Part shown: positions 1-64,000 of the stretch, piece by piece
How the letters are laid out: every line of letters begins with the position of its first letter
Numbering within the stretch: position 1 is the first letter of the stretch
DNA from: Phlebopus portentosus
Lineage: Eukaryota; Basidiomycota; Agaricomycetes; Boletales; Boletinellaceae
Length of the DNA stretch: 64,000 bases
Assembly (NCBI GenBank): GCA_037892935.1
Contig: JAYXKI010000001.1
Span: 3,534,001-3,598,000, forward strand
Direction: 5' to 3'
Notes under the pieces: model-generated
Told to the model about the DNA's origin: nothing
What the model saw: only the letters and a program-made list of their open reading frames with translations
Databases searched by the model: none
Position numbers and translations under genes: made by a program

Positions 1-485
1 GGAGATAGAACTATGATCTAATCAGTGCATCTTACAAGTACAGATTGGTGCGGTGCGGTGCGATGCGCGATTAGCCAATATGCACTACGCAGCGTCGCAA
101 GCCTCAATAATACAAGGCATGGCTTTCGTTTCATTCTCGGCATGCCCGAATTCGGCTAGATAACCGTAACACGCTGTGGCTATGGCCCTCCGGCGTCTCT
201 ACCACAAACAAATAATCAAGATGCGTCCTGATCCCGCTGCGCATTTCTCTGTGCGGATATATAGTCGGACTCCTTTCCACAGATGGCTTGGTACCCGCCT
301 GCCCCCCGAATGAGATAACTTCTCTCACTTTGTCGACCCGTTCCCCACCTTCACATACGGAGCTCACACTCGCCTACCCCTGATTCGTTGTCTAGCCGCG
401 TCTGCCTCGCGCCTGTCTGCAAGTAGGCACACCTTCGCCACACAATTGACATAAACCTGTACCATTACGCGCAACTTCGGTACAT
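1..485. other. Upstream intergenic region, no gene seen
   Basis: No reading frame here shows a recognisable protein. It begins with a short imperfect GGTGC microrepeat near 47-70 and probably holds the promoter and leader of the gene that starts at 486. Whether a gene runs in from the left edge cannot be judged. Confidence 0.5.
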
Positions 486-1203
486 ATGTGTTCCCCAAAA
501 ACCTCGAAACCGGCGTCGCCTCCGCCACCAGGCTTTCCGCGTATATATGAATTCATGCGTGTCTTCCTTCGCCGACGCGATGCCCCATGGGAGGTAGTCG
601 ACTACAAACACGTCCAACCTGTTCCAACGTTCTTCGATGATGAAGGTTAGTTACTCCCTTTCCTTCCATACTCAACATGCCACATACATCCCAGCATCAC
701 ACATCGTTCTATGATCATCACGTCTTTCTATTTCTATGTCATGATCTAACATCAAACAATTTGTTCTACAGATGTTGATATTCTCCATGTATCCGCGGGC
801 GAAACGCGGGGAACTTATGTGTTTGAACTGCACACTGGTTCCGCTAGCAAGCGACCAGGAAGGACAACCACACGAATTGATACGGTAGTCGACAGCGAGC
901 ATAGACGCAAAGCCCTCATTTTTGCTCGTAAGCAGCTTCTTGCGGAGGTTGCGAAGAAGGATTGCAATATGCTATTACTTGAAGGGTGCGTGCATGACTC
1001 ATCTCAATTCTAATATAACTCGCGCGTTTACTGACTCCGCATCTTCACTTGTGACTTGAAACAGATGGTGTCTAACGGTCCTCCGGAAAGGCAAACGCAT
1101 CCGAATTGAGGTGCAATACAACGGCCGCGGCGCTTTAGCGATTGGAAAACCAGATCTTGCGGAACGGCATCCACCTTTCATCGAACTGCTGGGACGAGTG
1201 TAG
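486..1203 (+). CDS. Unknown protein, three exons
   Basis: I do not recognise this protein. Three exons join without a stop. The first starts at the ATG at 486 and ends near 645 before GTTAGT; the second runs from about 771 to 986; the third begins after a GAAACAG acceptor near 1064 and ends with TAG at 1201-1203. The product is about 170 residues, with a Pro-rich start (PASPPPPGFPR), many basic residues and no signal peptide or membrane segment. The middle carries FVF-ELHTG-like strands followed by a helical stretch (RRKALIFARKQLLAEVAK). Clean phases at both introns and absence of stops argue that it is a real gene. Function is unknown; it may be a lineage-restricted basidiomycete protein. 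Confidence 0.6.
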
Positions 1204-2505
1204 GTGGCGAAGGAAACGAAGAGATTAAGAGCACAAGGCGTCTAACTGCGACAATGCGTCAACTGCGTTTCAATAGCTTCCCTGCCATCGGCGATGCATC
1301 TCGCTACATCACGGATTCCAATTACGGAACATCACACGAATGACGGCATGCCGGGTTAAGAGGCATTGATGGTTCTGCCATCTGCTTCTGCGAGATCGCA
1401 GTAGAGTCCTAAGCCAGAGGCACTTTGCCCGCAGTGCTATTCCCATCGGCTACGGGACCGTGCAGTGCCAGAATTGGCCCGCGCGCATCATGAAATTACC
1501 TGTGGGCGCTACCACGTTACATACATCATGGTCCAACGCTACGCAATCGTGGGAATTGCCGAGATTCGACATCAAAATATTCGCCTTTACAAAATATTCG
1601 CCTTTACACGATCCTATCGACCTACGCAGGCAAGAGAGCATCAATCGGTACAACCCAGCGCCATTCCTTTTTCTTGGTCTTGCATATCATCGTTTCTTCG
1701 CTGACGAAATTATCCATTCCATCCCATTTCTAACGCCGTTTCTCCCGACGTATTTACCCGCAAGTATCTCCTGTGTACCCTCACCCCCTGCATGTCATCA
1801 TCCTTCGTCCGCCGGCTTTGATAACGTGTGCAATTATTTGTAATCCTAAGAAAGTACGGTTTTGTTGTAACACCATAGAAGTATAGCCGATTTCGTAACA
1901 GTATCTTTTGTGTATGTAAGTAGAATAGCGTCAACACCGCACTGTATGAATGGACTTTAGAGAAGAGAATCAGTTTCGGTCCGATACGCACGTTTGCTCA
2001 GGTTTGTCTAGGTTTGGATGGAAGGACAAATTGACCTGGCTAGCCGTATATTTCCTCCGATCGATTGAAATTCCCAGACCCAGAGTGTTCTTTGCGGCAG
2101 AAGCGCTGCCAAGGTGCACAATGTGCGCTCAAAAGCCGATAACTTCGATGAATGAAAAGCAGACGTCATTCGTTTTCAGTAATTTTTGAATAAAGGCAAC
2201 GTAAAAAGATTGAAGTGCTATTGTTGAAAGCAATCAGGCGGTCCAGGGGTACGCACTGGGTAGGCCAGTGGGCCAACACCTGTTTTGTGTTCAATTCTTC
2301 AGGTAGTCAATACGGATGATGGACGTATGATGCTAATGACCCGTCGGACATCTCTTCGGATAACAACAGAAGTCAGACGGAAACAGTCACCAGGTCGTAA
2401 TCCACGGTAAGTCATAAGTAATACAATCAAGATCTGCGAGACTTCGCAGTTGAACTTCACTGGCGCTCTGTATTGATTTTTCGTTGCTGGCTTCTTGTTC
2501 AGCTT
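1204..2505. other. Intergenic region with a 17-bp tandem duplication
   Basis: About 1.3 kb between the unknown gene and the sulfurtransferase. A 127-codon open frame at 1460-1843 has no recognisable domain and no convincing exon partner, so I do not call it. The only structure I see is the tandem duplication at 1574-1607. Confidence 0.5.
1574..1607. repeat. Perfect 17-bp tandem duplication
   Basis: The 17-base unit AAAATATTCGCCTTTAC occurs twice back to back (1574-1590 and 1591-1607) with no mismatch. This looks like a recent replication-slippage duplication in noncoding DNA. Confidence 0.9.
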
Positions 2506-3830
2506 TCAAAAGTCATTGACAATCTTGCTCTCCTTGCGAAGAGCGTAACCAGTCCAAGACTGAACAACAACAACAAATTGCTGTCAGCACAGACATGCGA
2601 TACAAGCTGCTTTCAGATTCCTACCTCGTCATACAGTGTAGGTTTCTCGGCCCCCAGGATCCTCAGGCCGAGCCACAGGACTCCTGCAGTCATACCACTT
2701 CCACAGCTCGCGATAATCGGCCTTGTACCTTCCAACACATCTTTCGCGTTTTTCTCTCCAATTGCATCTACGAGTGCCTTCCGCAATCTATCAGGAGGCA
2801 GGAAGGTCGTGTAGAGCACTCCCGAAGGAGCAGTATTTTGCTGCAGGAAAGCACTGAAAGGAAGTGAGAAAGCGTTCGGTATATGTCCAGAAGGCAGTCC
2901 CGGTCGAGGTTCAGGATCCTGGCCCATAAATCTACGCCAGAAGGGTTAATGCTCTGGAAATGCTGCTGTGATGACTTCAAGCTAACCTCCCCTTCGGTCG
3001 AGCATCGACGACCAGAGAAGCAACGCTGTCAACCGAGGGATCAAGCTCGGCATTTGAGACGATTTGTTCGTAGCCTATGAGTATTGGAAGCAGGTGAGAT
3101 TATGCTGGACATAATCATGCTTTTGTCAAATTGCATACTCTTCACGATCGAAGCGTCGTAGGCCGGAGGTGGATACTTTGCCCCGTCAGTCTGCTTAACT
3201 TCCGTCTCGACCACTTTAACCGGTAGTCCATCTGCTTCCCAGCGGGGCAGTCCGCCGTCGAGCACGCTTGAATTGGTATGTCCGAAAGCACGGAACATAA
3301 AGAGTGCGCGCGGAGCACTAAAGATTCCGTGGGAATCATATCTGATGCAAGCTCCGTTAGAAGTGACCCGTTTACTCTTAAGAAGGCATACATCACAACA
3401 TGTGTATCCGGCGTGATACCGAAGCCCTCTACGATGCACAATATTTCAACACCCGTACGTAACTCAACCTCTTTTGATGATGGTATCATTAATACTCACG
3501 ACAAGCTTTTGCAAATTTCTCTGGGCTGGGCATCATATGTTTAAGACCCAGCTCGTGCGGACTTGCAACAGCATCCAGGTCTAAAAAGCGTGCTCCAGGT
3601 AAGTGTTTCGCTTTGAATTCCTCGTCAACACGACGCGGAGAGTTCGGCATATGCCAACTCGCATCCAATGTTACGACTTTCTTTCCTGCATCCGCGGAAG
3701 CAATAGCAGACTTGAGCTCACTGGGCGTCAGAAGAAACGGTGCTATGACTTTAATAGACATTCTGTGCGAAAAGAGAGATGCTGAACGACCAAGAGAAAA
3801 ACGAGAGGATGTATGGAGAAGGAAAGGCAT
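2506..3830 (-). CDS. MPST: 3-Mercaptopyruvate / thiosulfate sulfurtransferase (tandem rhodanese)
   Basis: Transfers sulfur from mercaptopyruvate or thiosulfate to an acceptor. It serves cysteine catabolism, sulfide metabolism and, through the Tum1 role, tRNA thiolation. The first rhodanese half contains DASWHMPN and LPGARFLDLD; the second contains VVDARPKG, GLPSGHIPNAF and the active-site loop CGSGMTA, whose Cys is the catalytic residue and whose CGSG form is typical of mercaptopyruvate enzymes. About five introns; the one with donor GTATGCC near 3390 is 50 nt with a CTAAC branch site. The last exon ends near SWTGYALRKESKIVNDF with TGA at 2506-2508. The first ATG at 3830 adds a Ser/Arg-rich leader before MSIKVIAPF, so mitochondrial and cytosolic forms from two starts are possible (inference). 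About 330 residues, normal for the family. Confidence 0.9.
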
Positions 3831-5270
3831 ATTCTCGATACAAAGAATGCAGCATGCTGACTGTCAGAGAGACGGCACATGAACTCACGTGCGGTGGCTG
3901 GCATTCTATGACACGTACACAGATATAAACAACGCGACGACCATTACTACAATAAGAGCCTTTTAGATTTTGGAAGCAAGGACGCCAGGCTGAACGTAGA
4001 AATTGCCCTATGTCATCATATTCTTCAAGCTAATGTCGGGTTAATCGATGTAACTTCTCAACCGTCGTCTCAAAATTGTTTCAGATCTATTCTCGAGGCT
4101 CACAAGAGAACCGATTACTTTCGTCATCTTTGTAGATCGGGGTAAATCAGCTATGGAAGAGCGCAGTGCAAGAATATTTAGCCTTGATTCCAACATTAAT
4201 ATTGCAGGACATTTATAAAATTATATACGGGCATACCTGCGACTACACGCGACTAGAATGCATCAAGACTACACCGGAATGTGTGTGGATATCTGCAGAG
4301 ATTAATCAAGAATTGAAAAAAAAAGGTGTCTGAAGTGTGCATCGCGTCAAAATCTCTGGACAGAGATATGTACATAAACAATACGCAAGGATCGAAATTG
4401 CAAAACCACAAGAAATCTTGAGACGCATAAACGAAAATATTAATGTACAGGCAAATACCGGTCCTTTGAACACCCAATACAAAACACCTGCACAGCTTAC
4501 TGTGCACATCTTTCCCTCAATATTAATATATATAATGATAGTCCTACATGTCATCTATATGCCTAATTATTTTCAAGATGAAAAATATCCGCAAAAAATA
4601 AATATGGACAGATGAAAAAGTAGAGAGAATGTCACAGAATACCACTCCTCTGAACACCATGTGACATTACAAATGGGCAAGTCTCGCCTAATCGTGTAAC
4701 AAATGCTGATCTTATTATGTAAATGAATCCTTTATTCACCTGTCACACTTTTTGCTTGTCCATCTTGTATTAATTTATTTTGTGCATGCTTTCCCATGAA
4801 AATTTGAGTGAAGACAGTCGAAATGCTACATTATTGGATAGAGTGCTTAAAAGTACAATTAAATGTAAAAAGATTGCTTGAGAACACTGTGTTTAGCCTT
4901 AGGTCTACCAACTACACCCAAAATTATTGACTATCTGATTTTCACAGCCCCGAAAACTTGCTCATTTTCTTTGAAATTTTACACACATATCAATTGATAC
5001 ATTAAGCACCTACCATAATTTTTTTGTGGTGAGAAATGAAGAGTTGAGTGAGGAAATGTGAGGTGTTCAAAGGAATGGTAGTGTTTAAAGGACCGGTATT
5101 TGCCTGTATTTGCTCTGAATTTGTATTCCCACGTTGACGTAAAGAACACGTGTCACTCAAAAATTCGCGCAAGCTGTTCAAACGGACGTTTATTCGTATT
5201 CACACCGTCGTTTCTCTTTTTCGTGCTCAGTTTTGTCTCTAGCTGCTCTAGTCCTGTGCAGTTGTATATT
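3831..5270. other. AT-rich intergenic region
   Basis: About 1.4 kb of AT-rich DNA between divergently transcribed genes. Short open frames (for example 4337-4615) have no domain and AT-driven composition. I see no RNA gene or mobile element; regulatory sites for both flanking genes are likely but not identifiable. Confidence 0.5.
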
Positions 5271-5666
5271 ATGGGAAACGTGAGTATGTTCTTCAGGAAG
5301 CTCGAACGGTTCCTTATACTAATAAACCTTTTCTGCGAAGGGCGCCAAAGCAGCTCAACGACGAGAGCGCTCTGAGAAGGGTGGATTAAAGGCTGCGAGG
5401 AGTCAGCTGAAAGGGAACGAAGCAGCAAAGACCATTCAATGCAAGGTTTGCAGGCAGCCTTTCGTAGGTTCTTTGGCAACTGTTATATGAATACGGCTAA
5501 CATCCATATTTCCATGCCGAAAGATGCTGACAACGCGGCCGCCGCAGTAAGTAGATCATTTCCTTTGAGTAGCAGGAGGCGAACGGAGTACTGATTGCGA
5601 TGGCTAAGGCTCCTCGAGCACGCTCAAAATAAGCACAAAAAGACGAGAGAGGAGTGCTTTGACTAA
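5271..5666 (+). CDS. Small zinc-binding protein (4F5/SERF-like N-terminus plus C2H2)
   Basis: A 70-residue protein spread over four exons (5271-5279, 5341-5463, 5524-5546, 5609-5666), too fragmented for simple ORF calling. It starts MGNGAKAAQRRE, a Lys/Ala/Arg-rich segment like 4F5/SERF proteins, and ends in a short zinc-binding motif: CKVC at the front and HAQNKH at the back, separated by LTTRPPQLLE. The same layout is found in small conserved eukaryotic proteins of the zf-met2/ZNF706 type. All three introns are 60-62 nt with GT..AG ends, and the reading frame is kept across each. The family's role is poorly known; an RNA- or nucleic-acid-associated function is often suggested. The complete family fit makes the gene model strong although each exon is tiny. 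Confidence 0.88.
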
Positions 5667-5865
5667 CAGCCACGTTCGGCGTCTCGTCTTTTTAACTTGG
5701 TTCTTCTCTTTCGTTCAATATTGGATTTCATTTTGCAAGGCGCAAGCAATGATTAGCATTATAGAGGGCGTACATGTATGTTTGTGCTTTTGTGTCGAAT
5801 GTCATGATGGTCGGAATACCGTGTAAGACGAGGAATGTGTTACGAGCATCAGTGTAACGACGTGT

Positions 5866-6282
5866 TCATAGCGACGTGAATGAGCCACCAGCGCCTCCAG
5901 CCTGAGCATTGGCACCCATTTGTTGCATCCTCTCCCCAACCTTCTTGTTGACCTCAAAAAATTTCGCAACGCAGCGATCTACGCAGACGCTCTCTCCTTT
6001 GTTAAGATCCGCCTCAGTGAAACGCTGGTTTATGCATTTCGTGTAACATGATCTAAAGATATATTAATGAGCAGGAAAACAAGATGGCAACCACCAGAAA
6101 GTGCTGACGAGACCAGACGGTTAAACATGTCTGTAATCATATCTAGTCTGGCGGCTCGTCAGACAACAAATCAGATATCCGCAAAATGAAAAAAAGACGA
6201 ACTCAGCAGAAGCGAGCTCAATTCGCTCCGGATTAACATTACCGGTTGGAGAAGCCGACGGTGAGCCTCGAAGGAACGACAT
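5866..6282 (-). CDS. TIM10: Mitochondrial intermembrane-space chaperone Tim10
   Basis: Tim10 binds hydrophobic carrier precursors in the mitochondrial intermembrane space as part of the Tim9-Tim10 hexamer and hands them to the TIM22 translocase. Three exons (6282-6203, 6147-6109, 6052-5866) give 101 residues. The twin CX3C signature is present as CYTKC and CVDRC; each motif forms disulfides after import through Mia40. Around it are LDMITDMFNRLVSS and ADLNKGES, typical of Tim10 rather than Tim9. The C-terminus is Gly/Ala-rich. The introns are 55 and 56 nt. The start at 6282 (MSFLRGSPSAS) is the first ATG and gives normal family length. The gene is tail-to-tail with the zinc-binding gene at 5271-5666. 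Confidence 0.93.
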
Positions 6283-6500
6283 AGTAACAGATACAGCGTT
6301 TGACGGCAGAAGTGAGAATGTCCAAGACTACGGAAAGTGAGATCATGAGAGACCAGACAGGCACGTGATGTTTAAATTCGTCGATCTGCGTCTACGACGA
6401 TGATCCTTCCTTTCTCAAAATTTCGAACAGTTCCAGCTTCCGGTGCACGATGCTCTACTAAAGTGCTTCTATCGTTTTTCTCCTTTCCACGCCTCGCGCG

Positions 6501-9500
6501 ATGCCTGCTCCAATGAATTTAGGTTCTCAAGCACATTCTAATGCAGATGCGACCGCTTTTGCTGTACATCGCTGCAGATTTGTAGACTATTCTCCCTCTG
6601 CAATAACTTCTGTCGCGTTTCCTCCTCTGGTGCTTCCGACATCGTCTAACTCGAGATCTGGAAAATCACGAAGAAAAAGAAAAGGACGTTTTGGTCATCT
6701 TGCCGTTGGTCGTTCGAATGGAAATATTGAATTATATGAGTGGTCAAATCCACCAGACCAACAGGAACATTCAGCTAAGGCTCCCCAGGCATGGGTGCTG
6801 TCCAAGGTGAGATGATTGAAAGCTCGTGTCCTGTTGCTCATAAGCTGATACAATAACAAGATTCTGTATGGTCCGAATCCATCTAAAGTCGATTCAATAG
6901 TATTCATATTACGACATCCGCATCTCCTTGCGTACAACGAAGTTCCTGCGCTTGCCGACCTGCGATTATTTAGTGCGGGAGGTGGGAGCGAACTCGTAGA
7001 GTGGGATATTATGTCTGGGATAATACTTGTCAGTTAGCTCCTTCCTGGAAGTCGTGTAATGTTTCTTACGTTTATCTGCAGCGCACGCTGAATTCGCAAG
7101 GCGGAGCAATATGGCATATGGCTGCTAATCCTACAAGTACTCAGCTTGCACTTGGCTGCGAGGATGGTCGTGTGCGCTTAATAGACGTGTCTAATGGCGA
7201 AATGTCACATTTACGGCGGTTTGATCGAGCAAATGCAGGATACTTAGTATAGCCTGGGGCCCACCAGTACTACCTAAACCTGCGAGGTCGGGGGATAACG
7301 AAGAAGACGACGAAACCAGCAGTGAGGACGAGGATGATGAATGGACCGATTCTTGGCTTGTAACAGGCGGATCCGACAGCAGTCTCAGGAAATGGGACGC
7401 AAAAACAGGGAGAATTTTGGATAGAATGAGTACCGACAAAGCTCGGGGTGAAAGGACATTAGTCTGGGCCGTTGGCGTCCTTGCGTATGATTTTCTGCCT
7501 TTATGTCATTTTTTCTCGGCTGAAACAACGCACAGAGATGGAACTATTGTCTCGGGTGATTCTTTAGGCATCGTGAAATTCTGGGATTCACGGACATGTA
7601 CTCAACTTCACAGCTTCCCAGCTCATGGTGCAGATGTATTATGTATGGCCATCAGTCCAGTAAGCATTATTCCCAATTATCAGCTTCCTTTCGCTCATGT
7701 CGGTACAGGATGGGCAGTCCGTCTTTACGTCCGGCGTGGACCAGAAAGTGTGCCTTTTTACTCATGTTAAAGTATCCGATACAGACAAAGCAGGGAAGAA
7801 TGCTGGACATAAATCGAAGGCCCGATGGGTACAATCCACCTCGAAACGCATGCATTCACATGATGTCCGAGCGCTTGCAGTTTGGCCACCCTACTTGCCT
7901 ATCTCTTCGTCAGCTCGGCCGTCACATCTTAGTCCCTTTTCTGGGATTGCTCCTATTTTAGTTTCTGGCGGTTTGGATGCTTCACTTGTTCTTGCACCCT
8001 GTGCTACCGCGGGCACCTCAGGTCAGCAGCTGATCAATCCTCTGGCGACGAGCGCAGTATCGACGTTTGAGGATTCGTATCACCGTAGACTTGCCTACCC
8101 TACAGGACTTCAACCTGCAGTGACAGTTGCACGGTCTGCTCGACTGTTGCTATGTAGACGAGATACTAGTCTGAGCATTTGGCGAATAATCGGACGCGCA
8201 TGTATTCACAGTGCTCTAGAAGTCGATCTTCGTGCCGCCGATGCCATGGATGTGGATATGGATATACTTCCTCGTGACACCACCGAAGGAAAGAAACAGC
8301 AGGACGGAGATGAATCAGGGTATGAGAAGCTGCTCGATATGGAGTTGGACATCACGACAGACCTGTGCTCCAGCGCTATATCAGATGACGGGCGTTGGCT
8401 GGTGGTATCAGACGCATACGAGGTAAAGCTATTTGAACTCCTCGCAGACACAGGAAACGGTAGGATAAAACCGAGACGCGTCAAATCCTTCGTGGCGATA
8501 CTCTCAGCCTACCTTTCATCAAGTTCACCGTCGAACAAAGAGCCTGAAGGCGCCAGTGCCCTGGGCTTTACTCCGGATGGAGGCAGGCTGGTGATTGCAC
8601 TATCGCGGAGAGCACATGTGCTTGTCGTCGATCTTACGGGACGTTCTGCGGATGGACGACCTGAGCCTCGTGTCCTGAGGAGGTTTGAACATCATGCTGG
8701 TCGCGAGGCGCTGTTCGCAGGCGGGCGTGTTGTGAAGGACATCCCGGAACGTGCCAACGGAGTCGCTCATGTAAATGGCACCGCGGACTCAGATATTTCT
8801 GATGATACCTCTGATGTATCTGATGCCGAAATGGATAAGAACGGAAAGTTGGAAGAGGATGACGAAGACGAGGAAGAGCACGCGTCTATCACGCGCATGG
8901 CCTTCAGTCCTGATGGGCAGTGGTTTGTCACGACGGACGATCACTACCGCACACATATCTTCAACCTTGATGCCGTGCAGGTAAGAGTCTTCTGGCTCGT
9001 TGCGATCTTTCACTAACTAACCATTTAAATTCGTAGCATCATGCCGTCCTTCCCACGTCTCCTGCCCTCGTTACCGCATTTGCATTTTCGCCTTCTCCGT
9101 CCTCAGTATCCTCTACCTCGGCATCTTCAGGTTCCACCTTGCTGATTTTAGCACACGCGGATTCGACTATTGGCGTATTTGATGTAGAAGCGCGCCGGTT
9201 CGCACCTTGGGCCTCTCATCTTGCACAACTCGAACAACTTCCGCGTCGCTGGACAAGTTTACACGATAGCGTGCTTGGGATCGCCATTGAACCCCGAGCT
9301 TCTTCCTCGAGTTCTTCCTCTGTAGGGAGATCAGAAGATGGTGCAAGGCACGCTTTATTTTGGGGCGCTACATGGCTATGTCGTGTTTCCCTTGATGCTC
9401 CAGTTGGGTGGAGTGACTTCGCTAAGAAGCGACGGCGGGATGGTTCTTCCCAAAAACTGTCGTCGAAATCAAAGGGCAAATCCAAAACAAAGACTGGTTC

Positions 9501-9732
9501 GAATCCTACGGCAAACCGGGCGCCAGTTGTGGCCGCAGAAGGCGGAGAAGTCGATGCAGCGCCGGAAAGTGAAGAAGAATCAATGAGCAACTTTAAGCTC
9601 GTGACGCGATACCGTCCGATTCTGCGAGTAGACTTTCTAGACGCTGGTGAGCTGCTTGTCGTAGAACGCCCTCTTCTTGACGTGTTGCGCGGACTGCCAC
9701 CGGCGTTCTTCAAGCCTAAATACGGTACCTGA
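6501..9732 (+). CDS. UTP4: U3 snoRNP-associated WD40 protein Utp4 (cirhin-like)
   Basis: Utp4 belongs to the t-UTP/UtpA subcomplex of the small-subunit processome and works in the nucleolus on rDNA transcription and 18S rRNA processing. The opening VHRCRFVDYSPSAITSVAF and LAVGRSNGNIELYEW match the family's first WD repeat. Later repeats include WHMAANPTSTQLALGCEDG, TIVSGDSLGIVKFWDS and ITRMAFSPDGQWFVTTDD. The end, LLVVERPLLDVLRGLPPAFF then KPKYG, is the diagnostic Utp4 C-terminus. There are about six or seven short introns; the first begins GTGAGATG at about 6807. An acidic linker lies near 8820-8880 and a Lys-rich stretch with possible nuclear signals near 9425-9490. The TGA is at 9730-9732. 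Neighbouring Tim10 is transcribed away, so 6283-6500 is a divergent promoter. Confidence 0.92.
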
Positions 9733-9917
9733 CGGGTTTTGACCATGCCAGAACTTCAGAAAAGTATATAATACGGTCATATCATTTCCTTGCAGATCTG
9801 CTTCTTGTCGTCATTGTTCGTTTGCATTACAGTCCAATGTCCTTAGTACGTTTCACAAGCATTCAAATACAAAAGTACATTTACTAGAGCCCAATAGGAG
9901 GTAGCATCTCTGCAAAA

Positions 9918-10753
9918 TCACAGGCTAGATTGCATCTTTTCCAAAGTAGCTGCAAGCTCCTCCTTCGAGACTTTCTTTATAGGCCAATTCTCCTCGATCT
10001 TTACAACAAGTCCTTCCTTCGCGCTTGGTTTCGGGATGACGTGAAAGTGGACATGATCAATGTGCTAAGAGCAGCAAATTGTTGAGCCGTGTTGTATAAA
10101 CGCATGCCATTGGGGGCCTGCAACTCGCCTGAAAGGCCAACTTGCCGTTGTTCTGGGCGGGCGGAAAGAGTAAGATTAGCGGAAGTAAGTAAGTATTCCG
10201 GTCGGAATGTCGGTGGTGACAGACCTGTAGGATATTGTATTGCTCGACTCCGGTTGCGAATGCGATCCTCTTCACCATGGGTCCGATTTCAGACAGATAT
10301 TCATCAGGGAGAGTTCCGATGGTCACAGAATGATCTACCGTCGATTGAGAATACAGTATTCGTCTGATCCCTGGCAACACGAATGACGGAAATGCTTACA
10401 TTTGGGAACGACTAGTGTATGCCCTGGACTGATATCAAGGAACGCTAATCTGATTTCTATTGTTCAGCCATCTCACGAGTATTTTGATGACGTTATGTTA
10501 GCCAGGACAAACATAGACAAACATACGTTCGTTCCGTTTCGGCAACTTTAAAACTGGGAATAGACCCTATGTCACCGTGGGTTGAAAAGACCGCGCCTCA
10601 GTTAATGATTTGACTGCGCATGTGAACAGTCTTGGCCACCTTCGATTATTTTGCAGAAGAGACAACTTTGTCGACGAGTTGAATACAAACTCAATGCAGG
10701 TACCGATAAAGATGGGAGATACATACTTACTTTTCGTCCTTATTCGCAGCCAT
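9918..10753 (-). CDS. HNT1: HIT-family hydrolase (Hint-like)
   Basis: A histidine-triad nucleotide-binding protein. Hint enzymes hydrolyse AMP-lysine-type phosphoramidates and aminoacyl-adenylates in cytosol and nucleus. The triad is visible as DHVHFHVIPKP (His-x-His-x-His) near 10035-10060, and an upstream conserved block reads LAFLDISPGHTLVVPK. The N-terminus has SCLFCKIIEG, the usual Cys-containing start of this family. The first exon is very short (MAANKDEK, then GTAAGT) and begins at the ATG at 10753. About six exons; TGA at 9918-9920 follows ATLEKMQSSL. The total is about 150 residues, normal for Hint proteins. It converges on Utp4 with 185 bp between stop codons. Confidence 0.88.
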
Positions 10754-11480
10754 AATCACAGCAGTTAACAGATATCACGGGAAGAAGTTGAAGAATCGCG
10801 CGGGTGCTCTTTGAAGTGTGATTCAAAGAGTCCGTTTATAGCCGGTGTACCGTGCTACAACTGCTCACACGCTCGGTGGTTTTTGGTGAGTGAATAATAG
10901 AAAATCCGACTCTAGCTCGAAGGAAGTAGACTTGGATTTCCATTCTTTTTGTCACTTTCCAGGCCTGGGACTCATTGTTCTACAATAAGTAGTAAGTAGC
11001 CATGGCCTCGAGAACGAAAGAAAGACCTAAAATTAAGTAAATTGCGGACATAGTCATATTCCAGGTGTTCCCTGCCTGAGCCCGAAGAACAATCAAGAAG
11101 CTTCCGTGATTCGACGATCCTCCTGAATCCTGATAGGCTGAGTCGAGGCCAACATTAATAAAAATAAGCGAGCCGCATAAATATTCTATTTTGGAATGGT
11201 GACGTATTTGACATTGCTACAATATATATTCGAATAGCAGACAAGAAAATATTGGTAGCGACTGTAAGTGTCGCAGAAGAAAACGCTAGCTCTGGATGTT
11301 GCAATGGAGAATGGAGCGGAGGAAATCGAATCTAGAGAAGGTCATTCGCGTCGATCCTTGGTTCCCACGGCGGCGCGTCGCCAATTTTAAGCGTGGCGGG
11401 CGAGTCCATCTGTGCTTCGTCATGGCTGACCGTGTCCTTGGAGCGGAGAGCGATGCATTTTCGTTTTAGAGCGCGTCCCA
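10754..11480. other. Divergent intergenic region
   Basis: About 730 bp between the start codons of the HIT gene and the Mpv17-like gene. It should contain both promoters. I see no additional coding exon and no clear repeat. Confidence 0.5.
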
Positions 11481-12553
11481 ATGGTTAAAGGCCCCTCTGC
11501 TCTTTCTCTTCATTTCCATCAGCGTCTCATGACTTCCATTGCCCTCGCAGCTCGTGCTTATCAGCAAAGTTTTGATGCTCGCCCGTATACGACTCTCGCA
11601 TTCACTAATGCCGCACTCAATGCAATCGGCGACGCCGCAGCACAGATTGTGCAAATGGCGGTGAGTATTATCGGTACTTGGACGTGAATCATAACTGACA
11701 GAAAACCTTGGTAGACTGCAGAGCGCGTAGAACATGAAGACTTGCTACGATACGATGTTCAACGTACCCTGCGATTTTTCACTTTTGGCTTTGCGATGGG
11801 TACGTCTTTCAGTCTGTCTCTGTTCACGCTCTTGTTTGCTTACGCATTTTCCTGATAGGTCCCGTTCTTTGTCGCTGGAATAAGTTCTTAGAGATGCGTT
11901 TTCCATTGCGTGCGCCACCTCCAAAACCCGGCATTGGTACCTTCTCCCCTCTTTCGGCAGGAATTCAGATTGGAACCACCTCGCCTCATATGCTTGCTCC
12001 ACTCAACGTGCCTATAGGACAAATACCACGGGTTAGCGGCCTCGCTGTCGCAAAACGTGTGGCGGCGGACCAGCTCTTCATGGCGCCTATCGGCCTTGCA
12101 CTATTCATCGTCTCAATGGGCGTCATGGAAGGCCTTGACGGCTCACAGATCAAGAAGAAGTTCATCGGCCTTTATCCCAGTGCCCTCTCTGCAAACTGGC
12201 AAGTATGGCCTTTGGCACAGGTAGTGAACTTCCGATACATACCTCTCTCCGCTCGCGTACCCTTCCAGTCGACCTGCGGTATTTTCTGGAACTTGTACCT
12301 CTCGTTGCTAAACTCCAGTGAGAGCCGTAAGAACGCAAGCAAGAGGCTATGCGTGATACCGTCGGGTGAACGTCTGGAGCTTCGCGTTTCTTCATTACTC
12401 CAACTCGTTTTTATTCCTAATCAATTCGCTTTAGAGAGCATCCTCCAATTTTTGTTGTCCGCGCGTCTCGGTCTTGCTTTGGACGCATACCCATCTGTAT
12501 CTCTAGCATCATTGACCATCTCTTCCAGTTTCTTGTCTCTTTTTTCTTCGTGA
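11481..12553 (+). CDS. Mpv17/PMP22-family membrane protein
   Basis: Mpv17/PMP22 proteins are small four-helix proteins of the mitochondrial inner membrane or peroxisome, proposed to act as channels. Exon 1 encodes YQQSFDARPYTTLAFTNAAL; exon 2 FFTFGFAMG; exon 3 begins PVLCRWNKFLEMRF. The signature ANWQVWPLAQVVNFRYIPL followed by RVPFQSTCGIFWNLYLSLL is unmistakable. Two GT..AG introns precede it (after 11660 and after about 11800). An unusual insert between helices contains IGTFSPLSAGIQIGTTSPH. The start is the first ATG at 11481; 11529 is an equally plausible alternative. After YLSLLNS the open frame runs on for about 80 low-quality residues to 12553, so the true C-terminus is uncertain. Confidence 0.85.
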
Positions 12554-12852
12554 TATACACGACGCAACTTCGTCTTCATCCATCCAAACAATAATGTGCC
12601 AACCCCTCACATAGACTAGGAAAGTACCAATAGTTTTTGGTAGATAATCATAAGAATGCGGAAATTCTGCAGTTCTGAAGCTATACGACGTCCCCGGAAA
12701 GAGCCATCCATCAATAAGATATCTCAAGCGAGGTTTTAAGTGAGTCCAGTTCGGTGCCTTCCGTATTCTTTGTAATAGTTGTGATCAGAAAGAGATAAAA
12801 CAGTATTGAATCACAGACCTAACTCTCAGCTAGCAATTATACAGTTGCATGA
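12554..12852. other. Convergent 3' region
   Basis: A 299-bp AT-rich stretch between two converging stop codons. Nothing coding is visible; it should hold both 3' ends. Confidence 0.5.
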
Positions 12853-15800
12853 TTAGCCCTTGCCAACATATCGCTGCTTGTCGTAATCCTTCCAGAGTGC
12901 TTTGAACACCGTCTTTCCTGCCGCATCGCACCCACTAACCATAAGTGCATCTCTTCCATGTTCACCCATCGCCTCGCAAAGTGTATATAGCCCAGGAGCG
13001 AGTGCTTCGCGAATCGAGCCATCAACGGTGACGAGCGGGTCGATCAACATATTGATATAAGCACCGAGGACGGGTGCAGCGTGTTTGGAGAAGGCACCGA
13101 GCAGGGACTCTGCAATCCGCTCTTTTTCTTTACCTTTATCGCGAGACGTGAAAGTCCGAAGGATCGTCTTCGCTTGCAGCGTCGTGAGGAGGCGTGCTAC
13201 GGCGCGTCCTTCGGCAACGCCGGGCGGTGCACTCGGTGAGACCCACCAGGGGAGAGTATCAGAGACTTGAGTACGCTGACGCGCTCCGAGTTGCGCTCGT
13301 GGAGCGCGTAAGGACCGAATGAGTGAGCTCAAGACTATGCCAAGATGTGGAAGTGTTGATGTGATGAGGTCTCGTCGAAGGCGGATGAGGGAACCTGCGA
13401 TCGAGGTTATGCTATGCAGAATCCCAGGACAAGTTTCCTGCACGTGTGTTGTGGAACCAATCAAAATTTTCGCAAGTAACAACCAGATGGGTCCTAGTGC
13501 CGAATGTCGAAGATATGCGGGCTGTTATATACCGAGGATTAACTACATATTTCAAGAGTAGAGCAGTAGGAACAATCCACTCACCTTCTCCAAGCACATC
13601 TTTCCGATGAAGCCAAGGACCTCCATCATGAGCTCTGTATCGCCACCTGCACACTTAGAATCACCACAGAAGATACTTAGACAGGCTTCGAAATGCTCTT
13701 GCGTGACTTTCATTGTGCCTAGTATGTTCAGAAATCAGTATTATTTCCAGGCTCGGTCGGGCTCAGCAGAGGAACTCCGCACCTTCAGGCGTGTCACCTA
13801 TGAGAACACTGGATAGATGCACCGCAGTACGCGTCTCAGCATTTGTGGCAAGCCCCTTTTCCAGCGCCTCGCGGAGAAGTGAGAGCACATGGCTAAACTC
13901 ATCCACAGACAACGTTTTGAAAGTGCGCCTTAAAGCTGCATCGCACTCAAATTGGTCTATTATCCAGTCAGAGTACGACCCGTGAACTTAAGAATATGCG
14001 TAACTGACCAATAAGCTGCAGCCTTCCAGCAAACAGTATGTACGCGGCTACCGTGGATGATATATGTTTTTCTCGTTCCTCCATGTTCAAACTGTCGAGC
14101 TCCTCCAGTAGCAAAAGTAAAATTTGCGTGCAATACGATTTGACTTCTTCATTTGATGATGGATATTGATCAGCTGGCATGATTCTCTGCACCAGTTGAA
14201 ATCCGAAAGTGCTTGTGCCTGATTCGCAGCATTCTCAGAAATCAACAAGGACATTTCTGCGGTGAAATCTAATCTACCTTTCTTATTTAGCCAATTTTGC
14301 AGAATAACACAAGTCCTCCACAAATGGACTACAAGCCCACGTGCGTTACTTATCTCCAGCATCGACTCCACTGTTGTCGATAAAGCGCCTGAATATTTGG
14401 TCTGCATGTCGGAGCATAACTCATCGACTGCATTGATGCATGAGGTAGAGAGTTTCCTATGACGCGTGGTGAGCATACGGCGAGCGTATATATTGCAAAG
14501 AACACAAGTAATGAACGACTGACTTGGCGTCGGGACATTCAGCGACCAGTATCTCAATGAACCGCAATCGGGCTTGTTCTGACATGCCGGAAGTTTGTTC
14601 TCGGATCAATGTACATAGAGATATGAACTGATCGGATTTATTTTGCGTGGCGGAACGGACAGCTTGCCTGAAAGAACACCATAAGAAATCGATGCACTGC
14701 GGAAGCACAGACAACTCACCTGAATATAACCGACAGTAGATCCAGCGTCACTGTCCTAATATCGTTCCCGAGGTTGCCTGATCCGATCATCAAGTACTCA
14801 ACGTAAGCCAGCAAATGGACCTTGACAGCGCTTTGTTCAGGTACGATCAAATAGAATATACCCATGCTCACAGAGATAATATCCGTAATGTCACATGAGT
14901 CAGAAACAGATGTTATCCACGAACGAATTGAAGTCTTGGCTATTCGAGCTATAACTGACGAGGCCTTCGTTGATTCGGGCTCGTGATGAGAAACAGCAAG
15001 GTCAAAAACAAGCGCACGGCGGACGAAAATGAGCCTCGCGTCGCGCCGAAGGTACTCCCGTGGAGCTCGGCTTAGTAGGCTGAACGCCGCGAGTACCGAA
15101 TGGACTTGCTCTGTCGTCCAAGCTTCCAGAGAACTCACTGAAGAGGATTTTGTCTCGTTCGGAGCACGGACTTGCTTCAGAAGATTAGAGAATATTTCCC
15201 ACTTAGCAAATTGCGTGACGGAGTAGATATTCGAGATCACGGCATCTGGAATGGTTCACATTCAGCACCGTCCCATATGCTTACGAGAGATTCTTACCTC
15301 GGATATTTAGCAACTCCCAAAAAACCGCTGAATGTAGAACTCGGTTCAAGAGCCACATGAAGTAAACTTGATTCGGTTCCGTATAGCTCCCGTCAGATGG
15401 ATCAGCTCTCACAAGCAAAAGTCTGGAGATCTGTTCCAGTTGCTTTTGTGACGCTATTTCGCTGATACAGACCATTAGTTTTCACAACAAAGCGCAAACC
15501 ACGAAATACGAACTCAATTATGGGAAGCCATCTATCGAACAGGAGATGGCAGACCGCCAATGCACCTCTTTTGCGGCTTTCAGAATCTACTGGGTTCAAC
15601 GAACTAGATGAACCATTCCAAGCCAGCTCGGTTCCGAGATGTTTTTGTCCGGGTACAGCCAGATTGTTCTCTAAGTAGGTGACTAAAGCATCGATGACTG
15701 CTTCTCGTTCTTCTGGGCTAGCGCCCATGAAGCCCGCGTCAAAGAATGCTCGGAGCTAGTATGAGAAGTTGGATGAAGGAAGGAATATGTTCGTAACGGC

Positions 15801-18055
15801 TGAAATTACATACCAACTCGATGATAAATTCAGGTATTGTCGCGATAGATTGGATACACTCAGCTGTATCTTTACCAGTCACGATGGATGGTGAAGACAA
15901 GCCCGATGCACGTAAAGCAGGACATATCAGGACCGCATGACGGATGCGCAGAGTCGCAGCAGAAACACATTGCACTGCCCAACCATTGCTTGAAGGACTC
16001 GATCCGGAGAAGGCGGCCCGAGCCGCTTCTGACAATGCCATATTCCAAGTACTGGAGACGCTCTTTACGACACACGCCAAAGTCGGTTCTGAAAGTGAAG
16101 AGAAGGGTAGTGAAGGAAGAATAACTGCTATGGTACGAGCAGCCAGAGAATATCGAAGAGCCTCGTAGTCCGCTGAAACGAGGAAAATTTATAGTCATTC
16201 TTTGGACCAGATCTTTTCGGCTCACCTTTTTCCGGCTCCATTGCAAAGCGCCCAGTATCAGCTCGTTCAGAATAAGCTGTCCAAGCGTTTCTCAACGCTG
16301 AAAGGGAAGAGTCAACGGCAGCTTCCGTTTGTCCTGGAGTAAGGAAAGCACTGATACTTCGGGAAAGTTCTTCCAAATACGCGAGGCTAAGAAGTGCTCC
16401 AGACGTACAGAGTTGATGTGCTTGCGGTGCGGTTGATGCCGTTCGTAGAGCATTGTTATCAGAGAGTGCCTTCAAAACTAGGGTTAAGTAGGATGGCATT
16501 GTCCGAGTGTTCGAATGGAAGTCGAGGACTATGTGAAGCAACGTCTGCGTTGAAGGATAGACACATGGATTCATCTAAGTTGTGAGATAAGCATTGCAGG
16601 AGCGGGTTCGTTCAGGCCGATATACTGACTGTAAGCAGAGCAGCCAAGACATCGGGTAGCAATGGGCTGAGGAAATCAAATTCGATGCGTGACACAGCGC
16701 AGAGGATCCGAAGGGCTATTTCCGAACTGTCTATACGTTCATCTAGGACAAAGTTAGAATTCATAAGACACAAGACAGTAAATATCAAGTACCTTGGAAT
16801 TCGAGTAAACGTGTAACAGCATAACTAGCAATATCATTTAAGACATCCGTTTTCTCCGTGAGCCCATATCCAACGAGATTCGCTTCCTCTAAGGCTTCAA
16901 CCAAAGCCAATATGTTTTTCCACACCTCCAGGACATCCCCGCATTCTCTCAATGCTCTGTGACAGACACCGAACGCCCTCATTCCGGCGTCGCGCAGTCT
17001 ATTATGTACCGTATGTTCCTGACTTTGGCTGGAACCGGAGCCAAATACAGTATATCTGTGTTTCCGCAACTCCTGCACATAAGCCCGAAACAGCATTGGC
17101 ACAATTCTATACTGCGAGGTTTGCATATTCGACAAGGAGTATTTTGGATTGGTAAAGATTGTGCCGAGGGATCACTCGAATTCTTCAAGGAGTCAAGGCA
17201 GAAAAAGACGTCAGTGCCAGCTTGATAGACTTCCGATATGAGAAGCTTCGCCTCCCGACTCATAGCAGTCTGAATCAAGGAATCGAGGCACACGACACGA
17301 GTCCAGCGCAAGAAGCTCTGGTCCATGAACCAGGAGAAAGCCTGTACCAATTTGTATATAGTCATACAGGATGATCTGATAGAAAAACGAATCACACACC
17401 TTCTTTCTACCTGTCGTATTTCCAACCGTCTGTTTGAATGTCCTTGTGATCAAAAGACAAACCGGTGCAAGGCGATTGATCAGAGCGGATTCGGAAGCAA
17501 TATACTGCAACAATGAACCAAGGCAATCCGTCAGCGCGTCAAGACTCATTCGGGTGGCGGCTTGAGGCCAAATGACTCGTATCGACCGAGCGAATGGTTC
17601 AAGTACATTCTGAAGATGGGCTGGCTCCGCGAGTGATGCACATTTGAAGAAAACTATCACAATATTCAAAATAGAAACACGGGTACACAGGCCCGATAAC
17701 CACGTCCTGTTTTGGCGAGTAGCCTGCGACGGCGAACTCATGTTCAGGATGTCACCGAGGAGTGTCCAGTAATCCGGGTTGAGAATAATTGCCCTAGAGC
17801 TGGTCGTCATTAGGATAGTCCCATAGTTATAAGAATAAGATATGCTGACCAGGGTGCACCAGCATCTTTACCGTGTTTGATAAAGGACGTCAAAATCCAC
17901 TCCGCAAGTACTTCAGCTTTACTCGGAAAGTGAATGTTGTTCGATTCCCATGCTTTCCTGGCAATTTCGATCTTCAAAGGCCCTCCAGGTGCAGGAGGAT
18001 CCTCGGGTCCTTTCAGGGTCTTGATTACAGAATGCGAAGATGTGACATTTTCCAT
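12853..18055 (-). CDS. URB2: Urb2/Npa2-like nucleolar pre-ribosome biogenesis protein
   Basis: Urb2/Npa2 acts in early 60S assembly on 27S pre-rRNA in the nucleolus. Here a large, poorly conserved helical-repeat protein is encoded across 5.2 kb with many small introns. The identification rests on the C-terminus: GSIREALAPGLYTLCEAMGE, then AAGKTVFKALWKDYDKQRY just before the TAA at 12853-12855. It matches the Urb2/Npa2 C-terminal domain layout (a helical pair ending in a Lys/Tyr-rich tail). The N-terminus starts MENVTSSHSVIKTLKGPED at 18055; a start at 18136 adds 27 residues and cannot be excluded. The rest shows Leu-rich helices and no catalytic motif. The start codon is 162 bp from the divergent RBR ligase gene at 18218. 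Internal exon borders were not all resolved. Confidence 0.75.
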
Positions 18056-18217
18056 GGTACTCGCCAGCTCGCGGCGGTGCGAGGGATGGTCCGAAGTGAA
18101 ATTGAAATTTGGCAAACGATCGGCACAGATCGACATAGATCTACACGCACGGAGTTCTGTTCTTTTTTGGTCACGCTTGGATGACTTATTGTCCCTTGTC
18201 CTTGACTTTTTGCCTGC

Positions 18218-19790
18218 ATGACAGACAACCAGCTTCTGGTCGAAGAAGAGCTTCAGGTTTTAGAATCCATCTATCCGGACTACATATTAGAGTCTAATCC
18301 GAAATCTGTCCAATTGGAGATTACCGTTGAACTTGATACGCCTCGCGCCGTCTCAGTCTTCACAAACAACCTGCCCGTCAACCCACCGGACAATGGCTCA
18401 TCGATTTCTTTGTCATACTTGCCTCCTATCATACTCAGCCTGCAGCTTCCTAACGGATATCCTACGGATTGCCCACCCATCATAGCATCTCTGCACGCAA
18501 CGCATTCCTGGCTTCCAAGTGGAGCACAACTCGCGTCACTTCTTACGGGAGCATGGACAGAAGGAGAGAGTGTGTTGTGTTACTGGGTCGAGCTCGTGCG
18601 TAGCGGAGAATTCCTGGATCGATTACACTTAGTCGATCACTCTGGTCACATACGGTAGGTATGCATCTTCCGAATATCCAGACCAGTACCCCAATCATCT
18701 GAGGTCAGGCTCCCGCACACAGGATCGCATTCGCTATTACCACAGCGTCTCATAGAGCATGACACCAGAGTAGCGGCAAGAAATTTCTCACAGACCTCCT
18801 ATCCTTGTTCGATATGCTTCACTTCCTTGAAGGGTGCCCGGTGTATCCAACTGGAATGTTCGCATGTCTTCTGCCGTGATTGCTTACGGGACTTTTGGAG
18901 TTTGTGTATCACAGAAGGCTCTGTAGAACGAGTAGGCTGCGCAGATCCAGCCTGTGTGAAAGGGGGAAGAGCAGCTTCCGAAGAGGAAGTGAGGCGTGTC
19001 GTGAGTGATAGAGAGATCATAAGATGGAAATGGTTACGAACCAAGAAGGCGATCGAGAAAGGTGAGGACCTTACTAGTATGTCAAAGTGCAGAACTTGAA
19101 GACAATCAGATCCGACCATTGTGCATTGTCCAATTTCAACATGTCAGGCGGCGGTTCCAAAACCCAGTGTGGACCCCAATGCTTCGGCTGCATGGGACAG
19201 ATTTCGGAGCTGTCCGGCGTGCGGTTTCAACTTCTGTTCCTTTTGCAAACACACTTGGTGAGCGTCTATTATCAATCTTTTCTTCAGTCACATCGTACTG
19301 AGTTGTTGATAGGCACGGCCCTATATCGGCGTGCCCGAAGTCCGTGACGCTCACTGCACTTATGGAATATCTAGATCTGCCTGAGGGCTCGCCGGAGCGC
19401 GCGGCACTAGAGAGACAGTTTGGGAGAAGCACTTTATTGAAGCTCGTCAAGGAGTATGAGGAGGAGAAATCGACTGTGGAGTGGTTACAGAACTCGACGA
19501 CAGCATGCCCGGGATGTAGCGTCCCGGTAGAGAAATCAGTGGGTTGCAATCATGTACGTAATTGTTTCAATTTCTTTCGAATTACTGAATCGAAACTGCT
19601 ATTCTTATAGATGAAATGTGCTAAATGCAATCAGCATTTCTGTTATCGGTGCGGAGCCAAACTAAGTGCGAGCAATCCTTATGCGCATTTCTCCACAGGG
19701 GGCTCAAAGTGCTATGGGAAGCTATTCGACTTCAACAATAGCTCAGAAGAAGATGGATGGCAACGTGTTGAATGGTTCGAGGCGTTGTAA
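18218..19790 (+). CDS. RWD-RBR E3 ubiquitin ligase (RNF14/Itt1 type)
   Basis: RBR ligases take ubiquitin from an E2 onto their own RING2 cysteine before passing it to a substrate. The N-terminus is an RWD domain (LVEEELQVLESIYPDYI and LQLPNGYPTDCPPII). RING1 follows in the second exon: CSICFTSLKGARCIQLECSH then VFCRDCLRDFW. The in-between-RING part has CPISTCQAAVP and CPACGFNFCSFCKHTW. RING2 is CPGCSVPVEKSVGC, NHMKCAKC and FCYRCGAKL; the Cys in SVGC is the expected catalytic residue. The order RWD, RING1, IBR, RING2 is that of human RNF14 and yeast Itt1; RNF14 acts on stalled ribosomes and crosslinks. Five exons or so; the stop is TAA at 19788-19790 after WFEAL. Confidence 0.9.
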
Positions 19791-20234
19791 TGAACATAGA
19801 AGTTGTATGCTGTGCAACTTGCTTTACTTTGAATATCTTAACATCTAGAGTTGACCTTGTTGCGATGACTTTCGAGTTATCTGTATAAAACTTGAGTCGA
19901 GTGTCTCGGTTTCTAATGTCACGTGATGCTGTACTTGAAGTGAGACGGGGTTGAAGTAAGAGACCCATTGCAACTTGTTCCTTTCCCTCATCGTCGACAG
20001 TTGCTGCATGCCCGCACTTGTGCACTGAGCGGTGCTGAGTGTACTCTTTTGTCGTTGCTCTTGCTTTTCTTTCTTTCTTGTTGCTAGCGCTTTCCTTCAC
20101 ATCGTCGGTATTTTTAAAGCTTTGAGGCGTCAGCACTATATCCTCTTTGCTATACCCCTTGTCTTCCATACCCGCTCAGCAAGGCAACTGGCGATCAGTA
20201 GGCGCAGCGACCTTCCTTATCCGCGTTCACCGAT
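19791..20234. other. Intergenic region
   Basis: About 440 bp between two genes on the same strand. It should contain the 3' end of the RBR gene and the promoter of the KH gene; a pyrimidine-rich block lies at about 20040-20110. No gene seen. Confidence 0.5.
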
Positions 20235-23200
20235 ATGGATATCTACACGACTTCGTTCACTTATCCTCGTATTCCCCCAACGTCGTTTCCAACCTCTACC
20301 CTTAATTTTGCCGATCCCTACGCAGCGGGCTTGTTCGCAAATGATTCGCAGGCTGCGAGCTCACTTGTAGCGGACGCCGATGCCGTTCAGAAGGTCGTAT
20401 TATCTGCGTCGGCGAACCATGGCTGTCTTGTGTCGTTCACCAAGGCAGCTCATGGCAGGGGCTGGAACTTTCATTTGTCAGGCTCTTACCAACAGGTCAT
20501 GGCCGCCCGTGGAATGATTCTGCGCGAGTGTCCTACTCAGGTTTGTCTTTGGCATCTGAAACACTCTCCTTCCGGCTAACGTAGGTTTCTTAGCACCGGG
20601 CATCAATACGCCTAACGCGTTCCGAAATCCTTGATCTGCCTTCGACTAATCCAGTTGTGAAGCCGGAAGTACGCACTCGTCTCGATGAAATTGCCGCGCA
20701 GACCAATGTGCGCATTGCAGTTGTTAACAGTCCGGGTTCAGCGTCTCTTGCACCGCCTGATGCTGTGGGTGCGGATGGAAGCTGGGCAGGACTTGAGACG
20801 GAGCGAGTGTGCGAGCTTGCGATATCTGGCAACGGTGTTGACTGCGTAGATATCGCTCGGGTTCGCCTCCTCGTAATGCTAGACGAACTGAGCGGTCTTC
20901 ATTCGGATAGCTACGACATTGATCCGAAACTTCACCCAATCTTATCAGGGCGTCGTCGTTGTGCCATTCAATCTATCCAAGAGGAGACCGGGACGAGCAT
21001 TTACTTCCCTTCTCCTTTGCAGGGTCTCGTTGGTCCTGATGTAGGGCAGTCTCAATCTCCTATTGGAACACCACGACAGAACAACACTAGCATTTGGATT
21101 ACGGGCGAATTCTTCGGAGTTCAGCGAGCAAAGGACATGCTAAACAAACTTGCTATGCAAAAGGTATAGTGATTGTCCATCAATTCTTCTTCACATTTTT
21201 AATGCATCGACAGAGCAACCAACTAATCCCGAGAGACACGGCAATTCTTCCTCGCAAACTTGACTGGATGCTGACAGATCGTATGGACGACTTAAAGACT
21301 ATCATGAACGATAATGCAACATTCATTAACTTTCCTCCTATTGGCAGCTCAACTAGCTTAATCACCGTCTACGGCGATAATAAAGTCAACATACAACGCA
21401 CTATTCGATCTATCATGCAACTGGCTTGTCAATTTTACGTAGCCTCGCTCTGGCTTTTGCCAGTTCAGTTCAATGTGCTCCTCCCTCCCTCGACTCTCAA
21501 TCCGGCGCAGATGACCACTGTTTTAAAACAGACTTCGGATGTTTCTGGTGCGGAAGTTGTCTTTAAAAGTATGTGCTTTGAAATGCATGGGCTTGAACAC
21601 GAAGTACGGGCAGCAGTTTCGATGGTTCTAGAACTTGAGGCAATAAAGGTTAGTCATTCTGTTTTTCTATATGAAAATAGACTTACGCCTCCCTCCGTAG
21701 GCCTTCCAGCACGAGATCCGCTTTCAAATAGAACTCGCCAACGAGCACCGTGATTTCATCAGCGGGAAGAAGAATGGCAAAATCAACAAAATTATGCAGA
21801 CGTCGAACATCAAAATCAAGTTTGAAACATTCAATGAACACAACTTTCTCATAGACATCGCAAGCAACGACGCCGGCGCACTACAGGGACTCAATCTTTT
21901 GCAGGAGGAACTCCCTGCGGAAATCTCCTTTCATGTGCCGGAAGCATATCATAAACGTATTATTGGTGTTGGCGGCAAGAGTATCCAGCGGATCATGAAG
22001 AAATGGGGCGTTTACGTGAAGTTTTCGAATGCGGAAGAGTTCGCGTCACTTGGAGGATATCTGGACAACGAGGACAACGTGGTCGCTCGTACGCCTGCGA
22101 AAAATGCCATGAATCTTGAAAATCTGAAGGCCGCGGTGATTGAATTGGTAAACCCGAAGGTATGATTTGATTCATGATTACCCTTGAGTGGAACGGTGAA
22201 CTGGCTTTTAGGACCGAGATTATGTTACGGAAAAGATAATCATCCCTCGCAAGTATCACAGGACTTTGCTTGGTGAAAAGAGCATTTTCATTCATGATAT
22301 CGAGGGGAAAACGAACTCCAAGTTCCGTTTCCCGGACAAGGAAACGGCTTCAGACATTGTCTCCATTTTTGGACCTGAATCTCAGGTTCACATTGCAGCC
22401 ACGATGCTTCTTGTACGTTCTTCAAATAAATTCACATTATTTCCTCCTAACTCATTGTTTTTAGGATCACGTTCCCTTCGAAGCTGAATTCGCTCTTCCG
22501 CCGAGCTCTGATATAGGTCGCGTATGCGGCTCTTCGGACTTTATGGCGTTTACGGAACGTATCAAACGCGATTTCCAAGTTTCCATTGTCCCGATCGTCA
22601 GGAAGAAGCCGAACAATTCGCCGTCTCTCTCCTCTGATGAATGCTCAATCAAGTTCGTTTGCCAGCGTAGCAATAGCGATTTCCTCGTAACGGCACGCGA
22701 ACATCTTGAACAATTCCTTATCTCGCAGAATGTTCCGGTTTACCCTACGTACAGGACGCACCGACGTGCAGACTCATTCCAGGAATCGTTGCCACATTTC
22801 GATAGCAAGCTCCTTTCCGCTGCGCACAGTAACAAATCCGCGTCTTTCAGCCTCCCATCTCGTCATCTAACGACCAACATTCCTCCGGCTCTGGCCGAAA
22901 CATCGGTGGACAGGAGATTGAGATTGGCTAGTTCTACGCCGGATGTCAAGGCAATGTTTGACAATCATAGCCGCGGGCATGTTCACAGCCACTCCGCGCA
23001 GCACACCTCTTCGTTCTTGTACAACATTGAACAAGAAGATAACGCGGAAACGGATTCTGTGTATGACTCACCCTCTGCTGACTTTTGGACACCACTCCCC
23101 ACGATTGTGAGTATCAGCTACGTATTGAAGTTTCTGTGTGGAACTAACCTCTCTTTTCAGAGTACTCAACCACCGTTAGCACGGACGCATCAGTCAGAAG

Positions 23201-23565
23201 ATGCTATTAAGCGCGGCTCAGATTCGCTCTTGCAGGAGAAAATCAAGGAGAAACTTAATAAGCCACGATCAGTGCAAAGTCGCGCTCAATCGCTTGATCT
23301 TACCTTCCAGCTTTCGCGGATAACGGAGGCAGGATCTGGTCAACCCGAGTCACCAAATAGCTCCATACCTGATGACGATGTTTCTCGTCCGACATCCGCT
23401 ACTCTTCCGAACTTCCCGAGCGTGTATGCTCCTCCTGGATCTGCGAACGCAGGCATGGGTATTCCTTTACGCACAAACACTCTTCAGGCCAGCAGAGCCG
23501 CTCGTATATTGGACGATGAGAGTGTTGAAGAAGTCAACCGAGTCATGTCTAACCTTGGTTTGTAG
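20235..23565 (+). CDS. Multi-KH-domain RNA-binding protein
   Basis: An RNA-binding protein with several KH modules, about 980 residues in about seven exons. Recognisable KH segments are RRCAIQSIQEETGTSIYFP, ISGKKNGKINKIMQTSNIKI, the canonical HKRIIGVGGKSIQRIMKKWG (with GxxG as GVGG) near 21950-22010, and RTLLGEKSIFIHDIEGKTNS. Several modules lack a clean GxxG loop, so some are probably structural. The start at 20235 (MDIYTTSFTYPRIPPTSFP) is the first ATG. The C-terminal third is Ser/Thr/Pro-rich with basic patches and is probably disordered; it ends VEEVNRVMSNLGL with TAG at 23563-23565. The layout resembles fungal Scp160/vigilin- or BICC1-like proteins, which bind mRNA and polysomes. The exact orthologue is not certain. 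Confidence 0.83.
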
Positions 23566-24022
23566 AGATTGGAGAGCACGCTGACGCTTTTGATTTTTTT
23601 TTTTCCAACCATTTCTAACATCTAAAAAAAAGAGCGCATCACAGTCCAGGGGTTCATCGGAGAACACTAAAACACATCCTTATTTCTTTTGCTTATTGTT
23701 GCAATCTCTACTCCAGACTGTTTCCCGTCTACTTGTCGTTGCTTCTATCATGCACAAAAGATTTTCTTTACGCTGTCTTCTTTTGGTCAGGCTACATCAA
23801 TATTTTAGACGATCTGCTCGCGCAACATCTACACTACTTTGTTTTTCTTCTCTGTGTTCGCATCTTCTATCGTAAAAATGTACATCTCTGACATGGCACA
23901 GGAGGTCAGTTTCTACAGCCCAATCTCATTATTTTTATCGTCTTCCATTCTGTACTTGGAGGGTCCGATGTATTGCCAATAAGCTGCACCTGCGAAGTGT
24001 CTTATATTAATATAGAAGATCA
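23566..24022. other. Convergent 3' region
   Basis: About 460 bp between the converging KH and VMA5 stop codons, rich in T and C tracts. No coding exon recognised. Confidence 0.5.
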
Positions 24023-25659
24023 TTAATTTACAATCCATGGCACATCAAACACTACGAAATCAAGGAACTCCTGCTCCATGAGAGTCTGGTATTCACCGAG
24101 GAACTCTTCGCCTCCACCTCCTGCACCCACTTGTACCCGGGCGCTATTAGAACGAGGCGCTAAGTACGCAAAGTGTGCATTTAGGATAGCGAGAATTTTC
24201 TTCTGTGCTTTAGGCTGGGGCTTATGATCAAGGAAACCATATAAGTCATCGTACTGGCGTCCTGTTAGGGGAAACATGTCTCACCAGAATGGCGATTCCA
24301 ATGTAATTGGCAGGAAGACCGTAACGAAGCACGCTCTCCACGAACAACCTCAAAACTTTCAGATGCACAAGGAGTTTAAACGCTTCGGAGAAGTTTGTCC
24401 TCGAGATACGTAGGAGTTCGGTCTGATCGATAAGATTAGACGATATTTAACAACTAAGAAATTTGAGAGACAAACCCAAAGCTCTCTCTCTGTTGTCCCA
24501 GCCAGCTCAAGCTCTTGCTGATGTTTCAAGGCGAGTTCGTCTGTGTACACGAAATCCCGTACAATGAACCTATTAGTGATAAGATTGTCAGATATAAGTG
24601 CATGGACGCAATGTTCTAAATTATGTACTTGTTTTCTCGGCATTTCTGTGCAAATTCGTCCCTTACTCTCTTGAATATAATTACGGCAAATAGAGAATAT
24701 TCATCATCAGATGTGACTAGTCTGAAAACATTTCAGGTCTAAGTAACGAATAAAGGAAGCAAGTCGCGCTCACTTTGAAGATCGAGGGACAACCATGGAT
24801 GAAAGATGTTCATATTTTGAGTTCCAATCCTTCACAAGTGCTCTACCGTAGCGTCAGGGACGTTGAATCAAACCTTATTGGATGCAACGAACTTCGGAAC
24901 AGCAACAAATACGGTCTCCATGTATTCGGAATCCTCTATAATGTCCTCTTTTGAAACGACGTCCACTAGTGAGCGTACGGATAGGTTGCCTCTGAATGAT
25001 AGAAAATGAGGGTTGCAATTCTGATAAAGGTGACAGTGAACATACGTTCGCTTTCTCTGCATCTGTATTAATTGGCCCTTCGCTATGTTGTAGTTGTTTA
25101 ACTTCGCCTTCATGACGTTATCTATAGATGTCACTTCCTGTATATCAATAGCATACAACCAGGTGACTGCTGATGCATTGCTACGTAATTCCTGCTGCTC
25201 ACCTTGTTGAGGACATCCGCAATCTCCTTCGAACTCTTCTGAACGTTATATCGGCCCTCATTCCACTTCCATTCTTCTAGAATGTAGCTTTCCACAGGAC
25301 GTTCATCTACTAAGGTATGTTGACTTAGTTTCTGAGGGTCATTGTTAAGGAGGTTCCGGAGCGTGTCGACAATCTTCGCCACAACCGAGGTAAAGTACGC
25401 GTCTTGCTTTGGTAGGTCTTCGGATAGAGAAACCAGGAGATCCAGAGTCCCTGTCTTGATACGCATAGTAAGATTTATCGGTTTATGTACATTAGTATGC
25501 CTATAATACCTTAAAAGATGGGACGGCGAATTCAGCGATATTTCTTCTGGAGAAGGAGCGCGTCTGCTGCTGAATTTTGGACGCTAACTCTTGGACGAGA
25601 CCTTCTGAGTCTCCATCATGTGGCACAGATACTAGCCAAGTGCTTTGTTCGGAGGGCAT
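24023..25659 (-). CDS. VMA5: V-type proton ATPase subunit C
   Basis: Subunit C sits in the V1 sector stator of the vacuolar proton pump and controls V1-V0 assembly. The start is the ATG at 25659: [20 protein letters not shown] is the family's N-terminus and shows the first exon lies upstream of the longer open frame. Later exons give [82 protein letters not shown], then [21 protein letters not shown] and [12 protein letters not shown]. These blocks occur in the order expected of Vma5. About nine exons; the stop is at 24023-24025. A Gly/Glu insert ([14 protein letters not shown]) precedes the C-terminal strand. Expected size is about 390 residues. Confidence 0.92.
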
Positions 25660-26449
25660 TATCTCTTCGAAATGTCAAATCCGATGCAGGAAACAGAGTG
25701 AAGATGGGCTGTGTGTCGAGGTGCCTCCAACTTGGACTCCAAGCGGTGGGTGACGCACGTGACTCTGATTTTGTTTGTTTGCTCAAAACTCACTTTGACC
25801 GAAATCCAGACTGAGATTTTCAAATTTTTGCGATGTAGCACAGATTACTAGATATCAATGCCCAAGTTTAACAGCAAAAGCCATTATATCTATACTTAAT
25901 CCTCATGTACTTACAGTGTCCTTACCGGCATTTCCGAGCATATCACTTTCAATCGCTGTATATCAGCGAGAGTGCGTGCATTGATTTCCGCAGGTTTCTT
26001 CGCTTAACGTTCTGCGTTTCTTAATGCTCGCAAGTCGGACCGGACGCTCGCGGCAATGAGCGACGAGCTCTACGAAGTTCGCAGAGTCGAGCTTCCCCAG
26101 GGTGACCCAACAGCTCTTTCTGCTGTAGTCCGCTTGCGAGCCAAAGCTTATTTTGATGAGATTTACCTTCCTAATCTTTCTTGATGACTGAGTACGGAAG
26201 ACAAAAGACTGATAGATTTTGTGACCCTTATAACCTGGAAAGTAGGCGGTGATATTAGGATATACCTTGCTGGTATGAAACGTATTTATGCCCTTGTTTG
26301 TCATTCACATATCAAACTATCTCTGCTTTACTTTCAGAGAGCTGATGCATGTAGTGTCGTACTACCAAATGCGGTAGTAATGCAAAGACGATATTACGTG
26401 ATGATCTACAAGCGACGCTCCGATGCGCAATGAGTAAAATACAGAAATA
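25660..26449. other. Intergenic region with a weak spliced-gene candidate
   Basis: About 790 bp upstream of VMA5 and downstream of PRP17. A 42-codon frame at 26056-26184 on the plus strand (MSDELYEVRRVELPQGDPTA...) and a 31-codon terminal exon-like stretch at 26338-26433 look more protein-like than the surroundings, and the latter follows a good acceptor (TTACTTTCAG) paired with a GTATGA donor at 26273. I could not join them in frame, so no CDS is called. Confidence 0.3.
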
Positions 26450-28527
26450 TCAATCCTGCAAGAGAGGTCAGTAAAGTCGTGGCGAAATCTTCTTGATTCC
26501 TTACCCATAGTTTGATCAGCCCATCCCACGACGCCGTCAGGACTTTTGACTAAAAAAAAAGTGTTCATCAACACTGAGTCACGACAGGCAACTAGGACAA
26601 CTTACGGTCTCGTGTGGCAACCATTCATGAGTAATAACGACCTTCTGATGTGCATGAAGCCTCGACTTTATTCGACCAGTCTTCCAGTCCCAGAAGACGA
26701 CATTGCCTGAGCTATCACCGCTGCTAACCCATTTTCCGTCTGGAGAGAAACCAACTTGGCAAGCGTAACCTGCAACAGTGTGCCCAGCAAATCGCTTCTT
26801 ACGATTCTGCCGGAAATTATCAGTGCTATAGATGAGTATCTGGTTGTCAAGCGACTGTGCGGCGAAATATTTCTCTGAATGAAGTGGGTTAGAGGGTTCA
26901 GCAAGGCATTCGGGTTGATCACGTACTCGATGGGTGAAGAGTAACAGCAGGCATTGAATGCATGAAGGGTTCTGCGATGTACTTGATGACGACAGGAATG
27001 TCGAAGTCCCATGCGCGAATTGTCTTGTCGTCAGACGTTGTCACGAAACGTCGGTTTTCGTCGACAAAGGTGATGGTATTTACAGGCCCGAGATGCTGAT
27101 CGTATTCCTGCGTAATTTCCCCCGAATCGATATCATACTAGACATATGTCCTCGTAAGAAATCGGTTTCCTCAAACAAGTAAGAAATGAAGCACCTGGAT
27201 TATCTTCTTATCCGACATACCCGCCAGGAAAATGTTTTGCTTGTCGTCGTCTGGATGGAACTTTATGCAATACGGAATCTTGCCGTTGCTGAACCGTTTT
27301 ATACATTGTCCAGTCTCGGCGTCCCAAAGCTTCATTTGTCGATCGTAACCACAAGAAAGGAAGCTACGACCATCATTTGAGAAGCACAGATCTTTCACGG
27401 CCTTCGTGTGGCCCGTGAACGTGCGGAGACAATTTCCGGTTGTATAGATGTCCCATAACTAATTGCTAGTTAGTTTCCTCACCAGGCATGCTCCAGACCT
27501 ACTCACCTTGATTTTGGTGTCCATTGAACCACTGAGGAAAAGGTGGGCGGTATTTGGAAGGAGCTTGATGACTGAGATGCCTTGGGTATGTCCGGTATAC
27601 GTATGTATACATGCCTTCGGTATGAAACATTCTTGAGAGCCGGGCTCCGATAAAATATGCGGTGCTTGCGCGAGGGGTGGATGCATGTATGTTCTGCCCT
27701 GGTAGTCTGTTAATGATTTCCCATGGAAAATTGACGACTCCTGGCCCGCGGCACCACGTCTCCCTCTTGACTTTTTCTTCGTCGTTGTCTCTTCCTCTTC
27801 CTCCTCTTCCTCCTCTTCCTCCTCCCCCTCTTCTCCAGCCTGGAAGAGCTCGTCTGGTAAGTCGTTTGTCCTGTCATCGCCCTCATAGCCGGCCCAAGGT
27901 CCAACATAAGCACCTTCTCCATCGACAATATCAACGTCTCCCTTCGGTTTTCGTTTTCGTTTTAGTTCTTTCTTCTGAGAACGACTGACACGTAGCGTAT
28001 CTAGGGTTGCGAGTCCATTAGCTTGCGCTTTATCCACTGCGCCGATTATGGCAGGTGCACTAGGGTCCACTGAAGGATTTGCGGAATAACCAAGAATGTG
28101 GTACGTTAAATGTTGTTGTCGGAATGCGTGTTCAGTCATTGCTTGCTCCTCGACATGACCCGCCAATGCATTCTGGTATTTGAAGCGATTTCGTTCATCG
28201 AAAGGATTCTCTGGCCCTTGCTCTGGAAGTATCATATCGTTGAATGGGATGTTAACATTCATCTGAGTGTCTGTCGGCCGTGTCACCAGAGATGTTTGCT
28301 TTAGAGGGTCCTATTCACAATAGCTTTAGCATCAAGCTAGATTAGACAAGAAACTCTTCACACACCTCTGCAAGGACATCAGGAGCACTTGTCTCAACCT
28401 TCGTCCCTGTCTCCGCTTCTCCGACGCGTGGTTTCTTTGTGGAAGGTAGAGCTGTAATTCCGAAGGCATCCTGGGCGTTCACAACAGTGCTGTCCTCGTC
28501 TGACGAATAGCCTTGGACAAGAGACAT
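26450..28527 (-). CDS. PRP17: Pre-mRNA splicing factor Prp17 (CDC40), WD40
   Basis: Prp17/CDC40 acts in the second catalytic step of splicing within the spliceosome. The protein starts [20 protein letters not shown] (28527) and has the typical N-terminal region ([20 protein letters not shown]). A Glu tract follows near 27785-27825 and a Lys/Arg stretch near 27945-27965. WD40 repeats begin with [19 protein letters not shown] and include [57 protein letters not shown] and [19 protein letters not shown]. The last coding exon is only an Asp codon and TGA (26450-26452) after an intron starting GTAAGGAATC, giving ...LIKLWD. About eight exons, roughly 600 residues. It is divergent from the Myb gene, with about 200 bp between starts. 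Confidence 0.93.
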
Positions 28528-28729
28528 AGTACGACAATGACCCCCGCGCTATTTTCAATAGACCTTTGCACTTTTATGAAAGAAATAGGAGACGACGACA
28601 AGAGTGCGGTCAGTGTCGACTGAACCAAAGTGACGATCATCATTTGATTACATAACGCAGTGTCTCGATTCACGTCCCTCCGCTTTATTTCAGACCTTAA
28701 CTTAGTTAATGCACCCATGAGCAAGGCGA

Positions 28730-30940
28730 ATGGGCAACAACGCTAATTGTGGTCGACCATGGATACCATACGAAGATGACTTGCTCAGGGCTGCCGTTGC
28801 CATTTACGGCGATAACACAGAAAAATGGAAGGCGATTGCACTTTCGGTGCCAGGAAGGACGAATAAAGCTTGTAGAAAGGCACGTTTGAAGATCCTCGTC
28901 TACGCCGAGTGTAGCCCGTATCGCTAATCCTAAACCATGTAGCGCTGGCTTCACTCGCTGTCACCGTCCGTGAAGAAGAGCGCCTGGACCTCGGAGGAAG
29001 ACCAGCTCCTTTTATCGCTTTTTGAGAAGTATCCGAATAAATGGTCTCGGATCGCTCGCGAGATCCCCGGACGAACTGACGATGCATGTTCAAAAAGGTA
29101 CAGAGAGGCGCTAGACCCAAATCTCAAGAAGGACGAATGGACGGAGGATGAAGAAAGGCATTTGCTAGATGCTCTCATGCGTCATGGAGGTCCGACAAAT
29201 CCAAAATGGGTGCTCATCGGACAGGAAATGCGCCGGAGCAGCTTAGGCTGTCGCAACAGATGGCGGCTTCTCGAGAGAAAGAAAAGAGCCTCGATTCGTC
29301 GGGGTAATCCTGCAGACGGCCAGCCGAGCTTCGAAATTTCAGATCAGCAAAGCTCTACAGACCTTTGGATTCTTCTTGCGGAAAGCGGATCTTCATCAGA
29401 CTGGGAAGCTGTTTTGAATTCTCTTGGTGTTCCGCTTGAAAATCCCTCAGGTTCTGAAGCAAACCACGATTTCAGATTTGACGCCTCCTTCGGTGAACGG
29501 TCCGAAGTCTCTCACCGAGCTGTAGAATCTGTCTCGACCGAGCCCCAAGCGACTGTTAACCAACGTGCCGAGTTATCTGGAGGCGCGCATGTAGGCATTT
29601 TTTCTCAAGATCCTCCAGCGACCACGAGCTTTTCTTCATCGTCGTCTGATGCCGGGATAGAAACTCAGACTAATCAATGTACCGGAGCAACTGCAGTCAC
29701 GGGTTCGTCTGCTGGTAACAAGATTTCTGATTACTCTTTCGACGTCCGGGTACCGGATTCCCTTGACTACGGCTCGAGAGACAATGATTCGTTTTGTGTC
29801 TATGATGTCGATGCTCAAGTTTCACGCCGAAGGGGGGAGAATAGAGTCCGCGAAACTTCTGAGGAACCACATCATGCACCGGAGACTCCTGGCAACGCGC
29901 AAACTTCGAATGGTCTTTTTACACACGAAACGGAAAATTTGGGTTCCCTAGGTACATTGGCCCAAGCAGCGTCCACTCTATCTCCTTCACCTTTGGCTGG
30001 TGCCGACACAGGGCAGGCACAGCAAGCAGGACATAGTATCATCCTTCCGCTCCGGAAACGACGTCGACCCGCCACGGACTCCTTTGCATATGCTGGTATG
30101 CATGTAATCTCCGACGTAAGTGGAAGACCAAGGTCCGAGCCAAAATTATCATCGTCACTTCCTGTCGCTGGCGAGTGCGTCCCTGTCGTGACCGTATCTC
30201 TCTGGTCTGAATCTGACGATCTGCAGCCCATCAAATTTAGCGTATGTCTGCGGTCACTCAGCTTGTTTACCCGCAGGTACCAGCGAGAACACTTCTTGCT
30301 ACTCAACGTCTGGTGAACTGTTGAACCACTATAAGGATAAGCACATGGATGATGCAGGGACGAGTAGTGAGACACCATTCCGTTGTGGCCTGACGGGATG
30401 TAATAAGGGATGGAAGGTATGCCGTCCCTGTTACTTCCAAACGCCATAAACTGATCTTGCCTGTGTTGTCAGAGCATAAACGGTCTTCAATATCACCTTC
30501 AGATGTAAATCTTTATCCCTACCATTTGTATGTGCTCTGCTGATTTCTTTCTGTCAGCTCCAAGGTTCATTATCAGCTCATCTGTTTGCGTGCTGCGTCC
30601 ACACCAAGGCAGAATGCGGGCCGCACTTCAACGGCCTCAACGGCCGATCCAACCTGTTCCTCCGACAATGTACCCCGAGGCGGTACGAGGCGTACACACA
30701 AGTGTCCTCATTCGGGATGCTTGAAAGAATACAAGCAACTAAGCGGGCTGCGTTATCATCTACTTCATGTAAGAGTTCTATTTCTCCGAGAATCAAGACT
30801 TTATTCTGATCCTGTGTCTCCGCCATTAGGGCCATCCGAAAGACATTCCGACGCAATTCAACACTGTTCCTCCCAGAATTGCGGAACAGCTCGGCATCCA
30901 GCCAGCAACACTCGCATCGTCCAATTCCTTACCAATATAA
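28730..30940 (+). CDS. Myb-domain protein with C-terminal C2H2 zinc fingers
   Basis: A probable transcription factor. The N-terminus has three Myb/SANT-like repeats: RPWIPYEDDLLRAAVAIYGD, KKSAWTSEEDQLLLSLFEKY and KDEWTEDEERHLLDALMRHG. The second and third carry the WxxxED and GRTDDACSKRY signatures. A Ser-rich, probably disordered middle of about 300 residues follows, with a basic RKRRRPATD patch. Downstream exons encode zinc fingers: FRCGLTGCNKGWK then SINGLQYHL, and HKCPHSGCLKEYKQLSGLRY, both of the C-x4-C type seen in Sfp1-like factors. A degenerate finger (SCYSTSGELLNHYKDKH) precedes them. The splice just before it (around 30190-30290) could not be resolved. The first intron (28880-28942) appears to use a GC donor. 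The end is GIQPATLASSNSLPI, TAA at 30938-30940. Confidence 0.78.
28880..28942 (+). other. Candidate GC-AG intron in the Myb gene
   Basis: Joining after AGAAAG at 28879 to CGCTGGCTTCAC at 28943 keeps the Myb repeat intact (ACRK followed by RWLHSL). The removed 63 bases start GCACGT and end CATGTAG with a CTAATCC branch-like site, so the donor would be GC, not GT. No GT donor nearby preserves the frame and the repeat. Confidence 0.6.
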
Positions 30941-33900
30941 TCTACACACAGAAGCATTGGTCTTCGTGCCGCAGTATTCTGCGATGGAGTCGAGAAGTCA
31001 GGACGGGATAGAAGAAGGAATCATTTACTAAATTGCTTGGTGTAACCAGGTTTTGCCCTCGTTACATAGTTGCTTCGAGAAGTTGCAATACCACCATAAT
31101 TCATACTTAACGTCGATGGTGATCATCTTCGGTCCCTTCGGGAACCAACAAAACGTGCCTTGTTTGCCATTCTTTAGCTAACAACATGCAGGTGTACACA
31201 GTGCAAGTATACGGGTCGTTGGACTCGCGACTATGCAGTATCACACTTCTGAGGTGCAGAGAGACTTTTTTTCCCCCAGAAAGCGCGTTTCATCCATGTC
31301 ATTGATTCCTTTTAAGAAATTAAACATTTAATACATTTGGTTTCATGGTATGACTTGTCCATTATTGCGAAACGAAGCACTAGCACGAACCTACCGGCCA
31401 GTCCCCTCGGCCTAACCTTCTCGGCGCAAGATGGTCACTACGCAAATGGATTCACACTACGCATTAGGTTTGTTTGTACTTGTATGTCTACAGAAGCCAC
31501 TCATTTACCAATTCTTAATATTATCAATCGTTCTGGAAGCACTGTGACCATCTCAAGCAAGTTTTTCCGCTTCTTTCACAGTTACTAATCGAGTCTTAAG
31601 TTGATCTATACATACTAAGTACATATATTAATACTCCCTTCAGTCCAATTCAGAGAAGAGCAGTAATGCTAGTACCCTAAAGTTCTTCCTTATTTTTCCT
31701 CACCCGAGTTAACCAGAGTCCCGTACTCCGCTATAAGTAAGATGCAATCTGGGGTTCGAGGGAAAGTCATAGATAGGATGATATTACAAACTTGACTGTC
31801 AATTATCACTGGGCGGTAAAAGTGGAGATGTATATATATGGCTAGTACTACGAGCTGTACACTCGTGTATTTGAACGCGTAGGTCTTCAAGTATTAAAGG
31901 ACCACATGCAAGGATCTATTGTACAAAACAGAAACCACTCCGGTCTCATTACAGGACTCAATTAAAGAAGCAGCACATGTAAAAGTTGATATTTTCTCAA
32001 CCATTCATATTTAGTCTCGGATACGGATAGTGAATATGCGTACCGAAGAGCTGTGCAGGGCTGCACAGGCTGCACAGGCTGCACAGGCTGCACATGACAT
32101 TTCTACTGATTTCCTATCTATGGGATATCTGTAGGAGACGATGACGAAATCCTAGAGCTGGGACCGTATCGGCCCGTAGACTACCCAAAATGCAAGCCTG
32201 CGTCATTTCGCAGTCTGTCTGTGGTAGTATTGACAGCACAACAGTATTCAAGACGCAATGGTATGCAGTCTTCAGATATCTCCACATAGTGGACAATTCG
32301 AAATCAATCGCCACGCATTAATCTGTTCAACCTCATGGGAGTAAGTAAGCACGCCTCGGCATACTCACTCTATTGACTCTTATCTAGAATCTTCCGAGGT
32401 ACCACAGAGTTAATGTCCCCGAGGTATGTACGCATTGAAAAACAAATCGGGGGTTCCGCCGAAGAGGTTGTACGTACGGGGCGCGGCCGTGCTTGTAAAA
32501 GAATTGTCACACCCCACGGCAGCCGCACGAAGGACTTACTAACGAGGAATTGGACTCGGAGTACGGCTTGCCTATTAGCGCCTGCGCGATATCCCTGCAG
32601 CCGTGCAATCGTCGAACATCGCGTCATCCATATGGGCTACTTGCCTACCCATCGCATGTATGTTCGATGATCTTTCTCAGGCCCAAGCACGTCCAAGCTC
32701 CGACAAATCACGGAGCACAGAGGTTCGGCCTCCGAGTAATTTATCCCCTACACATGTCGATGCAGCGCTAAGTTGAACTCCGAGTTCCGTAGAAGCAGTC
32801 TACCGAAAGGATGTCTTGGCAATGCAGATTTTGTTTGACCAGATAGATAGCACCATCAGATTAATATTGCATTTCATGAATACAGTAATGATTCCCGGTT
32901 GGCGAGTCCGAATTCGTAGTGGGGATGGCGCCACGGAGCCCGAACGAGCAAAAAAATTCTGCGGATTTGTTGTCGGGTGCCGACGCCTTTTAACATTTCA
33001 ACATTTTGGATTTGATGCGAGAAAGTCGAGGAAAAGGAAAGAAAGAGGAACGCAGGAGAGTCGAGTCGTTCCGCAAAAATAATCCAAGCCAAGAGTTCCA
33101 ACTTCTCGAAATGCAATTTAACATTGGAAGAACGCTGAGTGAGGAATTTGAGCGTTCGAATGTCAGTACGTCCAGCTGAGTTTGTCCCTCTGCTAGCCAT
33201 GTAGGATCAGACGACCACCCATTTTGCGGTCTTCTAGCGCATGGAAGTTAATAAAGAGGCCGGCAGACCAGCAACTGAACAAGGCTCGAACAGGCACAGA
33301 GCTTGTTCACAAATCACCTGCTAAACTAGGTGAAACGAACATCGCGAAAAAGGGTTTGGGAAGATGAAGAGCCCGGATGAGGTGAAGATGCGGCGCGATA
33401 TCCATATCAGATGAGCTTGATATGAAGAGCGGTGGGTTCTAGGGAGGCACCGAGGACAGAAAGAAACACAACGTCAGACCTTGAGGACTTGGGAAGAGCT
33501 AGAACTTCATACGGCGCGGCGGGCGGACGCAGGTGGGCTCTTGCGTCGTTGCATCCAGCTTGACCCACCACGAACAACGTCGGAGATATGGTGTGTCCGA
33601 TACCGATAACGACAGAACGAACGAACGTGAGCTCCGATCTCGGAAAGTTGCGGTGTCCGTCCCGGAGACATGTGACATACCGATGATATTCCCAAAACAA
33701 AAGGAGAATATTAATAGAGGAAATTATTATAATAGAATTAATGAGTCGAACAATCGTTAGAGAATAACGGAACCTCGACTGAGATACGACGTACAAATAG
33801 CGACGTTCATTGCTCTGCATCTCGCAGCGCCATGGTTCCCCAAACCCCGCAGCACAATTATTACCATGGTACTCTTGTCTTTGAGGATTGATTACACAAA

Positions 33901-34469
33901 GGCGGAGAGCTTGCTTGCGCATCAGTAAATTTGATATCTTCATTCGTGTTTCTTTCAAGAGATCAGTCTGTTCGGCATGGTGCTGCCGCGCCTCGGTGCG
34001 GGAAGGAGGCATCCGCAGCAGCATGCGTTATTTTGATCAAGTCCGATGTGACGTGCTCTTGAGATTCGGCACGTCCGTGGGTAAGCTCGGGATCGGAAAC
34101 AAAATCAGAAGACTCAGAACATTTGGAATCATAGGCCAGAAGTAATTGTAAGTGTGGAGAGGCCAGACGTCTCCCCGCGTTTTGTGGTGCTTTCATAATT
34201 ATGAAGAACGGAACTCCCAAGGATAATAATGGAGCGCAAACTTGATGGTCGAGAATGGACCGCCAGCGGAACGAACCGAATGTAAATGGACGAAGGCGGC
34301 GCTTCACGACGAGACGGTAGTGAAGACGAGCGATGCGGAGGCGACCAGAACGAAAAATTAAGGATTAGAAACGACGGAAGCTCTCGATGCGCGTGGGCAG
34401 ATGGGTAGTCCGGTGATGGGTCTGTTCCTGTCGGTCGTCGTTGACACCGTAACTGATCTCCATCCATAC
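30941..34469. other. Gene-poor 3.5-kb stretch left of the transposon
   Basis: No convincing gene. The longest open frame (33407-34024, minus) and others at 31337-31588 and 32413-32670 have no domain, odd composition and no splice partners. The only ordered structure I see is the 9-bp tandem repeat at 32059-32094. The region ends at the transposon's target duplication and may contain decayed mobile DNA. Confidence 0.5.
32059..32094. repeat. Four copies of a 9-bp tandem repeat
   Basis: The unit GGCTGCACA is repeated four times in a row with no mismatch (32059-32067, 32068-32076, 32077-32085, 32086-32094). It is flanked by a related CTGTGCAGG. A small minisatellite in noncoding DNA. Confidence 0.92.
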
Positions 34470-34488
34470 TGGTGACTGGCAATTCCCA
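34470..34488 (+). repeat. Left terminal inverted repeat (19 bp)
   Basis: TGGTGACTGGCAATTCCCA, identical over 19 bases to the reverse complement of 38768-38786. The outside neighbour is TCCATAC (34463-34469), repeated at the other end. Confidence 0.93.
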
Positions 34489-36178
34489 ACTCCAAACCGT
34501 GCGTTCCCACGATTCCTGCCGCGTCGTGCCAGTGATCGACGCATGCATGAATGTTGTTGCACTTTTGAAGATGGCCTTCGCCTCAACTAAAAATCGCAAA
34601 TATTGATGAATTGAGGGAGGAGATAGATTTCGAAAGTAGGGGGTTGGGACAGTGCAGATTCAGAAAATTAACGAACACGTGATGTGATAGAAATATGTTG
34701 AACTCCGGCGACACCTCTGCTTCTCGATCAAAGAAGCAAGAAAAGGCAAAATTCAATCAGTAAGCATATGTAAAGGATAGTTTGATGCATACAGAGTACT
34801 TACAGTGCGATTTGAGAAGAGAAATGCCAAAAACGAAGCAATCACGCTCTGGAGCCCAAGTTTTGGTGCTCCAGAAAGCTCGAGACGATCTCGCAACTGT
34901 CAGTTCATCGAGAAAAGAGAATATTCCTGTCAAAAACACAAGGTCGACGAGTTTGAAGATCGAACAACTTACGGTGGACTTGCAAAGGGCAGAAGGGCGG
35001 CTTAACGAAACACAAAAGCTTGCTATTCAGCAAGCTGTCGACTTCGACCGTTTAAACAAGGAGTTTCAGAAGCTCGAGACTGCCAATGAATCGATGAGAC
35101 ATCACCTTGTGCAAATACAGGTGGCACTTACCAAAAGCGAGGACCAGCTGTCCAAGGCGTGGGCAAATACATCTGCCTCTCAAAACCAGGTCAGGTACCT
35201 GCGAGTTGCTCGCAAGCGTCTTTCCGAGACCAAAACTTTGCTGGGCAATAAAAACAAACAATTAAGAGGTCAGTTACTGGCAAAGGAGACAAAACTCACC
35301 AAACACGAAATGACGGCTGCTGCATTACATTTGCACATCGAAACCTTGAGCAATGCACCAAAAATCGCACCACCGTCACTGTCCTCAACGAATGTCAGTA
35401 CTTTGGTCACGAATTCATGCCAGAGAGAACTCGAGAGAAGGATCAGAATGCTGGAGAAGAAGATTCGTCAGATCGGAAGAAATTACGACAGAAAAATCGA
35501 GAACTTACGCAATCGAATTCAGACAACCCGAAGCAAATACAATGCTCTCCGAATGCAACTTTGCCGATCTCGAAAACATGTCAGCAAGCTCGATTTGTTC
35601 AAGAAGAAAGCAATGATAATGGTTCGACATACCTATAAAGGACTGTACTCGACTCGTCTTCGCTCGCTCATTCGCCGAATGTGTAGTCTTGGATGTCCTC
35701 TGACAAAATGCGGAATGGTTTTTTCTGAGTTCATGAAGTTCCTCTGTAATTTTATTGGACTCACCTCTGGAATGAAAATTCGAGTGCCGAGCATACGAAC
35801 AATCAGAAGATTTGTCAAGGAAGGAGAGGTCGCGTCCAGGATCCAACTTGGTGAAGAAATGAGACGAACCGTTGGTACGTTCGTAATGTTGAAGAGCTTC
35901 CTGATCAATCGAGTTTAATTTTTGTCCAGGATTTACCACTGGCGGCGATGGAACTACAAACAAAAGTCAGAACTTCGATTCTTTTCATCTGAACTTCTCG
36001 ATCCCAAAAAATGCCTCCTCGGAGGCATCTTCGTCGTCTGAAACCGTTCGACATGTTCGCTTTGGGAACCTACGAATGGAGGCAAATCATAGAGCCGAAA
36101 CGCAGATGAATGGAGACGTCCAGTTCATACAAAATTTCATTGATCTGTACAAAAAGAGTCCATTGGGACAAAGAAATG

Positions 36179-36231
36179 GTCAGACTATACTCAGCTAGGA
36201 TCTATTGTATAGGTGCTAACTCGAGTCTCAG
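36179..36231 (+). repeat. Introner-like intron copy 1 (53 nt)
   Basis: Begins GTCAGACTATACTCAGC, contains GTGCTAACTCGAG (branch site) and ends CTCAG. Removing it joins ...GQRN to DVSTLD in frame (phase 1). The body, including AGGATCTATTGTATAGGT, is shared with copies 2 and 3. Confidence 0.9.
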
Positions 36232-36891
36232 ATGTTTCGACGTTGGATACATCGAATGCTCCGCTGAGCATCGAGACGGCCGCTTTGAAGTACCACGGAT
36301 CGCATGGTGACCACGCAGAGGACCAGAAGGCTAAGCATCGTCTTCTTGCCGCCTGGAAAGAGACTGTATCATTGCGTGGACTTGGAGCGAAGCATTTTTT
36401 TTCCTTACCTGAAGATCGACGCGAAGCTTTCATTTGTAGAGGAAGAGAAAAAATGATTGAAGAACTTGGAAGCGAATCAGCATGGCGGGCATTAACACCA
36501 GAAGAACAGGCTGAAAAAAACTTAGCTTTGACAGGGGATCTGGCCGATGAATTAGCTGGGGAGGCTCTTTTGTCACTTTCTGAAGAGGAGCGAAGACGAA
36601 TCAATATATTCGTCTGGGCAGGGTGCGGAATGCACAAAGATTTAAATGCTGTGAAAGGTGGAGATTCAGCGATGCAGGAAGAATGGAAAAAATTCGATAT
36701 CTCACCTATCCTGCTTGCCAATCGAGACAATTCAGCGGTTTTGGAACTCGCAGAGTGCGATGGAGAAGACCCGGGGGACGAACGAGACGAGACAGCTGCC
36801 GAGAAGCGTGCTCGTGAAGTTTCGAAAGCGGGTGGTGTCAAGTTATCATATCTGATAGGATTGCTGGTCAATGATAAAGACGATAAGAAAG

Positions 36892-36946
36892 GTGAGACTA
36901 TACTCAGCTAGGATCTATTGTATAGGTACTTACTCGAGCCTTGCAG
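36892..36946 (+). repeat. Introner-like intron copy 2 (55 nt)
   Basis: Begins GTGAGACTATACTCAGC, contains AGGATCTATTGTATAGGT and ACTTACTCGAG, and ends CTTGCAG. Removing it joins ...DDKKG to WHHIFRDW in frame (phase 1). The branch site has one change from CTAAC. Confidence 0.9.
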
Positions 36947-37299
36947 GTTGGCATCACATCTTTCGGGATTGGGCCTCGAAGCATATCGGCCTGACGTTCA
37001 CATTTCCCGACACGTCGAATACACGGTATTCGTCGTATCTCGATGCGGCCGCAGAAATTCTCGCGCATTTGGATGCGTATGTCCAATTTATGGACCGAGT
37101 TCGCTATTCGAAGGTTAAACCTTCGCTCAATAACCTTGAAGAAAATATTAGCAACGCATTGAACGACCCACCGACACTCACCGAACTTGCATGCCTTGCA
37201 CTGTACCGAGAGGCCGTTTCGATTCCCTACATATCTTCGATCCGGGGGGACTCTCTTGAGGAAGTGAATGCTCTCGAGCTTGGATCTAGACTGCGGGAT

Positions 37300-37360
37300 G
37301 TGAGACTATACTCAGCTAGGATCTATTCACAGGTACTAACTCGAGTCTTACATGATAAAG
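37300..37360 (+). repeat. Introner-like intron copy 3 (61 nt)
   Basis: Begins GTGAGACTATACTCAGC, contains AGGATCTATTCACAGG and TACTAACTCGAGTCTTAC, then a unique tail ATGATAAAG. Removing it joins ...SRLRD to VQSHIKRL in frame (phase 0). The CAG end of the other copies is changed to TAC, so a downstream AAG serves as acceptor. Confidence 0.88.
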
Positions 37361-38304
37361 GTCCAGTCGCACATAAAAAGGCTGATCGAAGCGCCGCAGA
37401 CAATCTTGTCTGCCCATTCCAGGCCTCAGGAGGCAATCCTCGACGGAAATAAATCCTGGAATCGCCACGATACCATCGAAGCAATACAAGAACTTATTAC
37501 CAAAGGAAGGCTACCAAAGCTGGAACAGCTTTTCGTAGCCTTTTGAAGGGCGCCCTATCAACTTGGGAACGATTTTCATCAGAATTTAATGAAGATGGAA
37601 TCATTGCAGCACTCACCGAAGAAGAGAAAGAACTGGCTTGGATGCCAGCAACAAACGACGCAAATGAAGGAGCACTTGGCTCCTTCAGAGTATTCCATCG
37701 AGGAAGGCCGAATGGGTCTGTGGAGCTTTTTAACGCATTATTCAGATACCGAAGAAATAGAACAGAAGAATTCATCGAACAGAAACTTACCAGCGAATGG
37801 GACCAGAAGTTTCTCAGGAGGCAGGCACAAATCGAAGACGCTGAGGGAACGGACAGAAAGCGGCGTCGTGAAATTGAGGACGAGAGGGAGGCAGACTACA
37901 CTGCAAAACGTCAGAAGTGCGAAATAAAAAAAAAAGAAGAGAAGAAACCGACGCACGAATTGACGCTGTCGAACTGCAGCTGGACCGCGACGCCATTGAG
38001 GAAATGACCGTCGCACAAATGAAAGATCAGTTAGCCAAATTACGCAAAATGCGAAGCGACGTACCGATACCAAAGGCAAAGGATATGCCGAAGAAGGAGG
38101 ATATCAAGAGGGCCTTGCTGAACCTCCTGACAATTATGAGGCCGAATCCCTCATCATGATCCATCATCTCGCGCAGCCGCTTGCTTACATCTTCCCAATC
38201 CGTGCTTGTACTTCTTCAACTTTTTGGACTTGGGTTTGTCCGGTTCATCAGTAGTTGTTTTCATTATTTCACGTCACCGAATTCGAAGGATTTCTGGAGA
38301 ACTT

Positions 38305-38326
38305 TGCTGCGCATATATGCGCAGCA
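38305..38326. repeat. Perfect 22-nt palindrome inside the transposon
   Basis: TGCTGCGCATA followed directly by its reverse complement, TATGCGCAGCA, with no spacer. It lies in the 3' noncoding part of the element, 146 bp after the last coding frame. It could form a hairpin or be a protein-binding dyad. Confidence 0.9.
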
Positions 38327-38767
38327 TACTGTGACGAGTAGAAAGGGGTTGACCAGCCACCAAGATTCTCGACACGAGCTCCAAGCATTGATTTCTTGAG
38401 ACTGAAGATAACACGCGCAGATGGTGAGCAAAGGAAGCAGGAGACTAATTGTCGTATTCCCCTCTATCGAATGTATTGAAGATATAGTTCAATAGTAGTA
38501 AAGCTCGATGTCTGCAATTGAAGCTGAGAGGAGTTGCCGACTTAGAAATTCTGGAGGCAAAGCTAAGAAGATTAAAGTTGTGCTCGATCTAAGATAAGGT
38601 TGCCGTAAATGACAGAATAAAGTTTTGCACTGTCGGGAAGGCGTGGTGTCCGGTGATAAGGCTTTAAGACATGCATGTGCGAAGTGCGACAACAAGATCG
38701 ACGTAAATTACTTAAAACAGGTATATTTCAAACTCCGCCCGGGAGAAAACCTGGCACGCGTCACTCA

Positions 38768-38786
38768 TGGGAATTGCCAGTCACCA
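38768..38786 (-). repeat. Right terminal inverted repeat (19 bp)
   Basis: TGGGAATTGCCAGTCACCA, the exact inverse of the left end. The outside neighbour is TCCATAC (38787-38793), identical to the 7 bp outside the left end, giving a target-site duplication. Confidence 0.93.
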
Positions 38787-39886
38787 TCCATACGGACAAA
38801 GCAAATCTAGAAAGCTTCGGAATGGGTCGACGCACGTCGCTCAACTTTCTTTGCTGTTCCCGGAGGAATGCGGGAAGGGCCGATGTGGCGACCTATGAGA
38901 GCGAAGATTACTCAAGAGAGAAGACAATCAGGGCAAGCATCAGAGCTGCGCCGGAAAGAACGTACGTGAAGATTGAGAGAAGGCGAGTAAAAGGGGAGGA
39001 GGAACTTTAAATTGATTGAATATTACGGCCGATGCGATGGGCGATGTTGATGAGATGAATTTGGCGCCATACAAGTTAAAAATGGAATCGGAACTGAAGC
39101 GATATCCGCGGGCCTCACCGCTCCGTCACATGTTCAGAGCATTTTGGATTTCATTCTGTCTGACTACTAGACCTGGCGTGTGCGAGGCAGCAACGACTGA
39201 TGAGGACTCGGAGGTCAATCGAGATCAAGTTGAAGTTGACGAAAGAAGCGAGTAATATTTTGGATGCACGTGCAAGAAGGGGCTCAAACGCGACCCTGTC
39301 ATCACTTACACAGCCAATTTAAGGAGGGGTGCCGATCACCGGGAGGGCAAATAGCGATCTTTGTCATTTACTTAACACGCACGCATTAATGAATGTATAT
39401 CTCGATCTCGGCGATAGAAAATGACGGAAAACCGGAAGTGGAAATAACTAGCTGGATTGGGGAAGAGAAGCCGGAACCAGGACACGTCTTTGAGAAGGTC
39501 CAGGTCCCAATGTTGAATGTACGAGTGAAGCACGCGGACTCTCCGGCACGGGTAGAACTGCCTATTCTTCTCGCAGGTGCCACGGGTAACCGCCTACTTA
39601 CTCCCACAGCATATATATCCCGTCCTTCCTCGAGCCCTTTATAATCCACTCCTCCCACACCCCGACAACTCTCTCCCAGCAGCACGCTCCTTTCTCTTAT
39701 CAGGTCCACTCTTCTAGATCCTCTCAGTATTTCCCTCTCTCCATAGCCTTCTAGTGCCCTGTTGCACTCCATCACAATATATATCATCATCAACTCGACC
39801 TGATCCTCGATTGTAAACGCAAATCCAGGAGATTTTAAGAAGAGCGTCTCGTCGCCCCCACCCAGCAGCATCCTCTCAATTTTATA
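38787..39886. other. Intergenic region with promoter of the repeat-peptide gene
   Basis: About 1.1 kb between the transposon and the secreted peptide gene. Short open frames at 39016-39255 and 39393-39644 show no domain. From about 39640 to 39770 the plus strand is strongly pyrimidine-rich, as in leaders of highly expressed fungal genes. Confidence 0.5.
39611..39618 (+). promoter_or_regulatory. Candidate TATA box
   Basis: ATATATAT, 276 bp upstream of the peptide-precursor start and about 30 bp before the CT-rich tract that is the likely 5' leader. Spacing fits a TATA-driven, inducible, highly expressed gene. The role is inferred from position only. Confidence 0.45.
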
Positions 39887-40449
39887 ATGCTGTCATCAAG
39901 ACTATTCTTCCTTTTCTCTTGCGTCTTCGTCTTCCTCGCTCTCGCCTGTGCTGCTCCTGTATGTTCATATACTTTATCCGGCGTTTATCCTCATGCTCAC
40001 TTGTCTCGCTCTCTGCGCGTTCAGGTAGCGCAGCCTGACGATCTGGTCAAACGTATCGCCGAACCCGTGAGCACCTTTTCCAATTCGTATCTACCCTTTT
40101 TCGACATGCATCCTAATACACAAACGTATTCGATTCTTATAGCAAAATGGAATGGGTGGCAGCGGAAAAGATTGGAAACGTGAGGCACAAAACGGCATGG
40201 GCGGGTCTGGAAAAGATTGGAAGCGGGAGCCAGAAGCTGAAGCTGATCCCCAAGGCGGGTTTGGCGGTTTTAATAAAGACTGGAAACGGGAGGCTGAACC
40301 TCAACCTGTGAGTATCCACGTAGCCTATTATTCATCAGCGTTCCGTCGCTGAGACGACGCTTTTCTCCCAGCAAGGCTTTGGCGGCGTAAGCAAGGACTG
40401 GAAGCGAGAACCGCAAGGTGGTTTTGGCGGCTTCGGTAAGGACTGGTGA
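39887..40449 (+). CDS. Secreted Kex2-processed repeat peptide precursor (alpha-factor-like)
   Basis: A 118-residue precursor in four exons (39887-39958, 40025-40066, 40143-40307, 40372-40449), all joined in phase 0. Exon 1 is a signal peptide: MLSSRLFFLFSCVFVFLALA then CAAP. After a short pro-part (LVKR) come five related peptides, each followed by KR or by the stop: QNGMGGSGKDW twice, QGGFGGFNKDW, QGFGGVSKDW and QGGFGGFGKDW. Between KR and each peptide lie dipeptide spacers EA, EP-EA-EA-DP, EA-EP-QP and EP. These are the known substrates of Ste13-type dipeptidyl aminopeptidases. This is the architecture of ascomycete alpha-factor pheromones and of fungal Kex2-processed repeat proteins. An N-terminal Gln could cyclise. 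The role is unknown. Confidence 0.9.
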
Positions 40450-43400
40450 TTACCGTCGTCTCCAGCGGAGCAGCCAGCGTGATAAATCCAATCATCATTT
40501 TTTGGGACTTGAGATAACGGATTAGTTAGTTGGGGTTTTGTGGAGAGTATGTGTCTTTCATCATTGCTACCGCGAACAGAGCTCTTATCCGACCTACTGC
40601 ACTCCCGCAGAACGTGTACTTTTTAGCTCGAAATGGTGTTCCCCATTCAGTCCTTTCTCGCTTCACCGTGCTTTTCATTATTTTTTCACTTCCTTTCTAA
40701 GACTGTCTTCACGAAGACTAGTTATTACTCGTGCAACCTTTCCGCCATGAGACTGACCTCGACCGTACTTTACCTTACCAATCATTTTCATTTGATCGCA
40801 GATTACAATATGTAGTGTTGCTGTGCCAGCTTTTCCGCTTTCAAAAGATCATCTTTTCTGTTTTTTTGGACCTTCTCAGATGTTGCGCGCAACATGTTTT
40901 CTTCTTTTCCCTTTATTTTTGTTCCTCCTCGCCTTGTCATTCAATACGCCGTCATTACGACGCTCACGGTCTTTACATGCTTGTAGCTGTTTCAATCTCA
41001 TATTTTTGTTCCAATATCTGTGCCTCTAGAACTAAGCAATCCATGATGATGCTGGGCATGACGCTACTGCATATATGTTGTACAGTATGTCATCGTAGGA
41101 ACTTAGAGGTCGTGCTTGTGTGCCTCTCGAATGTCGTCACTTTTGTTTTCATATGTATGGTGTTTCATTATTATTATTTTCTGTTACTTAATTCCGAACA
41201 GGGCCAACGAAGTTCCGATTTGGGTACTAGTACTAGCAAGAACTTTCGTGCTTCGCTTCGTTGACGCCTACTGCCATGTAATTCTCAGGCCCAGGAGACA
41301 GTTCACGTACATGCACCGCTTCGTGCCCTCTTTTTCTCTTGTCGCGCACGTCTGCTGCTAGTGATTCGTTGGTTGGACTATTGCTTCTCCAGTGTTTTTT
41401 TTCTCTTACGTTGTCTTGAGCATCGCCTTGGGTTTGATGTGTGATGTATGCATATGGTCTAACTGTCCCATACGTTACAACAACTTGTGGTGGAATCCCG
41501 TAATGAATCGCTCATTCGCTCGAGAGATGTGTTGTTTGTAGCAATGTTCAACAGTTGACATCGACGTATACTGTTCTTGCTTGGATTTTGATTCATTTTT
41601 GTTGAAGGCTTGGCGCATGCACGCGTGTGCCATGCAAAGTGCGCAGCAGCAGGGAGCACGTTGTGGGTCCTTGGGTGGGATCTTCTCAACTTTGTTTTTC
41701 AAGGGCCGACGGATCTGCGTTTGTCTGGTGTCAAAGGGACACTAGTACTTAACAGTTACCGCCCTAGCCCGCCCTAGCCCGAATTCATTAGATAAACATA
41801 ACTAGATAGAAATGTATATGTCGCATACAGATCCGTAGAGCGCTCATATTCACCGATCGATGGCGCAGATTAGCTGATCCAAGTTGATCTCTCATCTTTG
41901 TCCTTGCCGTATTTTTTTTTAGCCTTCACACACACTCGGATCTGTGTGAGCGCTCGAGAAGTTTTTGAAGACTATCATCATCATCATTATACTATCAAAA
42001 AGAAGACTTACATACAAGTAAGCCTGAGATATCGGGAAGGATGAGATTGACTTTGGTTCCGCGCGCATTCGACATGTTCGCGACAGTGGCTGGGTCTGAA
42101 ATGCATTCTGAGCGAGTTTGAATGTTCACAGGAGGTATATTTATACACTGATGGAGTACCAATGAATTCCCTTGTTTGGTATTGAAGCTACCAGGCCTGT
42201 CCGACCAGTTTGCTTTATAGAACACAGTTACTTGGAAGGTGTCGATTTTATCAACTTGGCGTGTCGAGATCTGTTTCTGTTTTTGTCTCGTAGTGATGTT
42301 TTCTATCTCGCAGATAACTTTGATGACACAGGCGTGTGATATACATGTATATATATTCATATTTTGATATCTCAAGCTCTTTGGAATCCGCAGCAATTGC
42401 GAGAGTCCGATAGAGGCCAAAGTGGTTTAATTCTAAAGGCAAATTGGATGCCGTGTACAATTAGTCTTCTATTCCCTTTACACTGAGCCAGAGCCGAGTT
42501 TTGAAGATGATTGCGTGGGGATGCATGGCCTTTCGGTGGTTAGACTGAGGTTCAGTCTGCCGCTGGTTCAGTCCGCACCGCTCAATACTAACCAAACGAT
42601 CCGACATCTTTTCCCAAGTTCTTCGTCTTCTCTGAAATATTTGCATACTTCCAATCCTATCCAGTGAACGGACCTGTCCGGCCGAGGACGACTTCTGTCG
42701 GAGGTTTTCTTCAGAAGAAATTGTGGGATGGTCCGGAGACTGGAATAAATATCCAAATTTAGTTCTGCAAGTCAAAGAAAGAATAATTCCGTCAGTTTAG
42801 ATTTGCTTCCTCGCTATACTAGTACTAGTACTGCCTCCGCCGCTTCTCGAGTTCCCCCCAAACGTTAGTTTAAGTAACGTAGCACAAAAGATCCTAATCC
42901 TGATACCTCAGCTGATCCTGGGTTACGCCGAAGAGTCGGCTGAGCGAATCTTTGCTGGCTTTCAAATTGTGGAAACCGTATCATCTGAACATGCCAGCAA
43001 GGCGCTGAGCTATATATGTCACACGTACTGAATCCATGTGGATTTGGTCAGTATAGTACTAGCTGGCACTAGCTGGCTCCTTTGGCGGCTGAGCAGGATC
43101 AGCATCATGACTGGACAACAAAGATATCACACGAAGCAGGCAATGAGGACGCAGTGATGCTCCATGACATGTGCCTTTTGAAATGTGTCCGACGTCGTTC
43201 AAGCCCTCTCTGGCCAGTCAGGAGCATTCTGGGGGAGACGATGAGGCCAATCGCGTCACGAGCAGCCGCATCGGGTACCTTGTCATCAGACGTAGTCCAG
43301 ACCAATTAGCATCGCGCACTAGAACTCGGAGGTGCTATGCGGCCAAAGGTGTGTGATCGACGGCGCTCGCGGCGTGGCGCTGACATGGTGACTATAGCTC

Positions 43401-44777
43401 ACTCATTAGGGTTAGCTAGGAGTGTCGTTTGCCGAGATGCCGCTTTTGTTTGTGCAGAAGAAAACATCACATACATACCTCTTCTCCCACGTTCCACGAA
43501 GACAAACAACAAGATCCTTTATTGTTGCAACTTCTCCGCTCGAGGCCTCAGCATGCAACGGAAATGAAGCGGATTGAACAAACGATTCGAGTGGCAGCGA
43601 TGTCGTTCGACAATTGGGCACGTACGACGTACGTGAGCCTGGCAACCCTGCAGGGCCTTGAAGGTGTCGTCCTCGAGACAGGTCGAAGGAGTCTATGATG
43701 TCGCTCTTGTCCAAATTCTGATCTCTGCTCTTCACAAGTTCACCATCGTTCGGTATGAATGACGATGGTGTGATCTCGATCAGAGTGCGACATCGATAGA
43801 TCCTCTTGGACAATCGGAAGGCGTGCCACGAACGGAAATTAATTTGAAATTCATATTCACCTCCGACAGAGTGCTCTCGCGGATCGCCATTTCCAAGGTA
43901 ACGTTTTTGATGTTCTGCATTTTGATTCCTTCATAATAATTCCTTTTAATAAACAGACAATACCATTCGTATTCATTAAAATCGGAAATTACTCTGATTA
44001 AGACCCCACTGTGCAGCCCTACTCTACAATAATCAGATGGAGCGAACAAGATAAGCCAAGAGCGGTCCGATATTGTGTTTGCATGCCCAAGAACGTGACA
44101 TAACTCATTTTGTTAATTTTCATCGATCTCGACCCTGACGAGCCTCGGTAGCCATCGGCTCTCGGCCTCGAGAGAGTCTGGGCACCCGTAGGAGCGAGTC
44201 CTGAGTCTTCATCTTCATCTTTCTCGTTTGCGCCCTTCGCATGCTTTTCACATCGGGACTGACATTAATATTGAGGATACGGGGAAAACTCAATGACAGT
44301 CCGGAAAGAAGCAGACCCGTTCCCTGCCGTTCCGAGTCTCGGATATGCCAAGCAGGTCGTCGGCCGGCCCCGGCTTGGCGCAATAGAGCCATTCGATCGG
44401 ATCGTCGGCAAGTCTTATCCGGTGGCCAATCAAGAAGCTCAATGCTCGGTATGATTGCCTTATTTGAGGTAGTCTGCTCGGCCCATTTCCAGGCCCAGGC
44501 ACAACACATTAGTAATCACCAGGTACGCTCGTCATGACCCCGTGCAGGAAAAGCTTTAAATTGATAGCCACTTTTCATTCTTTCTACACCCTCTTTGTTT
44601 GACTACCTGGCTGCAAGTTCAGTGCGTTTGTGCTCTCTTTTTGCTCTCTGCCAACCCGTTGCTTGTTATCCTTTGCGCATTTTTCGTGAGTTTACTGGAC
44701 AACAATAAAGGGTGTTTGGAGCTGACTAGCGATGGCTCGATGCTAGGCGTCTGCGTAGATTCAATCTACGGTCCCTC
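40450..44777. other. Gene-poor 4.3-kb stretch between the two peptide genes
   Basis: I find no supported gene. Open frames such as 40731-41264 and 41995-42420 are composition-driven, with no domains or splice partners. Small features: a doubled CCGCCCTAGC motif near 41760-41780 and ACTAGT repeats near 42818-42830. I searched for further W-K-R repeats and saw none. Confidence 0.5.
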
Positions 44778-45082
44778 ATGCGAGTAACCTCACTTATCGT
44801 TGCCCTCGCGGCCATTACTTTCGTCAGCGCCGCCCCGTCCCCCTTCCCGAAGCGGAAGCGGCGGCGGGCAACGTGGATTGGAAGCGCTATCCTCCCGACT
44901 GGAAGCGTGAAGCGGATGCCGTACCTGGTGCTCCAGCTTGGAAACGTGATGCGGACGCTGAGCCCGGAGCACCGGATTGGAGGCGCGATGCGTCGTGGGG
45001 CAGAACACCTCACTGGAAGCGTGAGGCAGATGCCTCTGAGGAAAAACGGGACCCGAGATGGGGCAATATATATACCTGGTAA
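44778..45082 (+). pseudogene. Second secreted Kex2-type repeat peptide precursor, frame broken
   Basis: The ATG at 44778 opens a signal peptide, MRVTSLIVALAAITFVSAAP. Its frame then runs into Arg-rich nonsense. One base out of frame (from about 44846) a repeat precursor is open to TAA at 45080-45082: GNVDW-KR, YPPDW-KR, EADAVPGAPAW-KR, DADAEPGAPDW-RR, DASWGRTPHW-KR, EADASEE-KR and DPRWGNIYTW. The EA/DA dipeptides after KR are Ste13-type spacers, and nearly every unit ends in Trp, as in the precursor at 39887. One added base in the C run at 44839-44843 would join both parts. It may be a sequencing error, a decayed gene or a frameshifting gene. No intron fits: the only GT..AG pair is 16 nt. Labelled pseudogene with reservation. 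Confidence 0.72.
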
Positions 45083-46199
45083 TCGCCGAACCGGGTTCCT
45101 TTCTCCTCGTCTCCTCGTCTTATTCTCCTCGTTGCAAACTCAAGTTCGTATTCTACGTGCTCTATTTTCGGCTGTACGCCGGTCACTGACTTTTACACTT
45201 AGTAGCTGGCTCAGTCTTCTCGTAAATTTGAGCACTTTTCTGCCTTATCACCAACCCGCCATGTGGCTGGGTTTGATCTGGCACCAGCCCTTTAACCCAA
45301 CCCTGATCGATTCATGAAACCGCACTTGCGGAACGCATATGCTCTTCCGGTGCTCTTATCTTTATACTCGTCGCTCATTATTTCCCCGACTCTTTGTTTG
45401 CCTCGTCGGTGCACATTATGGACGTGTTTTCTTCTTATGGATCTCCGGCGCTCATTTGTTCGGTGTTTACCCTGTGGTTGCGAATTGCATGCTTCATGGA
45501 TGAGGTCGTCGAAGACTTCAGCAGTTTACTGTACTTTTGTAACTAAGTATTTTAACCCCTCTTACTTTCGTCTCTTTCTTCGACGAGATGTGTAGTCCTC
45601 CGTTGAAGACGAGCAAGAATTAAAGAACGTCTTGCCCGTATATTTCCTATCCCGATTATAGGATTGTCCTTAAGTGGCTCGTGCATTCAGGCGTTTCAGA
45701 AACGACAGATTATTCGCCATAATGATTCTGAGTAATCGCACCTTAGCTGAGCGGTGCACGAAAGCTCTTGTCATAGGACTTCTCAAGCCGTCAGATGCTT
45801 GTCAAACGGCTGTGAGAGGTGGAGTACATCCAAAACCTCGTCCGCAGCATGCGGCCGGATGCGAAGGGGCAATGAGTCCAAGAAGATTCGATCAGAGTAA
45901 TGGTGACGAAGTGGCGGCATTCTACTTCATTTCGTCAGTCAGTCAGTATGTGCATTGTGAAATAGAGGGCACGTCCATTCCAGGGCAGTAATGTGAAGAA
46001 GATCGACGGATTCAGTCACAATCCAGGCATGAGCTGTACTATGTTCTTCAAATGTAATATCCTTCTCAGGAAGGAGCGCTCAGGAACTATGGCTATGCAG
46101 TGAAACGTTTCCCTCATTTCGTGTGAGAGTGAGTAATCAATCCTGTTTGTTCTCTACGATTCCAGTCCAGAACATGTTGAACGCGCAGGTTTCATGCGA
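45083..46199. other. Intergenic region
   Basis: About 1.1 kb. An open frame at 45314-45595 is Leu/Phe/Ser-rich but has no supporting structure, and that at 45674-45991 has no domain. The latter part lies 3' of the MTQ2 gene. No gene supported. Confidence 0.5.
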
Positions 46200-47322
46200 T
46201 CAGTCAGAGTCAGAAGAACGCGGACAAGGCCTGAAGAACTTCAGGACATAGAGGTACTCCCGGCCAGCCCGACGTTCCAATACAACCTGTGAGAAATGCC
46301 AATATTGGCAGAATGTCAGAACGAGAAGGTGGAAGACCAGCGAAGGATCCAAGAAGAAATCATTGTACCTTGCTTTCGAACCCTTGCTCGATATTCATGC
46401 GTTCCTGAATTGAAGGGACGTCATTTTGCTTGACGGCGACGAGATAAAAGCGGCCACTGTGTGAGAGTATATCCTGAACGTATGGTGCAAAGGTCAGTTA
46501 GACGTAAGCATATGCCCTGTACACTCTTTTGATTATTTCCTACTTGCCTTTACATTATTAAGGACTTGGTTCGTGATCTCCATACCTAACTTGCCACCTG
46601 CCCAAGCCCCTGCAATATCCGCATCACCTTGTGCATTGAGGGCTTCTTCGTCGGCTGTAGGTACGTAAGGCGGATTGAAAATCAGGAGGTCGACTCCGCC
46701 GCACTTCCGGAACCGTTGATTGAAAGCATCCGAAAGTGAAGATAGTACGGGGTCTAGTGTAACCTGCGGTTGATAGTTGTCGTCCCGAGTCAGTGAGTAC
46801 GTGAGAGGGTCTCCCTAAGTTGGGGCTGATTTGCTTTTCGTACGTACGTTGTTCTGTCGTCCGGTAAGATGAGTGCATCGAGCTGCGTGTTTGTTGATGT
46901 CCGTGCAGAGATATACTTTGATCAAGGCACGGCGTCAGATGTTTATCGAATATTGTTGAGAATATTATACTTACGGCATTCGGACGGTCCAAGAATTTTT
47001 GCAGCGAACGTGGACACACAACCGGAGCCTGATCTGCACGTCCATGAGCAAAGTCATCATCCAGAATGAAGTTGAATATGCGGGCATTTCACCACACACC
47101 CAATTTCAAGACATATCCGGGGCTTCGCTTCAAGAAGCTCTTCTACGTCCGCTTCTAGAGCATCGAGAAGGATGAAAGTGTCCTCTTTATTTGCTCATGG
47201 CTCAGTAAAGAAGCTGGTATCTTTCTACGATTAGGATCAAACGACGAACCAGCTGGCTCATAGACACGTTCATAATCTTCATGGGTAAGGTGGCTCAAAT
47301 CTGGTGTTGGTAACGATAGCAT
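46200..47322 (-). CDS. MTQ2: eRF1 N5-glutamine methyltransferase Mtq2 (HemK2/N6AMT1 type)
   Basis: Mtq2 with Trm112 methylates the Gln of the GGQ motif of release factor eRF1. The start is the ATG at 47322: MLSLPTPDLSHLTHEDYERV. Small exons follow: TFILLDALEADVEELLEAKP with RICLEIG and SGSGCVSTFAAKIL (the SAM-binding motif I, GSGSG-like, split by an intron), then TDINKHAARC (acidic loop) and VDLLIFNPPYVPTADEEALN. NPPY is the catalytic motif that binds the target Gln. Next come AWAGGKLGMEITNQVL, SGRFYLVAVKQNDVPSIQER and, last, REYLYVLKFFRP. The stop is TGA at 46200-46202. About seven or eight exons and 240 residues. Its head-on neighbour is the kinesin gene 3' end. Confidence 0.87.
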
Positions 47323-47475
47323 CTACCAAAGGTTGCTAAGAAATTTAAAAATAGCTCCATTTGAAAGTCGATCGCGTCGATCAGTACAAATACACACAAA
47401 TAGCCATACGTGGCAGTGAGAGAGAAACATCAGAGTCGGAGTCGGGATAAAACAAAACAACTCAGTTTTGACTTC

Positions 47476-50400
47476 CTAGTACTTTTTCTGCCTCGTAGAC
47501 CGCCTCGCAGTCTTTGACGGCTCCTTTTTCTGCGGAAGTTGACTTTAAAATACCTAGAGTTAGCATTGCCCTCAATCGATTACAGAACAAATGGCATTCA
47601 CACACCTCTTCTCTTTGATATCAGATACAACTTCATCCTCTTCTTTATCGTTATCATCATCGGCATAAAGTGACAACTCGTGCAGCTTCTTTTGCAGCTT
47701 CATTACGCCACTGGCTGATCGGGGATTAGGAGACTGATTCGCATCTTTGGCGACCTTCCCGTCTTGCTTGGCCTTGGGAGTCGATTTAGGTTCTGAATCG
47801 GGAAGCCATTCATCCTCATCCTCCTCCTCCTCAGTCACGGCGCTGGACCTTCTGCTTCCTCATCCTCTTCATCCTCATCGAAGTCGGTACCGGCACCAGC
47901 AGTCATGGTCTCATCCGCGTCCATTTCATCGATGCCCATGTCCTGATCAAGTAATCCAATCGTCGACGAACCCTTCTTTGCTTCTGAGTGCGATTTGCGG
48001 GCCAATGGAGACTGTGTGCTGGAGTCATCATATGTTGTCTCAGCATCTTCATCTTCGCTGAAACCGGCCAAGGAGTCCTCCAAAGAATCATCTTCCTCAT
48101 CTTCGTCACTGTCCTCGGTCTAAAATGAGAAGTCAAATACGGGAAACAAATTACTAATGAATTTACTGACGTTGCGCGTCACATTACTAATGATTTCAGA
48201 TCCTGCTTCGGTGCTCTCAATACTCGTCTCGACGGGTTTTGATCGAGTCTTTCTCCGCGAGTTTGCAGTGAAAGCGCCAAACTGGTGGAGCATGTCTATT
48301 TTTGCATCCGTCTTTGCTTCACTCTGTTTAACCTGAAAGAGACTAGTTCAGCACCTTCCATTTCACTGGAACAATAATCTCGCAGGAGCTTACAGCCTTT
48401 TTGAGGCGTTCAGCGAACACGCGTTGCATGTTTATCATGCGCTCTTCCATTTCTTGCATCACTTCTTCCCGAGTTTCGGCTTCTATGATTGCGCAACGCA
48501 TCTCCGATTCGTACAGCTTCAGCATCGATGATCAATAATTTGTCCATGCACGAGTTCGTGAAGATCGTTACCTTAATACGTAAATCCTCTAACTCCTCGA
48601 ATAGTGCGTCTACTAAGACGTCCACAGGTTCACCATCGCCATCAGACTCTTCGTCCTCTAAATAAACATGAGGGGTTATTGGATGTGCCCCGAAAAAAAA
48701 GGAGATCGGAGCAAAGAAGCTTACCTTCAATAATCTCCACACGGGCTTCACTTCGCTTCCGTGTGCCTGTGCCGCCTGTAGTTATGGTCACATTCCTCCG
48801 GTTAGGAGCTGGCGTTTTATGGGCTTTGAACACCCTCTCCGTGGGTGTTGGCGTCTGTCGAATATTTGCCTTTGGCACGGTGGGAGGCGCAGTTGTCACT
48901 TCTCGCGCAAGCGCCGCGAAGCGCATTACATGGCTGTTTTCATCGAAACCTGTATCATAGGGATTGACATTCACGATCATGGCGGCGTGACCTCCCTGTT
49001 CACCAGTAAAGAAGTCTTGGAAGAGTTCGGTTAACTTGCTATGCCGGAATGGGATGATAGCAAGTTTGACTCCCCGACCAGGGTTCGCGATGTCAATCTC
49101 ACCCCGGCCTGGTGCAGCAAGCATGGCAGCTACCCTTCGTTGATTGCTCCGCATGGCCTCCATACACTGACCGAGAACCATGAGGGACTTGTTGATGTTT
49201 CCAGCTTCCTTCAATCGATCGCCTGTGTTGTGCGTGTTTTTCGTTCGCTCTGAGCCAGCTAGATCAACAATAGAGAGACGTGATACAGAGACATCGGAAG
49301 GGTCCCCCCTGTGAATACGGACAGCACGAAGCGTGAAGATCCCATGGCTCCGCGAGGAGACGGCATTTGTCAAAGTCCCGAACACTCGACGATTTATGTT
49401 TCCTGTGCGGAAGACGTGCTTCGCTTCTTCTGCAGAGCGCACGCGCACGCACTTCAGACCGGCAACGTACTTTCCTCCACCCTCGGGGTCTTTCTTGAGT
49501 GACAGTGCCTTCCTCTTGACGAAAAGAACGTCTGGCGGGGAATGCAATGAAGCAAGGGATGCTAAATTTGACCACGTGCTGGAACTTGATCCAGGAATTC
49601 GTTTTGAGCGCGGAATACCATTTGTCGTCCCTTGGGGGGTTGCACATGTACTGTCTCTATCACCGTTAGCTGGGTCGTTGGACAGCAAATCGAAGATCTT
49701 TTCGTTATACACTTCGGCATATGAGATCCAGATAGAGTATTCATAGTTCTTGTCAACCGGAACGGCTGTTGAGTCAACGTCTTGAGAGTTAATTTCTCCC
49801 AGGACAGCTGCAATGGCCTTTTCTTCCGACAATTCTGGGAGTGCACACGTAATATCATCGTCCATCGTTCGTTCAACACCGGATATCCGTACAGGTCGGT
49901 ACTATAAGCTTACTCAATATCAATCCAGGCAAGCGGTGTTGCGACTTACAGGAGCATTGCTATGGAGACCCTCCAAGCTGTTGAAAACGACGTCAAGAGT
50001 CCTTGGGAGAAGACCAGCGGTATCCTTTTCCGTCCCTCCTTGGATTGTATATGTCTTTCCCGAGTTCGTCACACCATATGTGAATATTAGCCCATTTTGT
50101 CCTTGAAGAAGGTCTTGAACAAGCGGTAGAGTCGTCTTTGTGAAGAATCCGGACTGGCGTGTTTCGGGGGTGAAAACATGGTTGAAAGTGTAGACTTGAG
50201 CTTGAGGGTGTAGACGAATACGATTGCTTCCTGAGAGGTCAGTCATCTGCACTGCTGAGTCCGAGAGCTTCTTAAGATAAGGAGTCGCAGTTTGATCGTC
50301 GTCGTTAGTATCGCCATTGGGGCGAATACGCAAGAATGCCTTAGAATGATCGTCATAAAAGAAGTGCAGGTCTTTGTGTTGAACATTCGCGTACCTTGAT

Positions 50401-50637
50401 TGGCTCTCTGTCTGCATCATCAGTATTAAGTTGCGCAGGTGCTTTAGCCTTCCCTGTTTTCTGATTCTGTGGATGGGCGGCGTTTCTATTAACGAGAGGT
50501 TTTCTCGGTTTAGTCTTTTCCGTTGCTGCTTTTTGTGCTGAAGCCTCTACAATCGCAGGACATCGCGCAGCAGCGGCCCGGGTGACTCTTGCAGGAGCAG
50601 CTACCTTGCGTGATGCCGCCGTCTTACGAGTCGCCAT
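47476..50637 (-). CDS. Kinesin-6-like mitotic motor
   Basis: A plus-end microtubule motor. The basic N-terminus starts at ATG 50637 (MATRKTAASRKVAAPARVTR). The motor domain begins with FLRIRPNGD and has the P-loop GVTNSGKTYTIQGG near 50040-50080; GxTNSGKT is typical of kinesin-6 (KIF20/KIF23, Klp9). Further motifs are NAVSSRSHGIFTLRAV (switch I) and LSIVDLAGSERTKNT (switch II, near 49250-49275). Before switch I a long Ser-rich insert (GIPRSKRIPGSSSSTWSNLA) interrupts the motor, another kinesin-6 trait. Coiled-coil and acidic C-terminal segments follow; the last exon encodes KKEPSKTARRSTRQKKY and TAG at 47476-47478. Kinesin-6 motors act in spindle elongation and cytokinesis. It is divergent from Spc7/KNL1. 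Confidence 0.88.
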
Positions 50638-50796
50638 CCTGTGATCAACGTTGAGGACAGACTTGAAAGGCAGGGTGGCCTCAGCGTGTTTGAACACGAC
50701 GCTCACGTGATCGCGAAACACGCGAGGCATCATCCGTGGTTGGGTCGCGCTCTCAACGTTGATCGACCGACACTACCAGGTCAAGACGCGTCTACC
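50638..50796. promoter_or_regulatory. Bidirectional promoter of kinesin-6 and Spc7/KNL1 with G1/S-like boxes
   Basis: Only 159 bp separate the two start codons. The interval contains CGCGAAA (50712-50718, like the Swi4/Swi6 box CRCGAAA), ACGCGA (at 50719-50725 region) and ACGCGT (50786-50791, the MluI cell-cycle box). The last lies 5 bases before the Spc7 ATG and may be in the leader. CACGTG-like CTCACGTGAT also occurs at 50702-50711. Co-regulation in the cell cycle is inference. Confidence 0.5.
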
Positions 50797-53700
50797 ATGC
50801 CCCCACAGCGTCGTCAATCACTTGCACCAACCTCAAGCTACAACAGGTCTCGTCAAGTGCTGGGCAGGAAACGAGCTCAAAGCCTTGTTCCGGGCGAGGC
50901 AACCCGACACCTTGTACCGCGCAAAAGCATCCTCAAATCAACACACTTTACCTTCACTTCAAATCCTCAGCAGAACGAGAATGACCCACCACCAGATACA
51001 GAAAACTTGGGCGAATCAATGATGGAAAACACTGGAATTCAATACACAGCTGAGATTTCCGACAATACAACTCGCAAGAGCTTGGGACGCCGTGTGAGTT
51101 TCGCTCCTCTTGCTAGTTTCCGGTGAGTGCTTGCTGTGCCATTGCCAGTCCCTTCTTGTTGACTTTCCGTATCAGTGTATTTGAGACGAACGACAATACC
51201 AATAGCACGAATGGTCCGAGTTCTTCGCCCACTCCAGCGTCACCGGCGGAGTCGGCTTCGTCTCCTCTACCCTCTCATCCTCTGCCACCTATACAACTGA
51301 GTAACGAAAATGACTACCCAGGCAGAAGAAGTAATACGGGTCCGATTAGGCGAGTTTCCACAGTCTCTGACTACGGCGAGAGATCTATGTCTATGGACAT
51401 GGACCAAGAGAGCGACGACATCTCGGAACCACCTACAGATCCTATCTTCTTCCATGACGCTGCTAATGGAGGATCTGATTACGGGCCGCCTTCAACGGAC
51501 TTTGACGAAGACACAGAAGAGGAAGATGACGATGACGAAGAGATGGAAATCACAGAAGCTATCGCTATGAACATTGACAGAAAGCGCTCTTTATCAATAG
51601 CGCAACAACATGAACTAGCCAGACGATCGTCTCTGTCCTCACTTACTTCCCAGCGACTCTCATCCATCAAATTCTCGCCTGCTGCGACGAGCCGACCTGC
51701 AGACGAAGAAGCAGAGGGGAATGACGCCGAAGAAGATGTAACTACAAACACGCAAGCTACGCAGGAAAACGAAGCACCCATGGAGTTTACTATTGCTCTT
51801 GGGCAACCATTAAAGAAACCTAGACCTCCTAGTAGCGCATGGCTTGCACTAAAAGCCTTGGTGAACGGTACTTCTGGTGACGACAACGATAATGACGACA
51901 ACGAATACAATGAAGACGAGATGGAGCTATCCAATGCCCTATCGAGACTCCAACAAGCACGCTCTTCCATTGGCTCTGGTGGCCAAACCGATGGCGAAGT
52001 AGATAATGGCGCGTTGCAAGATGACAGTTTTACGAATACCGAATCGAGCATGGAGATGAGCATAGATGCAGGAGATCGTACGATCAATGTAACAAGCCTT
52101 ATGGGAAGGGTATCCAATCTCGAAATATCTGGTGACGAGTCGGAAAGAAATACAAGACGCATACTCGACGAGGACTTCGCGGGTCCGCTACCCACTGCCG
52201 ATACTGCACCACTGAATATACATAGGAAGGAGAATGGATCAGGACAGGCGACCTCTTCAAAACCATTGAGAAGCAGCGTATTTTCTGCTTCCGTTCCCTC
52301 GCGGGCACCTACAACAACTGCCTCCGCTTCGGAAAATGAGAGGCATATTCCTCAAAGGTCCCACTCACCGGGCGCATTGAAGAGTTCGGATCCATCCCGT
52401 CCACCGTTAGCACTCAAGTCATCATTGAAATCGTCTGTCTTTTCCGCGCCTCCTACGCCTTCCAGAATTCCTGTGTTCGTATCACCAACCAAGCCCAAAG
52501 CGTCTGCGCCATTATCGCCCACGAAAAAACGTCTGGCGGAAGCGCCTGACGCAACAAGCGATGCTGGCTATCCAAGTCCTGCAAAGAAGCGTCACCTCGA
52601 GAACCCTAGTAATGCCAACAATAGCTCTGAACCAAATCCCACTCCGGTGCCTGCAACGGAAGAAAGCGTAGATGGACCCTTACCTGCATCTTCGGTACCT
52701 AGGGAAAGCTTGGGTGGTATCCGGCGACCATCGGGCTATTTTGCACAGAGACGAAGCCTGACTCCTGGAGTGGAAAATGTGCCAAATGCATCAAGATCTC
52801 CATCTCCCGCCGCGAATGGACCTCACGCGCTGACAGATTCAGGCAGACCGCAGAATGCAAATGTTCCTTCTACGTTTTTATCGTCGATGACGCAAGATGA
52901 GAACACGAATATGAACGCGAGCCTACGTCCGGTTGACACAGACAAGGATAAAAGTGCTGCATCCGGCGCAGCTTTAACAGCTCCTACTGTCATCGTAACA
53001 ACCGACCACTCTCAAGAAAACGGTGTTCAGAGTGATGCTATGGAGGTAGAAGCCGAGAAGCGGTCACTGGCTATGCAACAAAAGTCACTAGTACCTTCCG
53101 ATATGCCGCCTCCGGATGATGAATACGACGATGTTGTGAGTGGCGACAGATTTCTTTATCTTGAAATGGTTTAACGGGTTCTACCAGCCCCAAATATCCA
53201 TTCAAGAATTCTTCTTGATGACTGGAATTAAGTTCCACGACTACACGATTCCCCGTCGATCTACGATCCACCCATCTCAACTGCAAGGGAATCGGCGAGG
53301 TAAACCTGTCCCGTCTTTGCTGTACCTCAAAATGTTAATGCTGCACGTTCTTTGAAACCAGATTCAAGTGTCCCGCCTTCAATGGCCGACTATCTGATGG
53401 CAACCGTGGTGCATGTTCCGCAGCTCGAGCTATACAGGTCGATCACCAGAGATCTGCAAAGCTTCATCGACAACAGTATGAAGATATATCGCGATGCGGA
53501 AGAGGAAGTCGCGAAATTGACGCCGATCCTGTTTCGCGAGTTTGCGCAGGCGAACGAGGAAGGTCGCGAAGAACTCATGGCAGGTCTTTATCGCAGTGAT
53601 ATATCTTAAAGTTCTGATTATTGTCTTATAGCACCAACTTAAACTGATCAAGGCAAACCGGCTAATTGCCGCTAAGGAAAGATGGTACGATGTAAGAAGT

Positions 53701-55055
53701 CGCTGGATTCAGGGCCTCTTAGAGACCGTCGACCGCGGTTTCATCGAGCTTGAAAATGTGACTATTTCAATGATCTCTGGAGATCATGGTCAGTTCTGAG
53801 TTTGTCGTTCCCATAGGATCGAGACACTCTCACGAGCATCATTGACAAAGCTCAAGCTCTGCTCCCTGCGTTGAGACATCAACACGCGCAAGCCCAGGCA
53901 CAACTCGAACGAGAGCGAATCGATATCGAGGAGGTCGAGAACAGTGATCCGGCTTACCTTGAGGAGCTTAAGATCACCATTGAGGAACAGAAGTACGTCT
54001 TTTTTCTATATTCCTTTCTCATTGTAATGCAAATTTCTGACGTTGCCTCAGTCAACTTCTTGAAGTTTACAAAACGGACGTAGCTGAAGGGACTGCGAAG
54101 ATTGAGCGACTTGAAGGGAAGCTTGCAGAGCTTGAGGCCCAGAGACTGGAAAATGTTCAAGCCATTGAAGCAGCGGAGCGCAGAATCGTGTTAAATAAGA
54201 CCAGTACTCGTGCCGAGGTATTCCGACTCAAAGGTATGCATATTCTTATGTTCATACTATCATTTTTTTCTGACCTTTTCTTCTTCATTTCTAGATGAAC
54301 TTGAATGTCTCCAGGCGTTACATTCGTGGCGTCTAGCTAAGGTCTCGCAACAATTGATAGAGCTCGTATTTGAAGAGCAGCTCTTCGTCTCTATTCCATG
54401 CACGAAGTTCCATCCGGTTACACCAAAGATCACTATAAGGCGAATACATCAAGCAAATGAATCTAAGTGTTCGAAGCGGATCGATTTGCACCCTCTCTTC
54501 AGCGAGCTTGTCGTTCGTCAAGCCGAGGAGTTTGCCCGAACTTTATCGACGACTTCAATCAAGCGGGCAAGTCATGAGTAGCCTTGACATGCTTTTTAAC
54601 TCAAATTTTGATTTTTGATTGGCAGGTTCTCGAAGCTCTGGTGACTTCTGGACGTCATGCTCACAGATTCGGACGCAGTTCGGCTTTCTGGGCATCAAGT
54701 ATCCTCTCAAGCTCGAGCTTGCCGAGGCTGATGGGACGACAAATCTGAGGGTAGTTGCGTCGATCTTATTTTCCAAGCGTACGACGAAGGTGCTTGTAGC
54801 CTTTGTATTTACGCCGGAGGTGCTTGCCGGCTGGCCGTTTGCGATCCGGAAACTTCAGTGCGAAGTGAAGACTATTTACGGGACGATTGAGTAAGTAATT
54901 TATTTCCCTCCCAGACCCCCTATTGATATATCTGTGCTTTCAGTCCTGAAGAAATATGCAGTGCCATAAAGGAACGCCTATCAGAGTCCTCCATCGAGGA
55001 CAACCATGCTTGTCTTCTTGATTCTTGTGTCGAAGCTGCTTCACGCTTTGAATAA
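50797..55055 (+). CDS. SPC7: Kinetochore scaffold Spc7/KNL1
   Basis: Spc7/KNL1 is the outer-kinetochore scaffold that binds Bub3-Bub1 and PP1 and links to the Mis12 complex. The start at 50797 reads MPPQRRQSLAPTSSYN. The two PP1-docking motifs are visible: SILK (in PRKSILKST, near 50926-50937) and RVSF (in GRRVSFAPLASF, near 51086-51100). The disordered N-terminal half has MELT-like motifs (MEITEA, MEFTIA, MELSNA, MEMSID). The Spc7 domain begins ISIQEFFLMTGIKFHDYTIP (near 53190), followed by long coiled coils (HAQAQAQLERERIDIEEVEN). The C-terminal part (LECLQALHSWRLAKVSQQLI to ...CVEAASRFE) fits the tandem RWD domain. About eight to ten exons; TAA at 53-55 of 55,0xx (55053-55055). Confidence 0.93.
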
Positions 55056-55380
55056 ATTTATACATATAGGTTTTGTTTTACACTCACACGCGGAAGAGCT
55101 GCTATGTACATTATGTCTATCTACGTTTGGTTTAGATATGTTGCTGTCTCAAGGGAATAATTATTGACATGATAAATATTATTATTGGATAGCTCGTGAG
55201 AGTCGTAATGGACGTCAATGCGCCAAAGGGCATATACTGTACAAAGCAAGATCGATGGAAACGAGCTGAAAAGATGATATAATACAAGACACAAGTGAAC
55301 GGTGAAGGTAGACACGAGGACAAGACAATTATAGATGCACCAGGAAGATCGAAAAATGAGGGCCGAATGGGGAGGAAGGT
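55056..55380. other. Convergent 3' region
   Basis: A 325-bp AT-rich interval between two converging stop codons. No coding exon or repeat seen. Confidence 0.5.
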
Positions 55381-57675
55381 TCATGTAAGATGAAAACGTG
55401 CAGCTACGGGAGGCGGTATGCGAATGTTACGACTGATGACAAGCTGTGCTTCAAACACATCGAGTGCCGAACGCAAGACGGCCAGCGTCTCGCGATTTGC
55501 ATGTATGGCCTCCATCTCACCATCAGCAACCTCGCGCACACCGGTCCATTTCTGGTGAGCGTCGCGCATCGCGAAGGCAAGCCGCTGGCGCTGTTCAACA
55601 TGTTTTAGAAGTCGAGCACGCTCAGCACGCTCGCATTCTGCTTGGCTAAAAAGTGCTTCGGATATGGCTTGATGGCGCTCATCTTCAACTTCGCGCATAC
55701 GTTCTTGGAGTGTTTGATGGCAAGCTACATGCGTCTCCTGATTGTCTGATGTCGACATGGATTCGCTGCGGGCGCTGCTAATGCTAGCAGCGCGAGAGCG
55801 TGTTCGTGCTTGCGTAGAAAGAGTTTCGTGCAGACGCTGCTCAAGCTCGTTGACATGCGTCAAAAGGTCTCGTTCGTCTCGCTTACGCGATTCTTTCAAT
55901 GCATGCATCTGTTCTTCCAACATGGAGATCTGGGTGAGGCGTTCTTTTGCGAGATTCTCCATCGAAGCTAGCTGCAGCTTAAGCAGCGTTACAGCAGCGG
56001 ATTCCGCCGAAGCATCAGACGCAAAACTAGGGCTCCTGTGAAGGCTACTGGCATGGTTAGAAAGGGGAGGTGGGAAAGGTGTTACTGTTGGAAGGAGCAT
56101 TTGTGAAATTGAGCCATATTTACTCGGTGATGGGAGGGTAAGAGGAGTCGGACTCCGTTCGTGTCCATCATCCGATTCCATGCGCATCATGCTCGGACTC
56201 GGGGAGACAAGACCCAAAGGAGTCGTAGGAAGATCATATTCTTTGATCAGCCCTCCTTGGAGCTGGTCTGTGTTGATCTCCAGAGATAGGTCCGCCAACG
56301 CTTGCCATGCTACTGTCGAGTTCCGATCGGCTGTAGGTCGTCGATTGGGCGTGGACCTTCGCGACGTTGGCAAAGATAATCTCTCGCTTTGAGGAGTGTT
56401 AACGCCGAGAGATAAATCAAGAATAGAGTTAGACTGGCGTGGAGGTGTCGATGCAAGTGGAGGACCTTGATAATCAAATCCGATCCTCGGAATAGCAGGT
56501 GTGGGGGCAGAGGGCGAGGCAACTGCCGCAAGCATCATCTCAATGTCGTCAATACTTTCGTTGCCTGGATCCTGCTTAGCAGTGGAATTCTGTACCACAG
56601 GACCGGTAGGCGTGTTCTGATTCGATTCGGATGGAGCCCTCACAGAGGCCTTCGTGATAGTATCCCTGCGCTTCGAAGTATTCGAAGTATTCGAAGAACG
56701 CAGCGGACTTGGGCTATCGCGGCCGCCGGATAGCCCCGGCAGGTACCGCGACACGAGTTTCTTTGTCGAAGAAGGCGTGTGAGGACTTCCCGAGGAAGTA
56801 TCACCTCGTGGAGAAGGACGAGGTAAACTAGATTTCTTAAGCACGGGTGAAGGAGTCGGCTTCTGAGACTTCTTGGCGCGTGGAGGGGTAGATGTAGTGG
56901 GGGTCCTCTCCATCGAACTGCGCGGCTCTCGTGGAGGCGATCGTTTACCGCTATCAATGCTGGCGGAACGCAAGCCAGCGGGTTTCGTAGCTCGACGAGG
57001 AAGTGGGCTAATTGGCCTATCTCCCTTCTCCATCTCGACAGGCACGTCACTGATACTCCTGGTCTCCAGACTAGAGTTATCTTTTTCCTCTTCAGATGTA
57101 CTGTGCTTTCGTCGCGTCCCGACACGAACGGCGGAAAGAGTTTCTTTAGGTGAGCCCTCGACAATGACCGACTTAGGTCTGTACTTGGGGAGATTAGAAG
57201 TAGCAACGGGTGGCTTGCGAGGTCGCAATGTGTATGTGGAGTTTTTGTTGAGCGTTGTCGATTGTGCAGCCGTGGTGCTCGTGACCTTCACGCCGGTCTC
57301 ATCGACAGATGACCTTCCAGCCCTTTGCAACGAGGAACTCGTCTTTCTCGTTGTCACGATCTTCTCATCAGGCGACGTGCTATCTTTTGCCTGGCCCTCG
57401 GGAAGCGTATCGAGGGGTTTCACTCCTTTGGTTGATGTTAGGGTGCTGGTGCGGCGTGTATTTGCGTTGATGGTCGATGCCGACTTCTTGTGAGTAGATT
57501 CTTTCTTGCGCTCAGAGTCTTTGCCTTCTTTCTCCTTGTCTTTCTCCTTGTTCATAACGTCCGCGAGCGCCTTTCCGACAGACGCGAGATTCAAAGAGTG
57601 TCGAATTGAGCTTCTGCCAAGTCGTTTAGTGGTCTTCGCCGCTTCGGGCGGTTTCGTCGGTGCTACGGTGGCCAT
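55381..57675 (-). CDS. Ser/Pro-rich coiled-coil protein of unknown function
   Basis: One uninterrupted 764-codon frame, unusual in this intron-rich neighbourhood. The start is MATVAPTKPPEAAKTTKRLG. The first 500 residues are basic, Ser/Thr/Pro-rich and probably disordered, with many SP/TP sites (for example KKSQKPTPSPVLKKSSLPRP) that could be kinase targets. A three-fold 9-bp repeat encodes SNTSNTSKR near 56668-56700. Residues from about 570 to 730 form a coiled coil (LLKLQLASMENLAKERLTQI and beyond); the end is ISRNIRIPPPVAARFHLT. No enzyme motif is seen. The composition suggests a cytoskeletal or scaffold protein, but this is only inference; I do not recognise an orthologue. Confidence 0.82.
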   Translation of the reverse strand: MATVAPTKPPEAAKTTKRLGRSSIRHSLNLASVGKALADVMNKEKDKEKEGKDSERKKESTHKKSASTINANTRRTSTLTSTKGVKPLDTLPEGQAKDSTSPDEKIVTTRKTSSSLQRAGRSSVDETGVKVTSTTAAQSTTLNKNSTYTLRPRKPPVATSNLPKYRPKSVIVEGSPKETLSAVRVGTRRKHSTSEEEKDNSSLETRSISDVPVEMEKGDRPISPLPRRATKPAGLRSASIDSGKRSPPREPRSSMERTPTTSTPPRAKKSQKPTPSPVLKKSSLPRPSPRGDTSSGSPHTPSSTKKLVSRYLPGLSGGRDSPSPLRSSNTSNTSKRRDTITKASVRAPSESNQNTPTGPVVQNSTAKQDPGNESIDDIEMMLAAVASPSAPTPAIPRIGFDYQGPPLASTPPRQSNSILDLSLGVNTPQSERLSLPTSRRSTPNRRPTADRNSTVAWQALADLSLEINTDQLQGGLIKEYDLPTTPLGLVSPSPSMMRMESDDGHERSPTPLTLPSPSKYGSISQMLLPTVTPFPPPLSNHASSLHRSPSFASDASAESAAVTLLKLQLASMENLAKERLTQISMLEEQMHALKESRKRDERDLLTHVNELEQRLHETLSTQARTRSRAASISSARSESMSTSDNQETHVACHQTLQERMREVEDERHQAISEALFSQAECERAERARLLKHVEQRQRLAFAMRDAHQKWTGVREVADGEMEAIHANRETLAVLRSALDVFEAQLVISRNIRIPPPVAARFHLT

Positions 57676-58046
57676 CGTGGTCTACAGAGAAGCAGATATA
57701 CATTAATAAATAAGACAATCGACCTTTGTGCAAAACTGACCTTCAGTTGTTAGGCGGGTAGGCGGGTGTTCGGGTTAAGTTGTGCTTCACGGGCCGAGAA
57801 TTTAGGAACCAAACAACGTTCGAGTTCAACGCGTAGCGAATTCCCACGCCTTCTGAACTCTATTCTACGCGTCATGCACGTGAGCGCCATTCTCTCTTGC
57901 CAGGAAAAAGGCGGCGGAATCAAACGCGGACCATTAATATTCATTTCATTAATTTTAGTCCAAAAATCCGCGATCGAGATTATTCCCAAGGATACAGATG
58001 TTCACCTCAATTCCCCTTGATATGGATCGCCTGCTTGCGTGCGGCA
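57676..58046. other. Intergenic region
   Basis: About 370 bp between the start of the coiled-coil gene and the 3' end of ALG10, both on the minus strand. It should hold the promoter of the former. Two overlapping short frames here have no domain. Confidence 0.5.
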
Positions 58047-59864
58047 TTACCACATAAAACGCCCTACACCCTCCCGTTCCATGTACAAGAAAATATACAT
58101 ACTACCCCAGTTGATAAGAGTATACCACGCCCCTTCAAGCCAGACAGCCCATTGAGGCATATCTATAATCTGCGCGCGCATTAACACATATGGTATTAGA
58201 AAATATCGGGGTTCCAAGAGGGGAGTCAGCAGAAGAGTGGGAGCAGCAAATAACGGCAGAGCAACGGTCTGTAAGAATGTTTGGGAGGCACCTGACAGAA
58301 AAAAAAGCGAATATAAGCATATCATTGCGAGATTGTAACATGAAAAAGCTCTAACCGATGCGGATAAACCACGCCCATGCGCAAGCTACATACATAGGAG
58401 AAAACAAGTAGGGAACTACGGGATGGAATTGGAATAGCCGACGCCAGATGTAGAACGTGAAATGTCGATTATCCGACAATAGAAAAGGGTGGTGAATACT
58501 GTGTTTTGGAGAGTCAGAGTACTGTTTCAAGGAGGTTGAGGAGGATAACGTACGTGAAGAAGTGCACAGTTACAGCCACCGCCGATGACAACAAACTGGT
58601 GATCGCAGTGCGTCTGAAGATCCGTGAGCACAAAATACTAAAAACTCTGCACGGAAACGCATCTTACTTTGTAGTTCCGAACATACGGGTTTTCACGTCA
58701 TTTAGTAGTCTGAAGGGACCTCCCGGACCGCTGACAAGAGCAGGCCATCCGAACAATGTCGCGAAAGCAAAGAAGTAATACAGTTGCGGAATGTGTAGCA
58801 CAGGAACATGATTAGATTTATCCCCTTGGGAAATTGATAAGAGCCGAATCTGCACTGCTGATTATCGAGCTCATAATCTTACCTAGGACTATGCCGTCAT
58901 TCCAATAAACGAACATAGCGAATAGGGAAACGTCTATTGCATATGGGACCGCATTGTATACGATGAGCGGAAGGACGCGAGGCACGCTGAACAGGATTTT
59001 AAGTAGGTCCGCTAGAGAGCAACAATGAGCGGGATCTGTATAGAGAACTGAGTGTATACATACAGGGAGTTGTCGATAAAGCCGGAGGATCATAGAGCTT
59101 GACCTCTGACTCCGAGGATTTAGGTTGATATCGCACGGCCCTGAGTTGACTGTACGCATACGCGTACATGACCCATATAATATTGGTCTGCCTAAATGCA
59201 CAACTCATGAGACCTAGCTGTGTTCAGTATAAGCAATTATTCCTTTCGGAGTGCAAGAATACCTACCAGCGCAGAAAGTGTGTGGCTTCCTTGAAAGGCC
59301 GAAGTGACTGACAGTAGAACGAAAACGAGGCTTGGAACATCAGTGTAGTACAAGAATCCGAAGAACCAAGCAATCGGAAAGAGGGAGATTGCCAATGCGT
59401 CGGACGTTGGTGAAAGCAGCTCTTGAGGGGGTCGCACTCGGCGCTGGAGACTCAGCAACCGCGTGAGTATTATGGGAAGTGATAGCAGAGCGATAAGAGG
59501 AGTCAAACGCAGGATAGATAAGTTGCACTTGAAGAGGAATAGTTTACTGAGCAGAACGCTCAGAACGTATCTGTACGAAGTATTGTAAGTGAACAATTGA
59601 AGTAAAAATAGAAAGACTTGCAAGGCTTACAGTCCAGGAGGAGTGGTAATCTTCGGATCCCATGTGTCCCATTCTCCACGACAGTACGCTTGAGCTTGCG
59701 GGACATGGAATGGTTCATCCTGCCTCCCTAAATCATCAATACCACAAACATTCTATGATGGGGAGGACACGGACCATATATGGCTCCGTTACGATGCTAT
59801 TAACTTCTCTTAGAAGAATAACATTTGCCGCACAAAATGCGAAGTAACAGATAGCATTTGACAT
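58047..59864 (-). CDS. ALG10: Alpha-1,2-glucosyltransferase Alg10/Die2
   Basis: Alg10 adds the third and last glucose to the lipid-linked oligosaccharide in the ER lumen, from dolichol-P-glucose. The first exon starts at 59864 ([20 protein letters not shown]). The family signature [17 protein letters not shown] is created by splicing out an intron that starts [21 protein letters not shown] follows. Many hydrophobic helices come next ([33 protein letters not shown]). The C-terminal block [20 protein letters not shown] and final RFMW match Alg10 proteins. The stop is TAA at 58047-58049. About eight exons. It is divergent from CSN6, with 223 bp between the starts. Confidence 0.92.
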
Positions 59865-60087
59865 GTTCTCCAACCAGGGAGATTTCACTTGGAAACAGAG
59901 TAGAGATGTTAGGCAGACACGTCACGACGCGGAAGGCGCGTCTTACCTGATCGACGCTTATTAGGATCGACGCGTAACCCAGACGCGCGAGCAGGCGTTC
60001 TCATTCTCTGCGCCTGGCTGCGAGGATCGCGTGCACACAAAGCCTCTTGTCTCCGACCGTCTGATCTACGTCTGTGTCGTCTTCAAA

Positions 60088-61544
60088 ATGAGCAAAATGG
60101 AAACGGATGATCTTCCCGTTGTGCTGCCATCGACTACAACATCCGCTTTGTCTTTGTCTTTGTGAGATTACTTCAATAACTTCACACTCGACTAATGTCC
60201 GATAATTGATTCTATGCGGCGCACAGGCATCCGCTACCCATCTTAAACATCTCGGAACATTTAACGCGACTAAAACTGCAAGAGAATACCAACAATCCCT
60301 TTGGTGTGATACGCATATCTACAGTAATCGCCAGGAAACTCATGAAACTGTAGTGATTGGTGCTTTGTTGGGTACTCAGAACGGACGGGAAGTGGAGATC
60401 GTGAATTCGTTCGAGCTTGCGATGGACGATGACTCCTTACAACGGGTTGATCATGGATTTCTGGTTTCACGTCGGGATCAATGTATGTGGCCACATATTC
60501 CGTAGCGTCTCACTTATGTTACTCAGCTATCTACTCTTAGATAAACAGGTATTCCCGTCTTTAGAATTGATCGGCTGGTATACCGTTGCACAAGAAGCAA
60601 CGGCCCAGCACATCGCCTTGCACGAGCAGGTATGTCATCCTTAAGCTCGGTCAGGTCCATACGTCACATAACTCCTGTTCGATTTCAGTTCGTAGAATAC
60701 ACAAGCACACCTATTCTTCTTATCCTCCAACCAACGAGCGAATCTGGTCCAGAAGCGGGACACTCACTTCCCATAAAAGCCTATGAGCCTACTGTAGAGA
60801 TTCGCGATCGAGTTACAAGAAATGTCTTCGTCGAAGCCAGCTATACCATTCAAACTGGAGAGGCTGAACGAATAGCTGTTGATTGGACCGCAAAGGGTGG
60901 AGAAGGAGGGACAAGTTGTGAGTCAGTCCGTCGCATCGGACCTGTCCTATAAGCTTAACATCTTTACCGCTAAGTGGAATCGCACTTGCAGACGCAGCGC
61001 GCGGCTGTAAAAATGCTGCATGACCGCATACAGTTACTGATTCAATATGTTTCTGGAGTTGTCGCAGGTAGACGATATGGATTAGCACGAATAGATGAAA
61101 TGCTGAGAAGGCATGCTCTAGGAACATCGTCTGTGGATCATACTGCACTTCGCTCTCTGTCTGCGCTCATAGCTTCGTTGCCTGCATCCGAACATCCTGG
61201 GTTCCGGGAAGAATTTGACAAGGTCACTATTGTGAAATCCATCCAAGCTTCAACGAAGGTTCTAATTCTATTTGAACAGGAATACGAAGATGTGCAGTTA
61301 ACTGCACTCCTCTCGGCTTTGACTAGCTCAGCAAATGCATTGAACGACGTAAGTCGCGTTATTCATCCATTAGTAGTGTATTCTCACGCATCCTTACTAC
61401 CAGCTCGTCGATAAGCACAATATCCTCAATTTTAACTCTGGTCGCGACGAAAGACTTCCAGGTGTGTTAAAACGACGCGGATTAGGTGGGCGAGGTCCAA
61501 TGGGTATTGGGATGATGAGCGACTGGGAGCGCGGTTTCCATTGA
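60088..61544 (+). CDS. CSN6: COP9 signalosome subunit 6
   Basis: CSN6 is the MPN-domain partner of the catalytic CSN5 in the COP9 signalosome, which removes Nedd8 from cullins. Exon 1 starts MSKMETDDLPVVLPSTTTSA at 60088. Two short introns (donors GTGAGATT and GTGTGATA, the latter 50 nt) then give LHPLPILNISEHLTRLK and VIGALLGTQNGREVEIVNSF. The JAMM metal ligands are absent (no HxH at the usual place), as expected for CSN6. Further blocks are VFPSLELIGWYTVAQEATAQ, TSTPILLILQPT and HLQTQRAAVKMLHDRIQLLI. The C-terminus has GLGGRGPMGIGMMSDWERGF and TGA at 61542-61544. About seven exons, normal length. Confidence 0.92.
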
Positions 61545-61788
61545 GTTATGAATTACAGAAATGCGTGCATGATTACATTAATATTCCGAGTCCTTGCACA
61601 AATATCGCATTATATGTGTCTGCTAAGCTAAGAGTGTAGTTCCGACACATTGGGGAAGGGGAATGTGTAGTCGTAATAGAGCAATTAATAGAGCCTAATA
61701 GAGCTGACGCGAAGAAGCACGACCCGCGTTCCCACCTGCGTGTTCTCCTTCCTCTTTCTTGAACAACGACTACGACGATCTGACGACG

Positions 61789-62602
61789 ATGGGCCAGCCT
61801 GAGGTGTTGACATTTTCGACTATTAAAGGTCTATTTGACCTTAAGGGCGCGTATCTGATCGCGTACGCTTGGCTGTTTGGCATGTGTAAGTGTGTTTATC
61901 GTCTCATGTTCGTTCACGATGCTGAGTCGCTCCTTGTGCGGCAGCTCTTTGGGTGACGTTCTTTGGAGGTATGTTCAAATGCATCACCAGCAGAGTTCTG
62001 GAATTACGAAACTGATGGCTGTCTAGGCGTTATTGCATACAAAGCATTGCGTTTGTCCAAATCTTCTACCCGTACAAGTCCTACTCTCTGACTTCACAAT
62101 AGCGAGGCAACAATTCGGCGCTCTCCAGCACCGCACTTTCCCCGTCTATTTCAGACTTAGCATCGTACTTTCATCCATCTTGCTAGGCCTATGGACGTGG
62201 TCGCATCCCGCTGTGCTTGCGAATCCGACGTCCTTCCTATCGGTGGACGTAGCACAGGCCTACACGCTTCTTAGCGTCATACTTTTCCAAGCTGGCAACT
62301 ATTTTGTCATTGGGCCGTATACGAGCAAGTACGTCGAGAATATATCCGTCGATTTGTTTTTAATTGAAGAATTCTTTCGTGATTGCGTATTACGATCATT
62401 TAGTCTTATGTTCCAACGTCACAAGCTCGAGAAGGCCGAAGGAAAGCAGTATTCGGATGACGGTGTCTCTGACGAGATGAAGGCGTTGAACAAGAAATTC
62501 GCGCAAGCCCATGGGTTCTCTTCGATCTTTAACCTGGATGCGGTCATTGCGATCGGCTTCCATGGATTGTGGATCGGACGTTATGGTCTCGGAAGCTTGT
62601 AA
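61789..62602 (+). CDS. TMEM205-like membrane protein
   Basis: A small multi-pass membrane protein of the TMEM205 (DUF4149) family. Four exons: the first starts at ATG 61789 (MGQPEVLTFSTIKGLFDLKG) and breaks at GGCATGT before GTAAGTG. Two tiny exons give LWVTFFG and GVIAYKAL; the last begins PRQQFGALQHRTFPVYF. This FGxLQ..TFPxYF block is the family hallmark. Four hydrophobic segments can be seen: AYLIAYAWLFGM; RLSIVLSSILLGLWTW; AYTLLSVILFQAGNYFVIGP; and a last one near the end. Its function in fungi is unknown; human TMEM205 is linked to drug export. TAA at 62600-62602. Confidence 0.88.
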
Positions 62603-62818
62603 ATGCTCATGTTGAAAGGGTGCATCTTCTGACGGTCATATATAACTGACGTGTCTTGCTGTGCAGTGACGAGACGTAGCTCGCTCTTCTGAGTAAATGT
62701 AAACGTCCTCTTTCAATAAACTATTCTGCTGTCTCGGAATCGAAGCTATTTTGTTCTAGTAAAGAAGTACCAAAAACAACGCGGAAGAGTGGTGATGCAA
62801 GACGGTATACGCACAAGC

Positions 62819-63761
62819 TCAAGCTCCGACAGGGTCATTGGGTATCCACCCCTCCCGCAAACTTCGCTCCAGCTTCTGAATCTCTTCTGCACTGGTTGCA
62901 GCAGCAATAGCTGCACGCGTGCGGGCTGCCTCTTCCTTCGTCATTAAGCGTCCTGCTTTGAATTGAGTGGGCGCGGCTTTTGGTTCGTCTGCATGGACAG
63001 GTGCTTTAGGTGCATTCGCAGAAACGGTAGTCGAGAGCGTTGTAGCAAGAGCCGTCAAGAGGCCATCTGGTGTGACGAATAGCGCTTGTGCTGTTTGTCG
63101 TTCCTATTTATATTCACATCACATCATAAAGTCAGAACAGAAAGAAAACTTCGATAATATCAAGCGAAACACGTACCTTATCCCTAATTCTCTGAAAATC
63201 AAGTACTCTGAGTGATGGTATTCTGAATATAATCCATTCTCGATACCACTTTTTATCCTTGACGGGATTTCCCAGGAGAGTGAGGTATTGAAGTGACTTG
63301 AGCTCCCTGAGCGGCTCGAGGTCACCGAGTTCGGATATGCTGTTGTTCGTGAGGACGAGAAGAGTCAAGTTGGGTACTGAGAGGTGCATGCCAGGAGAAA
63401 TCGAGGATATTCGGTTGTTTGCAAGCAGGAGGGTACGTAGACGACGCAGGAGAGGAAAGTTGGCAAGCGCGACGATGGAGTTATCCGTGAAGTCAATCGC
63501 ATCATGTTGGTCCTGCGCAAGTTCAAGAATCCAGCCTTTCGCTACGCACAGTGTTCAGCGTTGAAACGCACCTTGGTTACACCAAGATTTTCAATTGCGG
63601 GTATCTTGTGTCCTTTATGATTGGAGTATGATTAAAAGATGAGATGGCTTGTTTGAACATTTTAGATTGTTAAGCAACGCACCACGAAGGTCTAGCTGTC
63701 TCTCCTTGACCGGATTCAGCGCTGATGGAGATGCATTGATGAGCTCCGGCGTCAGCTTCAT
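62819..63761 (-). CDS. LEA1: U2 snRNP protein A' (Lea1)
   Basis: U2A' is a leucine-rich-repeat protein that, with U2B'', binds U2 snRNA and helps form the spliceosome. The start at 63761 is MKLTPELINASPSALNPVKE, the family's N-terminus. Repeats include DQHDAIDFTDNSIVALANF, LPLLRRL-type LLLANNRISSI, LTLLVLTNNSISELGDLEPL and LQYLTLLGNPVKDKKWYREW; the last is the family's LRR cap (VxxKxxYRxW). The tail is Ala/Thr-rich (KEEAARTRAAIAAATSAEEI) and ends GWIPNDPVGA with TGA at 62819-62821. Five or six exons, about 250 residues. It is convergent with the TMEM205-like gene. Confidence 0.93.
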
Positions 63762-63943
63762 TGCAGCGCACGACGACCAAAGGAACCTGCTTATAGAGGC
63801 TGAATGACGCTCCGAAATCGTCAAATTGTAAATACTGTACAATCGAAATGAGTATCACGTGATATGCAACGCGTTTTGTTGGTGGTCGTTCCACTGTCAG
63901 TGCGTCTCTTCCCGTCTTCCTCTCAGCTATAAGGATTAGAGAC

Positions 63944-64000
63944 ATGGCACCTAATCCTGCATATAGACGTCTTGACTTGTGGGAAATCTTCTTTGCTTTG
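63944..64000 (+). CDS. Start of a gene running off the right edge
   Basis: The ATG at 63944 opens a frame (MAPNPAYRRLDLWEIFFAL) that is still open at the window end. It is placed divergently from U2A', 182 bp away, and the residues look coding, but only 19 codons are visible. The product cannot be named. Confidence 0.45.
   Translation, partial: MAPNPAYRRLDLWEIFFAL

What the first reader, a model, noticed from the sequence alone, without database searches (positions are those of the whole stretch)
36179..37360. Three near-identical introns in one transposase gene (introner-like elements)
Introns 2-4 (36179-36231, 36892-36946, 37300-37360) share GACTATACTCAGCTAGGATC and an (A/G)CT(A/T)ACTCGAG branch region almost base for base, while the surrounding exons are unrelated. 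Each must be removed to keep the coding frame (phases 1, 1 and 0). Normal introns in one gene do not resemble one another. Known introners are introns that multiply in genomes; three copies inside a mobile element's own gene would be an unusual place and could carry introners to new sites.
Basis: partly seen in the sequence, partly recalled or inferred. Interest (0 to 1): 0.92.

Follow-up and report, generated by a model that had tools for sequence, protein, structure and literature searches.

The report
Transposon introns made from U3 snoRNA
In a mushroom genome, introns in two different kinds of jumping-gene enzyme are built from the front piece of U3, an RNA that cells need to make ribosomes, and that piece stayed nearly unchanged while silent sites in the genes around it changed almost completely, which suggests that the jumping genes make use of it.

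Summary
The three look-alike introns are real (exact 20-mer at 36183, 36896, 37304; 0 in 100 shuffles). In the 38.4-Mb genome the 24-mer core was found 54 times: 42 in genes of the window's hAT-like transposon group (T1), 10 in a second, CACTA-like group (T2), 2 in a 327-bp repeat that Rfam matches to U3 snoRNA. The introns carry the first ~50-67 nt of that U3 (5' domain) between GT and AG. None of the 54 lies in a host gene. In 23 distinct introns U3 positions 8-24 are identical in 23 of 23, one position in 22, while four-fold sites between the same T1 elements are 15-60% identical. Three of 127 homologous proteins (metagenomic, 49-60% identical) still show the intron's start; two T1 relatives read in this genome have no introns there. 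One T2 family carries the piece antisense. These are old, U3-derived introns kept by constraint, not a recent introner burst. The constrained part is what U3 uses to bind 18S rRNA, so I infer a role in transposon RNA (splicing or nucleolar contact). Splicing rests on frames and annotated models, not RNA-seq; the U3 call is below Rfam's cut-off.

The parts
34462..34469 (.). left target-site duplication ATCCATAC
   Evidence: read; identical to 38786-38793
34470..34488 (+). left terminal inverted repeat of the window transposon
   Evidence: exact 19-nt inverted repeat with 38768-38786
34695..38159 (+). transposase gene of the hAT-like group T1 (frame broken downstream of 37361 in this copy)
   Evidence: S. 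sanghuang proteins P0001 and P0005, frames; fold of homologue P0027 matches Hermes
35875..35929 (+). intron 1, not U3-derived; holds a 23-nt word shared with lineage b and with one further place in the genome
36179..36231 (+). U3-derived intron at junction J2 (phase 1)
36892..36946 (+). U3-derived intron at junction J3 (phase 1), older than J2 by its distribution
37300..37360 (+). U3-derived intron at junction J4 (phase 0)
38768..38785 (-). right terminal inverted repeat
   Evidence: arm 38768-38786; its last base is counted here to the duplication
38786..38793 (.). right target-site duplication ATCCATAC
   Evidence: read

Best explanation
Shown: these introns are pieces of a U3 snoRNA gene, namely its 5' domain (about nt 1-67, the part with boxes A' and A and the 5' stem-loop), sitting inside transposase genes of two DNA transposon groups and bounded by GT...AG. 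Inferred: copies of the U3 5' end, cut short as U3 copies in animals are, were captured as introns in a few transposon ancestors. They came with new introns at J2, J3 and J4 of T1 and overwrote older introns at positions x and y of T2. The piece was easy to turn into an intron because this U3 holds a branch-site-like CTAAC in the 3' arm of its stem-loop. Inferred: the boxes have since been kept by selection because the piece does something in the transposon RNA. The likeliest function is what this part of U3 normally does: fold into the A'/A stem-loop and pair with pre-18S rRNA or bind U3 5'-domain proteins. That would tie splicing or nuclear handling of the transposase pre-mRNA to the nucleolus.
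For: U3 identity: the 327-bp repeat matches Rfam Plant_U3 over its whole model (L046 4071-4307, E 4.9e-7; 3 lower matches of the same clan); in the genome search only its two copies matched (E 9.2e-6, 29 of 779 candidates scored); TATA-like TATATAAGG in front. The introns match it from its 5' end to at most about nt 67. Distribution: 52 of 54 places are in T1 or T2, 2 are the U3 genes. Constraint: 20-nt cores are 18-20 of 20 identical at the same junction in all T1 pairs where both have the core, while four-fold sites are 15-60% identical (15 pairs). T2 pairs with U3 at x: x introns 61-85% identical, ordinary y introns of the same genes 56-67% (6 pairs). Sampling by protein, not motif: of 14 T1 exon-4 loci of this clade, J3 has the U3 core in 13 of 13 that reach it and J4 in 11 of 14. 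Three of 127 homologous proteins, all metagenomic, end in KKG(E/Q)TILS, the reading of the intron start. Carriers and the rest are split with support 94. The kept stretch is box A'/A, the 18S-binding part in yeast (PMC4340053, PMC9196750, passages).
Against: No transcript data. The U3 score (32.6 bits) is below the curated cut-off (80); Fungi_U3 gave no match (24 of 392 candidates scored); with Plant_U3 one of 14 control genomes, a bacterium, also rang below the cut-off, so that E-value is not beyond doubt. In family A (2 copies) the piece is antisense to the gene, where it cannot pair with 18S. The window introns fold no better than shuffles. All 23 introns have C where both U3 genes have T (U3 position 7), so they were not copied from today's U3 genes. 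No clear target-site duplication was seen at the pieces by eye. Intron 1, not U3-like, also keeps similarity above shuffles in 4 of 10 pairs, so some intron conservation in these genes is not special to U3. Lineage D has an intron without the core at J4. The 23 introns were found by their core, which favours its conservation; the protein-based counts above are the check.
Confidence: 0.6

Rival explanations
1. Introner-like burst: a mobile intron family spread recently by copying itself, so the copies look alike because they are young.
For: 54 near-identical places; five positions in two transposon groups; one insertion in each orientation at position y, as DNA-level insertion would give.
Against: None of the 54 in host genes. 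J3 carriers are split from the rest as one group with nearly saturated silent sites. T2 positions x and y are old intron sites with unrelated introns in other members. No place has exactly 3 mismatches. The source is a snoRNA gene.
Confidence: 0.12
2. Shield by self-likeness: carrying a piece of an essential host RNA keeps the host's RNA silencing off the transposon, because small RNAs made from it would also hit U3.
For: Would not depend on orientation, so it fits the antisense copy in family A; 22 of 23 introns share U3 positions 8-25 or nearly so.
Against: The stretch identical to the present U3 genes is in several introns only 18-19 nt and ends at U3 position 7, where 0 of 23 introns match U3. 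No small-RNA data.
Confidence: 0.15
3. Homogenisation: the introns are kept alike by gene conversion or repeated re-capture, not by selection.
For: Similar introns at several positions of one gene.
Against: Conservation is patchy: U3 positions 8-24 fixed, 28-37 and the tail variable with gaps, whereas conversion would even out all positions. Exons beside the introns are not homogenised. Re-capture from today's U3 genes would carry their T at position 7; 0 of 23 do.
Confidence: 0.1
4. The 327-bp repeat is not U3 but another repeat, so the introns are a repeat family of unknown origin.
For: Rfam score under the curated cut-off, a bacterial control rang with the same model, and no Fungi_U3 match.
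Against: Alignment over the full model with the box motifs in order (box names recalled), other families of the U3 clan matched too; the only U3 candidate among those scored in the genome; TATA-like motif in front. Odds raised from 0.05 to 0.08 after re-reading.
Confidence: 0.08

Closest known systems
Introners / introner-like elements (PMC9860276: section 7 and passages read; PMC4457414: abstract and outline read)
   Same: a family of near-identical spliceosomal introns at several unrelated positions; at T2 positions x and y they lie where relatives have ordinary introns, as in parallel ILE gains
   Different: found only in transposase genes, derived from a snoRNA, no TSD or TIR seen, core kept over nearly saturated divergence instead of degenerating
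U3 copies and U3/LINE-1 chimeras in mammals (PMC13174262: passages read; the 1983 work on human U3 pseudogenes is recalled, not seen)
   Same: U3 pieces copied into new genomic places, recurrently truncated
   Different: here inside genes as introns, in DNA transposons of a fungus, and conserved
Intron-hosted snoRNAs (PMC8476143: passages read)
   Same: snoRNA sequence inside a spliceosomal intron
   Different: not a whole snoRNA but only the rRNA-binding 5' domain of U3, which makes up nearly the whole intron including its branch-site region
U3 MINI, yeast U3 nt 4-50, an in vitro RNA (PMC4340053: passages read)
   Same: the same part of U3: the A'/A stem-loop that Imp3 unfolds so that it can pair with 18S nt 6-22
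   Different: a laboratory RNA; here a comparable piece lies in transposon introns

Membership tests
Introner / introner-like element | many copies acting as introns at unrelated positions | tested here: met
   J2, J3, J4 in T1; x and y in T2
Introner / introner-like element | copies spread through many host genes | tested here: not met
   0 of 54 places found outside T1, T2 and the two U3 genes; copies with more than 3 mismatches would be missed
Introner / introner-like element | TSDs or TIRs of a mobile element (present in part of known families) | tested here: inconclusive
   none evident by eye at the junctions; no systematic test
Introner / introner-like element | spliced out of mRNA | not testable with these tools
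   frames and annotated proteins agree; no RNA-seq
U3 snoRNA (source gene) | matches a U3 covariance model over full length | tested here: met
   Plant_U3 positions 1-221 of 221, E 4.9e-7, genome search E 9.2e-6; below the gathering score of 80
U3 snoRNA (source gene) | matches the fungal U3 model | tested here: inconclusive
   Fungi_U3: no match at E 0.001, 24 of 392 candidates scored, and no control genome rang
U3 snoRNA (the introns themselves) | the 3' part with the box C/D motifs | tested here: not met
   similarity of the introns ends at about U3 nt 67
hAT superfamily (T1 transposase) | 8-bp target-site duplication (recalled as typical) | tested here: met
   ATCCATAC on both sides of the window element
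hAT superfamily (T1 transposase) | Hermes-like RNase H fold with a large helical insertion | tested here: met
hAT superfamily (T1 transposase) | sequence match to a hAT family in Pfam | tested here: inconclusive
   none found, so T1 is called hAT-like only
CACTA/EnSpm-like (T2) | Tnp2 / DUF4218 match | tested here: inconclusive
   one weak DUF4218 match, E 0.0068, below cut-off; terminal repeats not identified; the name rests on motifs recalled

The most novel reading that the evidence does not exclude
The intron is a natural U3 mini-RNA used as a splicing switch. Its A'/A stem-loop holds the branch site in its 3' arm; pairing of the A'/A strand with pre-18S rRNA, or opening by the U3 chaperone Imp3, would free the branch site. 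Two different transposon groups would thus make transposase in step with ribosome production, having independently captured the same piece of the ribosome-assembly machinery.
Probability: 0.2. Interest if true: 0.96.

Novelty: categorically new. Interest (0 to 1): 0.88.

Why it matters
It gives a traceable origin, a snoRNA, for a set of spliceosomal introns, which is rare in the intron-gain debate. It also shows selfish elements taking up more than once, and keeping under constraint, the part of U3 that binds 18S rRNA, which points to a testable link between transposon expression and ribosome assembly in a culturable mushroom. I saw no report of it in these searches, of which I saw listings only, with passages of a few papers as named: introner with transpos/fung, with basidiomycet (16), with snoRNA (52); U3 snoRNA with pseudogene/intron/retropos (33), with spliceosomal intron/fung/transpos (39), with transposon/intron/nucleol (53, 20 of 24 listed); U3 pseudogenes with reverse transcri (54, no paper); intron gain with small nucleolar RNA/transposable element/fung (64); Sanghuangporus with genome/transpos/intron (36). 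The library lacks most subscription journals.

Tried and rejected
tRNA or SINE origin: the core looked like a tRNA A box by eye, but ARAGORN found no tRNA in 4 loci and Rfam pointed to U3. Other ncRNA pieces in transposon loci: Rfam at E 0.05 on 7 loci gave 2 overlapping hits in L039, in a stretch that codes for residue runs, taken as chance; the 86-nt start of U3 alone gave no Rfam hit; the window at gathering level gave none. The motif in viral and prokaryotic contigs: none. Stability of the three window introns as RNA: z -0.65, 0.69, -1.42; the U3 start itself z -2.58 and -2.85. The third sequence was taken from the wrong strand of L040 and is not used. Upkeep of the hairpin as the sole constraint: most lower-stem pairs hold in 22-23 of 23 introns, but pair 18-40 fails in 10 and 26-32 in 7, so it neither proves nor excludes it. 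In one search exon 1 was read in a wrong frame; only junctions J2-J4 of that call are used. D4 as a decayed U3 intron: suggestive only; shuffles scoring as well: 4, 31, 63, 12 and 323 of 2000 against D3, b4, h4, f4 and W4. Ordinary T2 introns against U3 introns: Ey 18 and Bx 36 of 500 shuffles as good, the other four 158-296, so a decayed U3 origin of Ey or Bx is not excluded. Dropped rows: of 52 intron copies 23 distinct ones (one per lineage and position) entered the alignment; D4 and six ordinary introns lack the core and were left out. The 25 sequences of the tree were picked by me; absence of introns is shown for L065 and L066, likely for metagenomic reading frames, and not shown for annotated proteins.

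Full report

The introns. The introns at 36179-36231, 36892-36946 and 37300-37360 (junctions J2, J3, J4) share an exact 20-mer. Annotated S. sanghuang proteins are joined at exactly these places. The genome search found 54 places with up to 3 mismatches to the 24-mer core, none with exactly 3, and 0 for the reversed control. I assigned 51 by their flanks and the three at C1:2807k by the exon-4 match beside them: 42 in T1 genes, 10 in a second, CACTA-like group T2, and 2 in a 327-bp repeat. Nine of the 42 lie in a T1 3' fragment whose copies are 97.8-100% identical, beside a reading frame that I take, from memory of such proteins, for a Ty3/gypsy polyprotein. None of the 54 lies in a host gene. 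A second search with the 3' part of the element gave 13 hits, all at places already found.

The source. The 327-bp repeat has two identical copies (C5:2436387-2436715 and C5:2551667-2551993), a TATATAAGG about 35 nt upstream of the shared block, and matches the Plant_U3 covariance model end to end (E 4.9e-7, with three lower matches of the same clan; genome search E 9.2e-6 and only these two loci). Against this, the score is under Rfam's cut-off, a bacterial control genome also rang below the cut-off, and the fungal model found nothing. I hold the U3 call as very likely because the alignment is full-length with the boxes in order (names recalled) and no other candidate matched. The introns match this gene from its 5' end to at most about nt 67 of some 237. 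That is the 5' domain, which in yeast pairs with 18S rRNA at the central pseudoknot and folds into a stem-loop that Imp3 opens (PMC4340053 and PMC9196750, passages).

How old and how constrained. Some T1 relatives lack these introns: two copies in this genome, 43% identical, read straight through J2, J3 and J4 in frames of 814 and 744 residues. They belong to 12 of the 26 T1 exon-4 matches, 51-60% identical, that have no core beside them. Of the other 14, J3 has the core in 13 of 13 that reach it and J4 in 11 of 14; the three exceptions are lineage D. D also has no intron at J2. Three of 127 homologous proteins, metagenomic and 49-60% identical, end in KKGETILS or KKGQTILS, which is how the intron's first codons read. 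In a tree of 25 sequences the 8 carriers are split from the 17 others with support 94, so J3 was most simply gained once. Yet between lineages four-fold sites are 15-60% identical while the 20-nt core is 18-20 of 20 at the same junction (15 pairs). Intron 1 of the same gene, a control, is near shuffled background in 6 of 10 pairs but above it in 4, so not all intron conservation here is special to U3. Inside the U3 introns conservation is uneven: U3 positions 8-24 are identical in 23 of 23 with one position at 22, while positions 28-37 and the tail vary. The introns were found by this core, which favours it; the protein-based counts are the check. Youth or even homogenisation would not give this pattern; selection on the box A'/A stretch would.

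Second transposon group. T2 has old introns at two positions. At x, four lineages (7 loci) carry the U3 piece and L039 and L040 have ordinary introns. At y, L040 carries it forward and L039/L050 carry it antisense to the gene, while four other lineages have ordinary introns. So the piece overwrote old introns here, whereas in T1 it came with new ones. Among T2 pairs the x introns are 61-85% identical and the ordinary y introns of the same genes 56-67% (6 pairs). The antisense copy shows that the piece can go in at the DNA level and is the main difficulty for any explanation by RNA pairing.

How it may work. Shown: U3 5'-domain sequence, GT...AG bounds, transposon-only distribution among the places found, conservation beyond silent sites. 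Inferred: origin by insertion of truncated U3 copies, as U3 pieces in mammalian LINE-1 chimeras are recurrently truncated (PMC13174262, passages). Inferred: retention because the RNA piece acts through boxes A' and A. The branch-site-like CTNAC lies in the 3' arm of the U3 stem-loop, which suggests a switch. But the window introns are not more stable than shuffles, the 18S strings were recalled and not found in the assembly, and 0 of 23 introns match the present U3 genes at position 7. That same mismatch speaks against a shield by likeness to U3. Against recent spread stand the lack of host copies and the nearly saturated exons.

Verdict. The family fails the host-gene test of introners, and the introns lack the box C/D part of a snoRNA, so I file it under neither.

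Noticed in passing
window 35878-35900; G000 C2:1302482-1302504: Intron 1 of the transposase holds a 23-nt word kept exactly in lineage b, although four-fold sites there are 45% identical, and found exactly once more at a place where the neighbouring exons do not match. It may point to a second ncRNA source; the DNA there could not be read.
   Followed up: partly
L051, L053-L056, L059, L061-L063: A T1 3' fragment with its J4 U3 intron occurs in 9 near-identical copies; in L051 it lies beside an 888-residue frame that looks like a Ty3/gypsy polyprotein, as if a retrotransposon now copies the U3 intron.
   Followed up: partly
L060 (C17:278000-281000): A T2 relic with in-frame stops still has an intact U3 core in its intron.
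   Followed up: no
L003 and L053, intron at J4: In lineages a and G the J4 intron is 63 nt with no stop in frame (for a, by reading for G), so retention would add 21 residues.
   Followed up: no
window 40143-40446: Repeated 45-nt units lie downstream of the transposon.
   Followed up: no
PMC2780460 (passages): Neurospora U3 genes are reported to contain a small intron each; the U3 match here is contiguous without one.
   Followed up: no
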